Source: Gemmatimonadota bacterium (lineage in GTDB: Bacteria; Gemmatimonadota; Gemmatimonadetes; Gemmatimonadales; Gemmatimonadaceae). From it: a stretch of 62,204 nucleotides of DNA. The notes below the pieces were generated by a model. That model saw only the letters and a list, made by a program, of their open reading frames with translations, was not told the DNA's origin and searched no databases. Made by a program: the position numbers and the translations under genes. Positions 1-62,204 of this stretch are shown piece by piece. The DNA is taken from positions 2,877-65,080 of the forward strand of contig JAPLKS010000010.1 of the NCBI GenBank assembly GCA_026387915.1, read 5' to 3'. Each line of letters starts with the position of its first letter. Position 1 is the first letter of the stretch.

Positions 1-1370
1 AGTTGATGCTGCAGGATCTGCGCACGGCGCGCACGGGGCTCTTTCCCGTGGGCTTTGTGGATGACGATGCCACCAAGCATGGTCGCTCCCTGAGCGGTGT
101 GCCGGTGCTTGGGTCGGTGAGTGAGTTGCCTTCTTTGATTGCGACGCACCGCGCAGAGTTGGTGATTATCGCCATTCGCAATCCGAACGGTGCACTGGTT
201 CGTCGCGTGCTCGACGCCTCATCGGCCGCGGGGATTCAGACCAAGCTGGTTCCGGCACCGAGCGAAGTGGCGGCCGGTACGAAGGTGGTGCAGGCGCTAC
301 GCACGGTGGACATTGACGATTTGCTGCGCCGTCCGCGCGTGGAGAGTGATCTCGCCGCCGTGCATGGGCTGATCAGCGGCAAGACTGTGATGGTGACAGG
401 TGCCGGCGGTTCCATTGGCTCGGAACTCGCGCGGCAGTGCGCGAGATGTGGGCCGGCGTGGCTGATACTGGTGGATCACAACGAAGATGGGATGTACCAC
501 ATCCAGCGGCAGTTGGTGGCAAAGTATCCTGAGCTGAACGTGATGGCGATTGTTGCAGACATTCGCGACGCGGCGCTCATTCGGGCCTCGTTGCACGGGC
601 ATGTGCCGGACGTGGTGTATCACGCGGCGGCGTACAAGCATGTGCCGCTGATGGAGCAGAATCCCGTGGCCGCGCTCGTGAACAATGTGGGCGGTACGCT
701 GGAGTTGCTGCGCCTGTGCGAGTCGATGGGCGTGGGGCGCGTGGTGATTATCTCTAGCGATAAAGCGGTGCATCCGTCGAGCGTGATGGGTGCCACGAAG
801 CGGCTGACCGAGCTCCTGATGTGGCAGCGCGCGGGGAAGTCTAAGACCGTGTATTCGGCCGTGCGGTTCGGAAATGTGCTGGGGTCGCGTGGGTCGGTGG
901 TGCCGCTTTTTCTCGAGCAAATTCAGACGCAGCGCCGAATCACGGTGACGCACCCCGAGATGACGCGCTTCTTTATGGCGACCTCCGAGGCGGTGGAATT
1001 GGTGCTGCAGGCGTCGGTGTTGAGCACTGGGGGTGAACTGTTTGTGCTCAATATGGGGAACCCCATCAAGATTGTAGATCTCGCGCGCGACCTCGTTCGG
1101 TTGAGCGGCATGACGCCCGACGATGACGTGCAGATTGTGTTCACTGGCACGCGCCCTGGTGAAAAAATGCATGAGGCACTCATTGCAGATTCCGAAGCAT
1201 TGGAGCCAACCTCGCACCCCAGTGTGAATGTGGTGCGTGTGACGGGAACTGCGGTGGCCGACGCCGATGCGCTCGCCGAGTTGGAGCGGCGGCTCGAGGC
1301 GGAGCAGGTGGATGGGGAGCTTCTCACGCTGTTGCACCGCGTGATTCCCGAACTCGGACCACTCGCCTGA
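1..1370 (+). CDS. CapD/FlaA1-type nucleotide-sugar dehydratase/epimerase, 5' end missing
   Basis: The reading frame is open from the left edge and ends in TGA at 1368-1370, so the gene starts outside the window. Family members (about 600-650 residues) carry N-terminal membrane segments that are not seen here. The visible part begins with a CoA-binding-like Rossmann region (GFVDDD and VPVLGS motifs). It continues into an extended SDR domain with the nucleotide motif TGAGGSIGSE and the FlaA1-type signature SSDKAVHPSSVMGATKR. These enzymes make 4-keto-6-deoxy or epimerised UDP-sugars for capsule, O-antigen or glycoprotein glycans, usually at the inner membrane. The next gene overlaps the stop by one base, so the two are probably co-transcribed. 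Family call is secure; the exact sugar is not. Confidence 0.88.
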   Translation, partial: LMLQDLRTARTGLFPVGFVDDDATKHGRSLSGVPVLGSVSELPSLIATHRAELVIIAIRNPNGALVRRVLDASSAAGIQTKLVPAPSEVAAGTKVVQALRTVDIDDLLRRPRVESDLAAVHGLISGKTVMVTGAGGSIGSELARQCARCGPAWLILVDHNEDGMYHIQRQLVAKYPELNVMAIVADIRDAALIRASLHGHVPDVVYHAAAYKHVPLMEQNPVAALVNNVGGTLELLRLCESMGVGRVVIISSDKAVHPSSVMGATKRLTELLMWQRAGKSKTVYSAVRFGNVLGSRGSVVPLFLEQIQTQRRITVTHPEMTRFFMATSEAVELVLQASVLSTGGELFVLNMGNPIKIVDLARDLVRLSGMTPDDDVQIVFTGTRPGEKMHEALIADSEALEPTSHPSVNVVRVTGTAVADADALAELERRLEAEQVDGELLTLLHRVIPELGPLA

Positions 1371-2773
1371 TGCGCGCGCTCGTCGATGCGCTGCGTCGGC
1401 GGCCGGAGCTCGTGTTGCTCACCGCGCTCGCGTTGGTGACGCGGCTGTGGAGTATCACCTATCCGCCAGTCGTGGTGTGGGACGAGCACCACTACACCTA
1501 TTTCATGGGCGCGTACCTGAACGGCACGTACATCGTGGATGTGCATCCGCCGCTTGGGCGATTGATCCTTGCCGCCACGGCAAAGCTGTTCGGCTACAAC
1601 GGCATGGCACTTTGGGAGCGCAATGCGGCGCCGCTGGTGCGAATTGTGCCGGCAATTTTCGGCGCGATGATTGTGCCTGTGGTGTATGCGTTAGCGCGGG
1701 CGTTGGGCGGGAGTCGCCCGGTGGCGGCGATTGTGGCGGCGGCGCTCGTGTTTGATCACGCGCTACTCGTGGAGTCGCGCTTTGCGTTGACGGACAGTGC
1801 ACTGTTGCTCGCGGTGTTCACGGCACTGTTGTGTGACGTCCTGAGTGACGCACCTGAGCAGCAACATCGGCGCTGGCTCTGGTTGTTGGCTGCGGCGATT
1901 GCGGCGGGCGCGGCGGTGAGTATCAAGTGGACCGGACTCTCGGCGCTCGGCGTGATCGGCGCGCGGCGGCTGTTCTTGCTGGCGGCTCGGGAGCGTTCAC
2001 TAGGCAGCGTGCTACGCGACGGCGTGGGGTTCGCGCTGGTCGCGGCCGCGGTGTACGTGGGGTCATTCTGGATGCACTTTGCCTTGCTTCCTGATTCGGG
2101 CCCAGGGGACGGCTGGATGAGCGACGCGTTTACCAAGACCCTCGAAGGAAGTGTGAACCACGTACACGGGGCCAAGTTGGCGCTCTGGCGCGAGGTGGCT
2201 GACATCCACAAGGCGATGTCGGATATGAATGCGGCCATCGGCAAGCAGGAGAGTGCACCGTCGTCGCCCTGGTACACCTGGCCGATTGCCAAACATTCGA
2301 TTGTGATGTGGGCGCCAAGTGGGCTGGCGGCGGCGCGGCAGCGGTGGATTCTGATGTTTGGGAATCCGGTAGTCTGGTTTGGGGCGCTGGCGGGGATGGC
2401 AGTGGCGGGATGGGCTGTTTTTCTTCGTGTTGCTGGGGTGCCGGTGCGGACGCTCTTTTTGCTCTTAGCGGGGTATGTCATCAACTATGCGCCGTTCGCG
2501 CTGATTCACAGGCCGATGTACTTGTACCATTACCTTATGCCGCTGGTGTTCAGTTTGTTGATCGCCGGGCTTGGAGCTGGGCCGCTGGTCGGCTGGGGAA
2601 GCGCAGACTCTGCGGCGTGGGCATTTCGGTCAAAATTGAGTGCCCGCGGGTACTGGGGTTTGGTTGGGGTGATGGCGGTGATATTTTTGTATCTGGCGCC
2701 GATGGCGTATGGAGTGGAAATGAGCGCCTCGAGTGTCAAACAGCGTTTGTGGGTGATTGAGCGGCAGCCGTAA
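1370..2773 (+). CDS. PMT-family phospholipid-carrier-dependent glycosyltransferase (GT39-like)
   Basis: A 467-residue multi-pass membrane protein. Residues 37-40 (WDEH) and 59-62 (HPPL) match the first periplasmic loop of protein O-mannosyltransferases, where the Asp-Glu pair is catalytic and the His-Pro-Pro segment conserved. Many hydrophobic segments follow. The family moves a sugar from a polyprenyl-phosphate carrier onto protein or lipid on the outer face of the inner membrane. The ATG overlaps the stop codon of the dehydratase gene (TGATG), implying translational coupling, so a role in the same glycan pathway is likely. Acceptor and sugar cannot be told from sequence. Confidence 0.85.
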   Translation: MRALVDALRRRPELVLLTALALVTRLWSITYPPVVVWDEHHYTYFMGAYLNGTYIVDVHPPLGRLILAATAKLFGYNGMALWERNAAPLVRIVPAIFGAMIVPVVYALARALGGSRPVAAIVAAALVFDHALLVESRFALTDSALLLAVFTALLCDVLSDAPEQQHRRWLWLLAAAIAAGAAVSIKWTGLSALGVIGARRLFLLAARERSLGSVLRDGVGFALVAAAVYVGSFWMHFALLPDSGPGDGWMSDAFTKTLEGSVNHVHGAKLALWREVADIHKAMSDMNAAIGKQESAPSSPWYTWPIAKHSIVMWAPSGLAAARQRWILMFGNPVVWFGALAGMAVAGWAVFLRVAGVPVRTLFLLLAGYVINYAPFALIHRPMYLYHYLMPLVFSLLIAGLGAGPLVGWGSADSAAWAFRSKLSARGYWGLVGVMAVIFLYLAPMAYGVEMSASSVKQRLWVIERQP

Positions 2774-2872
2774 GGCCGGGCGTTGGTAACGCGAGATTGC
2801 TTGGCGATTCGAGTACCGAGTGGGTGTTCAGTGTGCTAATTTTCAAAGCTTGATTTCAGGGGACACAGATTT

Positions 2873-3376
2873 ATGCGACTGCAGATCTCAAAGGTGTTGA
2901 CGTTGGCTTTCGCGCTCGTGCTCGCTGGTGCTTGCCGCAAGGACAAGGCGCCGAGCGACGAAGAGGTGCAGGCGAAGCCGATCGATGTTGCAGCATTCAA
3001 GCAGAAGCAGGCTGCCTTTGCCGATTCGGTGCTCCAAGCGGCGCCGAACGCCAAGAAAGTGGTGGAAAAGCTTGGCAAGAAGTACGAGGTCGGAAGTGTG
3101 GTGCTGCGTGACACGGTAGCCTTTTTGGCCCGTGATCCAAAGCGCGCCTGTTTTGATAAGGGAAAGAAGTTAGACCCGTATCTCGCGGGTACCGTGAGTT
3201 TCTGGGTGAACATGTCGGTGGTCGGATCCGACGTGATTCGGGTGGAGGAGAGCACGTGGACCTCAAAGGCGGGCGAGCTCGTGGACGAATGCCTGCTCGA
3301 GTCCGCAAAGTCGTGGAAGTTCTCTCCCGCGTTTGGTGCTCCGAACGCTTATATCGTGCAGGTGCAGTTCCGCTGA
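2873..3376 (+). CDS. Lipoprotein with TonB/AgmX-like C-terminal domain
   Basis: A 167-residue protein with a signal peptide and lipobox ending LAGAC (Cys21), so it should be lipid-anchored. A short charged stretch follows. The C-terminal 65 residues look like the small alpha/beta fold shared by TonB and AgmX/PglI C-terminal domains: a beta strand (AGTVSFWVNM), then a helix with a Cys (DECLLESAKSW), then a closing strand ending VQFR. That resemblance is by eye and is an inference. A purine-rich run (caggggac) precedes the ATG. The gene stands alone, 13 bp ahead of a tRNA. Function unknown. Confidence 0.7.
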   Translation: MRLQISKVLTLAFALVLAGACRKDKAPSDEEVQAKPIDVAAFKQKQAAFADSVLQAAPNAKKVVEKLGKKYEVGSVVLRDTVAFLARDPKRACFDKGKKLDPYLAGTVSFWVNMSVVGSDVIRVEESTWTSKAGELVDECLLESAKSWKFSPAFGAPNAYIVQVQFR

Positions 3377-3388
3377 TTTGTTCGGTTG

Positions 3389-3461
3389 TCCCGATAGCTC
3401 AATTGGTTAGAGCAACGCACTTTTAATGCGTAGGTTCTGAGTTCGATTCTCAGTCGGGACA
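3389..3461 (+). tRNA. tRNA-Lys (anticodon UUU)
   Basis: Cloverleaf by eye: acceptor GTCCCGA (3389-3395) pairs with TCGGGAC (3454-3460), with discriminator A at 3461. The anticodon stem ACGCA/TGCGT encloses loop CTTTTAA, anticodon TTT at 3422-3424. The T arm CTGAG/CTCAG holds loop TTCGATT. No CCA is encoded. It lies 13 bp after the lipoprotein gene and is followed by a terminator. Confidence 0.96.
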
Positions 3462-3474
3462 TTTAGCAGAGAGG

Positions 3475-3505
3475 GGGCCCTGCCACATCGAGCGGGGTCC
3501 TTTTT
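3475..3505 (+). terminator. Intrinsic terminator after tRNA-Lys
   Basis: An 8-bp stem with two G-U pairs, GGGCCCTG (3475-3482) against CGGGGTCC (3493-3500), is followed directly by five T (3501-3505). Confidence 0.75.
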
Positions 3506-3605
3506 GTATACAAACTGGGCGATCGATTCGCTTCGACGGTCAGCATAATGCTGGGGAACGGTGCCACGCGGCTGTCATCCTCCTGACATCCCCTCAGGAC
3601 ATTCT

Positions 3606-3640
3606 ATGGAGACCCCGACGCCGGGGTCTCCATTTTGTTT
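3606..3640 (+). terminator. Strong hairpin with T-rich tail upstream of the efflux operon
   Basis: A perfect 11-bp stem, ATGGAGACCCC (3606-3616) and GGGGTCTCCAT (3623-3633), has a 6-base loop and is followed by TTTGTTTTC. It sits 25 bp before the ATG of the beta-propeller gene. It may be a second terminator for upstream transcription or an attenuator in the leader of the efflux operon. No coding sequence needing a terminator lies between it and the tRNA terminator, which makes the leader option worth noting. Confidence 0.65.
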
Positions 3641-3664
3641 TCGTCCCTCGTCCGGACCCCATAA

Positions 3665-4708
3665 ATGCGCCCATTCTACCAACGCGCCGCCCTGCTCGGC
3701 GCCGCCATTGTCTCCTTGGCCAGTGTCGCCGCAGCGCAGACCGCGGCCGGCTATCACGTGGTCAAAAAGATCCCCGTGGGCGGGGAGGGTGGGTGGGACT
3801 ACGCCCTCGTAGACCCCGTGGCGCGCCGGCTCTATGTGTCGCACGCCAGCAAGGCGGTGGTGATTGACCTCGAGAAGGACGTGGTGATCGGGGAGATCAC
3901 CCCCGCGGCCGGCATCCACGGCATTGCGCTCGCGCCGGAGCTCGGACGCGGCTTCACGAGCAATGGGCGCGATACCTCGGTGACGATCTTCGACATCAAG
4001 GATCTGAAGACCATTGGAACCGTGAAGGTCACGGGCGCCAACCCGGACGCGATCTGGTACGACGACTTCTCCAAGCGCGTCTTCACCTTCAATGGCACCG
4101 GCAAGAACGCCACTGCCATCGACGCGGCCACTGGCAAAGTGGTGGGCACCATCCCGCTCGGCGAGAAGCCGGAGTTCGCGCAGAATGACGGCAAGGGGCT
4201 GCTGTTTGTGAACCTCGAATCCGACACGGGGCAGATTGTCGTGATTGACACCAAAGCGGCCAAGGAGACCAAGCGCTATTGGCTCCCGGGCTGCGAAGGG
4301 CCGTCGGGGCTCGCGATTGACCGCGCAGGGAACCGCCTATTCTCGGTGTGCGGCGGCAAGAAGATGGCGGTTTCTGATCCAAAGACGGGTAAGGTAGTGG
4401 CCCTCGTGCCGATCTGCGACGGTCCGGACGCGGTATCGTACGATCCAGAACTGCACTTGGTGTTCGCCTCGTGCGGCAACGGCCTGATGTCGGTCATCAA
4501 GCAGGACTCGCCCGACAAATACACCCCGCTCGGCGACGCGCCCACGCAGCGTGGCTCACGCACCATGACGCTCGACACCAAAACGCATAAGGCCTATCTC
4601 GCCTCGGTGGAGTACGGCCCCACGCCCGCTCCGGCGCAGCCGGGTGGCCGTGCAGGGCGCGCGCCGATGCTGCCGGGGACGTTCGCGATCCTCGTGGTAG
4701 AACGCTAG
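3665..4708 (+). CDS. YncE-type beta-propeller exported protein
   Basis: A 347-residue protein with a signal peptide ending near AAAQT (residues 20-25). The rest is a run of about 40-residue propeller repeats with motifs such as IDLEKD, VTIFDIKDLKTIG, AIDAATGKVVGTIPLG and SDPKTGKVVALVP, typical of the YVTN/YncE beta-propeller superfamily. Cys residues in the later blades (LPGCEGP, FSVCGGK, VPICDGP, FASCGNG) might form disulfides. Such proteins act in the periplasm as binding scaffolds. It lies 2 bp upstream of a TolC-like gene and is probably the first cistron of the efflux operon; a partner or sensor role in efflux is inference. The C-terminal tail is Pro/Gly/Ala rich. Confidence 0.75.
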   Translation: MRPFYQRAALLGAAIVSLASVAAAQTAAGYHVVKKIPVGGEGGWDYALVDPVARRLYVSHASKAVVIDLEKDVVIGEITPAAGIHGIALAPELGRGFTSNGRDTSVTIFDIKDLKTIGTVKVTGANPDAIWYDDFSKRVFTFNGTGKNATAIDAATGKVVGTIPLGEKPEFAQNDGKGLLFVNLESDTGQIVVIDTKAAKETKRYWLPGCEGPSGLAIDRAGNRLFSVCGGKKMAVSDPKTGKVVALVPICDGPDAVSYDPELHLVFASCGNGLMSVIKQDSPDKYTPLGDAPTQRGSRTMTLDTKTHKAYLASVEYGPTPAPAQPGGRAGRAPMLPGTFAILVVER

Positions 4709-4710
4709 GC

Positions 4711-6030
4711 ATGCGTGCGGTGCGTTGGACCGCGGCGGGCACGCTCGCGCTCGCCGCGGTGGTGGGCCCGGTAGGGCTCGCGGCGCAGGCGGGCGGGGCA
4801 GGTGCGTCTGGCGCGTCCGCTGCGGCTGGGGCCCGTGCCGGAGTTGCGGGCGCTGCTTCAGCATCAACCCGCATCACCCGCGCCGATGCCATCGCCTCGG
4901 CAATCGCTCGCGGCTCGCGCTTGGCGATTGCCCGCGCCGACACCTCGCTGGCTCGCGCGGGCTTGCTGGCCGCGCGGCAGTTCGAGAACCCGTCGGCTGG
5001 CATTTCCTATTCAAAATCGGTGCCGCAGGAGCACTACTCGCTCGATATTCCGCTCGATCTCCCTTGGCTGCGTTCGGCGCGGGTGGGGTCGGCAGAATCG
5101 ATGCGCGCGTCGGCGCAGCACCGCTTTGCGTACGAGCGGCGCGCGTTGGAGTTTGAGGTGGATACGGCCTACACGCGCGCGCTTGCCTCCACGGCGCGCG
5201 CGCGGCTGTCGCACCGCACCGCCGTGGACGCCGACAGCTTGCTCACGCTCGCTCGACTCCGCCGCGACGCGGGGGACGGCAGCGAACTCGACGTGCAACT
5301 CGCCTCAGTGAGCGCAGGGCAGATGGCCAACGCGGCGGCTGCGGATTCGCTCGATGCGCTGTCCGCGCTCCTCGCGTTGCAGGTGACGATGGGGCTCCCG
5401 GGTGACGCGGTCACCGTGGCGCCGAGTGATTCGCTGACGATTGCGGACGGGGCGGTAGCTGGTTCTGCTGCATCAGGCAGCGCGGAGGCAGTAACACCGT
5501 TACTCGTAGCCGCCGCGCAAGCGGATGTGCTCGCGGCCGATCAGGCGCTCACACTCGAGAAGCGGCGATTGGTGTCGGGTGCCGCACTTTCCGTGGGCTG
5601 GGAGGCGCGCGACCCATCCGGCGGCGAAACTGGCACGCTCCCCACGGTTGGCCTCTCGTTGCCATTGCCGCTCTTCAATCGCAACAGCGCGGCCATTGTG
5701 GGCGCGCAGGCGCAGCTGGATCGTGCGCGCGCGCAGCTGGCCGAGACGCGCCTTGAGATGGGCGCGGCTGTCACGCTCGCTCGGCGCGCGGCGGCCTCCA
5801 CGGCGGATCGTGCGGCGCGCAGCGGTCGACTGGTAGCAAGTGCGGACCGCGTGGCCACACTGTCACTCACCGCATTCCGTGAAGGCGCCGCCGAGCTACC
5901 GAATGTGCTCGAAGCGCAGCGCACGGCGCGTGAAGCGCTGGCGCAATACATCAACGACGTGGCGGCGGCGCGCAATGCGGCCGGTCTGCTGCAGCTGCTC
6001 ACGCTCACCACGAACGGTTCCAATCCATGA
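4711..6030 (+). CDS. TolC-family outer-membrane efflux channel
   Basis: A 439-residue protein with a signal peptide followed by a Gly/Ala-rich linker to about residue 48. Then come two long alpha-helical OEP repeats (about 55-235 and 260-430) rich in Ala, Arg and Leu heptads, e.g. ARADTSLARAGLLAARQFENP and FNRNSAAIVGAQAQLDRARA. Each repeat also has the strand pattern of the beta-barrel insert (SAGISYSKS; ALSVGWEARDPS). The start is 2 bp after the upstream stop and the end overlaps the adaptor gene by 4 bp. It should form the outer-membrane duct of the tripartite pump encoded with the next two genes. Closest by feel to CzcC/CusC-like members. Confidence 0.85.
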   Translation: MRAVRWTAAGTLALAAVVGPVGLAAQAGGAGASGASAAAGARAGVAGAASASTRITRADAIASAIARGSRLAIARADTSLARAGLLAARQFENPSAGISYSKSVPQEHYSLDIPLDLPWLRSARVGSAESMRASAQHRFAYERRALEFEVDTAYTRALASTARARLSHRTAVDADSLLTLARLRRDAGDGSELDVQLASVSAGQMANAAAADSLDALSALLALQVTMGLPGDAVTVAPSDSLTIADGAVAGSAASGSAEAVTPLLVAAAQADVLAADQALTLEKRRLVSGAALSVGWEARDPSGGETGTLPTVGLSLPLPLFNRNSAAIVGAQAQLDRARAQLAETRLEMGAAVTLARRAAASTADRAARSGRLVASADRVATLSLTAFREGAAELPNVLEAQRTAREALAQYINDVAAARNAAGLLQLLTLTTNGSNP

Positions 6031-7130
6031 AACGACTCGCAATCGCCGCTCCGCTCCTCCTGGCCTTGCTCAGCGTGGGCTGCGGAAAGGAAAAGGACGA
6101 AGGGGAGAAGAAGCCGCCGGCCGAAGTTGTGGCCACAATCGAAGCGGCCACGAGTGCCAAGTTCACGGAGACGGTGGACGCGAGCGGCACCGTAACGCCG
6201 CGCATGGGGCACGTGGCCGCGCTCTCGGCGCCGGGGCCGTCGCGTGTGGCAAAGGTGTTCGTGTCAGTGGGCGCCTCCGTAAAGGCTGGAGATGCGCTGG
6301 TAGAGTTTGAGCAGGCGCCGTTCGAAGCAGCGCTGCAAAGCGCCGCTGCCGCACTTTCTGCCGCGGAGAAGAGCGCTGAGCGTGCCAAGCGACTCGCGGA
6401 TGCGGGCGTGCTGCCGCGGAAGGATGCGGAAGCGGCTTCTGCGGAACTCGCGGCGGCGCGGAGCAATGCGGTCACAGCAAAACGTGCGCGTGAACTCTCG
6501 GTGATGCGCTCGCCAATCGCTGGAGTGGTGACGCGCGTGTCGGCGGTGCTGGGCTCCAGTGCCGACGCGGGCGCGCCACTCGTTGAAGTGGCCGATCCGG
6601 CGATGCTCGATGTGTTGCTCACACTCTCGCCCGCTGACGCATCACGCGTGCACGCGGGGCAGGGTGTGCAGCTCTTTGCCGGCGCCGATGGCGCGGGCGA
6701 TGTCGTGGCGTCGGGACGCATTGCGGATGTGTCGGCGGCCGTGGACAGTGCGAGCCGCGGGGTGTCGGCGCGCGTGGAGGTGAGCGGTGCGCGTCGCACG
6801 CTGCGCATTGGTGAGACGTTCTTTGGACGCATTGCTATTGCCGAGCATGCGAATGCGGTGATGATTCCCACGGAGGCGCTCGTTCCCACGGGGGAAGGGT
6901 TCAAGGTCTTTGTGGTAGATGAAAAGCAGGTCGCGCATTCGCGCGAGGTGAAAGTCGGTGCGCGCTCCGATCGCGGGGTGTGGCTCTCCGAAGGGCTCAA
7001 AGCCGGCGAGCGCGTGGTGACTAAGGGTGCGTACGGCGTGGATGACAGCACCACAGTCATCACGGGCGCGAAAGAAGCGGACGACGAGAAGGGCACCGCC
7101 AAGCCCCCAAAGCCCGCGGCCAAGCCGTGA
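6027..7130 (+). CDS. RND efflux periplasmic adaptor (membrane-fusion lipoprotein)
   Basis: A 367-residue protein with a lipoprotein signal, SVGCGKE (Cys19). A barrel-sandwich (lipoyl-like) half is around residues 50-85 (VSVGASVKAGDALVEFE). A short Ala-rich alpha-helical hairpin follows (about 90-150), then the second lipoyl half (MRSPIAGVVTRV), a beta-barrel domain, and a membrane-proximal domain (VPTGEGFKVFVVDE, VTKGAYGVDD). It bridges the inner-membrane permease and the TolC channel. ATG overlaps the channel gene stop (ATGA) and its own stop overlaps the permease start (GTGA), so the three proteins are translationally coupled. No His/Met-rich metal-binding extension is seen. Confidence 0.9.
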   Translation: MKRLAIAAPLLLALLSVGCGKEKDEGEKKPPAEVVATIEAATSAKFTETVDASGTVTPRMGHVAALSAPGPSRVAKVFVSVGASVKAGDALVEFEQAPFEAALQSAAAALSAAEKSAERAKRLADAGVLPRKDAEAASAELAAARSNAVTAKRARELSVMRSPIAGVVTRVSAVLGSSADAGAPLVEVADPAMLDVLLTLSPADASRVHAGQGVQLFAGADGAGDVVASGRIADVSAAVDSASRGVSARVEVSGARRTLRIGETFFGRIAIAEHANAVMIPTEALVPTGEGFKVFVVDEKQVAHSREVKVGARSDRGVWLSEGLKAGERVVTKGAYGVDDSTTVITGAKEADDEKGTAKPPKPAAKP

Positions 7131-10100
7131 GCGAGTCCCGTCGCGGCTGGACGCTGTTCGACGTCCTCGCCACTCAACGCCGCTTCATCTACCTCGCTGT
7201 CGCGCTGCTCAGTGCTGCGGGCATTTGGGCGGCGCTCAAGCTTCCCTCCGCGATTTACCCAGAACTGACCTTCCCCCGCATCACGATCGTCGCAGAAGGC
7301 TCAGCGCTCGGCGCACGGCAAGTGGTGTTCGCGATCACGCGCCCTATTGAAGAAGCGGTGAGCATTGTGCCGGGGGTTGAGCGCGTGAAGTCGCGCTCGA
7401 TTCGAGGCGGAAGCGAAGTCAATATCACGTTTAACGAAAAAACGGATATGGCGTACGCGCTGCAGTTGGTGCGCACGCGCGTCGAGCAGATTCGCGGCGA
7501 TCTCCCAGCGGGGCTCGCCATAGAAGTGGAACGGCTAACGCCGAGTCTTTTTCCGATTCTCTCGTATAACCTTGAGGGCGGCGATCCGGCAACGCTCTTT
7601 GACATTGCGCGCTATCAGATCAAGCCGGTGCTCTCACGGATTCCCGGTGTGGGGCGCGTGGATGTGCAGGGCACCGACGTGCGCGAGATTGAAGTGGTCG
7701 CCGAGCCCGCGCGGCTCGCTGCCGCGGGGCTCACGTACGACGATCTCGCCAGCGCGATTCGCCAAGGGATTGCCGTAGACGCCGTGGGGCGTGTGGCGCG
7801 CGACTACAAGCAGTATCTAGTGATCGCCGCACAAGAAGCGCACTCGGCGGACGATGTGGCCAATGTGGTAGTGAAGGGAACGCTGCGCGTGCGTGATCTC
7901 GCTACCGTGGTGCCAGGGACTGAAGATCACGTGCGCATTGTGGCCGGCGACGGTCGCCCAGCCGCGCTGATCAATGTCACGCGCCAGGTGGGCGGCAACA
8001 CGATTGCCGTGAGCGACAGTGTGGCGAGCGCCGCCGCATCGCTGGCGCGCTCGCTCCCGCCAGGGGTGCGTCTCAAGCCCGTGTACGACCAAGCCGCCCT
8101 CGTGCGCGACGCGGTGACTTCGGTGCGCGACGCCATGCTCATTGGCGCGGCGCTCGCGGTGATCATTCTCCTGCTCTTTTTGCGTCACCTGCGCATCACA
8201 GCAATCAGCGCCACCTCCATTCCGTTGACGCTCGCGATCACGGTGTTCCTGATGCAGTTGCTCGGGCAGACCTTCAATCTGATGACGCTGGGCGCAATGG
8301 CAATTGCCATTGGACTGGTGATAGATGACGCGGTGGTGATCACCGAGAACATTGTTCGGCACCTGAAGCTCACGAGCGACCGCACCGCCGCCATTCGCGA
8401 GGCCGTGCAGGAGCTGATTTGGCCGGTGACGTCGTCCACCATCACGACGGTGGTGGTCTTTCTTCCGCTTGGGTTGCTCGAGGGAGTGACGGGGCAGTTC
8501 TTTGCCGCGCTCTCGCTCACGCTCACGGTGAGTGTGTTGGTGTCGCTGGTGCTCGCGCTCACGATTATTCCGTTGATGGCCGAGCAGTTCCTGACGGCGG
8601 CGGATGCGGAGCGTGAGGTGGTGGCCGGTTCGAGCGGCGCGATTGCGAGCGGCGCGGCTGCGAGTGGTGCAGCGCCGGTAGGAAGCCACGGCGGAGGCCC
8701 CCTCGCACGCATTGGTCGCACGCTCGACGCGCTCTCCGTGCGCTATGAACGTGCGCTTGGCGCGGTGCTCCACCACTCGCGCCTGATGATTGTGGCGGCG
8801 CTGCTCCTCGTAGGGGCGGGCGCTGCGGCGTATGCCTTTGTGGGGACGGGCTTCCTCCCCGAGATGGACGAAGGTTCGTTCATTCTCGATTACTGGAGCC
8901 CCGGCGGCACAGCGCTCGCCGAAACCGACCGGCAATTGCACACCATCGAAAAGATATTGGCGGAGACGCCCGAGATTACCGGCACGTCGCGGCGTACCGG
9001 TGCGGAGCTTGGGCTCTTTGCCACGGCGCAGAACCGCGGTGACATCTCGGTGCGGCTCAAGCCGGTGTCGAAGCGCGATCGCACTATTTTCAAAGTGATC
9101 GACGAAGTGCGCGATAAAGTCGCCACCGCAGTGCCGCGCTTTCGCGTGGAGTTCGTGCAGATCCTCTCCGACGTGCTCGACGATCTTTCGGGGTCGGCGC
9201 GTCCACTGGAGATCAAACTGTATGGCGCTGACCTCGCCGCGCTCGAGAAGTATGCGCAGGTGGTGGGACCGCTCGTAGAAAAAGTGAGCGGGCTCGCGGA
9301 CTATTACGGCGGCATCGCCGAACCTGCGGCTGAGATGGAAATGAAGGTGCGCACCACCGAAGCCGCGCGGCTCGGGATGACCGCGCAGCAGGTGAGTAGC
9401 GCCGTGAGTGGCGCGCTGCTCGGCGTGGCGGCTGGCGATGTGCGACTCGATGACCGCTCGATTGGCGTGCGAGTGCGCTCGATTGGCGTGCGAGTGCGCG
9501 CGCCGGATTCTGTGCGCTTCAACGCCAACCGCTTGGGTGCGCTTCCGATTCTCGTACCCGGTTCACGTCAATCGGCCACGCTGGCGTCGCTGGCGACTTT
9601 CACCGCCGCCGATGTGCGCAGTGAACATCTGCGCGAGAATCAACAGCAGATGCTCGCCATCACCGCCGGCGTAGAAGGGCGCGCGCTCAGCGAAGTGATG
9701 GCCGATGTGAAAGCGATTCTCGACGGGCACAAGGCGCCCGAAGGGGTTCGCGTGGAACTCGGCGGGCGTTACGCGAGCCAGCAGAAGGCGTTCAATGCGC
9801 TCTTGGTGGTGCTCGGACTCGCCGTGCTCAGCGTGATGGCCGTGATGGTAATTCAGTTTCGCTCGTTTGTGGAGCCGTTAGTGGTGCTGCTCGCGGCGCC
9901 ACTCTCCTTTGTGGGCGCGCTGGCGCTGCTGTTGGCCACTGGTACGGCGCTGAATGTGTCGAGTTTTATGGGGCTCATTCTGTTGGTCGGGCTCATTGTG
10001 AAGAACGGCATCATCTTGCTCGACTTCACGCGGCACCGAATGGTGCACGACGGCGTGGATCTCGAAACAGGGATTCGGGAGGCAGCGCGTGTGCGGTTGC

Positions 10101-10306
10101 GCCCCATTTTGATGACCACGCTTTGCACCTTGTTTGGCCTCTTACCGCTCGCGCTCGGGATTGGCGCGGGAAGCGAGTTGCAGAAGCCGCTCGCCCTCGC
10201 GGTGATTGGCGGGCTCGCGCTCAGCACGCCGGTGACGCTCTTTGTGGTGCCGGTTCTGCTCGTGGCGATTCGCGGGCGCGGGCACCGGTTGGCGTCATCG
10301 ACGTGA
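7127..10306 (+). CDS. RND efflux permease (AcrB/CzcA superfamily)
   Basis: A 1059-residue inner-membrane antiporter with the RND layout: TM1 near residues 20-40, a large periplasmic loop, TM2-6, a central linker rich in Gly/Ala/Ser (about residues 500-525), TM7, a second periplasmic loop and TM8-12. The proton-relay pair is visible in TM4 (GLVIDDAVVITEN). The motif EMDEGSFILDYWSPGG and the RTGAELGLF segment fit the branch between heavy-metal and hydrophobe exporters, so the substrate is open. GTG start overlaps the adaptor stop. A 21-bp perfect tandem repeat duplicates seven residues (SIGVRVR) in the second periplasmic loop at 9455-9496, without breaking the frame. Confidence 0.92.
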   Translation: MSESRRGWTLFDVLATQRRFIYLAVALLSAAGIWAALKLPSAIYPELTFPRITIVAEGSALGARQVVFAITRPIEEAVSIVPGVERVKSRSIRGGSEVNITFNEKTDMAYALQLVRTRVEQIRGDLPAGLAIEVERLTPSLFPILSYNLEGGDPATLFDIARYQIKPVLSRIPGVGRVDVQGTDVREIEVVAEPARLAAAGLTYDDLASAIRQGIAVDAVGRVARDYKQYLVIAAQEAHSADDVANVVVKGTLRVRDLATVVPGTEDHVRIVAGDGRPAALINVTRQVGGNTIAVSDSVASAAASLARSLPPGVRLKPVYDQAALVRDAVTSVRDAMLIGAALAVIILLLFLRHLRITAISATSIPLTLAITVFLMQLLGQTFNLMTLGAMAIAIGLVIDDAVVITENIVRHLKLTSDRTAAIREAVQELIWPVTSSTITTVVVFLPLGLLEGVTGQFFAALSLTLTVSVLVSLVLALTIIPLMAEQFLTAADAEREVVAGSSGAIASGAAASGAAPVGSHGGGPLARIGRTLDALSVRYERALGAVLHHSRLMIVAALLLVGAGAAAYAFVGTGFLPEMDEGSFILDYWSPGGTALAETDRQLHTIEKILAETPEITGTSRRTGAELGLFATAQNRGDISVRLKPVSKRDRTIFKVIDEVRDKVATAVPRFRVEFVQILSDVLDDLSGSARPLEIKLYGADLAALEKYAQVVGPLVEKVSGLADYYGGIAEPAAEMEMKVRTTEAARLGMTAQQVSSAVSGALLGVAAGDVRLDDRSIGVRVRSIGVRVRAPDSVRFNANRLGALPILVPGSRQSATLASLATFTAADVRSEHLRENQQQMLAITAGVEGRALSEVMADVKAILDGHKAPEGVRVELGGRYASQQKAFNALLVVLGLAVLSVMAVMVIQFRSFVEPLVVLLAAPLSFVGALALLLATGTALNVSSFMGLILLVGLIVKNGIILLDFTRHRMVHDGVDLETGIREAARVRLRPILMTTLCTLFGLLPLALGIGAGSELQKPLALAVIGGLALSTPVTLFVVPVLLVAIRGRGHRLASST
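9455..9496 (+). repeat. 21-bp perfect tandem duplication inside the RND permease
   Basis: Two identical 21-base units, 9455-9475 and 9476-9496, each encode R-S-I-G-V-R-V in frame. They give the doubled peptide SIGVRVRSIGVRVR in a periplasmic loop. A single copy would give the expected continuous reading DDRSIGVRVRAPDS. Confidence 0.95.
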
Positions 10307-10361
10307 CATCCGCGCGCGCTAGGCTCAAGTGCAGGACTCAACTGAAAACGGAGATTCGATT

Positions 10362-10760
10362 ATGCGATTGATTCGAAATGTGGCGCTGGCGATTCCCGCT
10401 CTGCTCATTGCGGTGTCCACGATTGCCGCGCAGGGCGTGACCGTGAAGGAAGAGAAGCCCGGCCTTCTCAAGAAGGCCAAGATCACGGCAGAGGCAGCGA
10501 CCGCCACGGCGCAGGCCAAGTTTCCGAAGGCCACGCTCAAGAGCGCGGAACTGGAGCAGGAAGATGGCAAGCTCATCTATTCGTTCGACTTTGAGACGGC
10601 GGGCAAGTCGGGAATCGACGAAGTGGCCGTTGACGCGATGACGGGGAAGGTGCTTTCGGTGGAGCACGAGACGCCGAAGGGCGAGGCGGCGGAGAAAGCG
10701 AAGGATGATGCCAAGGCGAAGGTGCCCGCGAAGGCTGCTACTCCGGCGAAAAAGCCGTAG
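10362..10760 (+). CDS. PepSY-domain exported protein
   Basis: A 132-residue protein starting at the ATG at 10362, which follows a Shine-Dalgarno-like cggaga with 7-8 bp spacing; an in-frame ATG at 10329 would put 11 residues before the signal peptide and is less likely. A signal peptide of about 24 residues ends at IAAQ. The body matches a PepSY fold: a helix with repeated ATAxAKFP, a strand (LKSAELEQEDGKLIYSFDF), and the closing motif VDAMTGKVLSVE. PepSY proteins are periplasmic and often act as inhibitors or metal/ligand binders. The C-terminus is a Lys/Ala/Pro tail. It lies 55 bp after the pump genes. Confidence 0.8.
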   Translation: MRLIRNVALAIPALLIAVSTIAAQGVTVKEEKPGLLKKAKITAEAATATAQAKFPKATLKSAELEQEDGKLIYSFDFETAGKSGIDEVAVDAMTGKVLSVEHETPKGEAAEKAKDDAKAKVPAKAATPAKKP

Positions 10761-10807
10761 GCACTTCGCCGCCTTGCCGGTGGCTATGCGAGCTTTTGGT
10801 ACGTGTG

Positions 10808-10842
10808 GAGCACCCCGCTTGCCTTCGGCCAGCGGGGTGCTC
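10808..10842 (+). terminator. GC-rich hairpin between PepSY gene and antitoxin
   Basis: An 11-bp perfect stem, GAGCACCCCGC (10808-10818) with GCGGGGTGCTC (10832-10842), has an inner GCC-TTC-GGC hairpin. No T run follows. It also argues against an antitoxin start at 10803, which would lie inside the stem. Confidence 0.55.
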
Positions 10843-10853
10843 AGCTTACGGTT

Positions 10854-11069
10854 ATGGCCTCACCCGTTTTTGACTTCACGCATCTGTCTCCCGAGGAGCG
10901 AATCCAACTCGCGGAGGACCTGTGGGACAGCCTGCCGGAGCGTCAGGTCGAGCTGTCGGACTCGCAGCGCGTGGAACTTGATCGGCGGCTCGCGGTGCGC
11001 GAGGCGGATCCTTCCCGAGGCCGTCCGTGGCGCGATGTACTCGACGAGATCGAGAAGCGCTCGAAGTGA
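10854..11069 (+). CDS. Addiction-module antitoxin (TIGR02574-like), orphaned
   Basis: A 71-residue acidic protein. The pattern LSPEERIQLAEDLWDSLPE, then LSDSQRVELDRRLAVREADPSRGRPW, then a final helix is the hallmark of the putative addiction-module component family that pairs with RelE/ParE toxins. ATG at 10854 gives the usual family length. Its stop overlaps GTGACG, exactly where the toxin gene normally begins, but only a stub of that gene remains. Whether the antitoxin is still useful without its toxin is unknown. Confidence 0.8.
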   Translation: MASPVFDFTHLSPEERIQLAEDLWDSLPERQVELSDSQRVELDRRLAVREADPSRGRPWRDVLDEIEKRSK

Positions 11070-11155
11070 CGTTGCCGTTGGTTGTAGAGCCCGAAGCGGC
11101 AGCAGAAATTGATTCACCGGCGATAGCTTCTAGCCCATGCGCATTCTCGTCGTAG
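11066..11155 (+). pseudogene. Remnant of a RelE/ParE-type toxin gene
   Basis: GTG at 11066 overlaps the antitoxin stop. The first 15 codons read VTLPLVVEPEAAAEI, matching the start of RelE/ParE toxins of this module type. After about 11113 similarity ends and the frame stops at TAG 11153-11155, inside the start of the response regulator gene. About 80 residues of a normal toxin are missing. A deletion has therefore joined the toxin start to the leader of the two-component operon. Confidence 0.65.
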
Positions 11156-11832
11156 ACGACGAACCCGAAGTGCAGGACCTGCTCGTGCGGGTGCTGCGCG
11201 ACGCCCACTGGGCTCCCGACGCCGTTGCCACCGGCGCCGACGCGCTGCAAGCGCTCGCCACCGCCGAGTATGATCTCGCGATTCTCGACGTAGGGCTGCC
11301 AGATATCGACGGCTTTGAAGTCTGCCGCCGGATGCGCGCGAGCGGCAATCGCACGCCCGTGCTTATTCTGACCGCGCGCCATGCGGTGAACGATCGTGTG
11401 CGCGGTCTCGACGCCGGCGCCGATGACTACCTGGCCAAACCATTTGCCGTAAGCGAGTTGATGGCGCGCCTTCGCGCCCTCGCGCGCCGTCCAGCGGCCG
11501 CGCTCGAACCAGTGCTGCGTCTTGCTGACCTTGAGCTTGATCCCGCCACACGCCTCGCCTCGCGCGCTGGCGCCGCACTCGCACTCACCGCCCGCGAGTT
11601 TGCGCTGCTCGAATACCTCCTGCGCAATCCGCGGCGCGTGTTGACGCGCGCACAAATCCTCGATCACGTGTGGGACGACAACTTCGACCCCGTGGCCAAC
11701 GCCGTGGATGTGCTCATGGGCCGCGTGCGGCGCAAAGTAGACCGCGAGGGCTGTGTGCCACTCGTGCACACAGTGCGCGGTGCGGGGTATGTGCTCACGG
11801 ACCGCCCTGCAGGGGGGACGGATGCCTCGTAG
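11137..11832 (+). CDS. OmpR/PhoB-family response regulator
   Basis: A 231-residue protein with a receiver domain (residues 1-115): acidic pocket D7-D8, phospho-acceptor D51 in LAILDVGLPD, Thr in LILTARH and Lys in DYLAKPF. The C-terminal winged-helix DNA-binding domain (about 125-225) carries LTAREFALLEYLLRNPRRVLTR and HVWDD. QseB/TctD-like by general look. The kinase gene starts about 108 bp downstream on the same strand and is the obvious partner. The proximity to the RND pump and PepSY genes suggests, but does not prove, that this pair regulates them. Confidence 0.92.
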   Translation: MRILVVDDEPEVQDLLVRVLRDAHWAPDAVATGADALQALATAEYDLAILDVGLPDIDGFEVCRRMRASGNRTPVLILTARHAVNDRVRGLDAGADDYLAKPFAVSELMARLRALARRPAAALEPVLRLADLELDPATRLASRAGAALALTAREFALLEYLLRNPRRVLTRAQILDHVWDDNFDPVANAVDVLMGRVRRKVDREGCVPLVHTVRGAGYVLTDRPAGGTDAS

Positions 11833-11940
11833 CTCAGCGCGAACTCAGTGGAGATTGGAGCGAGCGTCACGATGTGCGACGCGACGGACGAGTGTCGGTG
11901 ACGGGCGCCGCGAATCCTTCGTGTGCGGAGGCGCTCGCCC

Positions 11941-13308
11941 ATGCCCCTAAGCCGCCTCCGCATCCGCCTCGCCGCGGGCTTCGCCTTCACCTTCGTCGCC
12001 GCGCTCGGCCTACTCGCCGCCGGCTCGCTCGGCTATCTCTGGCGCGAAAGCACCCGCCGCCTCGAAGCGCGCATCGATCGCGTGGCCGAAGGAGTGGCCG
12101 CCGGCATGGGGCGCGAGCTACGCGAGTTGCCCGACTCTGGGCTCGTGCTCGCCGCCGCCGAGGTGGTAAAAGAATGGCCCGCCAATGGCGACGCCTTTGT
12201 GATTGTCGATTCCTCGGGGCACCAGATTGGCGTTGCAGCAGATACGCTGGCCGCTCCGCACGTGCTACAGGCCTGGAGTAAGGCGCGTAACCCGCGCTTT
12301 GAACTGCAGGTGAATGGCGCCGACTTTCGCGCGAGCGCGGTGCGAGCGGCGGTGACGATTGACGCTAAATATCACTTTGCCTTTGGCGTGGTGTCGTTTG
12401 CCTCCACCGAAGGAATCGAAACCGACACCGAGTTGCTCGCCAGCGCGCTCGCGATTGCCGCGCCGCTCATCATTTTGCTCAGTCTCGCGGGCGGCTACGG
12501 ACTCGCGCGCCGCGCCCTCAAGCCGGTGGATGAACTCCGCACCGCCATTGCCGATATTGCGCCGAGCGATCTCTCGCGACGTTTGCCGCAGTCTATGGTG
12601 CGCGACGAAATCGGCGCACTGGCCGCGGAGTTCAACGCCTTGCTCACGCGCCTCGACGACGCCCAACGCCGCAACCGCGGTTTCATTCGCGAGGCGGCGC
12701 ACCAAATCCGCACCCCACTCACCCTCGTCCTCGGCGAAGCCGGCCACGAACTCGCCGCCACCGATCGCACGTTGGAACAATCGCAGGCCGCACTCACACG
12801 CATTCGCACCGCCGCCGAACGCATGCGCCGCCGCGTGGACGAACTCTTCTTGCTGGCCGAAGCGCGCAGCGGAGAGGCCGTGCGCCTCGACGACGATGTT
12901 GAGCTCGACGGTGTGGTACTCGAGTGCACCGACCTCATGCGCGGCCGCGCGGCCGCGGCGGGCCGAGCGCTAGCGATTGGCCGCGCCGAACATGTAGTCG
13001 TGCGCGGCAATGCTGGGCTCATACAAGAAGCGCTGCTCGAGCTCTTAGAGAACGGCTGCCGCCACGGCACCGCCGACGCACCGGTGACCGTCGAAGCGTT
13101 CGCCGAAGGAAACACGGCCATTATCGAAGTGACCAGCGCCGGCCCAGCGTTCGCGCTCCCGGCGGTCGGCACCGAGCAACGAGCCGAAGGCGGACTCGGC
13201 CTCCCGATTGTGCAGTGGATCGCCAGCGTCCACAGCGGCGCGCTGCGCAACTCAAGGCACGCCGAACTCAATACGCTCCGCCTCGAACTCCAAAGCAAAC
13301 CAGAATAA
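11941..13308 (+). CDS. Sensor histidine kinase (QseC/TctE-like)
   Basis: About 455 residues from ATG 11941 (an in-frame ATG at 11923 would add MRRRSP). TM1 lies near residues 8-30, then a periplasmic sensor of about 130 residues, TM2 (LAIAAPLIILLSLAGGYGLARRA) and a HAMP linker. The HisKA box has His in IREAAHQIRTPLTLVLGE. The ATPase domain has an N-box LLELLENGCRHG and a G-box reduced to GGLGLPIVQWI; the GxGxG loop region is short, yet the core residues are present. It should phosphorylate the OmpR-type regulator just upstream. Confidence 0.9.
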   Translation: MPLSRLRIRLAAGFAFTFVAALGLLAAGSLGYLWRESTRRLEARIDRVAEGVAAGMGRELRELPDSGLVLAAAEVVKEWPANGDAFVIVDSSGHQIGVAADTLAAPHVLQAWSKARNPRFELQVNGADFRASAVRAAVTIDAKYHFAFGVVSFASTEGIETDTELLASALAIAAPLIILLSLAGGYGLARRALKPVDELRTAIADIAPSDLSRRLPQSMVRDEIGALAAEFNALLTRLDDAQRRNRGFIREAAHQIRTPLTLVLGEAGHELAATDRTLEQSQAALTRIRTAAERMRRRVDELFLLAEARSGEAVRLDDDVELDGVVLECTDLMRGRAAAAGRALAIGRAEHVVVRGNAGLIQEALLELLENGCRHGTADAPVTVEAFAEGNTAIIEVTSAGPAFALPAVGTEQRAEGGLGLPIVQWIASVHSGALRNSRHAELNTLRLELQSKPE

Positions 13309-13383
13309 GCCCCGAGGGACGCGGAACCAAACGCGCCCTTAGACAGTTAGCTCAGAATCTGACTACTCACCAATGGGGTAATA

Positions 13384-14334
13384 ATGTCCGGCAGAAAGAT
13401 CATCGCTGTATTCGGAGCCACCGGGGCGCAGGGGGGCGGACTGGTCCGCGCTATCCTCGCCGACAAGAACGGATCGTTCACCGCCCGCGCCATCACGCGC
13501 GACATCAACTCCGACAAAGCCAAAGCCCTCGCCGCCCTCGGCGCCGAAGTAGTCGCTGCCGACACCGACAAGCCCGAGACGCTCGCGGCAGCGCTGGCCG
13601 GCGCGTACGGCGCCTTTTGCGTGACGAATTTCTGGGAGCACGGCGACGCCGACCGCGAGGGCAATCAGGCCACCGCGATGGCGCGGGCCACCAAGGCCGC
13701 CGGCGTGCAGCACGTGGTGTGGTCCACGCTCGAGGACGTGCGCAAGTGGATTCCGCTCGACGACACGCGACTCCCCACCCTGCACGGCAAGTACAAGTGC
13801 CCGCACTTCGACTCCAAGGGCGTAATGGACGAAGTGTTCGCCAAGGAGGCGGCGCCCACCTCGTACCTGATGGCCGCGTTCTACTGGGACAACTTCATCC
13901 ACTTCGGCATGGGTCCGCGCGCTGGTGAAGGCGGCACGTTCGCGCTCGCTCTCCCGCTCGGTGGCGCCACGCTCCCCGGAATCGCGGCCGCCGACATCGG
14001 CCCCTGCGCCTACGGCATCTTCCAGAAGGGGCCGAGCGCTGCCGGCCAGCGCTTCGGCATTTCCGGCGAGAATCTCACCGGCCCGCAGCTGGCCGAGAAG
14101 ATGGGCAAGGCACTCGGCAAGACGATCCACTTCTACGACATGCCGTTCGACGCGTACCGCGCCCTGGGTTTTCCCGGCGCCGAAGATCTGGGGAACATGT
14201 TCCAGTTCCAGCAGATTCTGGGCGAGGAGTTCCTGCGGTATCGCGATCCGGTGCTGTCGCGTGCGCTGAATCCGGCGCTTCACAACTTCGACGCCTGGCT
14301 CGCGGCGAACGCGGGCAACATCACCATCGGCTGA
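13384..14334 (+). CDS. NmrA/HSCARG-like NAD(P)-binding protein
   Basis: A 316-residue atypical short-chain dehydrogenase. The Rossmann motif is at the N-terminus (VFGATGAQGGGLVRAIL). Family features include the VSA-like AADTDKPETL strand, FCVTNFWEH and HVVWSTLEDVRK. There is no classical YxxxK catalytic pair, as usual for NmrA-like redox sensors. Such proteins sense NADP(H)/NADPH ratio or reduce small carbonyls. It appears monocistronic, ending at a long hairpin. Confidence 0.85.
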   Translation: MSGRKIIAVFGATGAQGGGLVRAILADKNGSFTARAITRDINSDKAKALAALGAEVVAADTDKPETLAAALAGAYGAFCVTNFWEHGDADREGNQATAMARATKAAGVQHVVWSTLEDVRKWIPLDDTRLPTLHGKYKCPHFDSKGVMDEVFAKEAAPTSYLMAAFYWDNFIHFGMGPRAGEGGTFALALPLGGATLPGIAAADIGPCAYGIFQKGPSAAGQRFGISGENLTGPQLAEKMGKALGKTIHFYDMPFDAYRALGFPGAEDLGNMFQFQQILGEEFLRYRDPVLSRALNPALHNFDAWLAANAGNITIG

Positions 14335-14339
14335 ACACG

Positions 14340-14369
14340 AGAGGGGCGGCGAATGATCGCCGCCCCTCT
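14340..14369. terminator. Convergent-gene hairpin (13 bp stem)
   Basis: A perfect stem, AGAGGGGCGGCGA (14340-14352) with TCGCCGCCCCTCT (14357-14369), has loop ATGA. It sits between convergent genes and lacks a T run on either strand. Confidence 0.65.
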
Positions 14370-14389
14370 GCATAACGCGCGTCGCAGCC

Positions 14390-15130
14390 TCAGCTGCCCT
14401 TGATCAACGCCCAGATTGCCGTAAGTGACCCCACCACAAACAGCGTGAGCCCCGCCGGCACCGCTTTGGACTTCGGCATCTTTCCCGCAGAGACCAACCC
14501 CACCACGATCAACACCGTCGTCCAGATCGTGAACAGGTCAAATCGCATCGCGAGCTGCATGAGCCCAAGGGACGTGGCGTCCGCATCCAGAAAGCGCGCC
14601 GGTCCAAACGACAGCCCCGCCATCCCTTCAATCTTGTTGGGGTCGAGCAGCTGCAGCTGCACCATCGTCAGCACAGACGACAGCACGCGCGGGACCCACG
14701 CATAGCAGGTGATCATCATGGCCGTGCCAAACGTGGCTGTGGCGCCAAACACCTTGCCCACAATCCACACGATCACGCCGAGCCCCAGCAGCAGGACCGG
14801 CATTCCGATTACGGCGCCCCACTGGAACGAAATGTTCATCACCTTGCGCGCGCTCTCCATCGCTTCCGGCTTGGCGAGCGCCGCGTTGTCCTTGGCCATC
14901 TTGGCCAACTGTCTCGAAATCTCCTGGTCGAAGATCGGCTCCATCACGTTCCGACTGGCGTAAAACAGGCCAATCAACAAAACGGTAACAATCAAGAACG
15001 GGACGAAAGCATTTGCCTCGACACGCCGCGCAAAGACTTTGGCCGGCGCAATGAAAATGTCGATGTAGTCTTCGAGCATCCCAGCTTTCTCGACTGCCGG
15101 AGGTGCCGAGGGAGCGGTGGGTTCGGTCAT
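14390..15130 (-). CDS. Yip1-domain membrane protein
   Basis: A 246-residue protein. A short Pro/Ala-rich cytoplasmic head is followed by IDIFIAPAKVFARRVEAN, the amphipathic entry typical of bacterial Yip1 proteins. Then come about five transmembrane segments (FLIVTVLLIGLFY, MPVLLLGLGVIVWIVGKVF, GTAMMITCYAWVPRVL, IWTTVLIVVGLVSAG, LTLFVVGSLTAIWALI). The conserved middle pattern FGGxxxFGxxxxxxAYAxxP appears here as FGATATFGTAMMITCYAWVP. Function in bacteria is poorly defined. Divergent from the NarL-type regulator. Confidence 0.82.
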   Translation of the reverse strand: MTEPTAPSAPPAVEKAGMLEDYIDIFIAPAKVFARRVEANAFVPFLIVTVLLIGLFYASRNVMEPIFDQEISRQLAKMAKDNAALAKPEAMESARKVMNISFQWGAVIGMPVLLLGLGVIVWIVGKVFGATATFGTAMMITCYAWVPRVLSSVLTMVQLQLLDPNKIEGMAGLSFGPARFLDADATSLGLMQLAMRFDLFTIWTTVLIVVGLVSAGKMPKSKAVPAGLTLFVVGSLTAIWALIKGS

Positions 15131-15271
15131 GACGTACCTCAGGGAAGCAGGTTGGACACTGCTAGTACGCTCGTCACGGGGGCACCGCTGGGCAAGAACC
15201 CTCGACGGGGTGTCGCTTGTGACCGTCGACGGTTTACATTCCAGTTACTCCCCTTACCCCATCCCGCAACG

Positions 15272-15931
15272 ATGTCTGGCGACCTGATTCGCATCATTCT
15301 CGTTGACGACCACGCCGTGGTTCGCACCGGTCTTAAAGCTGTCCTCGGCAAAGAACGCGACCTCGATGTGGTGGGGGAAGCGTCCAATGGTGCTGACGGA
15401 GTGGCGCTGGCCGAGCGACTGAACCCGGACGTCGTCATCATGGATCTGTCCATGGGGACGATGGACGGGCATGAAGCCACCAAGCTGATTGTCGCCAAAA
15501 AGCTCCCCTCGCGCGTGCTCATCATGACGATGCACGCCGAAGAGGAATACGTGGTGCCGCTGATGGAAGCGGGCGCCTGCGGTTATGTGCTCAAGACGGC
15601 TCCCGACCGCGAAGTCGTGGACGCGGTGCGTGCGGTGGCCCGCGGCGACCTGTACGTGCGGCCGGAAGCGGCGCGCGCGCTCGCCAAGGGGTATCAGCGC
15701 AAGGATCCGCTCAAGGAAGACCGTGCGCGTTTTGAGAAACTCACCGCGCGTGAACGTGACGTGCTCCGGCACGTCGCGCAGGGCTACTCGGCGCCAGAAA
15801 TCGGCGACAAGCTGAACATCAGCCCCAAGACGGTGGACACCTACAAGCAGCGGATTGAGGACAAGCTCGGGCTGGGGCATCGCCACGACTACGTCCAGTT
15901 CGCGCTCCGGCTCGGCCTGCTGGTCGAGTAG
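15272..15931 (+). CDS. NarL/LuxR-family response regulator
   Basis: A 219-residue protein from ATG 15272; longer in-frame starts (e.g. 15152) run through non-conserved sequence. The receiver has acidic residues D12-D13, phospho-acceptor D58 (VVIMDLSMG), and the Lys of YVLKTAPD. The C-terminal LuxR helix-turn-helix is clear: LTARERDVLRHVAQGYSAPE followed by KLNISPKTVDTYKQRIEDKLG. The partner kinase is not adjacent; the nearest is the PAS-GAF kinase at 17053. Confidence 0.93.
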   Translation: MSGDLIRIILVDDHAVVRTGLKAVLGKERDLDVVGEASNGADGVALAERLNPDVVIMDLSMGTMDGHEATKLIVAKKLPSRVLIMTMHAEEEYVVPLMEAGACGYVLKTAPDREVVDAVRAVARGDLYVRPEAARALAKGYQRKDPLKEDRARFEKLTARERDVLRHVAQGYSAPEIGDKLNISPKTVDTYKQRIEDKLGLGHRHDYVQFALRLGLLVE

Positions 15932-15936
15932 GGGGG

Positions 15937-15976
15937 GCGACCCGAGCGGGCCCGGACGTCGGGCGGGCTCGGTCGC
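15937..15976. terminator. Bulged GC hairpin between convergent genes
   Basis: GCGACCCGAGC pairs with GCTCGG-TCGC (one bulge), and an inner CCCG-gacgt-CGGG stem stacks within it. It lies between the regulator and the stress-protein gene on opposite strands. No T run. Confidence 0.45.
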
Positions 15977-15987
15977 GGGGGGCAGGG

Positions 15988-16929
15988 CTAGCGGCCGTCC
16001 TTGTCGGACGGCGGCACTATGAACACCGAGACGCTCGCCGCCCGCAGCAGTTCCGTGACCACACTTCCGAGCACCAGCCGGCCCACAAAGCCGTGGCGAT
16101 GCGTGCCGAGTGCGATTAACTCAGCCCCAGAGCGTTCGGCGAGGGCCAGCAGCTCAGGTCCTGGCTCCCCTTCCAAGGTAACTGTTTCAACGGTTACTCT
16201 GGCGTCCTTCGGGAGCCCATTTTGGAGCCGGGTGAGGGCGTCGCCCACGCCAAGGGCGTAGTGCGCTCGGAGCCCCTCGGCGTCTTTCGCCGTTCCGGGC
16301 GGCCGGACATGTGCCAGAACGATAGTGGCGCCTTCTGGGGCCAAACAGACGGCTTCGCGGGCCGCTCGCGTGCTGGCGGGGCTGAAGTCCACCGCCACGA
16401 TGATGCGCCGAGGCAGCGCCTGGAGACCAGGCACCACGCAGAGGACCGGGAGTCCGGCGGTCCGAGCCACGCGGAGCGCCGTTTCTTCGCCGGCCAATCG
16501 GGCCAAAATGTTGTGCGGGTGCAGCCCCAAAAGAATGAGCCCCGCCCCCGCCTGCCGCGACTCTGCCACGATGGTCGGCACCACTCGGCCGCGGGCAAAG
16601 TGCACCTCGCGTGCCAATGCGTCGCCGAGGAAGGCTTTGATTTGCGCGGTGACACTGGCGCGCAGTTTGGACTCTGTCGCCTGATCGTCGGAATCGCTGA
16701 AAGGGGCGGGATCGCTCTCGGAGCCCGCATACGGGTAGCTCCCCGGCTCGACGACCGTGATCATCCGGAGCACGGCCGCCCGCGCTCGCGCCAGCGACGC
16801 GCCGACCGCCACCGCACCAGCCGCCTCGCGGGTACCGTCCGTGGCGAGCAGGACGGGCGCGGAAAGCGACGAGAAGACGGACGAGGTCGGCACTGAAACG
16901 GCAGTTTTGGAGTTGGCCTGTTCGTTCAT
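15988..16929 (-). CDS. Tandem universal stress protein (two UspA domains)
   Basis: A 313-residue cytoplasmic protein made of two UspA folds, about residues 24-160 and 165-308. The second has a complete ATP-loop signature G-T-H-x-H-G-x9-G-S (ALGTHRHGFVGRLVLGSV). The first is degenerate (LLGLHPHNILARLAGEE), suggesting that only one half binds nucleotide. The N-terminal 22 residues are low-complexity. Tandem Usp proteins respond to stress and energy state. It is divergent from the PAS-GAF kinase with 123 bp between them, which probably holds both promoters. Confidence 0.9.
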   Translation of the reverse strand: MNEQANSKTAVSVPTSSVFSSLSAPVLLATDGTREAAGAVAVGASLARARAAVLRMITVVEPGSYPYAGSESDPAPFSDSDDQATESKLRASVTAQIKAFLGDALAREVHFARGRVVPTIVAESRQAGAGLILLGLHPHNILARLAGEETALRVARTAGLPVLCVVPGLQALPRRIIVAVDFSPASTRAAREAVCLAPEGATIVLAHVRPPGTAKDAEGLRAHYALGVGDALTRLQNGLPKDARVTVETVTLEGEPGPELLALAERSGAELIALGTHRHGFVGRLVLGSVVTELLRAASVSVFIVPPSDKDGR

Positions 16930-17052
16930 GCGACACGGATAGAGATGTCCTGAGATGTACGCCTACTTCTCCGCCGAGTCTGTCGGGCGAGCTACACATA
17001 TGCGTCGGGAATGGCCTGACACCCGCGTGACCGTTGTCTATCTTGGAAGGGC

Positions 17053-18879
17053 ATGCCAAAAATCAACGAAAAGGCCCGAATTTCTATTGCGCTCGTTGTG
17101 GCGCTCGTTGCGCTGGCGACCATCGGGTCCATTGCCGCGATGGAGTTGTGGAGCGACGAGCACACCACGGTCGTGACGCTGTTGCTCGGGCTCGTTGTGG
17201 GCACGGGCGTGCTGATTGCGTACGTCGCATGGAGCGTGTCGGCCGACCTCACGGCGAGCGATCGAGCGCGCGAAACGTTGGAGCTCTCCGAGGCGCGCGT
17301 GACGGGGCTCGTCACGATTGCCGCCGACGCGATTATCAGCATTGACGCGCAGTATCGGATTGTGCTGTTCAACTACGGTGCGGAAACAATTTTTGGATGG
17401 CGCGCCGCCGAGGTCCTCAATCAGCCGATGTCGGTGTTGCTTCCCGAACGGTTTCGCAGCGGCCACGGCCAGCTGATCGGCGGCTTTGCCAAGGGGGCGG
17501 CGTCCTCGCGCCGGATGGGGGAGCGTCGCGAAATATCTGGGCTTCGCAAAAACGGCGAAGAGTTTCCGGCCGATGCCTCCATCCTCAAACTCGACGTGGC
17601 CGGGGAGCAGACCTTCACCGTGGTGCTCCGCGACATCACCGAGCGCAAACGGATTGAAGACGAGCAACGCTTTCTGGCCGATGCCGGCCGCGATTTGACG
17701 CGCACGCTCGAAGACGACGAAACGCTTGATGCGGTCGCGCGACTCGCCGTGGCGCGACTTGGCGACGCCTGCTTGGTGGACGTGCTGCGCGACGGGGCGA
17801 TTCGTCGCGTGACAAGTGTCAGCGATTCGCCTGCGGTCGCCGACGCCTTGGCCGCCTTGCAACTCGACGCGCCGGGGCCGGACAGCGCGTCCGCGATTGT
17901 GGATGTGCTGCGCACGGGCAAGGCGCAGATGATTCGCGAGGTCGATGACGATTGGCTCGAGTCCCACAGCGAAACGGAAGAAGTGCTCGCGCGGTGGCGC
18001 GCCCTTGCGCCGCGCAGTTTGCTCTTGGTGCCGCTGCAAGCGCGCGACGAAGTGATGGGCGTGATGACGGTCATCGCGCTCGGGTCGCACCGCTACAGTG
18101 CCGCCGATCTCGACCTGGCCACGCGGATGGCGGAGCGCGCGGCCTTTGCGATCGACAATGCGCGGTTGCTCGGCGTGGCGCGCAACGCCACGAAGGCGCG
18201 CGACGACATGCTCGGCGTGGTGAGCCACGATTTGCGCAACTCCGTGCATGCAATCGGCATGTGCGCGCGCGTGCTGCGTGAGAGTCCGCCGGACGATCCG
18301 GCGGCGCGGCTCGATCTGGTGAACGCCATCTCCGACGCGTTTGATGTGACGGAGCGACTGATTCGCGATCTGCTCGACGTGGCGGCGATCGACGCTGGGC
18401 GCTTGTCGATGGAGCAGCATCCCGAAGAAGTGCGCGCCATTGTGGATTCGGCGCTAGCGATGTTGGCGCACGCGGCGCGCGAGCGTGGCGTGGAGCTCCT
18501 CGTGGAATACGGCGACGACCTCCCGTTGGTGGAAGGCGACGCGGCGCGACTCGTACAGGTGATTTCGAATATTGTGTCCAACGCGATCGGTCACACGATG
18601 GCCAGTGGGCAAGTGCGCGTGAGCGTGCACGAGCAAGACGGTGGGGTGTTGCTGGCCGTGGCGGATACCGGCACCGGCATCTCGCCCGAAGAGTTGCCGC
18701 ATGTGTTTGAGCGGCACTGGCGGTCGCCCAATACGGCGCGGAAGGGCGGGCTTGGGCTTGGCTTGGCGATCGCGTCGGGGATTGTGCAGGCGCACGGCGG
18801 CCGCGTGTGGGTGGAGAGCCGCGTGGGCGAGGGGGCGACGTTTTACGTCACGCTGCCGGGCGCAGGGGCACTCGCTTGA
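17053..18879 (+). CDS. PAS-GAF hybrid sensor histidine kinase
   Basis: A 608-residue kinase. Two transmembrane helices (about 10-30 and 40-62) leave almost no periplasmic loop. A PAS domain (about 80-200) has the ISIDAQYRIVLFNYGAETIF core and a PAC end (VVLRDITERK). A GAF domain spans about 205-370. The HisKA has His392 in GVVSHDLRNSVHAIG. The HATPase has N-box ISNIVSNAIGHT, G1 VADTGTGIS and G2 KGGLGLGLAIASGIV. Signals are likely cytosolic (small molecule, redox). Its last 32 bp overlap the 3' end of the opposing glycosyltransferase gene. Confidence 0.93.
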   Translation: MPKINEKARISIALVVALVALATIGSIAAMELWSDEHTTVVTLLLGLVVGTGVLIAYVAWSVSADLTASDRARETLELSEARVTGLVTIAADAIISIDAQYRIVLFNYGAETIFGWRAAEVLNQPMSVLLPERFRSGHGQLIGGFAKGAASSRRMGERREISGLRKNGEEFPADASILKLDVAGEQTFTVVLRDITERKRIEDEQRFLADAGRDLTRTLEDDETLDAVARLAVARLGDACLVDVLRDGAIRRVTSVSDSPAVADALAALQLDAPGPDSASAIVDVLRTGKAQMIREVDDDWLESHSETEEVLARWRALAPRSLLLVPLQARDEVMGVMTVIALGSHRYSAADLDLATRMAERAAFAIDNARLLGVARNATKARDDMLGVVSHDLRNSVHAIGMCARVLRESPPDDPAARLDLVNAISDAFDVTERLIRDLLDVAAIDAGRLSMEQHPEEVRAIVDSALAMLAHAARERGVELLVEYGDDLPLVEGDAARLVQVISNIVSNAIGHTMASGQVRVSVHEQDGGVLLAVADTGTGISPEELPHVFERHWRSPNTARKGGLGLGLAIASGIVQAHGGRVWVESRVGEGATFYVTLPGAGALA

Positions 18880-20047
18880 TTCTCGCCGGCATGCATTCGC
18901 GGTAGATCGCGTCGAGTCGGTCGAGTTCGCGGCGCCAATCGAGTGCAGTTGCCGTGCGGAGCGCGCCCTCGGAGAGTCGCGCCCGTAGCGCAGGGGAACT
19001 GGCGAGACTCACCATGGCGCGTGCGCACTGGCTGGCGCTATTCGCGGCGTATGTAAGCCCGTTGTAATCGTCGCGGAGATGCTCGCGCACCCCGCCCACC
19101 GGCGCGGCGACAACCGGTAGCCCACTCGCCATCGCTTCGAGCACCACGAGCCCGAGCGTTTCGGTGACGGACGCAAAGGCAAAGCAATCGGCGCTGGCGT
19201 AGAGGGCGGGCAAGTCGTGCTCGCGGTCGAGTGCGCCCATCCATGTGACGTCGGGTTCAGCGCGGGCGCGGAGCGCGGCCTCGGACGGCCCCGCGCCGGC
19301 GATGACCAGTCGCATGGGAATATCTGGTCGAAGCGCGCGAGCCGCGGCAAAGGCGTCGAGCACCACCTCGACGTTTTTTTCGGGGGCGAGGCGTCCGACA
19401 TACAACACCGTAAACGCATCATCGAGGCCGAGCTGTTCGCGCAGAGCGGTGGACCGGCGGTTAGGCGTGAAGGTGGCGATGTCTACACCGCAGCCCCACA
19501 CGTCCACCCGCGGAGCGCCGAGCGCCAACGCGCTTTCCCGAGAGACGGTCGACGGCGTGAGCGTACGCACGGCGCGCCGGTGAAAGCGGCCGAGGTAGCC
19601 CTCGATGCTCCCGCGGAGCCAGGGCACACCGTACGAGGCGGCGTAGCGTCCGAAGTCCGTGTGGTACGAGGTAATGATCGGCACCTCGGCGCGCTGTGCC
19701 GCCATTTGGCCAAGGCGGCCAATGACGAACTCGGTGGCACAGTGTACAAGGTCGGGTTTGAAGCGCGAGACCGCATCCACGACGCTACCGAGGTGTGGTG
19801 CCGCGAGCCGAACGTCGGAATACACTGGCAGCGGTACGCTGGCGAGAGTGGTGATGCCAAGTCCGTTCGTGCGACCGCCGTGGCGCGTGGCGCGGGGTCG
19901 TGGCGCCGTCGCACGGCTCGGGTATCGCGGTGCCACCACGTGCACGTCCCACCCGCGGTCGAGCAGGCCAGCCACCGACAACGCGGTGACCACGGAGACG
20001 CCGTTGACCTGCGGCGGCCAGGTGTCGGTGCAATAGAGAACTCGCAT
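18848..20047 (-). CDS. GT4 glycosyltransferase (mannosyltransferase-like)
   Basis: A 399-residue GT-B enzyme from ATG 20047; an in-frame ATG at 20167 adds a 40-residue Arg-rich stretch unlike the family. N-terminal acceptor-domain signature: DTWPPQVNGVSVV. The donor domain has LYVGRLAPEKNVEV, a GAGP loop, and the EX7E motif in TETLGLVVLEAMASGLPVV. Close relatives use GDP-mannose or UDP-sugars to make glycolipids (MgtA/PimB type). It is divergent from a phosphodiesterase gene. A similar GT4 lies at 21720. Confidence 0.88.
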   Translation of the reverse strand: MRVLYCTDTWPPQVNGVSVVTALSVAGLLDRGWDVHVVAPRYPSRATAPRPRATRHGGRTNGLGITTLASVPLPVYSDVRLAAPHLGSVVDAVSRFKPDLVHCATEFVIGRLGQMAAQRAEVPIITSYHTDFGRYAASYGVPWLRGSIEGYLGRFHRRAVRTLTPSTVSRESALALGAPRVDVWGCGVDIATFTPNRRSTALREQLGLDDAFTVLYVGRLAPEKNVEVVLDAFAAARALRPDIPMRLVIAGAGPSEAALRARAEPDVTWMGALDREHDLPALYASADCFAFASVTETLGLVVLEAMASGLPVVAAPVGGVREHLRDDYNGLTYAANSASQCARAMVSLASSPALRARLSEGALRTATALDWRRELDRLDAIYRECMPARIKRVPLRPAA

Positions 20048-20081
20048 GTTCGTGACAATGGAGTCGCTACGTGAAGGTCGT

Positions 20082-20097
20082 GTGACGGTCTTGTCAC
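20082..20097. promoter_or_regulatory. Dyad GTGAC-N6-GTCAC in the divergent promoter region
   Basis: GTGAC (20082-20086) and GTCAC (20093-20097) form a short palindrome between divergent genes. The N6 between the GTGAC half-sites does not match the CRP spacing. It may bind a dimeric regulator; evidence is only symmetry and position. The rest of 20048-20234 shows nothing I can name. Confidence 0.25.
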
Positions 20098-20234
20098 GGC
20101 GCGGTAAGTGAAACCGCCGTGCGCGGCGCTCTTTCGTTACCACATGGCGACCGTGCGGTGAACCCACCGTTGCAGGACGCCGCGAAGTTCAGCGGCGAAG
20201 GAAGCAACGCGCGCGTTCCCCACCCCCTGCCGAG

Positions 20235-21092
20235 GTGCCAGTGTTTCGAGACGCTCATTCCTCTCCCGTGCGACGCGTAGTGTTGGTGGTGCTCGACGGC
20301 CTGCGGTCGGATGCCGTGTCCACGTTCGACCTCTTTCACTTTGATCAGCTGGCGGCGCGTGGCGCTTCGACGTACGCCGGCCGCACCGTGACGCCGAGTG
20401 TCACCGCCTGTGCGATGGCGTCGTTGCTGACGGGCGCAGCGCCGGAGCGCCACGGACTGCAGAGCGAGCGGTTCCACCTGCCACGCGCCACCGGTCCGTT
20501 GCATCCGTTGCCGAAAGTGCTCGCGGACCATGCGATGCCATCGGCGGCGTTCCTTGCCGGTATGCCGATCTTCATGGGCGGGCTCGCCGGTCGCATTGGT
20601 GGCGTGCTGGGCTTTGGCACATCCCGCTGCTTTGGGAGTGGCGCCGTGGAAGTGCTGGCGTCGGCCAAACGAACACTCGAACAACAGCAGCGCGGTTTGA
20701 TCATGATGCACTGGCCGGATGCGGACCGCGCCGGTCATTCGCATGGATGGATGTCGCCCGAATATGGTGCGGCCGCGCAGCGCATGGACGACGCACTGGG
20801 TCGCCTGACGCGGATTGTCGACCTGAACGATCCGTCGACGCTGCTGGTGGCGATGGCCGATCATGGCGGTGGTGGGACGGTGCGCACGCACCACAACAGC
20901 GAGCATCCGCTCGATACGACGATCCCAGTGGTATTGGCGGGTGGCGCGGTGCGGCAGGGTGCGCTGGGGCCGGACGTGCGGTTGACCGATGTGCCGGCCA
21001 CCATCCTCTGGACCCTCGGAATCCCGCAGCCGGCGAGTTACGTAGGGACCCCGCTGGCCCATGCCTTCTCCGCACTGCGGGTGGCGGCCTAA
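20235..21092 (+). CDS. Alkaline-phosphatase-superfamily phosphodiesterase/sulfatase-like enzyme
   Basis: A 285-residue protein, GTG start at 20235 (a second GTG lies two codons on). Metal-site features of the nucleotide pyrophosphatase/sulfatase branch are visible: VLDGLRSD (first metal Asp), VTPSVTACAMASLLTG (nucleophile Thr/Ser region), HWPDADRAGHSHGW (metal Asp and His) and MADHGGGG (Asp-His pair), with a late HPL. No signal peptide is evident, so it is probably cytosolic or peripheral. The next gene starts on its stop codon (TAATG). The neighbouring glycosyltransferases and PAP2 enzyme suggest a lipid or glycan phosphoester substrate. Confidence 0.8.
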   Translation: MPVFRDAHSSPVRRVVLVVLDGLRSDAVSTFDLFHFDQLAARGASTYAGRTVTPSVTACAMASLLTGAAPERHGLQSERFHLPRATGPLHPLPKVLADHAMPSAAFLAGMPIFMGGLAGRIGGVLGFGTSRCFGSGAVEVLASAKRTLEQQQRGLIMMHWPDADRAGHSHGWMSPEYGAAAQRMDDALGRLTRIVDLNDPSTLLVAMADHGGGGTVRTHHNSEHPLDTTIPVVLAGGAVRQGALGPDVRLTDVPATILWTLGIPQPASYVGTPLAHAFSALRVAA

Positions 21093-21697
21093 TGCCGGTG
21101 AACGCGACACGCATGCCTGGGGTACTAAATGCAGGGTTTTCACCGCGGAGCGCTAAATTGAGCCGCATGTTCAAGAGCCCAATCGTTCATCGCTTGGATG
21201 ATCGTGACCGCGCGCTGTATGCGCGCTGGGTGATTGGCGAATCGGCCTCGCGTGTTTCGCTCATGTGCTGGACGGTACTCACGCACATTGGTGGCAGCGC
21301 GGCGAGTGTGGCCTTTGCGCTCGTGCCGCTGGTGTTGGCTGAGGGCGCATTCAAGGTGGCGGCGGTGCAGGCCGCGTGGAGCTTGGCCATTTCGCACGTC
21401 ATCGTCCAGTTTATAAAACGCAATGTCGTGCGGGCACGCCCAACGGAACGCGTGGCAAATCACGCGCACGTGGCGTTGCCGGATCGCTTCTCCTTTCCAA
21501 GTGGGCATTCGACGTCCGTGATGAGTGTCGCGTTCATTCACGCCGCAAACTTTCATTCGCTCGCGCTACCGCTGCTGGCCCTTGCCGCACTCGTGGGCTT
21601 CTCGCGCGTTCGGCTTGGGGTGCACTATCCGGGCGATGTGTTGGTGGGGCAGTTGATTGCCATCGCGACGGGGCTGCTCGTGCGGACGGTGTGGTAG
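21092..21697 (+). CDS. PAP2-family membrane phosphatase
   Basis: About 201 residues from ATG 21092, which overlaps the upstream stop. ATG 21167 is an equally plausible start and would fit the conserved LDDRDRALYARW beginning. The three PAP2 phosphatase motifs are present: KRNVVRARPTERV (K-x6-R-P), FPSGHSTS (P-S-G-H) and SRVRLGVHYPGDVLVG (S-R-x5-H-x3-D). Hydrophobic segments lie around these. The family hydrolyses phosphatidate, undecaprenyl pyrophosphate or phosphatidylglycerol phosphate at the membrane. Set between glycosyltransferases, it likely acts on a lipid phosphate of the same pathway. Confidence 0.88.
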   Translation: MPVNATRMPGVLNAGFSPRSAKLSRMFKSPIVHRLDDRDRALYARWVIGESASRVSLMCWTVLTHIGGSAASVAFALVPLVLAEGAFKVAAVQAAWSLAISHVIVQFIKRNVVRARPTERVANHAHVALPDRFSFPSGHSTSVMSVAFIHAANFHSLALPLLALAALVGFSRVRLGVHYPGDVLVGQLIAIATGLLVRTVW

Positions 21698-21719
21698 CGG
21701 TGCAAGCGGTGCCAGCGGC

Positions 21720-22952
21720 GTGACGGAGTTGCAGCGCGAGGGTGGCGTGGACGCCTCTGGGCTCCGGCTTGCCATTTTTTCCGATACGTATCCGCCGCAG
21801 GTCAACGGCGTGGCGCGCACGTTGCAGCGCCTCACCCGTGCCGTTGAGGCGCGTGGCGGCGCGGTGCAGATCGTCACGGTGGCCGATCCGGACGCGCGCA
21901 ACGAACCACAGGTCGAGCGCTGGCCGAGCGTTCCGTTCTGGGCGTATCCGCAGCTGCGCATGGCCGCGCCAGAGCGACGGCGCGCGCTGGACCTCATGGA
22001 CCGTTGGAAGCCGACGCTCATTCACTCGGCCACCGAATTTGGCGTGGGACTCGGCGGCCTTGTGGCGGCGCACGAGACGCGCGTGCCCTTTGTCTCCAGC
22101 TATCACACGCATTTCACGGCGTACCTGCGGCACTATCACCTTACGGCACTCGACGTCATTGGGTGGCCCTTCCTCCGGTGGTTTCACAACGCGGGGCTGC
22201 GGACCTTTGCGCCGAGCGAGATGGTGCGGCGTGAACTCGAGGCCAATGGTTTTAACAACACGCGAGTGTGGACGCGCGGGGTGGATCACGCGCGGTTCAA
22301 TCCATCGTTTCGCTCCGCCGAGTGGCGCGCCCGCTGCGGCGCAGACCGCGACACGGTGCTCGTGGTGTATGTGGGACGACTCGCCCCGGAAAAAGGGATT
22401 GACGTGGCGCTCGAGGGAATGCGCCAGGTGATGGCGCGGTATGGCAAGCGCGTGGCGTTTGCACTGGCGGGCGACGGTCCAGCCGACGTGCGCTGCCGAG
22501 CGACCGCGCCGGAGGGGACGTATTTTGCCGGGCAGTTGGGCGGCGACGATCTCAGTGCGTTTTATGCGTCAGCTGATGTGTTTGTTTTTCCGTCGACCAC
22601 AGAGACGTTTGGGAATGTCGTGCTCGAGGCGATGGCAAGCGGACTCGCGGTGGTGGCGCCCGACTGGGGAGCCACGACGGAGCTCGCGAGCACCGAGACG
22701 GCGCTGCAGTTCCCCGCGCACGACGCGGCGGCGCTGGCGGAACGTGTGGGCCGATTGATTGACGATGCCGAGTTGCGGCGTACGCTCGCGGCGCGCGCGT
22801 ATGCCACGGCGGCCAGTCGCACGTGGGACGGTATTTTTGACGCGCTGATTTCGGAATACCTACAAGTGCACCAAGGTGCTGGCGCCGCGATCCGCTCGTG
22901 TTCGCGTCGCCCGGCGGGCCTCGCGCGATCGCGCCGTGAGGCCTCCGCGTAG
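21720..22952 (+). CDS. GT4 glycosyltransferase (second copy, MgtA/PimB-like)
   Basis: About 410 residues from GTG 21720. An in-frame ATG at 21657 would overlap the PAP2 gene and add a Cys/Gly-rich segment. It shares the N-terminal signature with the enzyme at 18848 (DTYPPQVNGVARTL). It also has the VYVGRLAPEKGIDV donor motif, a GDGP loop, and EX7E in TETFGNVVLEAMASGLAVV. FVSSYHTHFTAYLRHY and HARFNPSFRS match GDP-mannose-dependent alpha-mannosyltransferases. It ends 10 bp from the convergent beta-lactamase-like gene. Confidence 0.88.
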   Translation: MTELQREGGVDASGLRLAIFSDTYPPQVNGVARTLQRLTRAVEARGGAVQIVTVADPDARNEPQVERWPSVPFWAYPQLRMAAPERRRALDLMDRWKPTLIHSATEFGVGLGGLVAAHETRVPFVSSYHTHFTAYLRHYHLTALDVIGWPFLRWFHNAGLRTFAPSEMVRRELEANGFNNTRVWTRGVDHARFNPSFRSAEWRARCGADRDTVLVVYVGRLAPEKGIDVALEGMRQVMARYGKRVAFALAGDGPADVRCRATAPEGTYFAGQLGGDDLSAFYASADVFVFPSTTETFGNVVLEAMASGLAVVAPDWGATTELASTETALQFPAHDAAALAERVGRLIDDAELRRTLAARAYATAASRTWDGIFDALISEYLQVHQGAGAAIRSCSRRPAGLARSRREASA

Positions 22953-22953
22953 G

Positions 22954-22974
22954 CGCGACGCTCAACGCGTCGCG
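22954..22974. terminator. Short hairpin at the convergent junction
   Basis: CGCGACGC (22954-22961), loop TCAAC, GCGTCGCG (22967-22974): an 8-bp perfect stem overlapping the last codons of the beta-lactamase-like gene. Confidence 0.4.
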
Positions 22975-23921
22975 AAGGCGTAGACCTCGCGCGACAACTC
23001 CGCGATCAGTCGCCCTGCGACTTTTTCGTCGGGAATCTTTCGTGTGAGCACCACGAGCACATAGGGTGCGCGCGTTTTGGGATACACCACGGCCGCGTCG
23101 TGTAGTGTGCCGGTGATCCAGCCCGTCTTGTGCGCCACGGGCGTACCCGCAGGGAGCCCGGCGGGGATTTCGTCGTTGAACTCTTGGCGCATCAACACGT
23201 CTTTCATGGCCGTGCAGCTGGCCTTGGAGGCCACGTTCGCGGCTTCGATGCCGGCGAGTAACACGCCGAGGTCGCGCGCGGTGGTGGTGTTACTGAGGCC
23301 GGCCTGGAATGCTTTGTTGTCTTCCACGCCGCGGCGCACGTCAATGCGTGAGGCGCCAAGGGTGTGGGCGGTGGCGTTCACCACTTTCGGGTCGAGCAGT
23401 TCAATGAGCGCGTTGGTGGCGAGGTTGCTCGAGCGCGTGATCATCCGTTCGTTGAGTTCGCGCAGCGAGACGTCGGTGCCCACTTTTTTGTAGAGGAGGC
23501 TGTCGGAGTCGTCGGAAGCGCTGAGTGTATACGGAGATCCGTCTACAATAGACGCGAAGCTGTTTTGCAGGCGCAGCGTGCGGTCGAGCGTGAGCGTGCC
23601 CGCATCAACGCGACGAAAGAGTTCGATCATCACCGGCACTTTCATTGTGCTGGCGGCGTGGAACGACAGGTCGGAGTTCATGGCGAGCGTGTCGCCGCTG
23701 GCGAGATCGCGGAACCAGATGCCGACTTCGGCGCCGGGCTGTGCGGCAATGCGAGCGCTGAGTCGGTCGCGCAGTTCGGCGACCGATTTCGCGGGCGCGG
23801 TTGATGCTTTTAGTGGAGTTGGCGACGCTTGGGCGGCGAGGAAATCAGGGTGCGACGCCGCGGCGAAGGCACAACTGGCGAGCAGGAGGGCTGGCAGGAG
23901 GGCTGGCAGGAGAGGGCGCAT
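22962..23921 (-). CDS. Class A beta-lactamase-like serine hydrolase
   Basis: A 319-residue protein from ATG 23921; the longer in-frame start at 24101 gives a His/Arg low-complexity leader and is rejected. A signal peptide (LPALLPALLLASCAFAAA) contains a possible lipobox Cys. Serine active-site motifs are STMK (S-x-x-K), RSSN in place of S-D-N, and KTG (HKTGWITG). There is no clear ExxLN general-base motif; RGVEDNKAFQAGLSNTTTARD is found instead, as in many uncharacterised members. It may be a peptidase or esterase rather than a drug-degrading lactamase. It is divergent from the lytic transglycosylase. Confidence 0.82.
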   Translation of the reverse strand: MRPLLPALLPALLLASCAFAAASHPDFLAAQASPTPLKASTAPAKSVAELRDRLSARIAAQPGAEVGIWFRDLASGDTLAMNSDLSFHAASTMKVPVMIELFRRVDAGTLTLDRTLRLQNSFASIVDGSPYTLSASDDSDSLLYKKVGTDVSLRELNERMITRSSNLATNALIELLDPKVVNATAHTLGASRIDVRRGVEDNKAFQAGLSNTTTARDLGVLLAGIEAANVASKASCTAMKDVLMRQEFNDEIPAGLPAGTPVAHKTGWITGTLHDAAVVYPKTRAPYVLVVLTRKIPDEKVAGRLIAELSREVYAFATR

Positions 23922-24004
23922 CCCCCGAATATACGGGATGACTGGTTGGGTGCGCTCGGCTGTTCCCGAGCACCCGCGGGGCAGAGGCGCCCACGGGCGG
24001 CGCC

Positions 24005-25546
24005 GTGGGTGGCGCCGTGGGTGGCGCTGCGGCGAGTGCTGGTGCGAGTGCTGGTGCGAGTGCTCCGCCGGCGAGCGTGGCCGGAAATGGAGGAGTGCCA
24101 ACCGCCTCCGCGGCGGGGGCTTCGTCGCAGGGCGCGGGCGGCCGTTCCACCGGAGTCGGTGCAGCGACCACCAAGGATTCCGCGATCGTCACCGCGTCGA
24201 TGATTGCGAGCGAGGCCAAACAGGTCTTCGGCGATGCCGTGGCTCCGCGAACCGACGGCCCCGCAGAACCCACGTGGGACATGGACGTGCGCTCCTACGA
24301 GACGCACGCGCGCGTCGAGCATTTTGTAGGCGTATTCTCCGGTCGCGCCAAGGAGCCGTTTGCCAAGGCGTTGCAGCGGCAGACGCGCTACGGTGCGCTG
24401 ATTGGCGGCGCGTTGCGCGAGGGCGGGCTCCCCGAGGATCTCACCTACCTCGCGCTAATTGAAAGTTGGTACGATACGCACGCCTACTCCACGGCAGCGG
24501 CGGTGGGGATGTGGCAGTTCATGGCCGGCACCGCGCGTGGCGTGGGGATGCGCGTGGACTGGTGGGTGGATGACCGCCGCGATCCCGTGCGCTCAACGCA
24601 GGGCGCTGTGCGTTATTTGAGCGGGCTGCGCGCGCAGTTCGGCTCGCTGTATCTCGCCGCGGCCGCATACAATGGCGGCGACGGACGTGTTTCGCGGGGC
24701 CTGGCCCTCTACGCGAGCGATCTCAACGGTGTGACCGGTGAAGATCGGTTCTTCACGCTGTCCGATACGAAATATTTGCGTCCGCAAACGCGCGACTACG
24801 TGCCGAAGATCATTGCCGCAGCATTGGTGGGCAAACAGCCCGCCCGCTACGGCGTGGTGGTGGAATCGCTCCCGCCGCTCGCGTTCGACACGGTGCGTGT
24901 GCCAGGCGCCACGCCCCTCGCCGCTGTGGCGAATGCCACGAATGCCACGGTCGCGATGATGAACGAACTCAATCCGCATCTCATTCGAGGCGTCACGCCG
25001 CCGGGGGATTCGTTCTTGGTGCGCGTCCCCGCGGGCACCGGCGCGTCGTTTGTCGATCACTTTTCGGCGCTGGAGCCAGCGGAACTTCGCGCGTGGGTGA
25101 AGGTTGAGACCAAGAAAGGCGAGACGATGACGTCCGTGGCGCGCAAGCACGGGCTCACCGCCAAACAACTTGGCTGGTACAATCCCAAAGCGGCGCGGCT
25201 CAAGAGCGGGAATCTCGCGGCTGGGCAAGTGATGCTCATTCCAACGTCCGCGACGGTGTCGGCGGCGCTCAATGTGCCTGATCCGTCGATTGAGCGGTAC
25301 CCGCGTCGCGCAAAAGCTGGGGCGGCCAAGAAGGGCGCGGCGGCAAAAGGTAGTGTGACCGCCAATGGCGGGGCGGCAAAGAAACCGGCGGCCAGTTCGG
25401 CGAGTGCGAAAGCCAAAAAGAGCACGCCGACGACTAAGAGCGCTCCCTCGAAAAAGAACACGTCGCCGTCGAAGCGCGCGCCGGTCAAGAAGTCCGCTCC
25501 CGCCAAACCGAGCACGCCTGCAAAGAAACCAACGCCGACCCCTTAG
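24005..25546 (+). CDS. MltD-like lytic transglycosylase with LysM domain
   Basis: 513 residues from GTG 24005, the first usable start after a stop at 23939. Residues 1-60 are Gly/Ala/Ser low complexity. The SLT domain (about 135-260) has catalytic Glu in YLALIESWYDTHAYS, plus GMWQFM and AAAAYNGGDGRV. A LysM-like module lies near residues 360-410 (VKKGET-type start, GLTAKQLGWYN). The C-terminal 85 residues are Lys/Ala/Pro repeats. The enzyme cleaves murein, so it should be exported, but no signal peptide is visible in this frame; codons just before 24005 read LVGCARLF without a start. The true start or an upstream frameshift is uncertain. Confidence 0.82.
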   Translation: MGGAVGGAAASAGASAGASAPPASVAGNGGVPTASAAGASSQGAGGRSTGVGAATTKDSAIVTASMIASEAKQVFGDAVAPRTDGPAEPTWDMDVRSYETHARVEHFVGVFSGRAKEPFAKALQRQTRYGALIGGALREGGLPEDLTYLALIESWYDTHAYSTAAAVGMWQFMAGTARGVGMRVDWWVDDRRDPVRSTQGAVRYLSGLRAQFGSLYLAAAAYNGGDGRVSRGLALYASDLNGVTGEDRFFTLSDTKYLRPQTRDYVPKIIAAALVGKQPARYGVVVESLPPLAFDTVRVPGATPLAAVANATNATVAMMNELNPHLIRGVTPPGDSFLVRVPAGTGASFVDHFSALEPAELRAWVKVETKKGETMTSVARKHGLTAKQLGWYNPKAARLKSGNLAAGQVMLIPTSATVSAALNVPDPSIERYPRRAKAGAAKKGAAAKGSVTANGGAAKKPAASSASAKAKKSTPTTKSAPSKKNTSPSKRAPVKKSAPAKPSTPAKKPTPTP

Positions 25547-25573
25547 GCGGCGGCTCGGTCCACCGCGCGCGAC

Positions 25574-27565
25574 CTACACGTGCTGCAACGTTCGGCGCAC
25601 CGTCGGCTTGGTCCGCACGCTGCGCGAGAGCTCCATCGGGGGCGCTGATGCTGGCTCACGTAGTTCGAAGGTGCTGACCATGTCCTGCAGCGTCCCGGCC
25701 TGACCGGTGAGCTCGGTTGTCGCAGCGGCCGAATCAGACGATGTGCGCGCCGTGGACGCCATGCTCTGATTCACGGTGTCGACCGCGCTGTTGATCTCCG
25801 CTACACCCTCGCTCTGCTGCGCGCTCGCGAGTGCGATTTCTGCAATCACGTCGGTCACGGAATGGACCTTGGTGGTGATGTTCTCAAAGTCCGTGAGCAC
25901 TTGTCGGTTGATGTGCACGCCGGCGTTTGCGTTCGCCACCGACTCCTCAATGAGCTCTGCCGTCTGCTTCGCGGCCTCGGCGCTGCGCACCGCCAGGCTC
26001 CGGACTTCATCCGCCACCACCGCAAAGCCGCGGCCCGCATCACCGGCACGCGCCGCTTCGACGCTCGCGTTGAGAGCCAATAGGTTGGTCTGGAACGCAA
26101 TCTCCTCAATCGTCTTGACCACGCGGGCAGAGGCGTCGGCCGACGTCTTGATGCGATCCATCGCCTCCGAGAGCGAGCGCACGTTCTCCGCGCCGTGTTC
26201 GGCGGCTGCCCTCACGTCACCGGACATCACGCGCGCGTTCGCCGCATGCGCGGTGTTGGCATTTGCCTTCGCGGCCATTGCATGCAGCGCGCCGCCCACC
26301 TTCGTGAGCGAACTGGCCTGCTCGGCGGCGGCGTCCGCGAGCGACAGACTTCCCGTGTGAATCTGACCCGCTGCGGCCGCGACCTGCTGCGAGGCGGATG
26401 ACACCTCGCCGAGTGCCTCGTTGAGATGGAGCGTGGCCGTGTTGAAGGCCTCTTTGATGGTCGCGTACTGCCCCTTGTACTGACCGTCCATGTGCGCGGT
26501 GAGATCGCGCCGCGCAAGCCGCTGGAGTGCACCGGTCGATTCGCTCACCGGCTGACTGACGGCTTCGACCATTTGATTCATGCCGCGCACGAGATCGCGG
26601 AAGGCGCCTTGGAATCGGGCCTCGTCGCCGCGCTTGTTCAGTTCGCCGTCCTTCGCCCAAGTGGCGAGCCGATTGGCTTCGATCGTGAGTTCGCCAATGG
26701 TCCGCTGCAAGTGCATAAACGACTTAGTGAGCACATCTTTCTCGCCGCGCGGCGTGAGCTGCGACGTGACATCGCCGCGGCTCAGCGAGTCCGCGCCACG
26801 CGCAACGCTCCGGATGTATTCGATCATGTCGCGGAATGAATCGGCGAGCAGGCCGAGTTCGTCGTCCGAATGCACTGTCACATCCTGCTCGACATCGCCT
26901 TGGGCAATCAGCGCGGCGGAACGGGTGATGCTCACGAGCGGTCGAGTGATGGTGCGGGTAATGAGGCCGAGTGCGATACCCAGCATCAGCACGACTGCGA
27001 GGCTCACGCCAATGTTCTTGATCTGACTCGTGCGCAGTTCGGCCATCTCAGCGGTGGACCAACGCTCAACCACGAGGTACCCGATCGGTTGGCCGACCGC
27101 GATTTCGTCGTGGCATTCGGCGCAGGCGGCTTCGGCGCGAAAGGGGGTCACGCCTGTGACATACGACTTTGCGTCGGCGGTGTTCGTGAACGACGAAGCG
27201 TCGAGTTTGCTCGTTAGCGCTTGCTGCACGATGGCTTCGGTCGTCTTTTTGTCGTTCATCGTCGAGTCGGATGAACGAAACACCCGGCCCTTTGGCGTCA
27301 CGATGAACGCGCGTTTGAGCCCATTGAGCCGGCCGAGCCGCGTCATCATCGTGTCGACCCCTTCGAGATCGGCTTTCACCATCGCGTGTCGAAGCGTTGC
27401 CTCAACAACCGCGCTGGTTTCCTTGGCCTGATGCTGAAGGGAATCCACCAGCTCCGTTTTGCGTGTTTGCCACTGCCAAGCAGTTTGCGCTGCAAACACC
27501 AGCACGAGCGTGGTGGAGATGGGCACAATGAGCTTGACTGACAAGCTGCGCATTCTACGCGGCAT
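25574..27565 (-). CDS. Methyl-accepting chemotaxis protein with c-type heme motif
   Basis: About 663 residues from ATG 27565 (a GTG at 27610 is also in frame). TM1 is at about 10-30, a periplasmic sensor of roughly 150 residues follows, then TM2 ([18 protein letters not shown]), HAMP segments and the long signalling coiled coil. The tip is unmistakable: [21 protein letters not shown] then [15 protein letters not shown]. In the sensor, 27110-27124 encodes C-A-E-C-H, a c-type heme attachment motif, just before [11 protein letters not shown]. Covalent heme would make this a redox, oxygen or NO chemoreceptor, as described for heme-c MCP sensor domains in Geobacter. No CheR-binding pentapeptide is seen. 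No other chemotaxis genes are in the window. Confidence 0.9.
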
Positions 27566-27661
27566 GAGCGGAGATCCCCGATAGGGTGTCGATGAATCAA
27601 TGATCGGCACCGTATCGGCAAACCTTTTTACCGCGCACGCAGCAACTTTTGCGTAACCGCT

Positions 27662-28261
27662 TTACCTGGTGCGGCGCGCCTTGTACGAGCCGCTCTTGCC
27701 GCCGGTTTTTTCGAGCAAGCGCACGCGCTCGATCACCATCGCTTTATCGAGCGCCTTCACCATATCGTAAATGGTGAGCAGGGCAACACTCGCCGCCGCG
27801 AGCGCTTCCATCTCCACCCCCGTTGGCGCGACGGTGGCAACCGATGTTTCCACGCGCACCGCATGCCGCTTGGCGTCGAGTGTGAGCACCACCTGCACAT
27901 CGGTGAGCGGCAACGGATGGCAGAGCGGGATGAGCTCAGCGGTGCGCTTGGCCGCTTGAATGCCAGCTAGGCGCGCCACGCCGAGCACGTCGCCTTTTTT
28001 CACGCGATTGGCTCTCACGGCGGCAAAGGCCGCAGCGCTCATCGTGATGCGCCCCTCGGCGATCGCTCGTCGTGCGGTGGGGGCTTTGGGGCTGACGTCC
28101 ACCATCGTTGCGGCGCCGGCGGCGTCCACGTGCGAAAGGCGGGGAGTAGCGGTGCGCTTCGCCCCGCCTTTCGCCCCGCCTTTCGCGCCGGCCTTCACGC
28201 TGGCTATAGGCCTCTGTTTCGCGCTCGATTTCACGCTTGGTTTCCGTCGCGCCGCGGTCAT
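27662..28261 (-). CDS. moaC: MoaC, cyclic pyranopterin monophosphate synthase
   Basis: A 199-residue protein. Residues about 43-199 are a full Moa[54 protein letters not shown] and KSGSYKARR. It converts 3',8-cyclo-GTP to cyclic pyranopterin monophosphate in molybdopterin synthesis. The first 40 residues are an unusual Lys/Ala/Gly-rich basic extension ([13 protein letters not shown]) absent from typical 160-residue MoaC. Its ATG overlaps the holB stop (ATGA), so it is translated with holB. No other moa gene is in the window. Confidence 0.93.
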
Positions 28262-29325
28262 GCGCCGAGCCCGGCGAGTTGTTCAAGGAGCTGCGCGGTC
28301 ACCAACTGTGGAATGGCGTTCCCCTCTGCCGCGCGCTTGGATTCTTCCACGACTGACACTGCTCGGGCTGCAGCGACTGCGCCCGCCGCATCGCCGGCGA
28401 CTGCCGCGCGTTGGGATGCATCGCGAAGCAATACCGTGAGGGCGTCGAGTACGTCGGAGAATGCGCCGCGCGCCTTGGACGAGCCCTGCGTGAAGGCGGC
28501 GCGGAGCCGCACATCGCTCCCTTGCCGCGAGGCGTCGAGCAGCGCCTTCGCGCGCGTGACGGCAGCGCTCCGATCGTCGGTGCCAATCAGCATGCCCGGC
28601 GCGCCGTTGGCGAGTGCCAGCAGGGCGTCGAGATTCTTGCTGCTCTTGGCCACGGTGTCGCGCACAGACGGATGTTCAACAAAGGCACGCATGTCGTCGG
28701 CACCGAGTCGGGGGACGCGCACGGTGACGACGCGCGAGCGAATGGTCGGGAGTAAGGCGCCGGGCTCGCTGGTGGTGAGAATGATGGTGGTGTCTTCTGG
28801 CGGTTCTTCGAGCAACTTCAGAAAGGCGTTGGCCGCATCAGGGCTCGAGGCCTGCGGCACCATGCGATCGGCATTGCCCACCACGAATACCTTGCGACGC
28901 GCCATCGCGGGCGTGCGAGTGGCCTGCTGCACGATGCATCGTGACACGTACACAAAGATGCCCGCGAGTCCGTCCGGCGACGCGTACACGCCACCGTCTT
29001 CCAGTCGCTCGGCGACTGCGGCATCGTACGCCTCGGTGACGTCTTCAAGCGCGACGTTGGCCGTGTCTTTTAGGCGCGGAAGCGGAAAGTACCATCGCAG
29101 ATCGGGGTGCACGCCATCGAGTGCGTACTTGCAGTGCTGGCACTCACCGCACGGCGCGTTGGCACCGGTGCAGAGCAAGCGCCGACCGAGCCAGAGCGCG
29201 AGTTGTTGCTTGCCCACCCCAGGCGGCCCCTGCAACAAGAGGCTCGCGGGAAGCGCGCCGCGGGCGACCTGCGTGTTGAGCCGGTCGCGGAGCGCCTGGT
29301 GGCCAAAGAGTGGGAGGAGCGGCAT
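28258..29325 (-). CDS. holB: DNA polymerase III delta' subunit
   Basis: A 355-residue clamp-loader AAA+ protein. Walker A-like GPPGVGKQ is at residues 33-40. A zinc module comprises C52, C59, C62 and C65. A Walker B-like [10 protein letters not shown] segment is followed by [14 protein letters not shown], the clamp-loader sensor-1 region with LTTSEP. SRC-like TIRSRVVTV is present. In delta' the P-loop is usually inactive; here the lysine is retained. It loads the beta clamp with gamma/tau and delta. moaC follows in an ATGA overlap. Confidence 0.92.
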
Positions 29326-29354
29326 GAACGGGAAAGATACATTATCTTCGCCTC

Positions 29355-30488
29355 ATGCGACTCCCTTCGAAGGCCGCCATCCTCGCCTCGCTCTCCGCTC
29401 CGTTTTTGGGCGCGCAGGAGCCCCGTCCCCGTGCTCGTGACCTCGGCCTCGCGCCGGGGATATTCAAGACCGGCCTCCTCAACGCCATCACCGACGTCGG
29501 TGGGGTGAAAGTGGGGCAGGTGACGCTGATCGAGGGCGACCACGTCCGCACCGGAGTGACGGCCATCTTGCCACACGGCGGCAACGCCTATCTCGACCGC
29601 GTGCCCGCCGCGGTGGTGGTCGGCAACGGTTTTGGGAAGCTGGCCGGGAGCACGCAGGTCAATGAACTCGGCGAAATGGAAACGCCGATTCTCCTCACCT
29701 GCACGCTCTGTGTTTGGCGCGCCGCCGATGCCATGGCCCAATGGATGCTCGGGCTGCCGGGGATGGAGAAGGTGCGCTCGATCAATCCGCTGGTGGGCGA
29801 GACCAACGATGGCACACTCAACGACATTCGCTCGCGGCCGGTGACGGCGGAGCACGTGCGGCACGCGCTGGAGTCGGCGTCGAGCGGCGCGGTGGCCGAA
29901 GGGGCGGTGGGGGCGGGCACGGGCACTGTCGCCTTTGGGTGGAAAGGCGGCATCGGCACGTCGTCGCGCGTGTTGCCGGCTTCGCTTGGCGGGTTTACCG
30001 TGGGCGTGTTGGTGCAGAGCAACTACGGCGGTGTCCTGCAAATGATGGGCGCTCCGATTGGAAAAGAACTCGGCCAGTACGCGTTCCAAAAGGATGTGGC
30101 CACTGAGCGTGGCGATGGCTCGTGCATGATCGTGATCGCCACCGACGCGCCACTCTCGGACCGCAACCTGCGGCGCGTGGCCGCGCGTGCGATGATGGCG
30201 CTCGGGCGTACGGGGTCGAGCGCGTCTAATGGAAGTGGCGACTACGCCATTGCGTTCTCCACGTCGCCGCTGGTGCGGCGCGCGTGGGACGCCAAGCGTC
30301 ACACCACCACGGAACTCGCCAACGAAGAGGTGTCGGCGGTTTTCGAAGCCACGGTTGAAGCGGCGGAAGAGGCGCTCTACAACTCGCTCACGCGCGCGAC
30401 GACGGTCACGGGAAATGGGCGCACGATTGAGGCGCTTCCACTCGACAAACTCAAGGCCGCACTCGCCAAATACGGAATCAGGCCTTAG
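29355..30488 (+). CDS. P1-family peptidase (DmpA/BapA type, self-cleaving)
   Basis: A 377-residue N-terminal nucleophile hydrolase. Family features: LNAITDVGGVKVGQVTLI, the Asn-rich VVVGNGFGKLAGSTQV, NPLVGETNDG, the FKGG-like GWKGGIGTSSRVL, VGVLVQSNYGG, and the processing site GDGS (Ser256) ahead of ATDAPLS. By analogy with DmpA/BapA the chain should cut itself before Ser256 to free the nucleophile. Substrates are N-terminal D-, L- or beta-amino acid peptides. The N-terminus has a weak signal-like stretch ending FLGAQE. Its last 11 bp overlap the convergent PPOX-fold gene. Confidence 0.9.
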   Translation: MRLPSKAAILASLSAPFLGAQEPRPRARDLGLAPGIFKTGLLNAITDVGGVKVGQVTLIEGDHVRTGVTAILPHGGNAYLDRVPAAVVVGNGFGKLAGSTQVNELGEMETPILLTCTLCVWRAADAMAQWMLGLPGMEKVRSINPLVGETNDGTLNDIRSRPVTAEHVRHALESASSGAVAEGAVGAGTGTVAFGWKGGIGTSSRVLPASLGGFTVGVLVQSNYGGVLQMMGAPIGKELGQYAFQKDVATERGDGSCMIVIATDAPLSDRNLRRVAARAMMALGRTGSSASNGSGDYAIAFSTSPLVRRAWDAKRHTTTELANEEVSAVFEATVEAAEEALYNSLTRATTVTGNGRTIEALPLDKLKAALAKYGIRP

Positions 30489-30921
30489 CGGATCGCCCGG
30501 TGACTTGATCGGCGTGAATGCGGAACACCACGTGCCGGTCGGGCGTGGGGTCGTCTTGCTCGAGCGCCTCAGGCAGGAAGTGCCGGAGCACTTCAATGGC
30601 CTTTGTATAGTTGTCGGCCTGCGTGCCGTTGCGTTCTAATAGGTAGAGCGCGCCTTTGACGACCACTGACTCCCAGTCGAACAGCGCACGCACTTCGTCA
30701 ATCTCAAACGCTACCCATCGATTATGCGCGAGCGTGCGCAGCTTGGTCCCTGGCGTGGTGCGTCCGTAGAGCCATCCCTCGTTGTACTGATAATGGATGG
30801 GCTCAATGTCCACATGATCGCGGTAGCTGAACGCGATGCGACCGACATTGTTGCGCGCGAGCACAGCTTCGCACTCTTCGCGCGTGAGCTCGCGGAATAC
30901 AGGAGATGGAGTGTCGGTCAT
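30478..30921 (-). CDS. PPOX/FMN-binding split-barrel protein
   Basis: 147 residues from ATG 30921, which overlaps the purK stop (ATGA); an upstream in-frame ATG at 30957 is less likely. The split-barrel pattern of pyridoxamine-phosphate-oxidase-like flavin reductases is visible: RNNVGRIAFSYRDHVDIEPI, YGRTTPGTKLRTLAHNRWVAFEID and WESVVVKGALYLL. Many such proteins bind FMN or heme/F420-type cofactors and act as reductases or nitroreductases. Being last in a pur operon is probably positional. Cofactor and substrate unknown. Confidence 0.8.
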   Translation of the reverse strand: MTDTPSPVFRELTREECEAVLARNNVGRIAFSYRDHVDIEPIHYQYNEGWLYGRTTPGTKLRTLAHNRWVAFEIDEVRALFDWESVVVKGALYLLERNGTQADNYTKAIEVLRHFLPEALEQDDPTPDRHVVFRIHADQVTGRSAKA

Positions 30922-32072
30922 AGCGCCTTTGGGATGAGAGCCGCGTACGCCTCGCACACACGCGCGAGTGCTTCGTCGGCCGTCGCACCCACCGCTGAAA
31001 GATGCCCCATCTTGCGCCCCGGGCGCGACTCCCGTTTCCCGTACAAATGCACCCGAACACCCCTGACGGCGAGCGCGGCGGCAAAGTCCGGTGCTTGGCC
31101 GTCCACCCAGAGGTCGCCAAGCAGGTTATGAATCGCCCCAGGCACCACGAGTTCTGTGCTGCCGAGCGGCAGGCCACAGACCGCACGCACCAACTGCTCA
31201 AACTGACTAGTGGCGTTCGCACGGTCGGCGTGGTGATAGGTGTTATGCGGACGGGGCGCCAGCTCGTTCACCAGCAGGCGCCCATCCTGCAGCACAAACA
31301 GTTCCACGGCGAGTAGCCCAACGATTCCCAAGCGCTCGGCAATCGCTTGCGCGAGCTCAGTGGCCTCGCGTTCGCGCTCCGCCGACGCGCCCGACGGTGT
31401 GACCGCCCAGGTGAGCACGCCATGCGTGTGATGATTGCGCGAGGGCGGATACACCACCGCTACACCATCGGCGCGACGCGCTACCAGCACGCTCAACTCT
31501 GTTTTGATGTCGAGGAACTGCTCGACCACCGCACAGCGGCCCCCAACGGCGGCCCAAGCGGAGGCCCCCTCGGAGGCTTCACGTACGCGCGCTTGCCCGC
31601 GGCCATCGTAACCGCCGTGCGCTGACTTTACGATCGACGGCCCCTGCGCGGCTATGGCACTCGCGCACTCGGCGGCGGTTACCACCGTGCGAAAGGCGCC
31701 TTGCGGAAACCCTTCGCGTGCGAGCCATTCGCGTTGCCGCGCACGATCCTGCACCACGTACACCGCGTCGGCGCCGGGGCGCAGCGGCTTGAGCGCGGCC
31801 ACAGCGTCGAGCGTGGCGAGCGGAATCTGTTCAATCTCGAGCGTGACCACGTCTGCCAGTGCGGCGAGTTCCGTCGCCGCCGCGACATCACTCCACTTGG
31901 CCGTGAAGGTGCGCGTCGCCACTGGTCGGGCGGAGCAATCGGCGTCGGGGTCGAGCGTGACGAAGTCGTAGCCCATGGCGCGCGCCGCGAGCGCCGTCAT
32001 GCGGCCAAGTTGCCCGCCCCCGAGACAACCGATTGTCGCGCCGGGAAGAATGGGCGCGTGGCGCGCAGTCAC
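30918..32072 (-). CDS. purK: PurK, N5-carboxyaminoimidazole ribonucleotide synthase
   Basis: About 384 residues from GTG 32072, chosen because it overlaps the purE stop (GTGA) and places ATIGCLGGGQLGRMTALAA near the N-terminus. ATP-grasp features: VKSAHGGYDGRGQARV (loop), CAVVEQFLDIKTELSVLVAR, ELFVLQDGRLLVNELAPRPHN (metal-binding Glu/Asn) and TSQFEQLVRAVCGLPLG. The C-terminal domain carries HLYGKRESRPGRKMGHLSAV. It makes N5-CAIR from AIR, ATP and bicarbonate, feeding PurE. Confidence 0.95.
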   Translation of the reverse strand: MTARHAPILPGATIGCLGGGQLGRMTALAARAMGYDFVTLDPDADCSARPVATRTFTAKWSDVAAATELAALADVVTLEIEQIPLATLDAVAALKPLRPGADAVYVVQDRARQREWLAREGFPQGAFRTVVTAAECASAIAAQGPSIVKSAHGGYDGRGQARVREASEGASAWAAVGGRCAVVEQFLDIKTELSVLVARRADGVAVVYPPSRNHHTHGVLTWAVTPSGASAEREREATELAQAIAERLGIVGLLAVELFVLQDGRLLVNELAPRPHNTYHHADRANATSQFEQLVRAVCGLPLGSTELVVPGAIHNLLGDLWVDGQAPDFAAALAVRGVRVHLYGKRESRPGRKMGHLSAVGATADEALARVCEAYAALIPKAL

Positions 32073-32554
32073 GGGAGCGTCTGGCCGAGCACGTCGTCGC
32101 GGCGACTCGCGCGCCACGCGCGCAGTTTGTCGCGCACCGCGCTCTGATGCGCGCCCACAATCTCCGCCGCCAGAATCGCGGCGTTGGTGGCGCCCGGCTT
32201 GCCAATGGCAAGCGTTCCGACGGGAACACCGGCGGGCATCTGCACGATACTGAGCAGCGCGTCGATGCCGTTCAACGCCGTCGCAGGAATCGGCACGCCG
32301 AGCACCGGTACGAGCGTCTTGGACGCCACCATGCCAGGCAGATGTGCAGCGCCGCCGGCAGCCGCAATAATGCAGAGTAGGCCGCGCGATTCGGCGCTGG
32401 CCGCGTACTCAAACATCCAGTCCGGGGTGCGATGCGCCGAAACGACTTTCGTTTCGTAGGGCACACCCACGAGGTCGAGGAGTTCGCAGGCCGGTACGAG
32501 GTGTTCGTAGTCGGACTTGCTCCCCATGATGATGCCTACGAGTGGAGTTGGCAT
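32069..32554 (-). CDS. purE: PurE, N5-CAIR mutase
   Basis: A 161-residue class I PurE: GIIMGSKSDYEHL (phosphate loop), KVVSAHRTPDWM (catalytic His), IAAAGGAAHLPGMVAS, and TLVPVLGVPIP. It converts N5-CAIR to CAIR in de novo purine synthesis. It is the first of three overlapping genes purE-purK-PPOX. The gap of 75 bp to the upstream epimerase gene may hold its own promoter or be read through. Confidence 0.96.
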   Translation of the reverse strand: MPTPLVGIIMGSKSDYEHLVPACELLDLVGVPYETKVVSAHRTPDWMFEYAASAESRGLLCIIAAAGGAAHLPGMVASKTLVPVLGVPIPATALNGIDALLSIVQMPAGVPVGTLAIGKPGATNAAILAAEIVGAHQSAVRDKLRAWRASRRDDVLGQTLP

Positions 32555-32629
32555 CCCTAAATATGGTCGCTGGTCTGGTTGGGCGGTACGTCACCCCGGC
32601 GCTCTGTTGCGCCGCCCGACGGACGAGGG

Positions 32630-33598
32630 TCAGGCATCGGTGGTGGCACGCCGGCGCGAGTCGCGCCAGAGCTCCAGCACTTGAAGGGAGGTCAACGCCG
32701 GGCTGTAGCCGAAGTCTTGTTTGAGGTGCGTGTTGTCCAGCACGGGCCGGTACCGCAGAAAGTTGACCTGCTCAGGGCCGTAGGGCACGATTCCGAGCGG
32801 ATGGAGGAGTGCGAGCACCCGCTCCACGAGCCACGCGGGCACGCGCCGGACTCGCTTCCCCAGCACCGCGGCAATCTCGTCGATGGTCAAAGCGCCATCG
32901 CCGGCCAAGTTGAAAATACCGGTGGCCGACGAATCGATGGCGCGAATGAGGCACCCCACGACATCGCGGTCATGAACGAAAACGAAGGGGGAGTCCGAGC
33001 CGCTGATGGCGAGCAGTCGCGGACGTTCAAATAGCGCCGTAATCTGATTGTCGACCGACTCCCCGAGGACTGTTCCCACGCGGAAGATCACCTGTTCAAG
33101 GCGCGGGTATGCGCGACGGTAGTCGAGCAGCATTTCTTCGGTGAGTCGTTTGTGCCAGGAGTAGGCAAAGCTTTTGTTGCCACGAAGCGCGTCTGACTCC
33201 ACCAACCACGTTGGATTGTCATGGTGATAGCCGTAGGCAGCCCCGCTGGACGTGACGACCACGCGGCGCACGCCTGCGAAGACGCAGGCGTCCAGCACGT
33301 TGCGCGTGCCCTCGACGTCCACGGAATACGCGAAATCGCGACTGCTGCCCTTGGGCGGGGTCACGATGCCGGCCAGATGCACGACGACGTTGACCCTGTG
33401 GGTGGCAAGGACGGTTGCGAGCGCTGGACGTCGGACGTCGTGCTCAACCCACGTGGCGTGCTCCGGAAGCGCATCCGGCTGTTTCACATCGCACGCAATA
33501 ACGCCAATGAGCTGACCTTTGCCGACCTGCGACGCAAGCTCCGCCACCAGTTGCTGACCGATGTATCCGGACGACCCTGTGACGAGTACCGTGGTCAT
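32630..33598 (-). CDS. Extended SDR epimerase/dehydratase
   Basis: A 322-residue NAD(P)-binding protein. The Rossmann motif is VLVTGSSGYIGQQLV. VVVHLAGIVTPPKG, VVVTSSGAAYG (catalytic Ser) and YSWHKRLTE (Y-x3-K) complete the SDR triad. The substrate region has FRVGTVLGESV and FVHDRDV. It could act on a nucleotide-sugar or other hydroxy/keto substrate. ATGA overlap with the transporter gene upstream shows it belongs to the ThDP enzyme-BASS operon rather than to purE. Confidence 0.88.
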   Translation of the reverse strand: MTTVLVTGSSGYIGQQLVAELASQVGKGQLIGVIACDVKQPDALPEHATWVEHDVRRPALATVLATHRVNVVVHLAGIVTPPKGSSRDFAYSVDVEGTRNVLDACVFAGVRRVVVTSSGAAYGYHHDNPTWLVESDALRGNKSFAYSWHKRLTEEMLLDYRRAYPRLEQVIFRVGTVLGESVDNQITALFERPRLLAISGSDSPFVFVHDRDVVGCLIRAIDSSATGIFNLAGDGALTIDEIAAVLGKRVRRVPAWLVERVLALLHPLGIVPYGPEQVNFLRYRPVLDNTHLKQDFGYSPALTSLQVLELWRDSRRRATTDA

Positions 33599-34515
33599 GA
33601 CGCGGCCTCACCGAGCGAGAGCAGTGGCCGTCGCGACCAATAGGTCGCAAGGGAGAGGCCGGCGATAATATGCCAGATCCCCCACCAGGCGGCAACGATC
33701 GCGGCGCCACCGAGTCCACCGAAGAAGGTGAAGATCAGAATCAGCCCGAGCCCTGAGTTCTGAATGCCCACCTCAAAACTCACCGCGCGACGGTCCCGCT
33801 CGGGGAGCCCGAGTGCGGCCGCGGTCCAGTATCCGGTGGTCAGCGCCATCGCATTGTGCAGGAAGACCGCGAACACCACGCGCCCCACGTATGCGGCGAA
33901 ATACGTCCAGTTGCCAATGAGCGCGACCACCAGAAAAGCCGCGAAGATGGCAATCGAAAAACGCTTGAGCGGCACGCGGGCTCGTGCCGCCAACGCGGGC
34001 CAGCGCCGCGCCGCGAGTACGCCGAGCGTCAGCGGGAGACCGAGTAACACGAAAATCGTCACGAACATTTCGAGCGGATCAACCGCGACGTCGCGGAGGA
34101 GCACCCGCGTCGGCGCGTATAACGACGCCCAAAACCGGAGCACGAGCGGTGTCATCACCACCGACAACACGGTGGACGCCGAGCTGATGCTCACCGAAAG
34201 CGCCGTGTTGCCACGCGCGAGATGCACCAGAAAGTTCGAGATGTTGCCGGCCGGGCAACTCGCCACGAGCATCATCCCAAGGGCGATGCTCGGCGCCGGC
34301 CGAATGATGAGCACGAGCAAAAAGGTGAGCGCGGGAAAGACGACGTAATGTCCAGTGATCCCCACGAGCACGGGCTTTGGATCGCGGAGCACGCGCCGAA
34401 AGTCATCCGCTCGCAGTTCAAGTGCCACCCCAAACATCACGATCGCAAGGATCGCGTTGAGGAGATGCAACGTGGCTGGACTGAAGTTCAGTCGAACAGC
34501 GTCGATTTCGCTCAC
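33595..34515 (-). CDS. BASS/SBF-family sodium-coupled organic anion transporter
   Basis: About 306 residues from GTG 34515, overlapping the ThDP gene stop (GTGA). Eight to ten transmembrane segments. Family signatures: MFGVALELRADDFRRVL, SCPAGNISNFLVHLARGN (sodium-site crossover) and FEVGIQNSGLGLIL (second crossover). BASS proteins import bile acids in animals and 2-keto acids, pantoate or pyruvate in plants and bacteria. Coupling to a ThDP enzyme suggests a 2-oxo acid cargo, which is inference. Confidence 0.88.
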   Translation of the reverse strand: MSEIDAVRLNFSPATLHLLNAILAIVMFGVALELRADDFRRVLRDPKPVLVGITGHYVVFPALTFLLVLIIRPAPSIALGMMLVASCPAGNISNFLVHLARGNTALSVSISSASTVLSVVMTPLVLRFWASLYAPTRVLLRDVAVDPLEMFVTIFVLLGLPLTLGVLAARRWPALAARARVPLKRFSIAIFAAFLVVALIGNWTYFAAYVGRVVFAVFLHNAMALTTGYWTAAALGLPERDRRAVSFEVGIQNSGLGLILIFTFFGGLGGAAIVAAWWGIWHIIAGLSLATYWSRRPLLSLGEAAS

Positions 34516-36353
34516 TTCCCCTTGGGCTCCTGATGCAAGGCTTTGAAGTGTAGGAGTCCGGGCGCCCACATGTGCGCCACCGGATTAACGTCCACGTGAA
34601 TCACGCTCGGGCCGTCGTGCGCCAACGCACGCGTGACGGCCGCGCGCAACGCAGTGGGCGACTGCACGCGCTCTCCCGCTGCTCCCATCGCCTTGCCCAC
34701 GGCGCCAAAATCAATGTCGCCGAAGTCGGCCCAAATATTCTCGCCTGGGTCGAGCCGCTTCTTGAGCAACATTTTCACGGGGCGCATGGCAATACTCTGC
34801 GTCATCTTCACCATCCCCCACTGCTTGTCGCAGAGCACAAGCCAAATGATGCGCAACTTGTGGCGCACGGCGGTTTCGATTTCCTGCGGATGCATGCCCG
34901 CTGCGCCATCACCGATCACGCAGGCCACGGGGTGATCGGGCACCGCGATCGCCGCGCCAATCGCCTGACCCATGCCGGCGCCAAGCATCCCCATTTTCAT
35001 GGTGGAGAGCATACGGCCGCGCAGGTGAGCCTTGGTATAGAACATCGTCCAGACGGCAGTGTTGCCACCGTCGGCCACAATCGGGCTCTCTGCCGGAAAG
35101 AGCTCACGCACGAGCGCCGGCGCGTGCGCGGAGTGCAGGGGAGCGCTGTCGTCCTTGAGCGCGCCCTCGAGTTTTTCGGCGAACCGCTTGAGGTTGCGCT
35201 GATAGTCCGCCACCCGTTCGCGCCGCCGCGCGTGCGACATCTCGGAACGGCGCTCGGTGAGGCGAACGGCGAGCGAGCGCAGAAAAACGCCCACATCGGC
35301 GCACACCGCCACCTCGGCGGGTTTGTTGGCGCCGAGCGTGGAATCGTCAATGTCCACTTGCACCGTGCGCTGCTCCGACGGCGCGCGCCAGTTGGGCGCC
35401 TTGCCCCACCAGTCGGTTTCACCGAGGCGAGAGCCGAGCACGAGCGCGGCGTCGGCCTCATTGCGCGCAAGGTTGTTCAGCTTGATGTGCGTCATTGGAA
35501 TGGCGAGCGGCGATGATTCGTCAAAGCAACCGCGCGCGGCCCAGCTTGTCGTGACGGGCGCTTCGAGGAGCGACGCTACGGCGCTCAGCTCGTCAAACGC
35601 CTGCGCGTGAATGATGCCGCTTCCCGCATGAATCACCGGGAGTTCGCTCTGCAAGAGCAGCGTCGCGGCGCGCTCCACATCTCCCGCGTCGGCCGCAACG
35701 GGTGTGGTGCGTCGGTACTGCGACGGCTTCCAATAGGAGACGTCGGCTTTGACCTCCGCATTCATCAAGTTTTCTGGCACGTCAATGTGTACCACACCCG
35801 GTCGCCCGTCCCAGCAGGCGCGTAACGCAGCGCGCATCAGTTCGGGAATCCGTTCAAAGCTCGGAACCGCGCGGCTCCACTTGGCAAAGGAGCCGATCAC
35901 CGCCTCTTGGTCGAACCCCTGATAGGTACCCGTACGCATCGGATACATAGCGCCGGTGCGGCGCGCGCTGGTGATGCAGAGGACGCGGTTCCCCTCCGTC
36001 TGCTCCACCACGAGCCCGGGGAGAATATTCGCCACCCCCGGGCCGTTGCTGGCCATACACACACCGAGCTTGCCGGTGAGCCGCGCGTATGCCGCCGCGG
36101 CGTGCGCTGCGCTGGCTTCGTGCCGCGGCGTGACGAGTGTGATACCCAACGCATGCAATGATGCGTAGAAGCCGTAGTACGTGCCGTCGATGATGCCAAA
36201 CACCACCTCGACACCCTCTGCCTGCAACATTCTCGCGAGCACTTCGCCGCCAGTCGGCATGCCGCCGTAGTACGTGCCGTCGATGATGCCAAACACCACC
36301 TCGACACCCTCTGCCTGCAACATTCTCGCGAGCACTTCGCCGCCAGTCGGCAT
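34512..36353 (-). CDS. ThDP-dependent acetolactate synthase-like enzyme with duplicated N-terminus
   Basis: A 613-residue protein of the acetolactate synthase/decarboxylase superfamily. The PYR domain has the catalytic Glu in TPRHEASAAHAAAAYAR and SNGPGVANILPGL. The middle domain has VIHAGSGIIHAQAF. The PP domain has GDGAAGMHPQEIETAVRHK, with CDKQWG where the metal-ligand Asn-Asn usually lies. The first 31 residues are present twice, encoded by a perfect 93-bp tandem repeat. The strong ggagg ribosome site lies before the outer copy (36353) only, so the extra residues are likely translated. Starting at ATG 36260 would give a normal 582-residue enzyme but has no ribosome site. Reaction unknown. 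Confidence 0.88.
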   Translation of the reverse strand: MPTGGEVLARMLQAEGVEVVFGIIDGTYYGGMPTGGEVLARMLQAEGVEVVFGIIDGTYYGFYASLHALGITLVTPRHEASAAHAAAAYARLTGKLGVCMASNGPGVANILPGLVVEQTEGNRVLCITSARRTGAMYPMRTGTYQGFDQEAVIGSFAKWSRAVPSFERIPELMRAALRACWDGRPGVVHIDVPENLMNAEVKADVSYWKPSQYRRTTPVAADAGDVERAATLLLQSELPVIHAGSGIIHAQAFDELSAVASLLEAPVTTSWAARGCFDESSPLAIPMTHIKLNNLARNEADAALVLGSRLGETDWWGKAPNWRAPSEQRTVQVDIDDSTLGANKPAEVAVCADVGVFLRSLAVRLTERRSEMSHARRRERVADYQRNLKRFAEKLEGALKDDSAPLHSAHAPALVRELFPAESPIVADGGNTAVWTMFYTKAHLRGRMLSTMKMGMLGAGMGQAIGAAIAVPDHPVACVIGDGAAGMHPQEIETAVRHKLRIIWLVLCDKQWGMVKMTQSIAMRPVKMLLKKRLDPGENIWADFGDIDFGAVGKAMGAAGERVQSPTALRAAVTRALAHDGPSVIHVDVNPVAHMWAPGLLHFKALHQEPKGK

Positions 36354-36356
36354 GCC
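36171..36356 (-). repeat. Perfect 93-bp tandem duplication at the 5' end of the ThDP gene
   Basis: Units 36171-36263 and 36264-36356 are identical by eye over all 93 bases. Each carries a start codon and 30 further codons, so the frame is kept. The upstream ribosome site (about 36357-36366) is outside the unit. Confidence 0.95.
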
Positions 36357-36567
36357 TTCCTCCGGGTTGCCGAGAAGATAGAATGCGGGGCGGTGGCTCG
36401 TTAGCGGTTAGTAGAGTCCGCGGGGGGGCTCGCCCAGCGCACTGACCCCGCCCAGGACGTAGTAGAAAACAGCCCCAGCCCCTCGCGGCGCAGGGGAGAA
36501 ATGGGCATCGTTGAGGCGGTTCCGCGGCGCCAGACGCCGCCCGATTGCACAAACACCCGGGGATGAG

Positions 36568-38390
36568 ATGCCAGTTCGGATGCCGTCGGCTCGTTGGACA
36601 TCGGTCTGGACGATCGCGGCCCTGTTAGGTTCGCCGGTCACGGGTCGCACGTCGCTGCTGGCGCAGTCCGGTGCGGCCGTTGCCAAGCCCTCGAGTGCAT
36701 CGGCCAGCACGTCGGCATCCGCGCAGCCCGCGGACCTCATTCTCTTCAACGGCAACATCATCACCGTCGACTCCGCGGACCGTATCGCCGAGGCGGTGGC
36801 GGTGCGCGGCGGCAAGATCGTTGCGGTGGGGAAGAGCGCGGACATTTTCAAACTGGCCAACGCCTCCACCCAGCGCGTGGATCTCAAGGGGCTGACCGTT
36901 ACCCCAGGGTTGCTCGACGCGCACTCGCATTTTTCTGGCGGCGCACTCGATAAATCACTCTGCTTGGATGTGGCCTATCCGACCGCCAAGCGCATTGCCG
37001 ACGTGCGCGACGGCATAGCGGCGCGCATCAAACAGAAGGGCGCTGGCGCATGGATCTGCGGACGCGGTTGGGACGAAGGCAAACTCACCGAACGTCGGAT
37101 GCTCACCGCTAAGGATCTCGACGCGGTATCGCCAAAGAATCCTGTGTGGCTTGTGAACACCACGGGGCACTACGGTGTGGCCAATAGCGCCGCCATGAAA
37201 CTCGCCGGCATCTCACGCGCCACCAAAGATCCGGCCGGCGGCAGCCTCGACCGCGACGCCGAAGGCGTGCCGACGGGTCTCCTCAAGGAATCCGCACAGG
37301 ACCTGGTCACGCGTCTGGTGCCACCGCCCACGTCCGAAGAGCGGCAGCAGGCGTTCGCGGCGCTCGCGCAGTCGTTTAGCGCAGAAGGGATGACGGGGCT
37401 CAAAGACCCCGGCATCGGAGACGAAGTGTGGGACACGTACAACAAGGTCGCCGCGAACGGCAAACTTCCATTGCGCGTCTTTGCACTCTGGAGCGGCGGG
37501 AGCTCGATGGCCGATGTGCAACGTCTCATTGCCACCAAGGCCGCCATCTCAAAGCCCTATCAGTCCACCGGTGACGACCACGTCATTTCCGGCGGCGTCA
37601 AACTCTTTGCCGACGGCAGCGGTGGATCGCGCACCGCCTGGATGCACGACGAGTGGAACAAGAACGGCAACGAAGTGGACACCGGCAATCGCGGCTATCC
37701 ATCGTTCAATCCCGACACGCTGCGCGCCATGATCATCGCGCTCCACAACGCGGGGTTCAACATCGGCGTGCACGCCGTGGGTGACCGCGCCATCGATTGG
37801 GTGGTGGATAGCTACGCCGAAGCGATGCGCGCCAATCCGCTCAAGGGACGTCGCCACAGCATCATTCACGCGAACGTCCCTACCGATCACGCCATCATGG
37901 TGATTGCCGATCTGCAAAAACGGTTCGATGCGGCGTTTCCGGAACCGTCGGCAACCTTTATGTGGTGGATTGGCGACACCTACGCCGGCAACTTCGGCTC
38001 CACTCGGCTTCCGCGACTTAATCCATTCAAGACTTTCGAAAACCGCGGCATTCGTTGGGCCGGCGGTTCAGACTTTGACGTGACGCCGTTCCCGGCGAGC
38101 CGGCGCTCGGCACCTACGGCAAAGATGTGTATGGCCGCGCCGAGTCGGTGGATGTGCACACCGCGCTTCGGTCATTCACCATCTGGGCCGCACGGCAAAT
38201 GTTTCTCGAAAAGAAAATCGGGTCGGTGGAAGTCGGAAAATACGCCGACCTCGCCGTGTGGGATCGCGATCCGTACACCGTGCCCACGGCCGACCTCAAG
38301 GAGATGCAGGCGCAGATGACGCTCTTTGAGGGGAAAGTGGTCTATCAGCGGAAGGGCGCGAAGGTCAGTGTGGTGAAAGGCGCTCCGTAG
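36568..38390 (+). pseudogene. Exported amidohydrolase (YtcJ-like), frameshifted by an internal deletion
   Basis: ATG 36568 follows ggggatgag. A signal peptide ends near LLAQSG. The metal-dependent hydrolase fold is well kept: LILFNGNIITVDSADRI, TPGLLDAHSHFSGGAL (H-x-H), LFADGSGGSRTAW, NIGVHAVGDRAIDW and GGSDFDVTPFPA. At about 38095-38105 the frame changes. Frame 1 runs into non-homologous sequence to 38319, while the expected C-terminus continues in another frame from PALGTYGKDVYG through KIGSVEVGKYADLAVWDRDP to the stop at 38390. About 10-11 codons of the usual FPARYGxWASV segment seem missing, so a deletion of roughly 32 bp fits. True pseudogene or assembly error cannot be told. Confidence 0.8.
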
Positions 38391-38399
38391 GTAGATCGG

Positions 38400-38425
38400 C
38401 GCGGACCGTTTCCGCGTTTCATTTT
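38400..38425 (+). terminator. Intrinsic terminator after the amidohydrolase
   Basis: CGCGGA (38400-38405), loop CCGTT, TCCGCG (38411-38416), then TTTCATTTT. Confidence 0.7.
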
Positions 38426-38499
38426 GCAAGTCTGTCAGTGGATCGGCTGTCGTACGCTCACGCTTTCGCTCGACGCTCGTCCTTACCCCCGAGGTTCTG

Positions 38500-40767
38500 A
38501 TGCTGCCGCTGTTCCGTGCATTGCTCGTACCGTCGCTGCTGCTACCGTTCGTCCCGCAAACCGTCCTCGATCCGGGCGACTTGCGCGGCTTCACCAGCGC
38601 GTCGGCCAAAATCGAACGTGACTGGGAAGCAAAGTTCAAAGCCATTCCCGAGCCGGCGCGCCTGCGCGAGGCGATGCGTCGCCTGAGCGCGCGCCCGCAT
38701 CACGTGGGATCGCCATATGGCAAAGCCAACGCCGAGTGGCTGCGTGACCAACTCACGTCGTACGGATGGCAGGCGTCCATCGAGGAATTCCAGGTGTTGT
38801 TCCCCACACCCAAGGAACGGCTGCTTGAGATGGTGTCGCCGAGCAAGTTCACGGCGAAGCTCGACGAACAAGTATTGAAAGAAGACCCAACCTCAAATCA
38901 AAAAGCCGAGCAACTGCCAACGTACGTGGCCTACTCGGCAGACGGCGACGTCACCGCGCCACTCGTGTATGTGAACTACGGCGTTCCCGCGGACTACGAC
39001 GAGCTCGACCGCCGCGGCATTTCTGTAAAGGGCGCGATTGTCATTGCGCGGTACGGCGGCTCATGGCGCGGCATCAAACCGAAGGTCGCGTACGAACATG
39101 GCGCCGTGGGCTGTCTCATTTATTCTGACCCCAAGGACGACGGCTACTCGCAGGGGCTCACCTATCCCAACGGGCCGTGGCGTCCGAGCGACGGTGCACA
39201 GCGCGGCAGCATCATGGATATGCCCACCTACCCGGGTGATCCGCTCACGCCAGGCGTCGGCGCCACCAAGGATGCCAAACGTCTCGCCGTCAAAGACGCC
39301 GCGACGGTGATGAAGATTCCCGTGCTTCCGCTCTCCTACGGTGATGCGCAACCGCTACTCGCCGCGATGACGGGCCCCGTGGCGCCGGAATCGTGGCGTG
39401 GGTCGCTCCCCATCACCTATCGACTGGGCGCCGGCAAAACGACGGTGCATCTCAAGCTCTCGTTCGACTGGAGCCTCAAGACCCTCTACGACGTGATCGG
39501 CAAAATCCCCGGCTCAACGTATCCCGACGAATGGGTCATCCGAGGCAATCACCACGATGCGTGGGTGAATGGCGCCGAAGATCCCATCTCGGGTGCAGTC
39601 GCCGAACTCGAAGAAGCGCGCGCCATGGGCGAACTGCTCAAACAGGGCTGGAGGCCCAAGCGCACTATCGTCTATGGCTTTTGGGATGGCGAAGAACCTG
39701 CGCTCCTCGGCAGCACCGAGTGGGCAGAAGCGCACGACGCCGAGTTGCGGCAGAAGGGCGTGCTCTATCTGAACACCGACGGCAACGGCCGCGGCTACCT
39801 CGGCATGGAAGGCTCACACAGTCTCGAGCGATTCTTCAATGAAGTAGCCAAGGATGTGGAAGACCCCGAGACCAAGCTCAGCGTGTGGAAGCGCGCGCAG
39901 CTGCACGCGATTGCCGATGGCAGCGCTGCCGACAAGAAAGACGCACGTACGCGCGGCGATCTGCACATTGGCGCACTCGGTTCCGGCTCCGACTTCACTC
40001 CGTTCCTGCAGCACCTCGGCATTCCCACGCTCAACGCCGGCTTCGGCGGCGAAGATGGCGGCGGCATTTACCACTCCATCTACGACAGCTTTGCCTGGTA
40101 CATGAAGTACAGCGACTCATCGTTTGTGTACGGCAGGGCCCTCGCGCAGGTCGTCGGCACCGGCATCATGCGTGCGGCCAGCGCCGATGTGTTGCCGATG
40201 GAGTTCGGCAACTTGAGCGAGACGGTGAATGGCTACGTGGGCGAACTCAAGGAACTCCGCACGAAGGTCGCCGACAAGATTGCCGAAACCAACAAGCAGA
40301 TCGACGAAGGGGTGTTCAGCGCAACGGTCGATCCGCGCGAGCCACTCAAGGCCCCCAAGGCCGAAGAGCCAGCGCCCGTGCTCAATTTTGCGCCGATGGA
40401 TAATGCCACCGATCAGCTCAGCCGTGCCGCACAGCGTTACGAAAAAGCGTACGCCTCGGCGATGGCGAGCGGGGCGAGTGCGGCGCAGTTCGCCAAGGCG
40501 AACGACTTGCTCAAACTCGCCGATCAAATGTTGCTTGGCCCCAACGGGTTGCCACTCCGCCCGTGGTACAAGCATCTGTTGTATGCGCCCGGGCTCTACA
40601 CGGGATACGGTGTGAAAACGATGCCCGGCGTGCGCGAGGCGGTGGAGCAGCGGCGCTGGAAGGAGGCCGACGAGCAGATCGTGGTGGCCGCCGCGGCCTT
40701 GGAACGCGAGGCGGACCTCATTCGGCGGGCCAGCGCGGCGCTTGAGGTTGGGAAGCCGGTGCCGTAA
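38500..40767 (+). CDS. M28 peptidase, glutamate carboxypeptidase II-like
   Basis: A 755-residue exported zinc peptidase with a short hydrophobic leader. Layout: N-terminal part of the peptidase domain, PA insert domain (about 140-290, VNYGVPADYDELDRRGI), catalytic M28 core (about 325-575), C-terminal transferrin-receptor-like dimerisation domain. By alignment of motifs to human GCPII the two-zinc site is H351, D361, E399, D427 and H525, with catalytic E398 (WDGEEPALLGSTEW); YHSIYDSF holds the last His. Likely removes C-terminal acidic residues from peptides outside the cytoplasm. It follows the broken amidohydrolase by 109 bp and ends at a strong terminator. Confidence 0.93.
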   Translation: MLPLFRALLVPSLLLPFVPQTVLDPGDLRGFTSASAKIERDWEAKFKAIPEPARLREAMRRLSARPHHVGSPYGKANAEWLRDQLTSYGWQASIEEFQVLFPTPKERLLEMVSPSKFTAKLDEQVLKEDPTSNQKAEQLPTYVAYSADGDVTAPLVYVNYGVPADYDELDRRGISVKGAIVIARYGGSWRGIKPKVAYEHGAVGCLIYSDPKDDGYSQGLTYPNGPWRPSDGAQRGSIMDMPTYPGDPLTPGVGATKDAKRLAVKDAATVMKIPVLPLSYGDAQPLLAAMTGPVAPESWRGSLPITYRLGAGKTTVHLKLSFDWSLKTLYDVIGKIPGSTYPDEWVIRGNHHDAWVNGAEDPISGAVAELEEARAMGELLKQGWRPKRTIVYGFWDGEEPALLGSTEWAEAHDAELRQKGVLYLNTDGNGRGYLGMEGSHSLERFFNEVAKDVEDPETKLSVWKRAQLHAIADGSAADKKDARTRGDLHIGALGSGSDFTPFLQHLGIPTLNAGFGGEDGGGIYHSIYDSFAWYMKYSDSSFVYGRALAQVVGTGIMRAASADVLPMEFGNLSETVNGYVGELKELRTKVADKIAETNKQIDEGVFSATVDPREPLKAPKAEEPAPVLNFAPMDNATDQLSRAAQRYEKAYASAMASGASAAQFAKANDLLKLADQMLLGPNGLPLRPWYKHLLYAPGLYTGYGVKTMPGVREAVEQRRWKEADEQIVVAAAALEREADLIRRASAALEVGKPVP

Positions 40768-40794
40768 CAGTCCGTCGACGGATAGGCGTAAAAC

Positions 40795-40831
40795 AAAGCG
40801 GGGCAATCACTTGCGTGATTGCCCCGCTTTT
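40795..40831. terminator. Strong bidirectional terminator
   Basis: A perfect 16-bp stem, 40795-40810 against 40815-40830, loop TTGC, is flanked by T on the plus strand (to 40831) and by A-rich sequence that reads as T on the minus strand. It serves both the M28 peptidase gene and tRNA-Asn. Confidence 0.9.
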
Positions 40832-40833
40832 AG

Positions 40834-40906
40834 CTCCCGAGGAGGGACTCGAACCCCCGACAGGGTGATTAACAGTCACCTGCTCTACCACCTGAGCTAC
40901 TCGGGA
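40834..40906 (-). tRNA. tRNA-Asn (anticodon GUU)
   Basis: Minus-strand cloverleaf: acceptor TCCCGAG (40906-40900) pairs with CTCGGGA (40841-40835), discriminator G at 40834. The anticodon loop CTGTTAA has GTT at 40873-40871. D-arm AGCTCAGGTGGTAGAGC and T-loop TTCGAGT are standard. CCA is not encoded. Confidence 0.96.
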
Positions 40907-40917
40907 ATAGCCTATAA

Positions 40918-40946
40918 AAAATAGCCGTCCAGCAGGGCTGGGTCAA
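40918..40946 (-). promoter_or_regulatory. Sigma70-type promoter for tRNA-Asn
   Basis: On the minus strand TTGACC (40946-40941), a 17-bp spacer and TATTTT (40923-40918) sit 11 bp before the mature tRNA 5' end. Hexamers and spacing fit a housekeeping promoter. Confidence 0.6.
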
Positions 40947-40970
40947 CCTTGGCCGCTTTTACCGGCTTGG

Positions 40971-41822
40971 TTACTTGGTGACGGCGTCAATTGCCACCAC
41001 TCCGGCATCTTGGGCGCCGTGGCCCTGCGCGATGAGGACGTCCATACGAGCGGCGAGTCCTGGGAGTACGGCGAGCGGCACCGAGCCGGCCGTTTCGATC
41101 ATCAGGCGCACATCTTTCCGCGCCATGGTGAGTTCGAACATCGGAGCAAAGTTGCCAGCGGCCATGAGCTTGCCGCGCCCACCGATGATCGCCGAGGGGT
41201 TGAACACGTCGAGCACCTTCAGCGTCTCTTCCGGCGCAAAGCCGGCGCCCTTCGCAATCGAAAACACATCGGCCAGCGTGCCGGCGATTCCAACAAAGAA
41301 GGCGTTGCCAAAGAGCTTGTACGCCGCAGCCGCATCGCGACGTTCGCCGAGGTATTGCAACTTGCCGGTCATCGCGGTGAGCGCGCTCTCCATCTTGGCG
41401 AACAGCGCAGCGGGGCCTGCCACCAACATGCTCCCCTCAGCGTTGCGCGCGGCCGGCGGCCCCATGAACACGGGGCAGTGCAGATACTTCACCCCTTCTT
41501 TCTCCAAGCGCTCCATGCGCGCTGCGGTGAGCGCGGGCTGCGTGGTGGTGTGATCGCAGATCACAGTGTCGGCGCCGAGTGCGGCGCGTGCGGCGGCGAT
41601 CACTTCTTCCACTACCGCGTCATCGCGGAGAATGAGGTGCACGTGGTCAGCGCCGCGCACGGCGTCGGCAGGCGTTGCGGCGACCTTGGCGCCAAACGCT
41701 TCGAGCGCGTGCGCCTTACTGGCCGTACGGTTCCACACGGTCACGGTCCAGCCACGTTTGCAAGCGGCTTCGGCAAAACCACTACCGAGGAGTCCGGTAC
41801 CGAGAATGGCAATGTTGGGCAT
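40971..41822 (-). CDS. Beta-hydroxyacid dehydrogenase family NAD(P) oxidoreductase
   Basis: 283 residues from ATG 41822 (longer in-frame starts run through non-conserved sequence). The Rossmann motif is ILGTGLLGSGFAEAA with VWNRTASKA. The catalytic Lys region is AYKLFGNAFFVGIAGTLADVF. The substrate motif, normally DxPVSGGxxxA, reads HCPVFMGPPAARNAEGSM, which is a clear departure. Relatives include 3-hydroxyisobutyrate dehydrogenase (MmsB) and tartronate semialdehyde reductase (GlxR). Both fit the neighbours: mmsA argues for the first, glycerate kinase for the second. Divergent from the kinase gene. Confidence 0.85.
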   Translation of the reverse strand: MPNIAILGTGLLGSGFAEAACKRGWTVTVWNRTASKAHALEAFGAKVAATPADAVRGADHVHLILRDDAVVEEVIAAARAALGADTVICDHTTTQPALTAARMERLEKEGVKYLHCPVFMGPPAARNAEGSMLVAGPAALFAKMESALTAMTGKLQYLGERRDAAAAYKLFGNAFFVGIAGTLADVFSIAKGAGFAPEETLKVLDVFNPSAIIGGRGKLMAAGNFAPMFELTMARKDVRLMIETAGSVPLAVLPGLAARMDVLIAQGHGAQDAGVVAIDAVTK

Positions 41823-41984
41823 AGGAGAATGAGGGGAAAGCAGGTGGGTGGTGCTGGAGCGGGCGCCGCGCGCCTTTCTATTGAAAGCTAGCGGAGCTGC
41901 GTTGCGGCCGTCGATGGAAATACGCGATGGCATAAGATTAGGTTGGGAGAGACGACACGCGACCTTCACCCTCCGCGACATCCT

Positions 41985-43253
41985 GTGACGCTACACGATC
42001 CCGACGCATTGCTTCGTGCCATGTTTTCGGCCGCCATTGAACGGGCGATGCCCGAACGCTGTTTGCCGCCGTACTTGCCGACGCGCCCAACGGGCCGAGT
42101 GATTGTGATTGGCGCTGGTAAGTCGTCGGCGGAGATGGCGCGCGTGGTGGAGCGCGAATGGGCGGGGCCGCTGAGCGGATTGGTGGTGACTCGCTACGGA
42201 CACAGCGCGCCGTGCGAGCGCATTGAAGTGGTTGAGGCATCGCATCCGGTGCCAGATGAAGCGGGCGAAAAAGCAGCCGCGCGCATCCTGGCGATGGTGC
42301 AGGGGCTCACCGCGGACGATCTCGTGCTTTGCCTCATCTCTGGTGGTGGCTCGGCGCTGTTGGCCCTTCCGGCTGGCGGCATCACCCTTGCCGACAAGCA
42401 GGAGGTGAGCCGCGCGTTGCTCCACAGTGGTGCGACGATTTCCGAGATGAACTGCGTGCGCAAGCATCTCTCGGCGATCAAAGGGGGGCAACTTGCGGCG
42501 GCGGCTCACCCTGCGCGGGTGGTGACGTTGCTCGTCTCCGATGTGCCAGGAGATGATCCGGCGGTGATTGCGTCCGGTCCGACGGTCGCGGATCCGACTA
42601 CGTTTGCCGACGCCGCCGAGGTACTCCGGCGCTATGGCATCACGGCGCCCGCGTCGGTAATGGCGCACATCGCTGCGGCGGCACGCGAAACTCCCAAGCC
42701 GGGCGATGCGCGGCTCGCGCGCGCTGAACACCATGTGATTGCCGCGCCGATGCAGTCGCTTGAGGCGGCGGCTACCGTTGCGCGTGCGGCAGGGTTTACA
42801 CCCGTGATACTCGGCGACGCGATTGAGGGAGAAGCGCGTGTCGTTGCGGCCGAACAGGCGGCGCTCGTGCAGCGCATCCGTGCGCGTGGCGATCCGGTCG
42901 CTGCCCCCTGTGTGCTCCTCAGCGGTGGCGAGACGACGGTGACGGTGCGCGGGACTGGGCGTGGGGGGCGTAACGCTGAGTATCTTCTCTCCTTGGCGGT
43001 GGCGCTGCATGGCGAGCCGAGCGTCTTTGCGCTCGCTGGCGACACGGACGGTATTGACGGCACGGAGGACAACGCGGGCGCGCTCCTCGGCCCCGATACC
43101 CTCGCCCGAGCGGCGCTCGCGGGAGTGGAAGCCACCGCGGCGTTGGCGAATAATGATGGCTACGGGTTCTTTGCGGCCGCGTCGTCTCTGGTGGTGACGG
43201 GGCCGACCCGCACGAACGTGAATGATTTTCGCGCGATTTTGATATCCGGCTGA
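41985..43253 (+). CDS. Glycerate 2-kinase (GckA/TtuD, MOFRL type)
   Basis: About 422 residues from GTG 41985 (TTG 41943 is also in frame). N-terminal DUF4147 domain: VIVIGAGKSSAEMARVVE, SHPVPDEAGEKAAARIL, CLISGGGSALLALPAGG, NCVRKHLSAIKGGQL and SDVPGDDPAVIASGPTVADP. C-terminal MOFRL domain: LLSGGETTVTVRGTGRGGRN, ALAGDTDGIDG, DGYGFFAAASSLVVTGPTRTNVND. It phosphorylates D-glycerate to 2-phosphoglycerate. Situated between a beta-hydroxyacid dehydrogenase and mmsA. Confidence 0.92.
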   Translation: MTLHDPDALLRAMFSAAIERAMPERCLPPYLPTRPTGRVIVIGAGKSSAEMARVVEREWAGPLSGLVVTRYGHSAPCERIEVVEASHPVPDEAGEKAAARILAMVQGLTADDLVLCLISGGGSALLALPAGGITLADKQEVSRALLHSGATISEMNCVRKHLSAIKGGQLAAAAHPARVVTLLVSDVPGDDPAVIASGPTVADPTTFADAAEVLRRYGITAPASVMAHIAAAARETPKPGDARLARAEHHVIAAPMQSLEAAATVARAAGFTPVILGDAIEGEARVVAAEQAALVQRIRARGDPVAAPCVLLSGGETTVTVRGTGRGGRNAEYLLSLAVALHGEPSVFALAGDTDGIDGTEDNAGALLGPDTLARAALAGVEATAALANNDGYGFFAAASSLVVTGPTRTNVNDFRAILISG

Positions 43254-43332
43254 TGTGCGGAGTTTTCCTCCCGCCTTCGCTAGTACGAATTCAACTATTG
43301 ACCGTATACACTCCGACTAGAAGAGGGATTGC

Positions 43333-44850
43333 ATGAGCACCGCCTCGTATTCCAATACGTCCACAGTGGGCCATTATATCAACGGCAAGGCCGTCCCGGG
43401 GAGCAGCGGGCGGCATCAGCCGGTGTTCAATCCGTCGTTGGGTGCAGCCGCACGCGACGTGACGCTGGCCACCGCGGCTGAGGTCGATGCGGCCGTGAGC
43501 GCAGCGCACGCGGCGTTTCCAGCGTGGGCTGACACGTCGCCGCTCAGGCGGGCGCGCATTCTCAACAGCTTTCTCGCGCTCCTGAATCAAAACCGCGACC
43601 TGTTGGCTTCAATGATTACCGCCGAGCACGGAAAGGTGTTCAGCGATGCGCAGGGTGAAGTCACCCGCGGTATTGAGATTGTCGAATTTGCGTGTGGTAT
43701 TCCGCAGCTGCTCAAGGGCGACTATACCGAGCAGGTCAGCACGGGAATCGACAACTGGACGGTTCGCCAACCGCTCGGCGTGGTTGCTGGCATCACCCCG
43801 TTCAATTTTCCGGTGATGGTGCCGATGTGGATGTTTCCCGTTGCGATTGCGTGCGGAAACACCTTTGTCCTCAAGCCAAGCGAGCGGGATCCGTCGGTGT
43901 CGCTCCTCCTTGCCGAGCTCCTGACGCAGGCGGGGCTGCCGGCTGGCGTGTTCAACGTCGTGCAGGGCGACAAAGAGGCCGTGGATGCCCTGCTCGCGAA
44001 TGACCATGTGAAGGCCGTGAGTTTTGTGGGCTCCACGCCGATCGCGCGCTACATCTACGAAACGGGTGCCAAGCACGGCAAGCGCGTGCAGGCACTCGGC
44101 GGCGCGAAGAACCACATGGTGGTGCTCCCAGACGCCGACATTCAGCAGGCGGTCGACGGTTTGATTGGTGCTGCGTACGGCTCAGCGGGCGAGCGGTGCA
44201 TGGCGATCAGCGTGGCAGTCCTCGTGGGCGATATGGCAGACGAGATCATTCCGCGGCTCGCTGAGCGGGCGCGAACGCTCGTGGTGCGCGACGGCATGGA
44301 CGCAACCGCTGAGATGGGGCCGATCGTGACGCGGCAGGCGCTCGAGCGCATTGAGGGCTACATCGCGCTCGGCGTGGACGAGGGGGCGACCCTGGTCGTG
44401 GACGGGCGCGGCCACAAAGTGGATGGACACGCCGAAGGATTTTTTACCGGTGGGACGTTGTTCGATCACGTCACGCCGGCCATGCGCATCTATAAGGAAG
44501 AGATCTTTGGTCCGGTGCTGTGCTGTGTTCGCGTGCCAGATCTGGCAGCAGCCGTGGCATTGATCAACGCGCACGAATATGGGAACGGCGTCGCGTGCTA
44601 CACGCGCGACGGCCACGCCGCGCGCGAGTTTGCGCGCCGTGTGGAAGTGGGAATGGTCGGCATCAATGTGCCGATTCCGGTGCCGATGGCATGGCACGGC
44701 TTTGGCGGATGGAAGCGCAGCCTCTTCGGCGACATGCATGCGTATGGCGAAGAGGGGGTGCGGTTCTACACGCGGCAGAAGTCGATCATGCAACGGTGGC
44801 CGGAGAGCATCGCGAAAGGGGCGGAGTTCGTGATGCCAACGTCTAAATAG
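43333..44850 (+). CDS. mmsA: CoA-acylating methylmalonate-semialdehyde dehydrogenase
   Basis: A 505-residue aldehyde dehydrogenase. The MmsA hallmark [15 protein letters not shown] replaces the usual ELGGK with its general base. The catalytic Cys is C289 in [10 protein letters not shown]. The NAD site has [16 protein letters not shown] and [13 protein letters not shown]. It turns methylmalonate or malonate semialdehyde plus CoA into propionyl- or acetyl-CoA in valine, thymine or inositol breakdown. Start ATG 43333 follows agaggga. It ends at a 15-bp hairpin. Confidence 0.95.
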
Positions 44851-44854
44851 CCGA

Positions 44855-44891
44855 ACAGCGGCCACCGACGATTTATGTCGGTGGCCGCTGT
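44855..44891. terminator. Bidirectional hairpin between mmsA and uvrA
   Basis: A perfect 15-bp stem, ACAGCGGCCACCGAC (44855-44869) with its complement (44877-44891), has loop GATTTAT. No T run follows. Confidence 0.7.
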
Positions 44892-44921
44892 GCGTCATGC
44901 GTTCGAGGCGCGTGCGAGTTG

Positions 44922-47759
44922 CTACCGCCCGCCGAGCAACGGCCCCAACCACCGCCCCGTATGCGACGCCGCCACCTTCGCCACCTGCTCCGGCGTCCCC
45001 TGCGCCACGAGCCGCCCACCACCGTCGCCGCCATCGGGGCCAAGGTCAATCACCCAATCGGCGAGCTTGATCACGTCGAGATTGTGTTCGATCAGCACCA
45101 GCGTGTGTCCCGCGTCCACCAGGCGGTCGAGCACCGTTGACAGTTTGAGAATGTCCTCGAGGTGCAATCCAGTGGTGGGCTCGTCCATCACATAGAGCTT
45201 CTTGCCGCTCTTCTTGGAACTCTGAATCAGCTCGCGCGCAATCTTCAGACGCTGCGCTTCGCCGCCGCTGAGCGTGGTGGCGGGCTGGCCGAGTCGCAGG
45301 TAGCCGAGTCCCACTTGCTGCACCTGCCAGAGCGCCTGGCCGAGTTTCTCTTCGTGCGGAAAGGCGCGAATGGCTTGGTCCACGGTGAGGTTGAGAACCT
45401 CTACAATCGAACGTCCGCCCACTTTTACGTCGAGCACCGCCGGCTTGAACCGTTGGCCATCGCAGTCTTCGCAGGGCACAAACACGTCGGCCATGAACAC
45501 CATCTCGACTTCCAGATAGCCGGCGCCTTCACACTTTTCGCAGCGCCCGCCTTTCACATTGAAGCTGAAGGTGCTGGCGGTGTATTTCCGTTGGCGCGCG
45601 AGCGGCACGTCGGCAAAGAGCGCGCGGATGTCGTCGAACGCCTTGATGTACGTCACGGGGTTCGAGCGCGGCGACCGGCCAATGGGCTCTTGGTCAATGA
45701 GCACGACGTCGGTCAGCGATTCCCAGCCTGCAATGTCCTTGAAGGCGCCGACCTTCTCTCCTAGGTGTAGCTTGGCCGAATGCTCGCCGGTGATGCGCTG
45801 CTCGAGCGCACGGTAGAGCACGTCGTGAATCAAGGTGCTTTTGCCGCTGCCACTCACGCCGGTCACCGCCGTGAGCGCACCGATTGGAATCTTGATATCC
45901 ACGCCGCGCAGGTTGTGCTCGCGCGCGCCCGTGAGGGTGAGCCAGCGTGGGCCCGCTTTGCGTCGCTTGGCCGGCAGCGGAATGGTTTTGGCGCCGGTGA
46001 GGTACTGCCCTGTGAGCGGACTCTCCGACGCGCGTGACATCGGCCCGCTGAACACCACGTGCCCCCCTTGGTCACCACTCGCGGGGCCGAGTTCAATCAT
46101 CCAGTCGGCCATGCGCATGGCCTCCAGGTCGTGCTCTACGACAATGACCGTGTTGCCGCCGTCGCGGAGTCGCTTCAATAGCGCGAGCAGCCGATCCATG
46201 TCGCGCGGGTGCAACCCGATGCTCGGCTCGTCGAGCACATAGGTGGTGTCCACCAGCGAGGAGCCGAGCGAGTTGGCGAGGCCAATGCGTTGCGCCTCGC
46301 CGCCCGAGAGCGTGCGGGTGGCGCGCTCGAGTGTGAGGTAGGTGAGTCCCACGTCGCACAAGAAGCGCACACGACTCCGCGCTTCACGCAGAATGTGTGC
46401 AGCAATCGCGGTGTCGGCCGGCGAGAGTGCGAGTGCGTCCATCCACGCATTCAGTAGCTCTACGGGCATCGCGCTCGCTTCGGCAATCGTGCGTCCCGCA
46501 ATCTTCACGTTGAGCGCGTCACGCGTCAGTTTGGTGCCGCCGCACCCCGCGCAGGCGCGCGCCGACTGATACCGACGCAAAAAGACGCGGATGTACTGTT
46601 TGTATTTCTTGGGCTCGAGCGACTCGAGATGCTTGATGATGCCGAGGAACCCCTTGGCCTTGCCGGTGAGCAGCTTCTGGTGCTGATCATCAGTGAGATC
46701 GCTCCAGGGCCGATCCATCGGAATCCCCTCGCGCTTGCAAAACTCGGCGAGCGCGCGGCGCTTGTTGTCGTAGCGCGGCATGGTCCACGGATCAATCGCC
46801 CCGTCGCGCAAGGTGCGAGTGGGGTACGGCACAATCAGCGAGAGCTCAAACTCCAGCGTGGCGCCAAAGCCATTGCACGTGCCGCACGCACCGCGCGGAT
46901 TATTGAACGAAAAGAGCTGCGGCGACGGGGCAGGAGCCGTATGCCCATCGTTGGGACAGCGGAACGCCGTTGTAAAAACAAGCGACGTTGCCGGTTTACC
47001 GTTAACGGTTAACGGCAAACCGTTAACATCAGTTGTAGTTGAAACTATGAGCGCGGTTGCATCCCCATCCCCCTCCACAAACGCCGTCTCAAACGCATCC
47101 GTGCACCGCGTGCGCATCTCCTCGCCCACCGCAATGCGATCCGCAATCACCACCAACTCTTTGGCCTTCGCCAGATTGGTTTTTGGCGGCAGTTCGTCGA
47201 GGTGCATCACCACGCCGCCCGCCGACACGCGCACAAACCCCTTGGCCCGCAAGTTTTCGATAATCTGACCGTGCGTCACCTTGCTCGACGCGCGCAGCGG
47301 AAAGGCGATCATCACGCGCGTCCCCTCGGGGAGCTCGAGCACACGGTCGGCAGCGGATTGCGCCGAATCAGGCTTCAGCTCGCGCCCACACACCGGGCAG
47401 ATGGTGTGCCCCACGCGCGCCCAGAGCAGTCGCAGATAATCGTAGATCTCGGTGGCGGTGCCGACCGTACTCCGCGAGGTGCGCGTGGGATTCTTCTGCT
47501 CAATCGCCACGGCGGGGGAGAGCCCGTCAATAAAATCGACGTCCGGCTTCTTCATCCGCTCAAGGAATTGCCGCGCATAGGCCGAGAGCGACTCCACGTA
47601 CCGGCGCTGGCCCTCGGCGTAGATGGTGTCGAACGCGAGCGACGACTTGCCCGAACCCGACGGCCCCGTGATCACCGTGATCGCGCGGCGCGGGATGTCG
47701 AGGTCGATGCCCTTGAGATTGTGCTGGCGGGCGCCGCGAATCTGGATGCGCTCTTTCAC
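44922..47759 (-). CDS. uvrA: UvrA, excinuclease ABC subunit A
   Basis: 945 residues from GTG 47759 (VKERIQIRGARQHNL); an in-frame ATG at 47813 adds 18 unconserved residues. Two ABC ATPase halves: Walker A GPSGSGKSSLAFDT and GVSGSGKSTLIHDVL; signatures RTLSGGEAQRIGLA and TTLSGGEAQRLKIA. Cys pairs of the zinc modules are visible (CPVCG; CGTCNGFG; CAGCGGTKL; CEKCEGAGY; CEDCDGQ). It finds DNA damage with UvrB in nucleotide excision repair. At 46992-47027 the gene holds an AT-richer, nearly palindromic, 7-bp-phased stretch encoding about DVNGLPLTVNGKPA, which is extra to the family there. Confidence 0.97.
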   Translation of the reverse strand: MKERIQIRGARQHNLKGIDLDIPRRAITVITGPSGSGKSSLAFDTIYAEGQRRYVESLSAYARQFLERMKKPDVDFIDGLSPAVAIEQKNPTRTSRSTVGTATEIYDYLRLLWARVGHTICPVCGRELKPDSAQSAADRVLELPEGTRVMIAFPLRASSKVTHGQIIENLRAKGFVRVSAGGVVMHLDELPPKTNLAKAKELVVIADRIAVGEEMRTRCTDAFETAFVEGDGDATALIVSTTTDVNGLPLTVNGKPATSLVFTTAFRCPNDGHTAPAPSPQLFSFNNPRGACGTCNGFGATLEFELSLIVPYPTRTLRDGAIDPWTMPRYDNKRRALAEFCKREGIPMDRPWSDLTDDQHQKLLTGKAKGFLGIIKHLESLEPKKYKQYIRVFLRRYQSARACAGCGGTKLTRDALNVKIAGRTIAEASAMPVELLNAWMDALALSPADTAIAAHILREARSRVRFLCDVGLTYLTLERATRTLSGGEAQRIGLANSLGSSLVDTTYVLDEPSIGLHPRDMDRLLALLKRLRDGGNTVIVVEHDLEAMRMADWMIELGPASGDQGGHVVFSGPMSRASESPLTGQYLTGAKTIPLPAKRRKAGPRWLTLTGAREHNLRGVDIKIPIGALTAVTGVSGSGKSTLIHDVLYRALEQRITGEHSAKLHLGEKVGAFKDIAGWESLTDVVLIDQEPIGRSPRSNPVTYIKAFDDIRALFADVPLARQRKYTASTFSFNVKGGRCEKCEGAGYLEVEMVFMADVFVPCEDCDGQRFKPAVLDVKVGGRSIVEVLNLTVDQAIRAFPHEEKLGQALWQVQQVGLGYLRLGQPATTLSGGEAQRLKIARELIQSSKKSGKKLYVMDEPTTGLHLEDILKLSTVLDRLVDAGHTLVLIEHNLDVIKLADWVIDLGPDGGDGGGRLVAQGTPEQVAKVAASHTGRWLGPLLGGR
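46992..47027 (-). repeat. Near-palindromic heptad-phased insert within uvrA
   Basis: On the plus strand units GGTTTAC, CGTTAAC, GGTTAAC, GGCAAAC, CGTTAAC run from 46993 to 47027 in 7-base phase. The span 46992-47022 is an almost perfect palindrome with three non-symmetric positions, one of them the centre. The 10-mer CGGTTTACCG (46992-47001) recurs inverted at 52177-52186. The encoded peptide keeps the uvrA frame; its codons (GTT, AAC, TTA, ACA, AAA) contrast with the GC-rich neighbours. Confidence 0.8.
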
Positions 47760-47839
47760 TACAGGAAAACTAGCGGGAGCGCCGCAAAAGTTCCGATGGC
47801 ACCCGCGCCACAACGCGGCGGCCTGATTACCATTCTTGC

Positions 47840-49654
47840 GTGACCGCTCCCGCCACCCCGCACGACGAAGAAGCCCTCGGCAAGGCGTTCGACCTCCGGC
47901 TCACGCGCCGGATGCTTCGGTACGTCGGCCCGCACGCGCCGCTCATGGTGGGCGCGCTGGCATTGCTCGTGGTCGCCGGCGTGTTGCAACTGGCGCAGCC
48001 CCTGCTCACGCGCCACGTGATTGACGTGGCCGTTCCCGCGGGTGATCGCACGGCCCTCCGCGGCGACGCCCTGATCTTTATGAGCGTGCTGGTGGCACAG
48101 TTCGGGAGCCAGTACGGGCAGGTGATGCTCACCACCCTGCTGGGTCAGCGCGTGATGCACGACCTGCGGCAGCAGATCTTTGCGCATCTCCAACGACTCC
48201 CCATCGCCTTTTTTGACCGCAACCCCGTGGGTCGACTCGTCACGCGCGTCACCAGTGACGTCGAAGCGCTCAACGAGCTGTTTACCGCGGGCGTGGTGGC
48301 CGGGATGGGCGATCTGTTTACGCTCGCCGCCATCGCCGGCCTGATGTTCTCCACCGATTGGCGCCTGACGCTCGCGGCTTTCGGCGTGGTGCCGTTCATC
48401 TATCTCACCTCGCACATTTTCCGAGTGAAAGTGCGCGAGAGTTATCGCGACATTCGCGCGCGCCTCGCGCGCATCAACGCCTTTCTCAATGAACGGCTTT
48501 CGGCGATGCGCATTGTGCAGCTCTTTGGCCGCGAGCGGTCGGAGGGCGAACGCTTTGCGGTGCTCAATCAACATCATCTCGATGCGCACCTGCGATCGGT
48601 GACCGTGTATGCGCTCTATTTTCCTGTTATTGAAATTCTCACCACCATCGCCCTCGCCAGTTTGATCGTGGCGGCGGCGCCCCGCGTGGGCTCGCACGTG
48701 CTGACGGTGGGGACGGTGGCCGCGTTTCTTCAACTCGCGCGGCGATTCTTTCAGCCGTTGCAGGACTTGAGCGACAAGTACAACACGCTCCAGCAGGCGA
48801 TGGCCGCGTCGGAGCGAATCTTCGGCCTCCTCGACACCCCGGCCGACCCCGCTGGCTCCAGTGGCGAACCCGCCGCCCGCAGCGGGCGCCCGGTGACCGT
48901 TGAGTTCGAGCACGTCTGGTTCAGCTATGACCCTCCCGGTACCGCCGAGCCGCGTTGGGTGCTGCGCGACGTGAGCTTTTCCGCGAATCCTGGCCAGACC
49001 GTGGCGATTGTCGGTCACACCGGCGCGGGAAAAACCACCGTCATCAACTTGCTCCTACGCTTTTACGATCCGCAAAAGGGACGCATCCTGGTGGATGGCC
49101 GCGACGCGCGCCACATCTCCACCGAGGAGCTGCGCGGGCTCATTGGCTACGTGCAGCAGGACATTTTCCTCTTTGCCGGCGACATTGCCACCAACATTCG
49201 GCTCTCGAACCCCATCAGCGACGAGCGGGTCGAGGCGGCCGCCGATCGCGTAGGGGCAGGGCGCGTCATCCGCCGCCTCCCCGACGGCTACGCCCACATG
49301 CTCGGGGAACGGGGCGCCAGTGTGAGTGTCGGGGAGCGGCAGCTGCTCTCCTTTGCCCGAGCCATCGCCGCCGACCCGTCGCTCCTGGTGCTCGACGAAG
49401 CCACCAGCGCCGTGGACAGCGAAATCGAGGCCGATATTCAGCGCGCCCTCGCTGAGCTGATGGCGGGTCGCACCACGATCGCCGTGGCCCACCGGCTCAG
49501 CACTATCGCCGGCGCGGACGAAATCCTCGTGATGCATCACGGCGAAGTGCGCGAGCGGGGGCGACATCGGGAGCTGATGGCGGCCGGCGGATTGTATGCA
49601 AATCTCTATAGGTTGCAAACCGGCATATTTCCAGAGGGATATTCGGCCGCCTGA
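47840..49654 (+). CDS. ABC exporter, fused permease and ATPase
   Basis: 604 residues from GTG 47840. Six transmembrane helices (about 30-330) with type I exporter coupling segments (VTSDVEALNELFT, ARLARINAFLNERLSAMRIVQLFG). ATPase domain about 350-590: Walker A GHTGAGKTT, Q-loop YVQQDIFLFAGDI, Walker B LLVLDEATSAVD, H-loop IAVAHRLSTI. The signature reads VSVGERQLLSFARA instead of LSGGQ, a variant seen in heterodimeric or lipid exporters. A half-transporter that would work as a dimer. Divergent from uvrA. Confidence 0.93.
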   Translation: MTAPATPHDEEALGKAFDLRLTRRMLRYVGPHAPLMVGALALLVVAGVLQLAQPLLTRHVIDVAVPAGDRTALRGDALIFMSVLVAQFGSQYGQVMLTTLLGQRVMHDLRQQIFAHLQRLPIAFFDRNPVGRLVTRVTSDVEALNELFTAGVVAGMGDLFTLAAIAGLMFSTDWRLTLAAFGVVPFIYLTSHIFRVKVRESYRDIRARLARINAFLNERLSAMRIVQLFGRERSEGERFAVLNQHHLDAHLRSVTVYALYFPVIEILTTIALASLIVAAAPRVGSHVLTVGTVAAFLQLARRFFQPLQDLSDKYNTLQQAMAASERIFGLLDTPADPAGSSGEPAARSGRPVTVEFEHVWFSYDPPGTAEPRWVLRDVSFSANPGQTVAIVGHTGAGKTTVINLLLRFYDPQKGRILVDGRDARHISTEELRGLIGYVQQDIFLFAGDIATNIRLSNPISDERVEAAADRVGAGRVIRRLPDGYAHMLGERGASVSVGERQLLSFARAIAADPSLLVLDEATSAVDSEIEADIQRALAELMAGRTTIAVAHRLSTIAGADEILVMHHGEVRERGRHRELMAAGGLYANLYRLQTGIFPEGYSAA

Positions 49655-49665
49655 AAGTGCTTGCC

Positions 49666-49684
49666 ACCCCCCTTTTCGGGGGGT
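49666..49684 (+). terminator. Short C/G hairpin before the FHA gene
   Basis: ACCCCCC (49666-49672), loop TTTTC, GGGGGGT (49678-49684). Weak terminator or leader element; no T run beyond agtttc. Confidence 0.35.
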
Positions 49685-49699
49685 AGTTTCCCCTCAGAG

Positions 49700-51106
49700 A
49701 TGCCCTACATCCAGTTCAATGACCAGCAGATCGCGCTGGCCTCGGCCGACCTAACCGTTGGGGCCTTCGATGGCGCCACCGTTCGGCTACCAGGAAGCGA
49801 CCCTGCCGCGCACGCCGTGCTCCGGCTTTCCGCCGACGGAACCGGACTCATCCGCCGCGGCGCCGACAGCGCCATTGTCCTGGTGAATGGCGTGCAACTG
49901 GGCGCCGAGCCCAGTCCGCTACTCCACGGCGATCGGGTGGAGTTGGGGGGCGCGTCGCTGCGCTACGGCGACGACGAGAAGGGCGGACGCACCCAGTATG
50001 TCTCCGCCGCCGATATCCCCGAAGGGTTGCGCGCCAAGTCTGTGTCCGCCAAAAAGGCCACCACTGCCACCGGCGGACGGTGCGTGTCGCTGATGGATGG
50101 GCGCGAATACACGGTGAACCCCTCGGGGCTCTCCTTTGGGCGCGAAGTCGGGTGTGACATTGTCGTCGCCACGGTTTCTGTGTCGCGCCGACACGCCGAA
50201 ATCGCGGTGATGACCGATGGCTACTACCTGCGCGACCTCAGCACCAATGGCGTCTACGTCAACGGAAAGCGGGTGGAAGGCAGCCAACTGCTCAATCGCG
50301 GGGATGTTATCCAGATTGGGGAGGAGCAGTTCCGCTTCTACGCGGATGTCGCGGCGGAGGCAGCCCCTGCTGCGGTAGAGCATGCCCCTATTTTGGTGGA
50401 GCCCACCGCGCTCGCCACGGCGGCCCCCGTGGAGCTCGATTTTCAGGTCATCGCGCTGGAGGATGCCATGGCGACCGTCGCGGCCCCTCAACAGCCTCCG
50501 AAAGCCGTTTCTGCCCCCGTAGCCCCAGCGGCCCCAGCCCGCCCCTCGGCGCCTATCACCGAAGCCCGCACCGAACCTCGGCCCGCCGCGCCCCCGCTCG
50601 GAACCCTCGAAATCATCAATGAGGGCGCAATGAAGGGCGCCAAGTACCATATTGTGTCAGCGCTCACGAACATCGGGCGCGGGGCCCACAACGATATTGT
50701 CATTGCTGAGGAGAGCCTGTCGGGCTCACACGCCAAGCTCCTCCTGCGCGACGGTTCGTGGTGGCTTCAGGACCAGAACTCGACGAATGGCACCTACGTG
50801 GGTGGGCGTCGAGTGACCGGAGAACAGCAACTTTCGGGCGCTCCGGACGTGCGTTTTGGCAGCATCAAGATGATCTTTCGTCCGGCGGTCAGCGCGGATG
50901 CGACGGGTGGCTCCGGAACTCGTGCGATTGCCGCGGTGAACGTGGATGCCGCGCGAAAGGAGCGGGTTGCTCCAAAGCGGGGCGCGTCTGGACCGGTGAA
51001 GGCGCCGAACAAGAAGAAGGGGTGTGCTGCGATGGTCGCATTCTTGATGGCCTGCGCGGCCGTAGGAACCATGGGGATCGTTTTCCTTTTCACGACGCGA
51101 GGCTGA
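49700..51106 (+). CDS. Membrane-anchored multi-FHA-domain protein
   Basis: 468 residues from ATG 49700. A first, degenerate FHA-like unit (about 1-95, VLVNGVQLGAEPS). A canonical FHA domain (about 125-220: SFGREVGCDIVV, VSRRHAEI, LSTNGVYVNGKRV). A Pro/Ala linker, then a second canonical FHA (about 315-400: NIGRGAHNDIVI, LSGSHAKLL, NSTNGTYVGGRRV). A Lys-rich stretch precedes one C-terminal transmembrane segment (MVAFLMACAAVGTMGIVFLF). FHA domains bind phosphothreonine peptides, so this is a membrane phospho-adaptor. The PP2C phosphatase gene starts 3 bp after its stop, forming an operon; no Ser/Thr kinase is in the window. Confidence 0.88.
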   Translation: MPYIQFNDQQIALASADLTVGAFDGATVRLPGSDPAAHAVLRLSADGTGLIRRGADSAIVLVNGVQLGAEPSPLLHGDRVELGGASLRYGDDEKGGRTQYVSAADIPEGLRAKSVSAKKATTATGGRCVSLMDGREYTVNPSGLSFGREVGCDIVVATVSVSRRHAEIAVMTDGYYLRDLSTNGVYVNGKRVEGSQLLNRGDVIQIGEEQFRFYADVAAEAAPAAVEHAPILVEPTALATAAPVELDFQVIALEDAMATVAAPQQPPKAVSAPVAPAAPARPSAPITEARTEPRPAAPPLGTLEIINEGAMKGAKYHIVSALTNIGRGAHNDIVIAEESLSGSHAKLLLRDGSWWLQDQNSTNGTYVGGRRVTGEQQLSGAPDVRFGSIKMIFRPAVSADATGGSGTRAIAAVNVDAARKERVAPKRGASGPVKAPNKKKGCAAMVAFLMACAAVGTMGIVFLFTTRG

Positions 51107-51108
51107 TC

Positions 51109-51864
51109 GTGCAATTGGCGGTAGGCGCTCGCTCTGACGTCGGAATGATTCGTTCCGGCAATGAAGACAATTTTTTCGCCGAGTCGGACGAACGACGCGG
51201 CGTGTTTGTGGTAGCCGACGGTATGGGGGGTCACGCGGCGGGGGAAGTCGCGAGTGAGATGGCGGTGCAGATTGTGTCGCGCCAGCTCATGCAGATTCAG
51301 ACCGTGCTCGCCGAGGATGCGGGTAAGCGCGTAGAGCAGTCGCTCAAGGACGCGAATCGCGCCATCTACGAGCGGATGCTCGCCGAGGTGGACAAGCAGG
51401 GGATGGGCACCACCGCAAGCGTGCTCGTGCTCTCCGACGATCAGTTCCTGATTGGACAGGTGGGCGACTCGCGTGTGTATCTTCTGCGCGACGGTGCGCT
51501 GCGTCAGGTGACCAAGGACCATTCGTACGTGCAGGAACAGGTGGACGCAGGGCTCCTTACACCGGAGCAGGCGCGCTACCACCCGTACAGCAACGTGATC
51601 ACCCGGTGCTGCGGCGCCAACGAGAGTGTCGAAGCCGACGTGTATCGCGGCGCGGTGCTCCCGGGCGACGTATTCCTCGTGGCCAGCGACGGACTCACCG
51701 GCATGGTGGATGACCGCCGTCTGCAACAGCTGCTCCTCGCGCGCAGTGGACCCTCGCGCATCGTGGATGCCCTCATCGCCGAGGCCAATGGCCGCGGCGG
51801 ACTCGACAACATCACGGCGATCGTGGTGCAAGTCGGAATGGTGGATGCCACGCAGAATGACTGA
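51109..51864 (+). CDS. PP2C-family protein phosphatase
   Basis: About 251 residues from GTG 51109, preceded by gagg at good spacing inside the end of the FHA gene. PP2C metal-site and core motifs: DVGMIRSGNEDNFF, FVVADGMGGHAAGEVAS, GDSRVYLLRDGAL, TKDHSYVQEQV, LVASDGLTGMVDD and DNITAIVVQ. It removes phosphate from Ser/Thr in Mg/Mn-dependent fashion, opposing a kinase such as PknB. With the FHA protein it makes a phospho-signalling pair. The next small gene overlaps by 8 bp. Confidence 0.93.
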   Translation: MQLAVGARSDVGMIRSGNEDNFFAESDERRGVFVVADGMGGHAAGEVASEMAVQIVSRQLMQIQTVLAEDAGKRVEQSLKDANRAIYERMLAEVDKQGMGTTASVLVLSDDQFLIGQVGDSRVYLLRDGALRQVTKDHSYVQEQVDAGLLTPEQARYHPYSNVITRCCGANESVEADVYRGAVLPGDVFLVASDGLTGMVDDRRLQQLLLARSGPSRIVDALIAEANGRGGLDNITAIVVQVGMVDATQND

Positions 51865-52051
51865 CGACGAAACTGTCGCGTCGGTCGCGGAGCTCTTTCT
51901 CGGCAACATCCTTTACGCGCTGGAAAAGTGCGCGATCTCGCTTTCCGACGAAGGGAAAGAGGAGGATGCGGCATTCTACCGCGGGATTGGGAGAAGCTTG
52001 GCCGAGGCGCGGGGACGGGACAAGCAACAGCGCGTAGACGGTAAGCCGTAG
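51857..52051 (+). CDS. Small conserved-looking protein downstream of PP2C
   Basis: A 64-residue acidic protein, ATG 51857 overlapping the phosphatase stop by 8 bp. It is probably all helical: VASVAELFLGNILYALEKC then EEDAAFYRGIGRSLAEARG. I recognise no family. Position and overlap suggest a partner or regulator of the phosphatase. A 7-bp repeat array begins 4 bp after its stop. Confidence 0.6.
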   Translation: MTDDETVASVAELFLGNILYALEKCAISLSDEGKEEDAAFYRGIGRSLAEARGRDKQQRVDGKP

Positions 52052-52054
52052 TCC

Positions 52055-52117
52055 TTTGGCGGTTGTCCGTTGGCGGTTGTCCGTTGGCGGTTGGCCGTTG
52101 GCCGTTGGCCGTTGGCG
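52055..52117 (+). repeat. Heptamer array, GTTGGCC/GTTGGCG/GTTGTCC type
   Basis: Nine consecutive 7-base units, the first TTTGGCG, then GTTGTCC, GTTGGCG, GTTGTCC, GTTGGCG, GTTGGCC three times, GTTGGCG. The phase is strict. It lies in the gap between the convergent small-protein and HD-hydrolase genes. Confidence 0.9.
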
Positions 52118-52160
52118 CACACAGTCTTGACGAGCTGTCGTAGTACGCCCGCCTGTTTGC

Positions 52161-52195
52161 AACGGAAAACGGTAAACGGTAAACCGTCTACCGCA
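52161..52195 (+). repeat. Second heptamer array, AACGGTA type
   Basis: Five 7-base units: AACGGAA, AACGGTA, AACGGTA, AACCGTC, TACCGCA. It contains CGGTAAACCG, the inverse of the 10-mer in the uvrA insert. It lies just before the stop of the HD-hydrolase gene (52213). Confidence 0.75.
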
Positions 52196-52212
52196 GTTGC
52201 CCTTACTTGCCC

Positions 52213-53439
52213 TTACCGCAACACCGCGTCGAGCTCCTCTCTCCGCACCGTCACCCGCTCCGCCGTGAACACGCGCAGGTAGCGCGCCGAGCGATACAGC
52301 TCATCCGCCATGCGCGGCAGATCAATCGCCCCTGGCAGCCCTTCGTGCGTGAGCTGTCGCACGCTGCCGTCGCGGCTCAACACTGGCAGATCGAGCCCAA
52401 GCATGTGGGTCTTGGCGGGGAAGTCGAGGAGCACATCGCCTTCGGCCAATCCCAGCGAGGTGGCGAGACGCCGCTCGGCGTCGCGCGTGCGGGCGCGGTC
52501 GTCGGCAATCCATTCGAGTTCGTCCATCGGCAGCTGCGCTGCTGGCGCTTCGAAAGCGCGTTTGTAGAGCCGCCGCATGCGCAGTGCCTCGAGCATCGCG
52601 CGCGTGGCATCACTCGCCCGTTGATCCAGTGCACTCAACAGCCCTTCGTCGGTGGAGCGTGCCACCACCGCGGCGTCGAGCTGCCCCGCGGCGAGCGCGT
52701 GCTCCACGAGTCGCTTATACATCGCCGTCGCACTACGGCAGGCGTGGTGCCAGTAGACATTGCGGTACATCTGGTACTTCGCGAACAGCAGCGACTCGAG
52801 CGCGCTCAATCCCTTGGCGCGCACGCCCACGCGTCGATGGCCCGTGGCGGGGTCGTCGAGCAGGACGAGCGCGTGAATAAGCCGATCCTCGTCAATCTCA
52901 CCGTACGGAACGCCGCACATCATGGCGTCGCGCTTGAGATAATCCATTTTGTCGAGGTCGAGCGATCCACTGATTAGTCCCTGCAACGGACTCGGGCTCT
53001 CGCCGCAGATGAGCGCAAACACGCGCTCCGGTGCATCGGCGCCGATGGCACTCCGCAGCACCTCGGCTACGGCCCCCTCGGTGATCAGCGGGCGCGAGAG
53101 CGCTTCGTGATGCGGCAGCCCCACTTCTTCGAGCGCATGCGAAAACGGATAGTGCCCCACGTCGTGCAACAGCGCGGCGGCAGCCACGACGGTTGGTTCG
53201 TCGGTGGCAATCCCGTCGAGTTGCCCACTCTCGCGCAGTTCGTGCAACGCACGCTTGGCCAGGTGATAGGCGCCGAGTGCGTGCTCAAAGCGGGAATGCG
53301 TGGCGCCCGGGTACACCAGATGCGCGAGCCCGAGCTGGCGCACATAGCGTAGCCGCTGCATCACCGCCGTGTCGAGCAGTCGCTCGGCGATGGCATCAAC
53401 GCGAATGTTGTTCCAGAGCGGATCGCGAATGGTTGGCAC
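52213..53439 (-). CDS. HD-domain phosphohydrolase (dGTPase-like)
   Basis: A 408-residue protein. HD-domain residues: YPGATHSRFEHALGAYHLAKRAL (first His pair) and AALLHDVGHYPFSHALEE (HD plus His). Later features match the YdhJ/dGTPase-like branch: DLDKMDYLKRDAMMCGVPYG, YQMYRNVYWHHACRSATAMY. Members hydrolyse dNTPs or other nucleotides in a metal-dependent way. No nucleotide specificity can be read. Stands alone on the minus strand behind pckA. Confidence 0.88.
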   Translation of the reverse strand: MPTIRDPLWNNIRVDAIAERLLDTAVMQRLRYVRQLGLAHLVYPGATHSRFEHALGAYHLAKRALHELRESGQLDGIATDEPTVVAAAALLHDVGHYPFSHALEEVGLPHHEALSRPLITEGAVAEVLRSAIGADAPERVFALICGESPSPLQGLISGSLDLDKMDYLKRDAMMCGVPYGEIDEDRLIHALVLLDDPATGHRRVGVRAKGLSALESLLFAKYQMYRNVYWHHACRSATAMYKRLVEHALAAGQLDAAVVARSTDEGLLSALDQRASDATRAMLEALRMRRLYKRAFEAPAAQLPMDELEWIADDRARTRDAERRLATSLGLAEGDVLLDFPAKTHMLGLDLPVLSRDGSVRQLTHEGLPGAIDLPRMADELYRSARYLRVFTAERVTVRREELDAVLR

Positions 53440-53457
53440 GGCGGTTGGGATGGGGGA

Positions 53458-53492
53458 AGGGGAGGTCGCGGGCCAAGCCCACGCCCTCCCCT
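53458..53492 (-). terminator. Nested hairpin downstream of pckA
   Basis: AGGGGAGG (53458-53465) pairs with CCTCCCCT (53485-53492) and encloses GGGC-caa-GCCC. It lies about 57 bp after the pckA stop; the minus strand continues TTCCCCCATCCC. Confidence 0.5.
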
Positions 53493-53524
53493 GATGGTGC
53501 GTTACGAACGGTGCAGAATCAATT

Positions 53525-53555
53525 GATCAACCTGTGATCAACCTTCGATCAACCT
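53525..53555. repeat. Three GATCAACCT direct repeats at 11-bp spacing
   Basis: GATCAACCT starts at 53525, 53536 and 53547. The third copy overlaps the pckA stop codon. Even 11-bp steps put the copies on nearly the same helix face, as operator iterons do, though function is unproved. Confidence 0.7.
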
Positions 53556-55159
53556 TTTGGGCCGGCAGCGAGAATTTCTGCCGGCACCGCGTCACCGAAC
53601 TTCTTGATATTGTCGCGGAACATCTGCGCGAGTTTGGCGGCCTGCGCATCGTACGCGGCGCTATCGGCCCAGGTGCCGCGCGCATCGAGTACGCCGGCCG
53701 GCACGTTTTCAATTCCTTGCGGCACGCTCAGGCCAAATACCGGATCCACCTTCACCGGCGCGGCATCGAGCTTGCCGGCGAGCAACGCACGCACCATCGC
53801 GCGCGTGTGCGAGAGCTTCATGCGCGCGCCGGTGCCGTAGGCGCCACCGCTCCATCCGGTGTTGACGAGCCAGACCTTGGCGTCGTGCTTGGCCAGCAGT
53901 TCGCCGAGCATCGTCGCGTACTTGGTGGGGTGCCACACCAGGAACACCGCGCCAAAGCAGGCGCTGAATGTGGCTTGTGGTTCCGTGACGCCACGTTCGG
54001 TGCCGGCCACCTTGGCCGTGTAACCAGAGAGGAAATAGTACATCGCCTGTTCGCGCGTCAGGCGCGCAATCGGCGGAAGTACACCGAACGCGTCGGCGGT
54101 GAGGAACACGACGTTCTTGGGGTGCCCGCCGCGTCCGCTCGGCACGTGATTGCGAATGTAGTGGAGCGGGTACGACGCGCGCGTGTTCTCGGTGATGCTC
54201 TGGCTCTCGAACTTTACCTGCTTGGTGATCTCGTCGAGCTCGACGTTCTCGAGGATGGTGCCGAACATCTGCGTAGTGGCATAGATGTCGGGCTCCTGCT
54301 CCGGCGAGAGGTTGATCACTTTGGCGTAGCAGCCGCCTTCAAAGTTGAAGGTGCCGTTCTCGCTCCAGCCATGTTCGTCGTCGCCAATGAGGCCACGTTC
54401 CGGGTCGGCACTGAGCGTGGTCTTGCCGGTGCCAGAGAGGCCGAAGAACAGCGCGGTGTCGCCCGCGGGGCCGATGTTCGCCGAGCAGTGCATCGAGAGC
54501 ACACCCTGCTTGGGAAGCAGGTAGTTCATCACGGTGAACATCGCCTTCTTGAGTTCGCCGGCATAGCGCGTGCCGCCAATGAGAATCATCCGCTTGGCGA
54601 GATGCAGCACGATGAAGGTGCTCGTGCGCGTGCCGTGCCGAGCGGGGTCGCCCTGAAACTCGGGGGCGTGCAGAATCGAGAAGTTGGGCGCAAAGCTGGC
54701 GAGCTCGGCGATCTCCGGGCGGATGAACATGTTCCGCACGAAGTTCGCGTGCCAGGCGTTGGGCGTCACATAACGGCAGCTGAGGCGGTAGTCAGGATCG
54801 GCGCCGCAGTAGAGATCTTCGACAAACAGTTCGCCCTGCCCGTTGAGGTGCCCGCGCACATCAGCGAGCAGGATGTCGAAATGCGCATCGGTCATGGGCT
54901 GGTTCACCGCGCCCCAGTCCACGTCAGCCTGCGAGGTCGGCTCCTGCACCACGAACTTGTCCTTGGGCGAGCGACCCGTGTGCGGCGTGGTCACCGCCAC
55001 GAACGGGCCGCCTGAAGCAAACACCCCTTCCTGTTTCCGTGCGGCAGCGAGCGCCAATTCAGGCGCCACAAGATTCCAGTGCACCGCACCTGAGGCCTTG
55101 ATGCCTTGCTCCGAAAGTCCGTGCGAGCTCTCGCGGGAGAGCGGGGTAGCCGTAGCCAT
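53549..55159 (-). CDS. pckA: ATP-type phosphoenolpyruvate carboxykinase
   Basis: A 536-residue enzyme. Signature residues: GRSPKDKF (62-69), MHCSANIG (substrate loop), P-loop GLSGTGKTT (240-248), metal-binding GDDEHGW (259-265), and NTGWSGGAYGTG. It turns oxaloacetate and ATP into PEP and CO2 for gluconeogenesis. The gene starts 33 bp after the maeB stop, so the two C4-node genes may be co-transcribed. Confidence 0.97.
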   Translation of the reverse strand: MATATPLSRESSHGLSEQGIKASGAVHWNLVAPELALAAARKQEGVFASGGPFVAVTTPHTGRSPKDKFVVQEPTSQADVDWGAVNQPMTDAHFDILLADVRGHLNGQGELFVEDLYCGADPDYRLSCRYVTPNAWHANFVRNMFIRPEIAELASFAPNFSILHAPEFQGDPARHGTRTSTFIVLHLAKRMILIGGTRYAGELKKAMFTVMNYLLPKQGVLSMHCSANIGPAGDTALFFGLSGTGKTTLSADPERGLIGDDEHGWSENGTFNFEGGCYAKVINLSPEQEPDIYATTQMFGTILENVELDEITKQVKFESQSITENTRASYPLHYIRNHVPSGRGGHPKNVVFLTADAFGVLPPIARLTREQAMYYFLSGYTAKVAGTERGVTEPQATFSACFGAVFLVWHPTKYATMLGELLAKHDAKVWLVNTGWSGGAYGTGARMKLSHTRAMVRALLAGKLDAAPVKVDPVFGLSVPQGIENVPAGVLDARGTWADSAAYDAQAAKLAQMFRDNIKKFGDAVPAEILAAGPKG

Positions 55160-55192
55160 TGGACGAGGATTCCTGAATTTGAGAGGTAAAGT

Positions 55193-57529
55193 TTAGCGCG
55201 CCGCGCCAGCCGGCTCGCTGGCCGGTGTTGCGACAGATACGTTCGAGTGTCCGTTGCCGTTTCCGTTGCCGTTATTGGCGCGCGTGCGCCATTGGGCGTC
55301 GATCACCGCGACGGCGGCCATGTTCACGATCTCCTGGACGTCGGCGCCCTGCTCCAGCACGTGCACCGGATGGGCCATACCGACGAGGATGGGGCCGATC
55401 GCCGTAGCCCCGCCCAGCTTGGTCAACAACTTGTACGCGATATTCCCTGCGCTCAGGTTCGGGAAAATCAGCACGTTCGCTTCGTCCTTCAGCTTGCTGA
55501 ACGGATAACGCGACGCGAGGATCTCGGGCGTAAACGCCGTATCGGCCTGCATTTCGCCATCCACAATCAGCTGCGGACGCCGTTCGCGCAAAATCTCCAC
55601 GGCGCGCGCCATCTTCTCGGCTTCGGGGTGTTTGACCGACCCGAAGTTTGAGAACGACAGCATGGCTACTTTCGGCACCTGGCCAAAGTTGCTCACAAGG
55701 CCAGCAGCGGAAATCGCGATCTGCGCGAGTTGTTCGGCGGTGGGATCAATGTTTACCGTGGTGTCGCCACAGAAGATCACGTGCTTTTCAAACACGAGCA
55801 TGTACAAGCCGCTGGCGAGCCCGACGTTCGGGTGGGCGCCAATCACTTCGAGCGCTGGGCGAATAGTCTCGGGATAGTGCTTACCGAGTCCGCCAACCAT
55901 GGCGTCGGCATCACCGACACCGAGCATCGCGCTGCCGTAGTAGATCCCCTTGTACAGGCGCTGATGCGCTTCGGAGAGCGAGAGGCCTTTGCGCTGCCGC
56001 TTTTCCCAGAGGAACTGGGCGTAGCGGTCGCGGTGCTTGGACGTGCCGGGGTCTTCAATGCGAATGCCGGTGAGTGGCACCCCGTTGGCCTCGGCGAGTT
56101 CGCGAATCGCGGACTCGCGTCCGAGCAGAATGGGGTGTGCAATGCCTTCGTCCACCAGCTGCTGCGCGGCGCGAATGATCTTGAGGTCTTCCCCCTCGGG
56201 GAACACGACGCGCTTGGGGTCGTGATGTGCACGGTTCATGATGCCGCGCATGATGCCGCGGGCGCGTCCGAGGCGGCCTTCGAGCTGCTCGCGGTAATCA
56301 TCGATGTCAAACACCTGATTCGCCACGCCACTCGCAATGGCGGCCCACGCCACGGCCGGCGCCACCCAGAGGAGGGCACGCGGGTCAAACGGGAAGGGAA
56401 TCAGATATTCGGGACCGAACTTCACGTTTTTGAGCCCGTAGAGCTGGCTCACCGTGTCCGGTACATCTTCCTTAGCCAGCGCGGCCAGCGCGCGCGTGGC
56501 GGCCATCTTCATTTCTTCGTTGATCGTCGTGGCACGCACGTCAAGTGCGCCGCGGAAGATGAACGGAAAACAGAGCACGTTGTTAATCTGATTCGCAAAG
56601 TCGCTGCGGCCGGTAGCCGTGATGGCATCGGGGCGCACCGCGCGTACGTCTTGCGGGAGAATCTCAGGGTTCGGATTGGCGAGCGCAAAGATGATGGGGT
56701 GATCGGCCATCGGCTTGATCATGTCGCCCGTGACCGCACCCGCCGCGGAGAGCCCGACAAACACGTCGGCTCCCACCAAAGCGTCCGTGAGCGTGCGCTG
56801 CGTGAAATTGCCAGCGAAGCGCTGCTTGTACGGATCCATGTGGCCGGCGCCGCGCCCGGCGTGAATAACGCCTTCGCGGTCGCACATGATGATGTTCTCG
56901 CGCAGCACGCCGAGGCGCACATAGTGCTCCGCCGTGCTGATCGCTGCGGCGCCCGCGCCGGAGAAGACCACGCGAATCTTGCCGAGTTCCTTGCCCACAA
57001 TCTCAACGGCATTCAGGAGCGCGGCGCCGCTGATGATCGCCGTGCCGTGCTGGTCGTCGTGGAAGACGGGAATCTTGAGCGTCTTGCGAAGCTCTTCCTC
57101 AACATAGAAGCAGTCGGGTGCCTTGATGTCCTCGAGGTTGATGCCGCCCACGGTGGGCTCGAGGAGTTGGCAGAACTTCACCACATCTTTGGGATCTTCG
57201 CTCCCGACTTCGAGATCGAATACATCGATATCGGCAAACTGTTTGAAGAGATTGCCTTTGCCTTCCATCACCGGCTTGCCCGCCAGGGCGCCGATGTTGC
57301 CGAGCCCGAGTACGGCGGTGCCGTTGCTGACGACCGCGACGAGGTTGCCCTTGGCGGTGTACTTGTAGGCGTCTTCGGGATTGGCTTGGATTTCGAGGCA
57401 GGGCTCAGCGACTCCCGGCGAGTATGCGAGGCCGAGGTCGCGCTGGTTGCTTAGTGACTTAGTGGGGACAACGGCGATCTTGCCTGGCCGGCCCTTGGAG
57501 TGATAATCGAGCGCATCTTGACGTTTCAT
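55193..57529 (-). CDS. maeB: Malic enzyme fused to phosphotransacetylase-like domain
   Basis: A 778-residue two-domain protein. Residues about 1-430 are NAD(P) malic enzyme: [52 protein letters not shown] and [11 protein letters not shown]. Residues about 435-755 resemble phosphotransacetylase ([38 protein letters not shown]). In MaeB the second domain is usually regulatory (acetyl-CoA sensing). It decarboxylates malate to pyruvate. The last 25 residues have an Asn-Gly repeat (NGNGNGNG) encoded by hexamer repeats near 55250-55280. Confidence 0.95.
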
Positions 57530-57644
57530 AGTGGTACAAAGATAGCGGACAAGTGGGCCGGATGGAGTCAGGGATTCGGCGTTTATTCGGGGGAGAAAAT
57601 CCGAGTCCCACCCCCTGTGACTGGTGCAGCGAGGGGAGACGCGA

Positions 57645-57679
57645 GAGGACGGCGGACACGCGGAGTGTCGGCCGTCCTC
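57645..57679 (-). terminator. Long symmetric hairpin after the metal ABC operon
   Basis: GAGGACGGC (57645-57653) pairs with GCCGTCCTC (57671-57679), and GACAC/GTGTC continue the stem past a G-G mismatch; loop GCGGA. It is 26 bp beyond the permease stop on the minus strand. No T run. The remaining 57530-57644 upstream of maeB shows nothing clear. Confidence 0.65.
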
Positions 57680-57704
57680 GGTGTGCCGCGCTGTCAGGCC
57701 AGGC

Positions 57705-58532
57705 TTAACGGGACTGCAGTCGGCGCGCGCACCAGGCCATGAGCGCCATCAGACTCGAACAGGCGATGATGGCGGGGCCAGAGGGGAGGTCGTACGGGAT
57801 CGACAACGCAAAGCCAATGACGCTGGCGAGAATGCCAGACGTGATCGCCACGGCGAAAATGCCGCCCATGGAGCGTGCGAGCAGCAGTCCGGTGACAGCC
57901 GGCAGCACGAGGAAGTTGAACACGAGCATGACGCCGGCGAACTGCATCGCAAAGGCGATCACCAAACCGAGGGTGAAATAGAGCGCCAGGTTCCAGGCGG
58001 TGACTCGGTAGCCGAGCGTACGCGCCGTCTCACGGTCGAACGAGACAAAGAGGAACTCTTTGTAGAACACGAAGTGGATCAAGAGCACGGGGACTGTCAC
58101 CGCGAGCAACACGAGCGTGTCGGCGCGTGTGATGCCGAGAATATTGCCCTGCAAAAAGATGTCGTGGGCCTCTCCGCTCGTCGCCTTGGCAATAAGCAAT
58201 ATTCCCGCGGCGGCCGCCGCGGCATAGGTCACGCCAATCGTAGCGTCGGGCGGCACACCGCTCTTGGCGCCAGCGCCTAGGCCAAAGAACATTGCGCCAG
58301 TGAGGGTCACGAGCAGTGACATCGCCACTGGGTGATGCGCCAGTTGCCCACTCACGCCGAGCCCGCCGAGGAACAACGCCAGCGCGATGCCAGCCGATGA
58401 CAGCTGTGCCAGCGCCGCGCCGACGAAGACGATGCGCTTGAGAACGACATACACGCCAAGCACCGAGCACGCGATCCCGATGACCAGGGCGCCGTACAGT
58501 GCTTCACGAAAGACGGACAGGGTCTCAAGCAT
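57705..58532 (-). CDS. Zinc/manganese ABC transporter permease (ZnuB-like)
   Basis: About 275 residues from ATG 58532, which overlaps the ATPase gene by 8 bp. About eight transmembrane helices of the ABC-3 family: CSVLGVYVVLKRIVFVGAALA, SSAGIALALFLGG, the cytosolic coupling region VSFDRETARTLGYRVTAWN, and VLPAVTGLLLARSMGG. It passes the metal from the binding protein through the inner membrane. Confidence 0.92.
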   Translation of the reverse strand: MLETLSVFREALYGALVIGIACSVLGVYVVLKRIVFVGAALAQLSSAGIALALFLGGLGVSGQLAHHPVAMSLLVTLTGAMFFGLGAGAKSGVPPDATIGVTYAAAAAAGILLIAKATSGEAHDIFLQGNILGITRADTLVLLAVTVPVLLIHFVFYKEFLFVSFDRETARTLGYRVTAWNLALYFTLGLVIAFAMQFAGVMLVFNFLVLPAVTGLLLARSMGGIFAVAITSGILASVIGFALSIPYDLPSGPAIIACSSLMALMAWCARRLQSR

Positions 58533-59298
58533 GGTCGTGGCGCCCCTGAAATGCCGTTCCACCAGCGACCACAATGCGATGCCCGTTGACGCGCTCCACG
58601 TCCACCGGAATGCCGTACATCTTCGTGAGCGTTGCTTCGTTCATGATGTCATCGACCGTTCCAATGCGGAATCCGCCTTCGAGCACCAGGGCAATGCGCT
58701 TGACGTAATTCGCGATCTCGTTCAAGGCATGGCTCACCATCAATACGGTCAGCGCATCGTGGTCATGCAGCTCTCGTACGAGCCCCAGAATCTGGGTCGT
58801 GGCCACGAGATCCATCCCCTCGGTGGGTTCGTCCAACACGAGCACTGTGGGTTCGCCCACGAGGGCGCGCGCGATGAGCGATCGCTGCTTTTGTCCGCCA
58901 GATAACGCGGAGAGCTGGTGGTGTGCCAAGTGCGGAATTCCCACATGCTCCAGCGCTTGCATGGCGCGGTTCCGGTCGTCCGCGCCAGGGCGTCGACCGA
59001 GGCCGATGCGGTCATAGCGTCCCATCATGACTACATCCAGCACTTTGAGCGGGTAGACGGAATCCACCGTCTCGCGCTGCGGCACATAGCCAAATCGCAG
59101 CCCCGGCTGCACCGCGACCGTTCCGCCGAGCGGAGCCAGCGATCCGAGAATGTTGCGCAGGATCGTGGTCTTGCCGGCCCCATTGGGGCCGACGAGACCA
59201 AGAAAGTCGCCCGACGGAATCTCGAACGAAATATCCGAGAGCACCTTGCGGCGCCCATACCCGAGCGTGGCCCGCTCAAAGCGTACCAAGGGTGTCAT
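58525..59298 (-). CDS. Zinc/manganese ABC transporter ATPase (ZnuC-like)
   Basis: 257 residues from ATG 59298, overlapping the binding-protein stop (ATGA). Walker A GPNGAGKTTIL, Q-loop FGYVPQRETVDSVYPL, signature LSALSGGQKQRSLIARALV, Walker B VLVLDEPTEGMD, H-loop VLMVSHALNEIA. It powers uptake with the permease encoded downstream. The Q-loop insertion VDSVYPLKVLDVVMMGRY is typical of metal-chelate ABC ATPases. Confidence 0.94.
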   Translation of the reverse strand: MTPLVRFERATLGYGRRKVLSDISFEIPSGDFLGLVGPNGAGKTTILRNILGSLAPLGGTVAVQPGLRFGYVPQRETVDSVYPLKVLDVVMMGRYDRIGLGRRPGADDRNRAMQALEHVGIPHLAHHQLSALSGGQKQRSLIARALVGEPTVLVLDEPTEGMDLVATTQILGLVRELHDHDALTVLMVSHALNEIANYVKRIALVLEGGFRIGTVDDIMNEATLTKMYGIPVDVERVNGHRIVVAGGTAFQGRHDHA

Positions 59299-60203
59299 CG
59301 TAACGCGGCTGCGAGCATCGAGACGTCCTTCTGTAAGAGCATGAAATAATCGGGAGTGCCGGGTACGCCGCCAACGGACGGCGGGAGAACGAGCACCGTC
59401 GCGCCCGTCTGCCGTGCAACGAGGTCCGACATTTTCTTGTCGTAGAAGGGCTCCATGATGATCACCTTCGCGCCACTGGCTTTGATCGCGGCAACGACCG
59501 AGAGGAGATGCGAAGGCGACGGCGGAACCCCAGGCTTCGGTTCCATATACGCTACGATTTTCATACCGGTGTACTGCCCGAAGTAGTGCCAGCTCGTATG
59601 CCACGCCACCACGGGCTTGCCGCGAATCGACGCGAGGTCGGCCGCCCATCCTTTTTCGGTTGCGCCGAGCTTTTCCTCAAAAGCCTTTTCATTGGCGTCG
59701 TACACGGCGGCTCCCTTGGGGTCGAGCTCCGTGAACTTGGCGAGGAAGAGCTTCGCCATACGCCGCCCATTTTCCGGGTCGAGCCAATAGTGCGGATTGC
59801 CAAGCGGATGTACATCGCCTTGGCTACGATCGAGGTTGCCGGTGGGCACATCAATCACCGCAATGGCGCGCGACACATCGAGATACCCGCTGCCGCCTGG
59901 GTTCAAACGCGGGTTGCGGGCGCCGTCAAGCAACAACGACATCCAACCGATCTCAAGGTCGAGGCCCACGAACGCCCACACGTCGGCGTTGCGGAGTTGC
60001 AGCACAAAGCTGGGTTTTGCCTCGATGAAATGCGGATCCTGGTATCCCTCGCCGATGTGCGTGGCCGTAATGCGGGTTCCGCCGACGGCTTTGGCGATGT
60101 CGTAGAGGTCGGTGGTACTGGTGACCACCTTCAGCTGTGCCTGCGCCGGGGCCGCCCCAAGGGCGGCTGCGACGAGCACCGTCATCAATGTTCGTACCAT
60201 CAT
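59295..60203 (-). CDS. Periplasmic metal-binding protein (ZnuA/cluster 9 type)
   Basis: 302 residues from the double ATG at 60203, preceded by gggag. Signal peptide ends APAQAQ. Candidate metal ligands: H58 (DPHFIE), H138 (NPHYWLDPE), H202/H206 (WHTSWHYFG) and the acidic residues of EPFYDKK. The His/Asp-rich loop of many ZnuA proteins is absent, so zinc or manganese remains open. It delivers metal to the ABC permease; a porin gene lies 61 bp upstream on the same strand. Confidence 0.9.
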   Translation of the reverse strand: MMVRTLMTVLVAAALGAAPAQAQLKVVTSTTDLYDIAKAVGGTRITATHIGEGYQDPHFIEAKPSFVLQLRNADVWAFVGLDLEIGWMSLLLDGARNPRLNPGGSGYLDVSRAIAVIDVPTGNLDRSQGDVHPLGNPHYWLDPENGRRMAKLFLAKFTELDPKGAAVYDANEKAFEEKLGATEKGWAADLASIRGKPVVAWHTSWHYFGQYTGMKIVAYMEPKPGVPPSPSHLLSVVAAIKASGAKVIIMEPFYDKKMSDLVARQTGATVLVLPPSVGGVPGTPDYFMLLQKDVSMLAAALR

Positions 60204-60264
60204 TGCGTATAGCTCCCGGCGCTGGGCGCCGTTGGCGGGCTCAAAAGGGATTGGTGCGCACGGA

Positions 60265-61523
60265 TCAGAAGGGATGCGCCTTGTGCGGACCCACGGCGAA
60301 GGTCGCTTGCAGCAGAATGCGGTCTTCGGCGAATCCGCCCCCCCAACTGCGACGTTCGTAGCTCGCGACCAGCTTGGAGAACTCACTGGGAAACCACTCC
60401 AGCACCCCGGAGCCGGCCGTCAGACGCGCACCGCCGAACGTCGGGTCCTGCACCGTGTCCCAACGGGCTCCGGCGTACACGCGCTGCGCGAGTTGCCAAC
60501 GCGCAAACACATAGGCGCCGTCGTAGTCGCGAATCAGCGGTGCGCCGGCGGCGTCCGGATTGGCAAGCCAGCCCTTGTCATTGATCTGCCTCATCCACTC
60601 CGCTTGCAGAATGAATGACTGGTACAGTCCCTGCTGGAGCGGCTTCCACCGGTACGTCAGGTCGGCGCCCACGAGCGTCTGTCGCGCGTTCACCGCGTTC
60701 GTACCGTCGGTGGTCGTAAATCCGAGCGCTGTTTGTCGATTGCCGGTGATCCCGCTCAGCGAGAGCTCCAGGTTTGATGCTTGCGAGAGATCCCAATAGT
60801 TGCGGAGTCGCGCCGAGTAGCCGAGGCCACTGAGGTTCTTGTTGACGGCGTCGGGCGCCTGCAACGAATCCACCGCGTCGCCAAACCGGTCAATCACACT
60901 CACCACGAGTTCTTGATAAAAGCCGAATGGCGCCAATACCTGGCTCACCGACACACCCGTGCCTTTGAGGCCGTCTTCACTCATAAATTTCTGAATCACA
61001 TACGGATACTCGACCGTGTGCAGGTCGTGCCGGTGCGTCACATTCTGCTTGCCAACCGGCATCAAGTAGCGGCCGATGCGCGCCTGCAGTCCCCACGGCA
61101 TGGACGTCGTGGTGAGAAATGCCTGCTCAATCGCGATCTTCTCTTGGTCGTTGATGCCGAGGAACATGTCGCCGCGGAAATACGGGTCCACCACAGACTG
61201 AATGGCGAGTTCCACTTCGCGCACGCCGAGTCGGCTGCCATCGCCTTGCGTGCTTCCCTTGGGGCTCAGATCACCAACGAGGTCGCCGACGGCGCTGAAG
61301 TCCGGCAACATGCGAGGATTGGTAACTCCCTGCGGTCCGCCCACCGCGCGTGCGGGTGCGGGGGGCGCTGAGACGGTTTCGCGAACTCGCGGACAAAGGC
61401 GAGTGAGTCGGCGGTCGCCTTGGCCACGGAATCAGCCTTGGAGCGCGGCGCACTACCGGCTTGTTGAGCGCCAGCGGTCGTGGACAGCGCCACGACCGCT
61501 ATACACAGTACGGATCGGAACAT
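60265..61523 (-). pseudogene. Outer-membrane porin-like protein split by a frameshift at a C6 run
   Basis: The signal peptide starts at ATG 61523 (MFRSVLCIAVVALSTTAGAQ) and the leader runs to about residue 53. The mature barrel lies in another frame from about 61365 to 60265: VGGPQGVTNPRMLPDFSAVG, FRGDMFLGINDQE, FLTTTSMPWGLQARIGRYL, HRHDLHTVEYPYVIQ, ending in a barrel-like strand. The frames join if the six G (61360-61365, C on the coding strand) were seven. So either a one-base error or a phase-variable tract. It resembles metal- or substrate-uptake porins set before ABC importers. Confidence 0.75.
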
Positions 61524-61603
61524 GTATTGGGGTGAGAAAGGATAGAGTGCCAGCCACCGCAGGTGCGGTCGCTGGGCTCGGCCAGAAGCGGCCGGAGCGG
61601 AAC

Positions 61604-61957
61604 TCAGCCTTTCTGCGGTGGTGCTCGCGAGCGGAAGCTGGAGGTGGCGCCGCGAGATGCACCGAGCGAAACCGTCGACAACGGCGCCATTTGGAGCGCC
61701 GTGCGGGCATCGGGGAGCGTCTGACTCTTGCCGGGGGCGGCCACGAGCGTGCGCAGTTGGCAAACCGCGCATGCTTGCTCGTTGTGCATGTCGAGATGCT
61801 GGGCGCCCGGCTCTTCGACGTGCAGCACCGATGTCACGGTTCCCGGCGGCTCCCAGATCGTGGCCGACACCAAAGCGCCCTGTAGCGCAAAAAGCGCGAG
61901 GGCGATGGTGACGCGAACGATCGGACGGAGCCGACGCAGGAAACCGAGCACTAGCAT
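61604..61957 (-). CDS. Small exported protein with His/Cys cluster, metal-uptake operon
   Basis: A 117-residue protein with a hydrophobic leader (VRVTIALALFALQGALVSA). The centre reads HVEEPGAQHLDMHNEQACAVC, giving three His and a C-x-x-C within 21 residues, a plausible metal site. The C-terminal part is low complexity (Arg/Ser/Pro). I do not recognise the family. It is 80 bp ahead of the porin on the same strand, so it likely belongs to the zinc/manganese uptake operon. Confidence 0.6.
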   Translation of the reverse strand: MLVLGFLRRLRPIVRVTIALALFALQGALVSATIWEPPGTVTSVLHVEEPGAQHLDMHNEQACAVCQLRTLVAAPGKSQTLPDARTALQMAPLSTVSLGASRGATSSFRSRAPPQKG

Positions 61958-62011
61958 TCTGTTAGAGTACGCGCCCCGAGGAGGAAACGCTAGGCGCCGA
62001 CAGGTGACGGG

Positions 62012-62204
62012 CTATGTCGTCGCAAAGGCCCGGAGCTTGGCCAGCATCGCCCGGTCATTCGTAACCATATCATCCCCTTTGGGGGTCTCGAGCAGCTTGG
62101 GGACCGTCGCGAGGCGGGGGTCGGTCATGAGGCGCCGAAACGGCTCGTCCCCGATCATCCCTACCCCAATCAGCTCGTGCCGGTCCTTGTGCGACCCAAG
62201 GGGC
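62012..62204 (-). CDS. nfo: Endonuclease IV, C-terminal end (gene runs off the right edge)
   Basis: The last 63 codons read on the minus strand from 62203 to a TAG at 62012-62014. Recognisable pieces: LGSHKDRHELIGVGMIGD (metal-ligand Asp and His) and VPKLLETPKGDD (metal-ligand Glu). The order and spacing match AP endonuclease IV (E. coli D229, H231, E261). It cuts DNA at abasic sites with three zinc ions. The 5' part lies outside the window. Confidence 0.88.
   Translation of the reverse strand, partial: PLGSHKDRHELIGVGMIGDEPFRRLMTDPRLATVPKLLETPKGDDMVTNDRAMLAKLRAFATT

Follow-up and report, generated by a model that had tools for sequence, protein, structure and literature searches.

A predicted heme-c chemoreceptor with a single-Cache sensor domain in a member of the Gemmatimonadaceae

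A gene for a chemoreceptor (MCP) of 663 amino acids with a predicted heme-c site was found on the minus strand at positions 25574..27565 of the window, i.e. the whole stretch of 62,204 nucleotides that was analysed. The gene was delimited by Pfam matches and its open reading frame, and the ATG at 27565, which is preceded by GGGGA, was chosen as the start because the N-terminus of the relatives is conserved; the open reading frame as listed begins 15 codons upstream, at GTG 27610. The neighbouring genes that were scanned encode housekeeping functions (an SLT/LysM transglycosylase, MoaC, DNA polymerase III delta-prime, a peptidase S58 and PurK), and the DNA polymerase III delta-prime gene and moaC lie upstream on the same strand.

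From Pfam matches and hydropathy the receptor has the order TM1, sensor, TM2, HAMP, HAMP_2, MCPsignal, with all features on the minus strand. The two membrane segments assigned from hydropathy, TM1 (residues 7-30, 27476..27547) and TM2 (residues 182-207, 26945..27022), enclose a periplasmic single-Cache sensor domain that was assigned by homology and modelling (residues 31-180, 27026..27475). The remaining part of the protein comprises a HAMP domain (26810..26965; PF00672, E 1.1e-16), a second HAMP-like domain, HAMP_2 (26432..26617; PF18947, E 8.7e-18), and the MCP signalling hairpin, MCPsignal (25766..26215; PF00015, E 6.2e-41).

The sensor contains the predicted heme-c attachment motif CAECH at residues 148-152 (27110..27124, minus strand; the residue numbering presumes translation from ATG 27565), in which His152 is the predicted proximal ligand. 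The original prediction had described a CAECH motif before TM2 in the periplasmic domain of a full MCP, and both the description and the position proved exact. The two cysteines of the motif are the only ones in the 663 residues of the receptor. Based on the residue composition of 14 long open reading frames of the window, about 0.0006 CxxCH motifs would be expected by chance per whole receptor and 0.0001 per sensor. Among the six-frame stop-to-stop stretches longer than 30 amino acids in the window there were only two other CxxCH motifs, in frames 107 and 121 codons long, which we take to be non-coding. Given the expectation per receptor and the presence of only these two other motifs, a chance origin of CAECH was rejected.

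When all PDB chains were searched with the sensor using phmmer, the top match was GSU0935 of Geobacter (3b42, E 0.0039), and this alignment to a known heme-c MCP domain, which had been proposed together with the original prediction, extends across the CxxCH motifs, which coincide, and includes the distal methionine. Met62 of the receptor (27380..27382, minus strand) aligns with position 26 of the 3b42 chain, which is Met60 in the numbering where His144 is chain position 110. In GSU0935 the distal heme ligand is Met60 and the proximal ligand is His144 (PMC8396549), and Met62 is the predicted distal heme ligand of the receptor. The two sensors match each other weakly in sequence (E 0.004 to 0.07), and a profile built from the four close relatives gave no better PDB match (3b42 at E 0.07 versus 0.004 from the single sequence). 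The nearest Pfam profile was Mcp40H-20_sensor (PF21563; E 1.6e-4), for which the score of 22.4 bits, or 25.2 bits in the genome search, did not reach the curated cut-off of 27 bits. The Tll0287-like profile (PF11845), which matches the same stretch of the sensor, scored 13.7 bits (E 0.09) and was likewise under its curated cut-off of 24.1 bits; the search of the receptor's genome with PF11845 gave no match, and Tll0287 (5b82) was not among the PDB matches listed from the phmmer, profile and Foldseek searches. With these scores, we assign the receptor to neither PF21563 nor PF11845, and what we claim is the broader kind, a GSU0935-like heme-c single-Cache chemoreceptor.

The sensor was modelled as a monomer with AlphaFold2 from a five-sequence alignment (mean pLDDT 74, about 80-88 across most of the sensor). 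In the model a long N-terminal helix ends by the predicted ligand Met and is followed by a helix and strands, and a short helix over the CxxCH motif sits between strands 130-139 and 156-165. The model thus has a single-Cache fold whose CxxCH helix lies between two of the late strands, in agreement with the published description of sCache_heme, in which strands 3 and 4 of the Cache fold flank the inserted helix that bears the motif (PMC12889525). The Foldseek matches of the model are Cache sensors (WalK, CitA and DctB), and alignment with VIA-align gave Z 16.7 for WalK (rmsd 2.2, 137 residues aligned) and Z 14.7 for CitA (rmsd 2.9, 128 residues aligned). Among the matches listed with E <1e-3, 3b42_B (E 1e-4) had the highest sequence identity, 21%, together with a high rmsd, which we suppose reflects helix swapping in the crystallised dimer.

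Close relatives of the sensor were found in 4/179 genomes of the same family, the receptor's own genome included, and none was found in 395 further genomes sampled from the phylum; a scan of named genomes gave four relatives only. The CxxCH motif is kept in all three family relatives (CLECH, CLECH and CLQCH), and a distant receptor from Marinimicrobia (L033) has CLECH at the same place, so that the motif, whose loss in close homologues had been named as a refutation of the heme reading, is present in every homologue found. Eleven sensor domains were aligned, namely the window receptor, its three relatives, the Marinimicrobia receptor, GSU0935, the three units of a tri-heme protein and two histidine kinases. 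No more than four columns, those of a Met, two Cys and a His, are the same in all eleven domains. The alignment is partly low in similarity, with the third-unit and kinase rows least certain, and the set was chosen partly by CxxCH, meaning that the Cys and His were selected for and the Met was not.

The tri-heme protein in this set is encoded in the receptor's genome (G000) on the plus strand of contig 15 (L072:7665-9050) and has 462 amino acids, with membrane segments at both ends, no output domain and three predicted heme-c Cache-like units in tandem that carry the motifs CEGCH, CLGCH and CEKCH, each unit with an upstream Met aligned with the distal ligand. PF21563 matches two of the three units. 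A 97% identical protein is present in another genome (G037), and otherwise the 395 phylum genomes gave one marginal partial match; the word 'tandem' does not occur in the text of the sCache_heme preprint (PMC12889525). Histidine kinases of other Gemmatimonadota (L036 in G307 and L037 in G261) carry in their single periplasmic domain a pair of CxxCH motifs spaced by about 37-43 residues, which suggests two-heme sensors.

The assembly (3.58 Mb in 23 contigs, rated 100% complete) was searched for the machinery that such a receptor would need. On contig 14 a complete locus of the ccmABCEFGH type was found, with genes for a CcmA-like ABC protein, CcmB, a CcmC-like protein, CcmE, CcmF, a CcmG-like protein and CcmH in a row, and the absence of a heme-attachment system was thereby rejected. 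The genome has nine MCP loci; seven were read completely, and of these the window receptor alone contains a CxxCH motif. An operon on contig 18 encodes CheA, CheW, CheR, CheD, a CheY-like receiver, CheX and CheB, a second chemosensory cluster is located on contig 13 and FliG is also encoded, so that a genome without chemotaxis was likewise rejected. The statement in the original prediction that no che genes are near is thus right for the adjacent genes scanned, and the searches that it called for located complete ccm and che genes elsewhere in the genome. The genome thus offers the means both for attaching heme and for passing on a signal, although at a distance from the receptor gene. In the contig 13 cluster (L022, G000) CheA, CheB and CheW are mixed with TPR, Roadblock and DUF4388 proteins, and this cluster perhaps serves a non-flagellar output.

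Given the ccm locus, the retention of the motif in homologues and the alignment to GSU0935 with its distal Met, the proposed heme-c reading is well supported, and from its sequence the protein is almost certainly a heme-c chemoreceptor. Alternatively, the CxxCH could be a vestige, or could bind a metal or form a disulfide, in a domain whose ligand is a small organic molecule, as in other Cache domains; this would fit the closeness of the fold to CitA and WalK and the scores of the heme-Cache families under the cut-off. This explanation is scarcely credible given that the domain diverges except at the His, the two Cys and the distal Met, which do not vary, and that Ccm is present in the genome. 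Within the heme-c chemoreceptors, the receptor is predicted to belong on the Met-type side and not on the Cys-ligated stand-alone side, since the Met is present and there is no further cysteine.

For heme occupancy, ligation, signal and output direction we infer the following course of events. One c-type heme would be attached by the Ccm system of the genome at Cys148/Cys151 of the periplasmic single-Cache domain, with His152 as proximal ligand and with Met62 on the distal side as a ligand that can be exchanged. If the periplasmic electron-transfer environment oxidises the heme, or if a ligand displaces Met62, the helix that bears Met62 would loosen, and the resulting strain would be relayed by TM2 and the HAMP units as far as the MCP hairpin, set the activity of CheA and in this way affect flagellar swimming. 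The physiological signal would be how oxidised or reduced the periplasmic respiratory or extracellular electron-transfer chain is (energy taxis), and NO may also be able to bind the heme site.

The original prediction had called the ligand (O2, NO or redox) unknown, which stands for the receptor itself; published work on the family narrows the choice to NO and the redox state of the heme, as opposed to O2 (PMC8396549, PMC12889525). In GSU0582/0935 reduction puts Met60 on the iron and oxidation frees it, and CO and NO likewise displace Met60 (PMC8396549). The receptor probably senses redox conditions or nitric oxide, and we lean towards redox as its main signal based on three observations. First, the orthologue in one genome (G126) lies directly downstream of genes for a DmsE-family decaheme cytochrome and an MtrB/PioB barrel (L032:572-3948, contig 68). 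Second, the receptor's own genome has a similar pair of decaheme cytochrome and MtrB/PioB genes on contig 9. Third, no Cu nitrite reductase (NirK) above the cut-off was found in the receptor's genome or in the three other carriers, in which there were sub-threshold matches only. The case for redox is circumstantial and consists of one synteny case, given that the MtrAB linkage was seen in G126 only, that the neighbours differ in another carrier (G127) and that those in the window are housekeeping genes. The pair on contig 9 of G000 is on the minus strand (L078:1411-5357), where genes for a tetraheme cytochrome, the MtrB/PioB barrel and the decaheme cytochrome are adjoined by a cytochrome b gene, and these genes likely form an extracellular electron-transfer module. 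It is conceivable, though we regard it as unlikely, that the receptor is the chemotactic arm of MtrAB-type extracellular electron transfer in Gemmatimonadota, which would read the redox state of the periplasmic/outer-membrane cytochrome pool and direct swimming towards usable external electron acceptors.

The main rival to a redox signal is NO, which would bind the ferrous heme, displace Met62 and break or weaken the proximal bond, leading to repellent or attractant taxis. NO is bound by GSU0582/0935 in both redox states (PMC8396549), a HAMP-linked sCache_heme protein of Pseudomonas azotoformans binds NO tightly, is slow to let it go and does not form a stable complex with O2 (PMC12889525), and the same 2026 preprint views sCache_heme members fused to signalling modules as NO sensors. 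NO as the physiological signal is possible but not what we expect, given the lack of NirK matches above the cut-off in the four carriers and that the sole orthologue with an informative neighbourhood adjoins electron-transfer genes and not NO genes; NO from outside the cell may still be a source. A third heme-copper oxidase in the receptor's genome was not assigned as an NO reductase. The other two oxidases are, by sequence, of the aa3 and cbb3 types and indicate that O2 matters to the cell, which, together with the case of DcrA, a heme-c receptor of Desulfovibrio that was linked to redox and O2 (PMC8396549), would be compatible with direct sensing of O2 or CO by the heme (aerotaxis). Direct sensing is nevertheless quite improbable, as a stable O2 complex is absent in the characterised sCache_heme proteins (PMC12889525), and an effect of O2 through oxidation of the heme would count as a reading of redox, the signal preferred here.

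These findings extend heme-c chemoreceptors to the Gemmatimonadaceae, where they are rare, and the receptor is a further example of the known Geobacter-type heme-c chemoreceptors that is rare in its phylum. They also suggest one Met plus CxxCH as a simple residue signature that would set the Met-ligated sensory branch apart from the stand-alone proteins with Cys ligation, and since one orthologue has MtrAB genes as neighbours, a connection of taxis with extracellular electron transfer can be put to the test.

Among known systems, the Mcp40H-20_sensor family (PF21563) is likewise a sensor of MCPs, from which the receptor differs by its score of 22.4 bits against the cut-off of 27. With sCache_heme (DUF3365/Tll0287-like, PF11845; PMC12889525) it shares a Cache fold that accommodates a CxxCH helix between late strands and, as in 'Cluster 2' of that work, the fusion of the sensor to a signalling module, whereas it has Met and not Cys at the distal position and scores 13.7 versus 24.1 bits. 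Compared with GSU0935/GSU0582 of Geobacter sulfurreducens (PDB 3b42, 3b47), the receptor is about 20% identical, has the extra HAMP_2 unit, comes from a Gemmatimonadaceae host and has a heme that is predicted, but it has the same order of TM1, heme-c Cache sensor, TM2, HAMP and MCP, a CxxCH close to the C-terminal end of the sensor and, compared with GSU0935 only, a distal Met at the aligned place.
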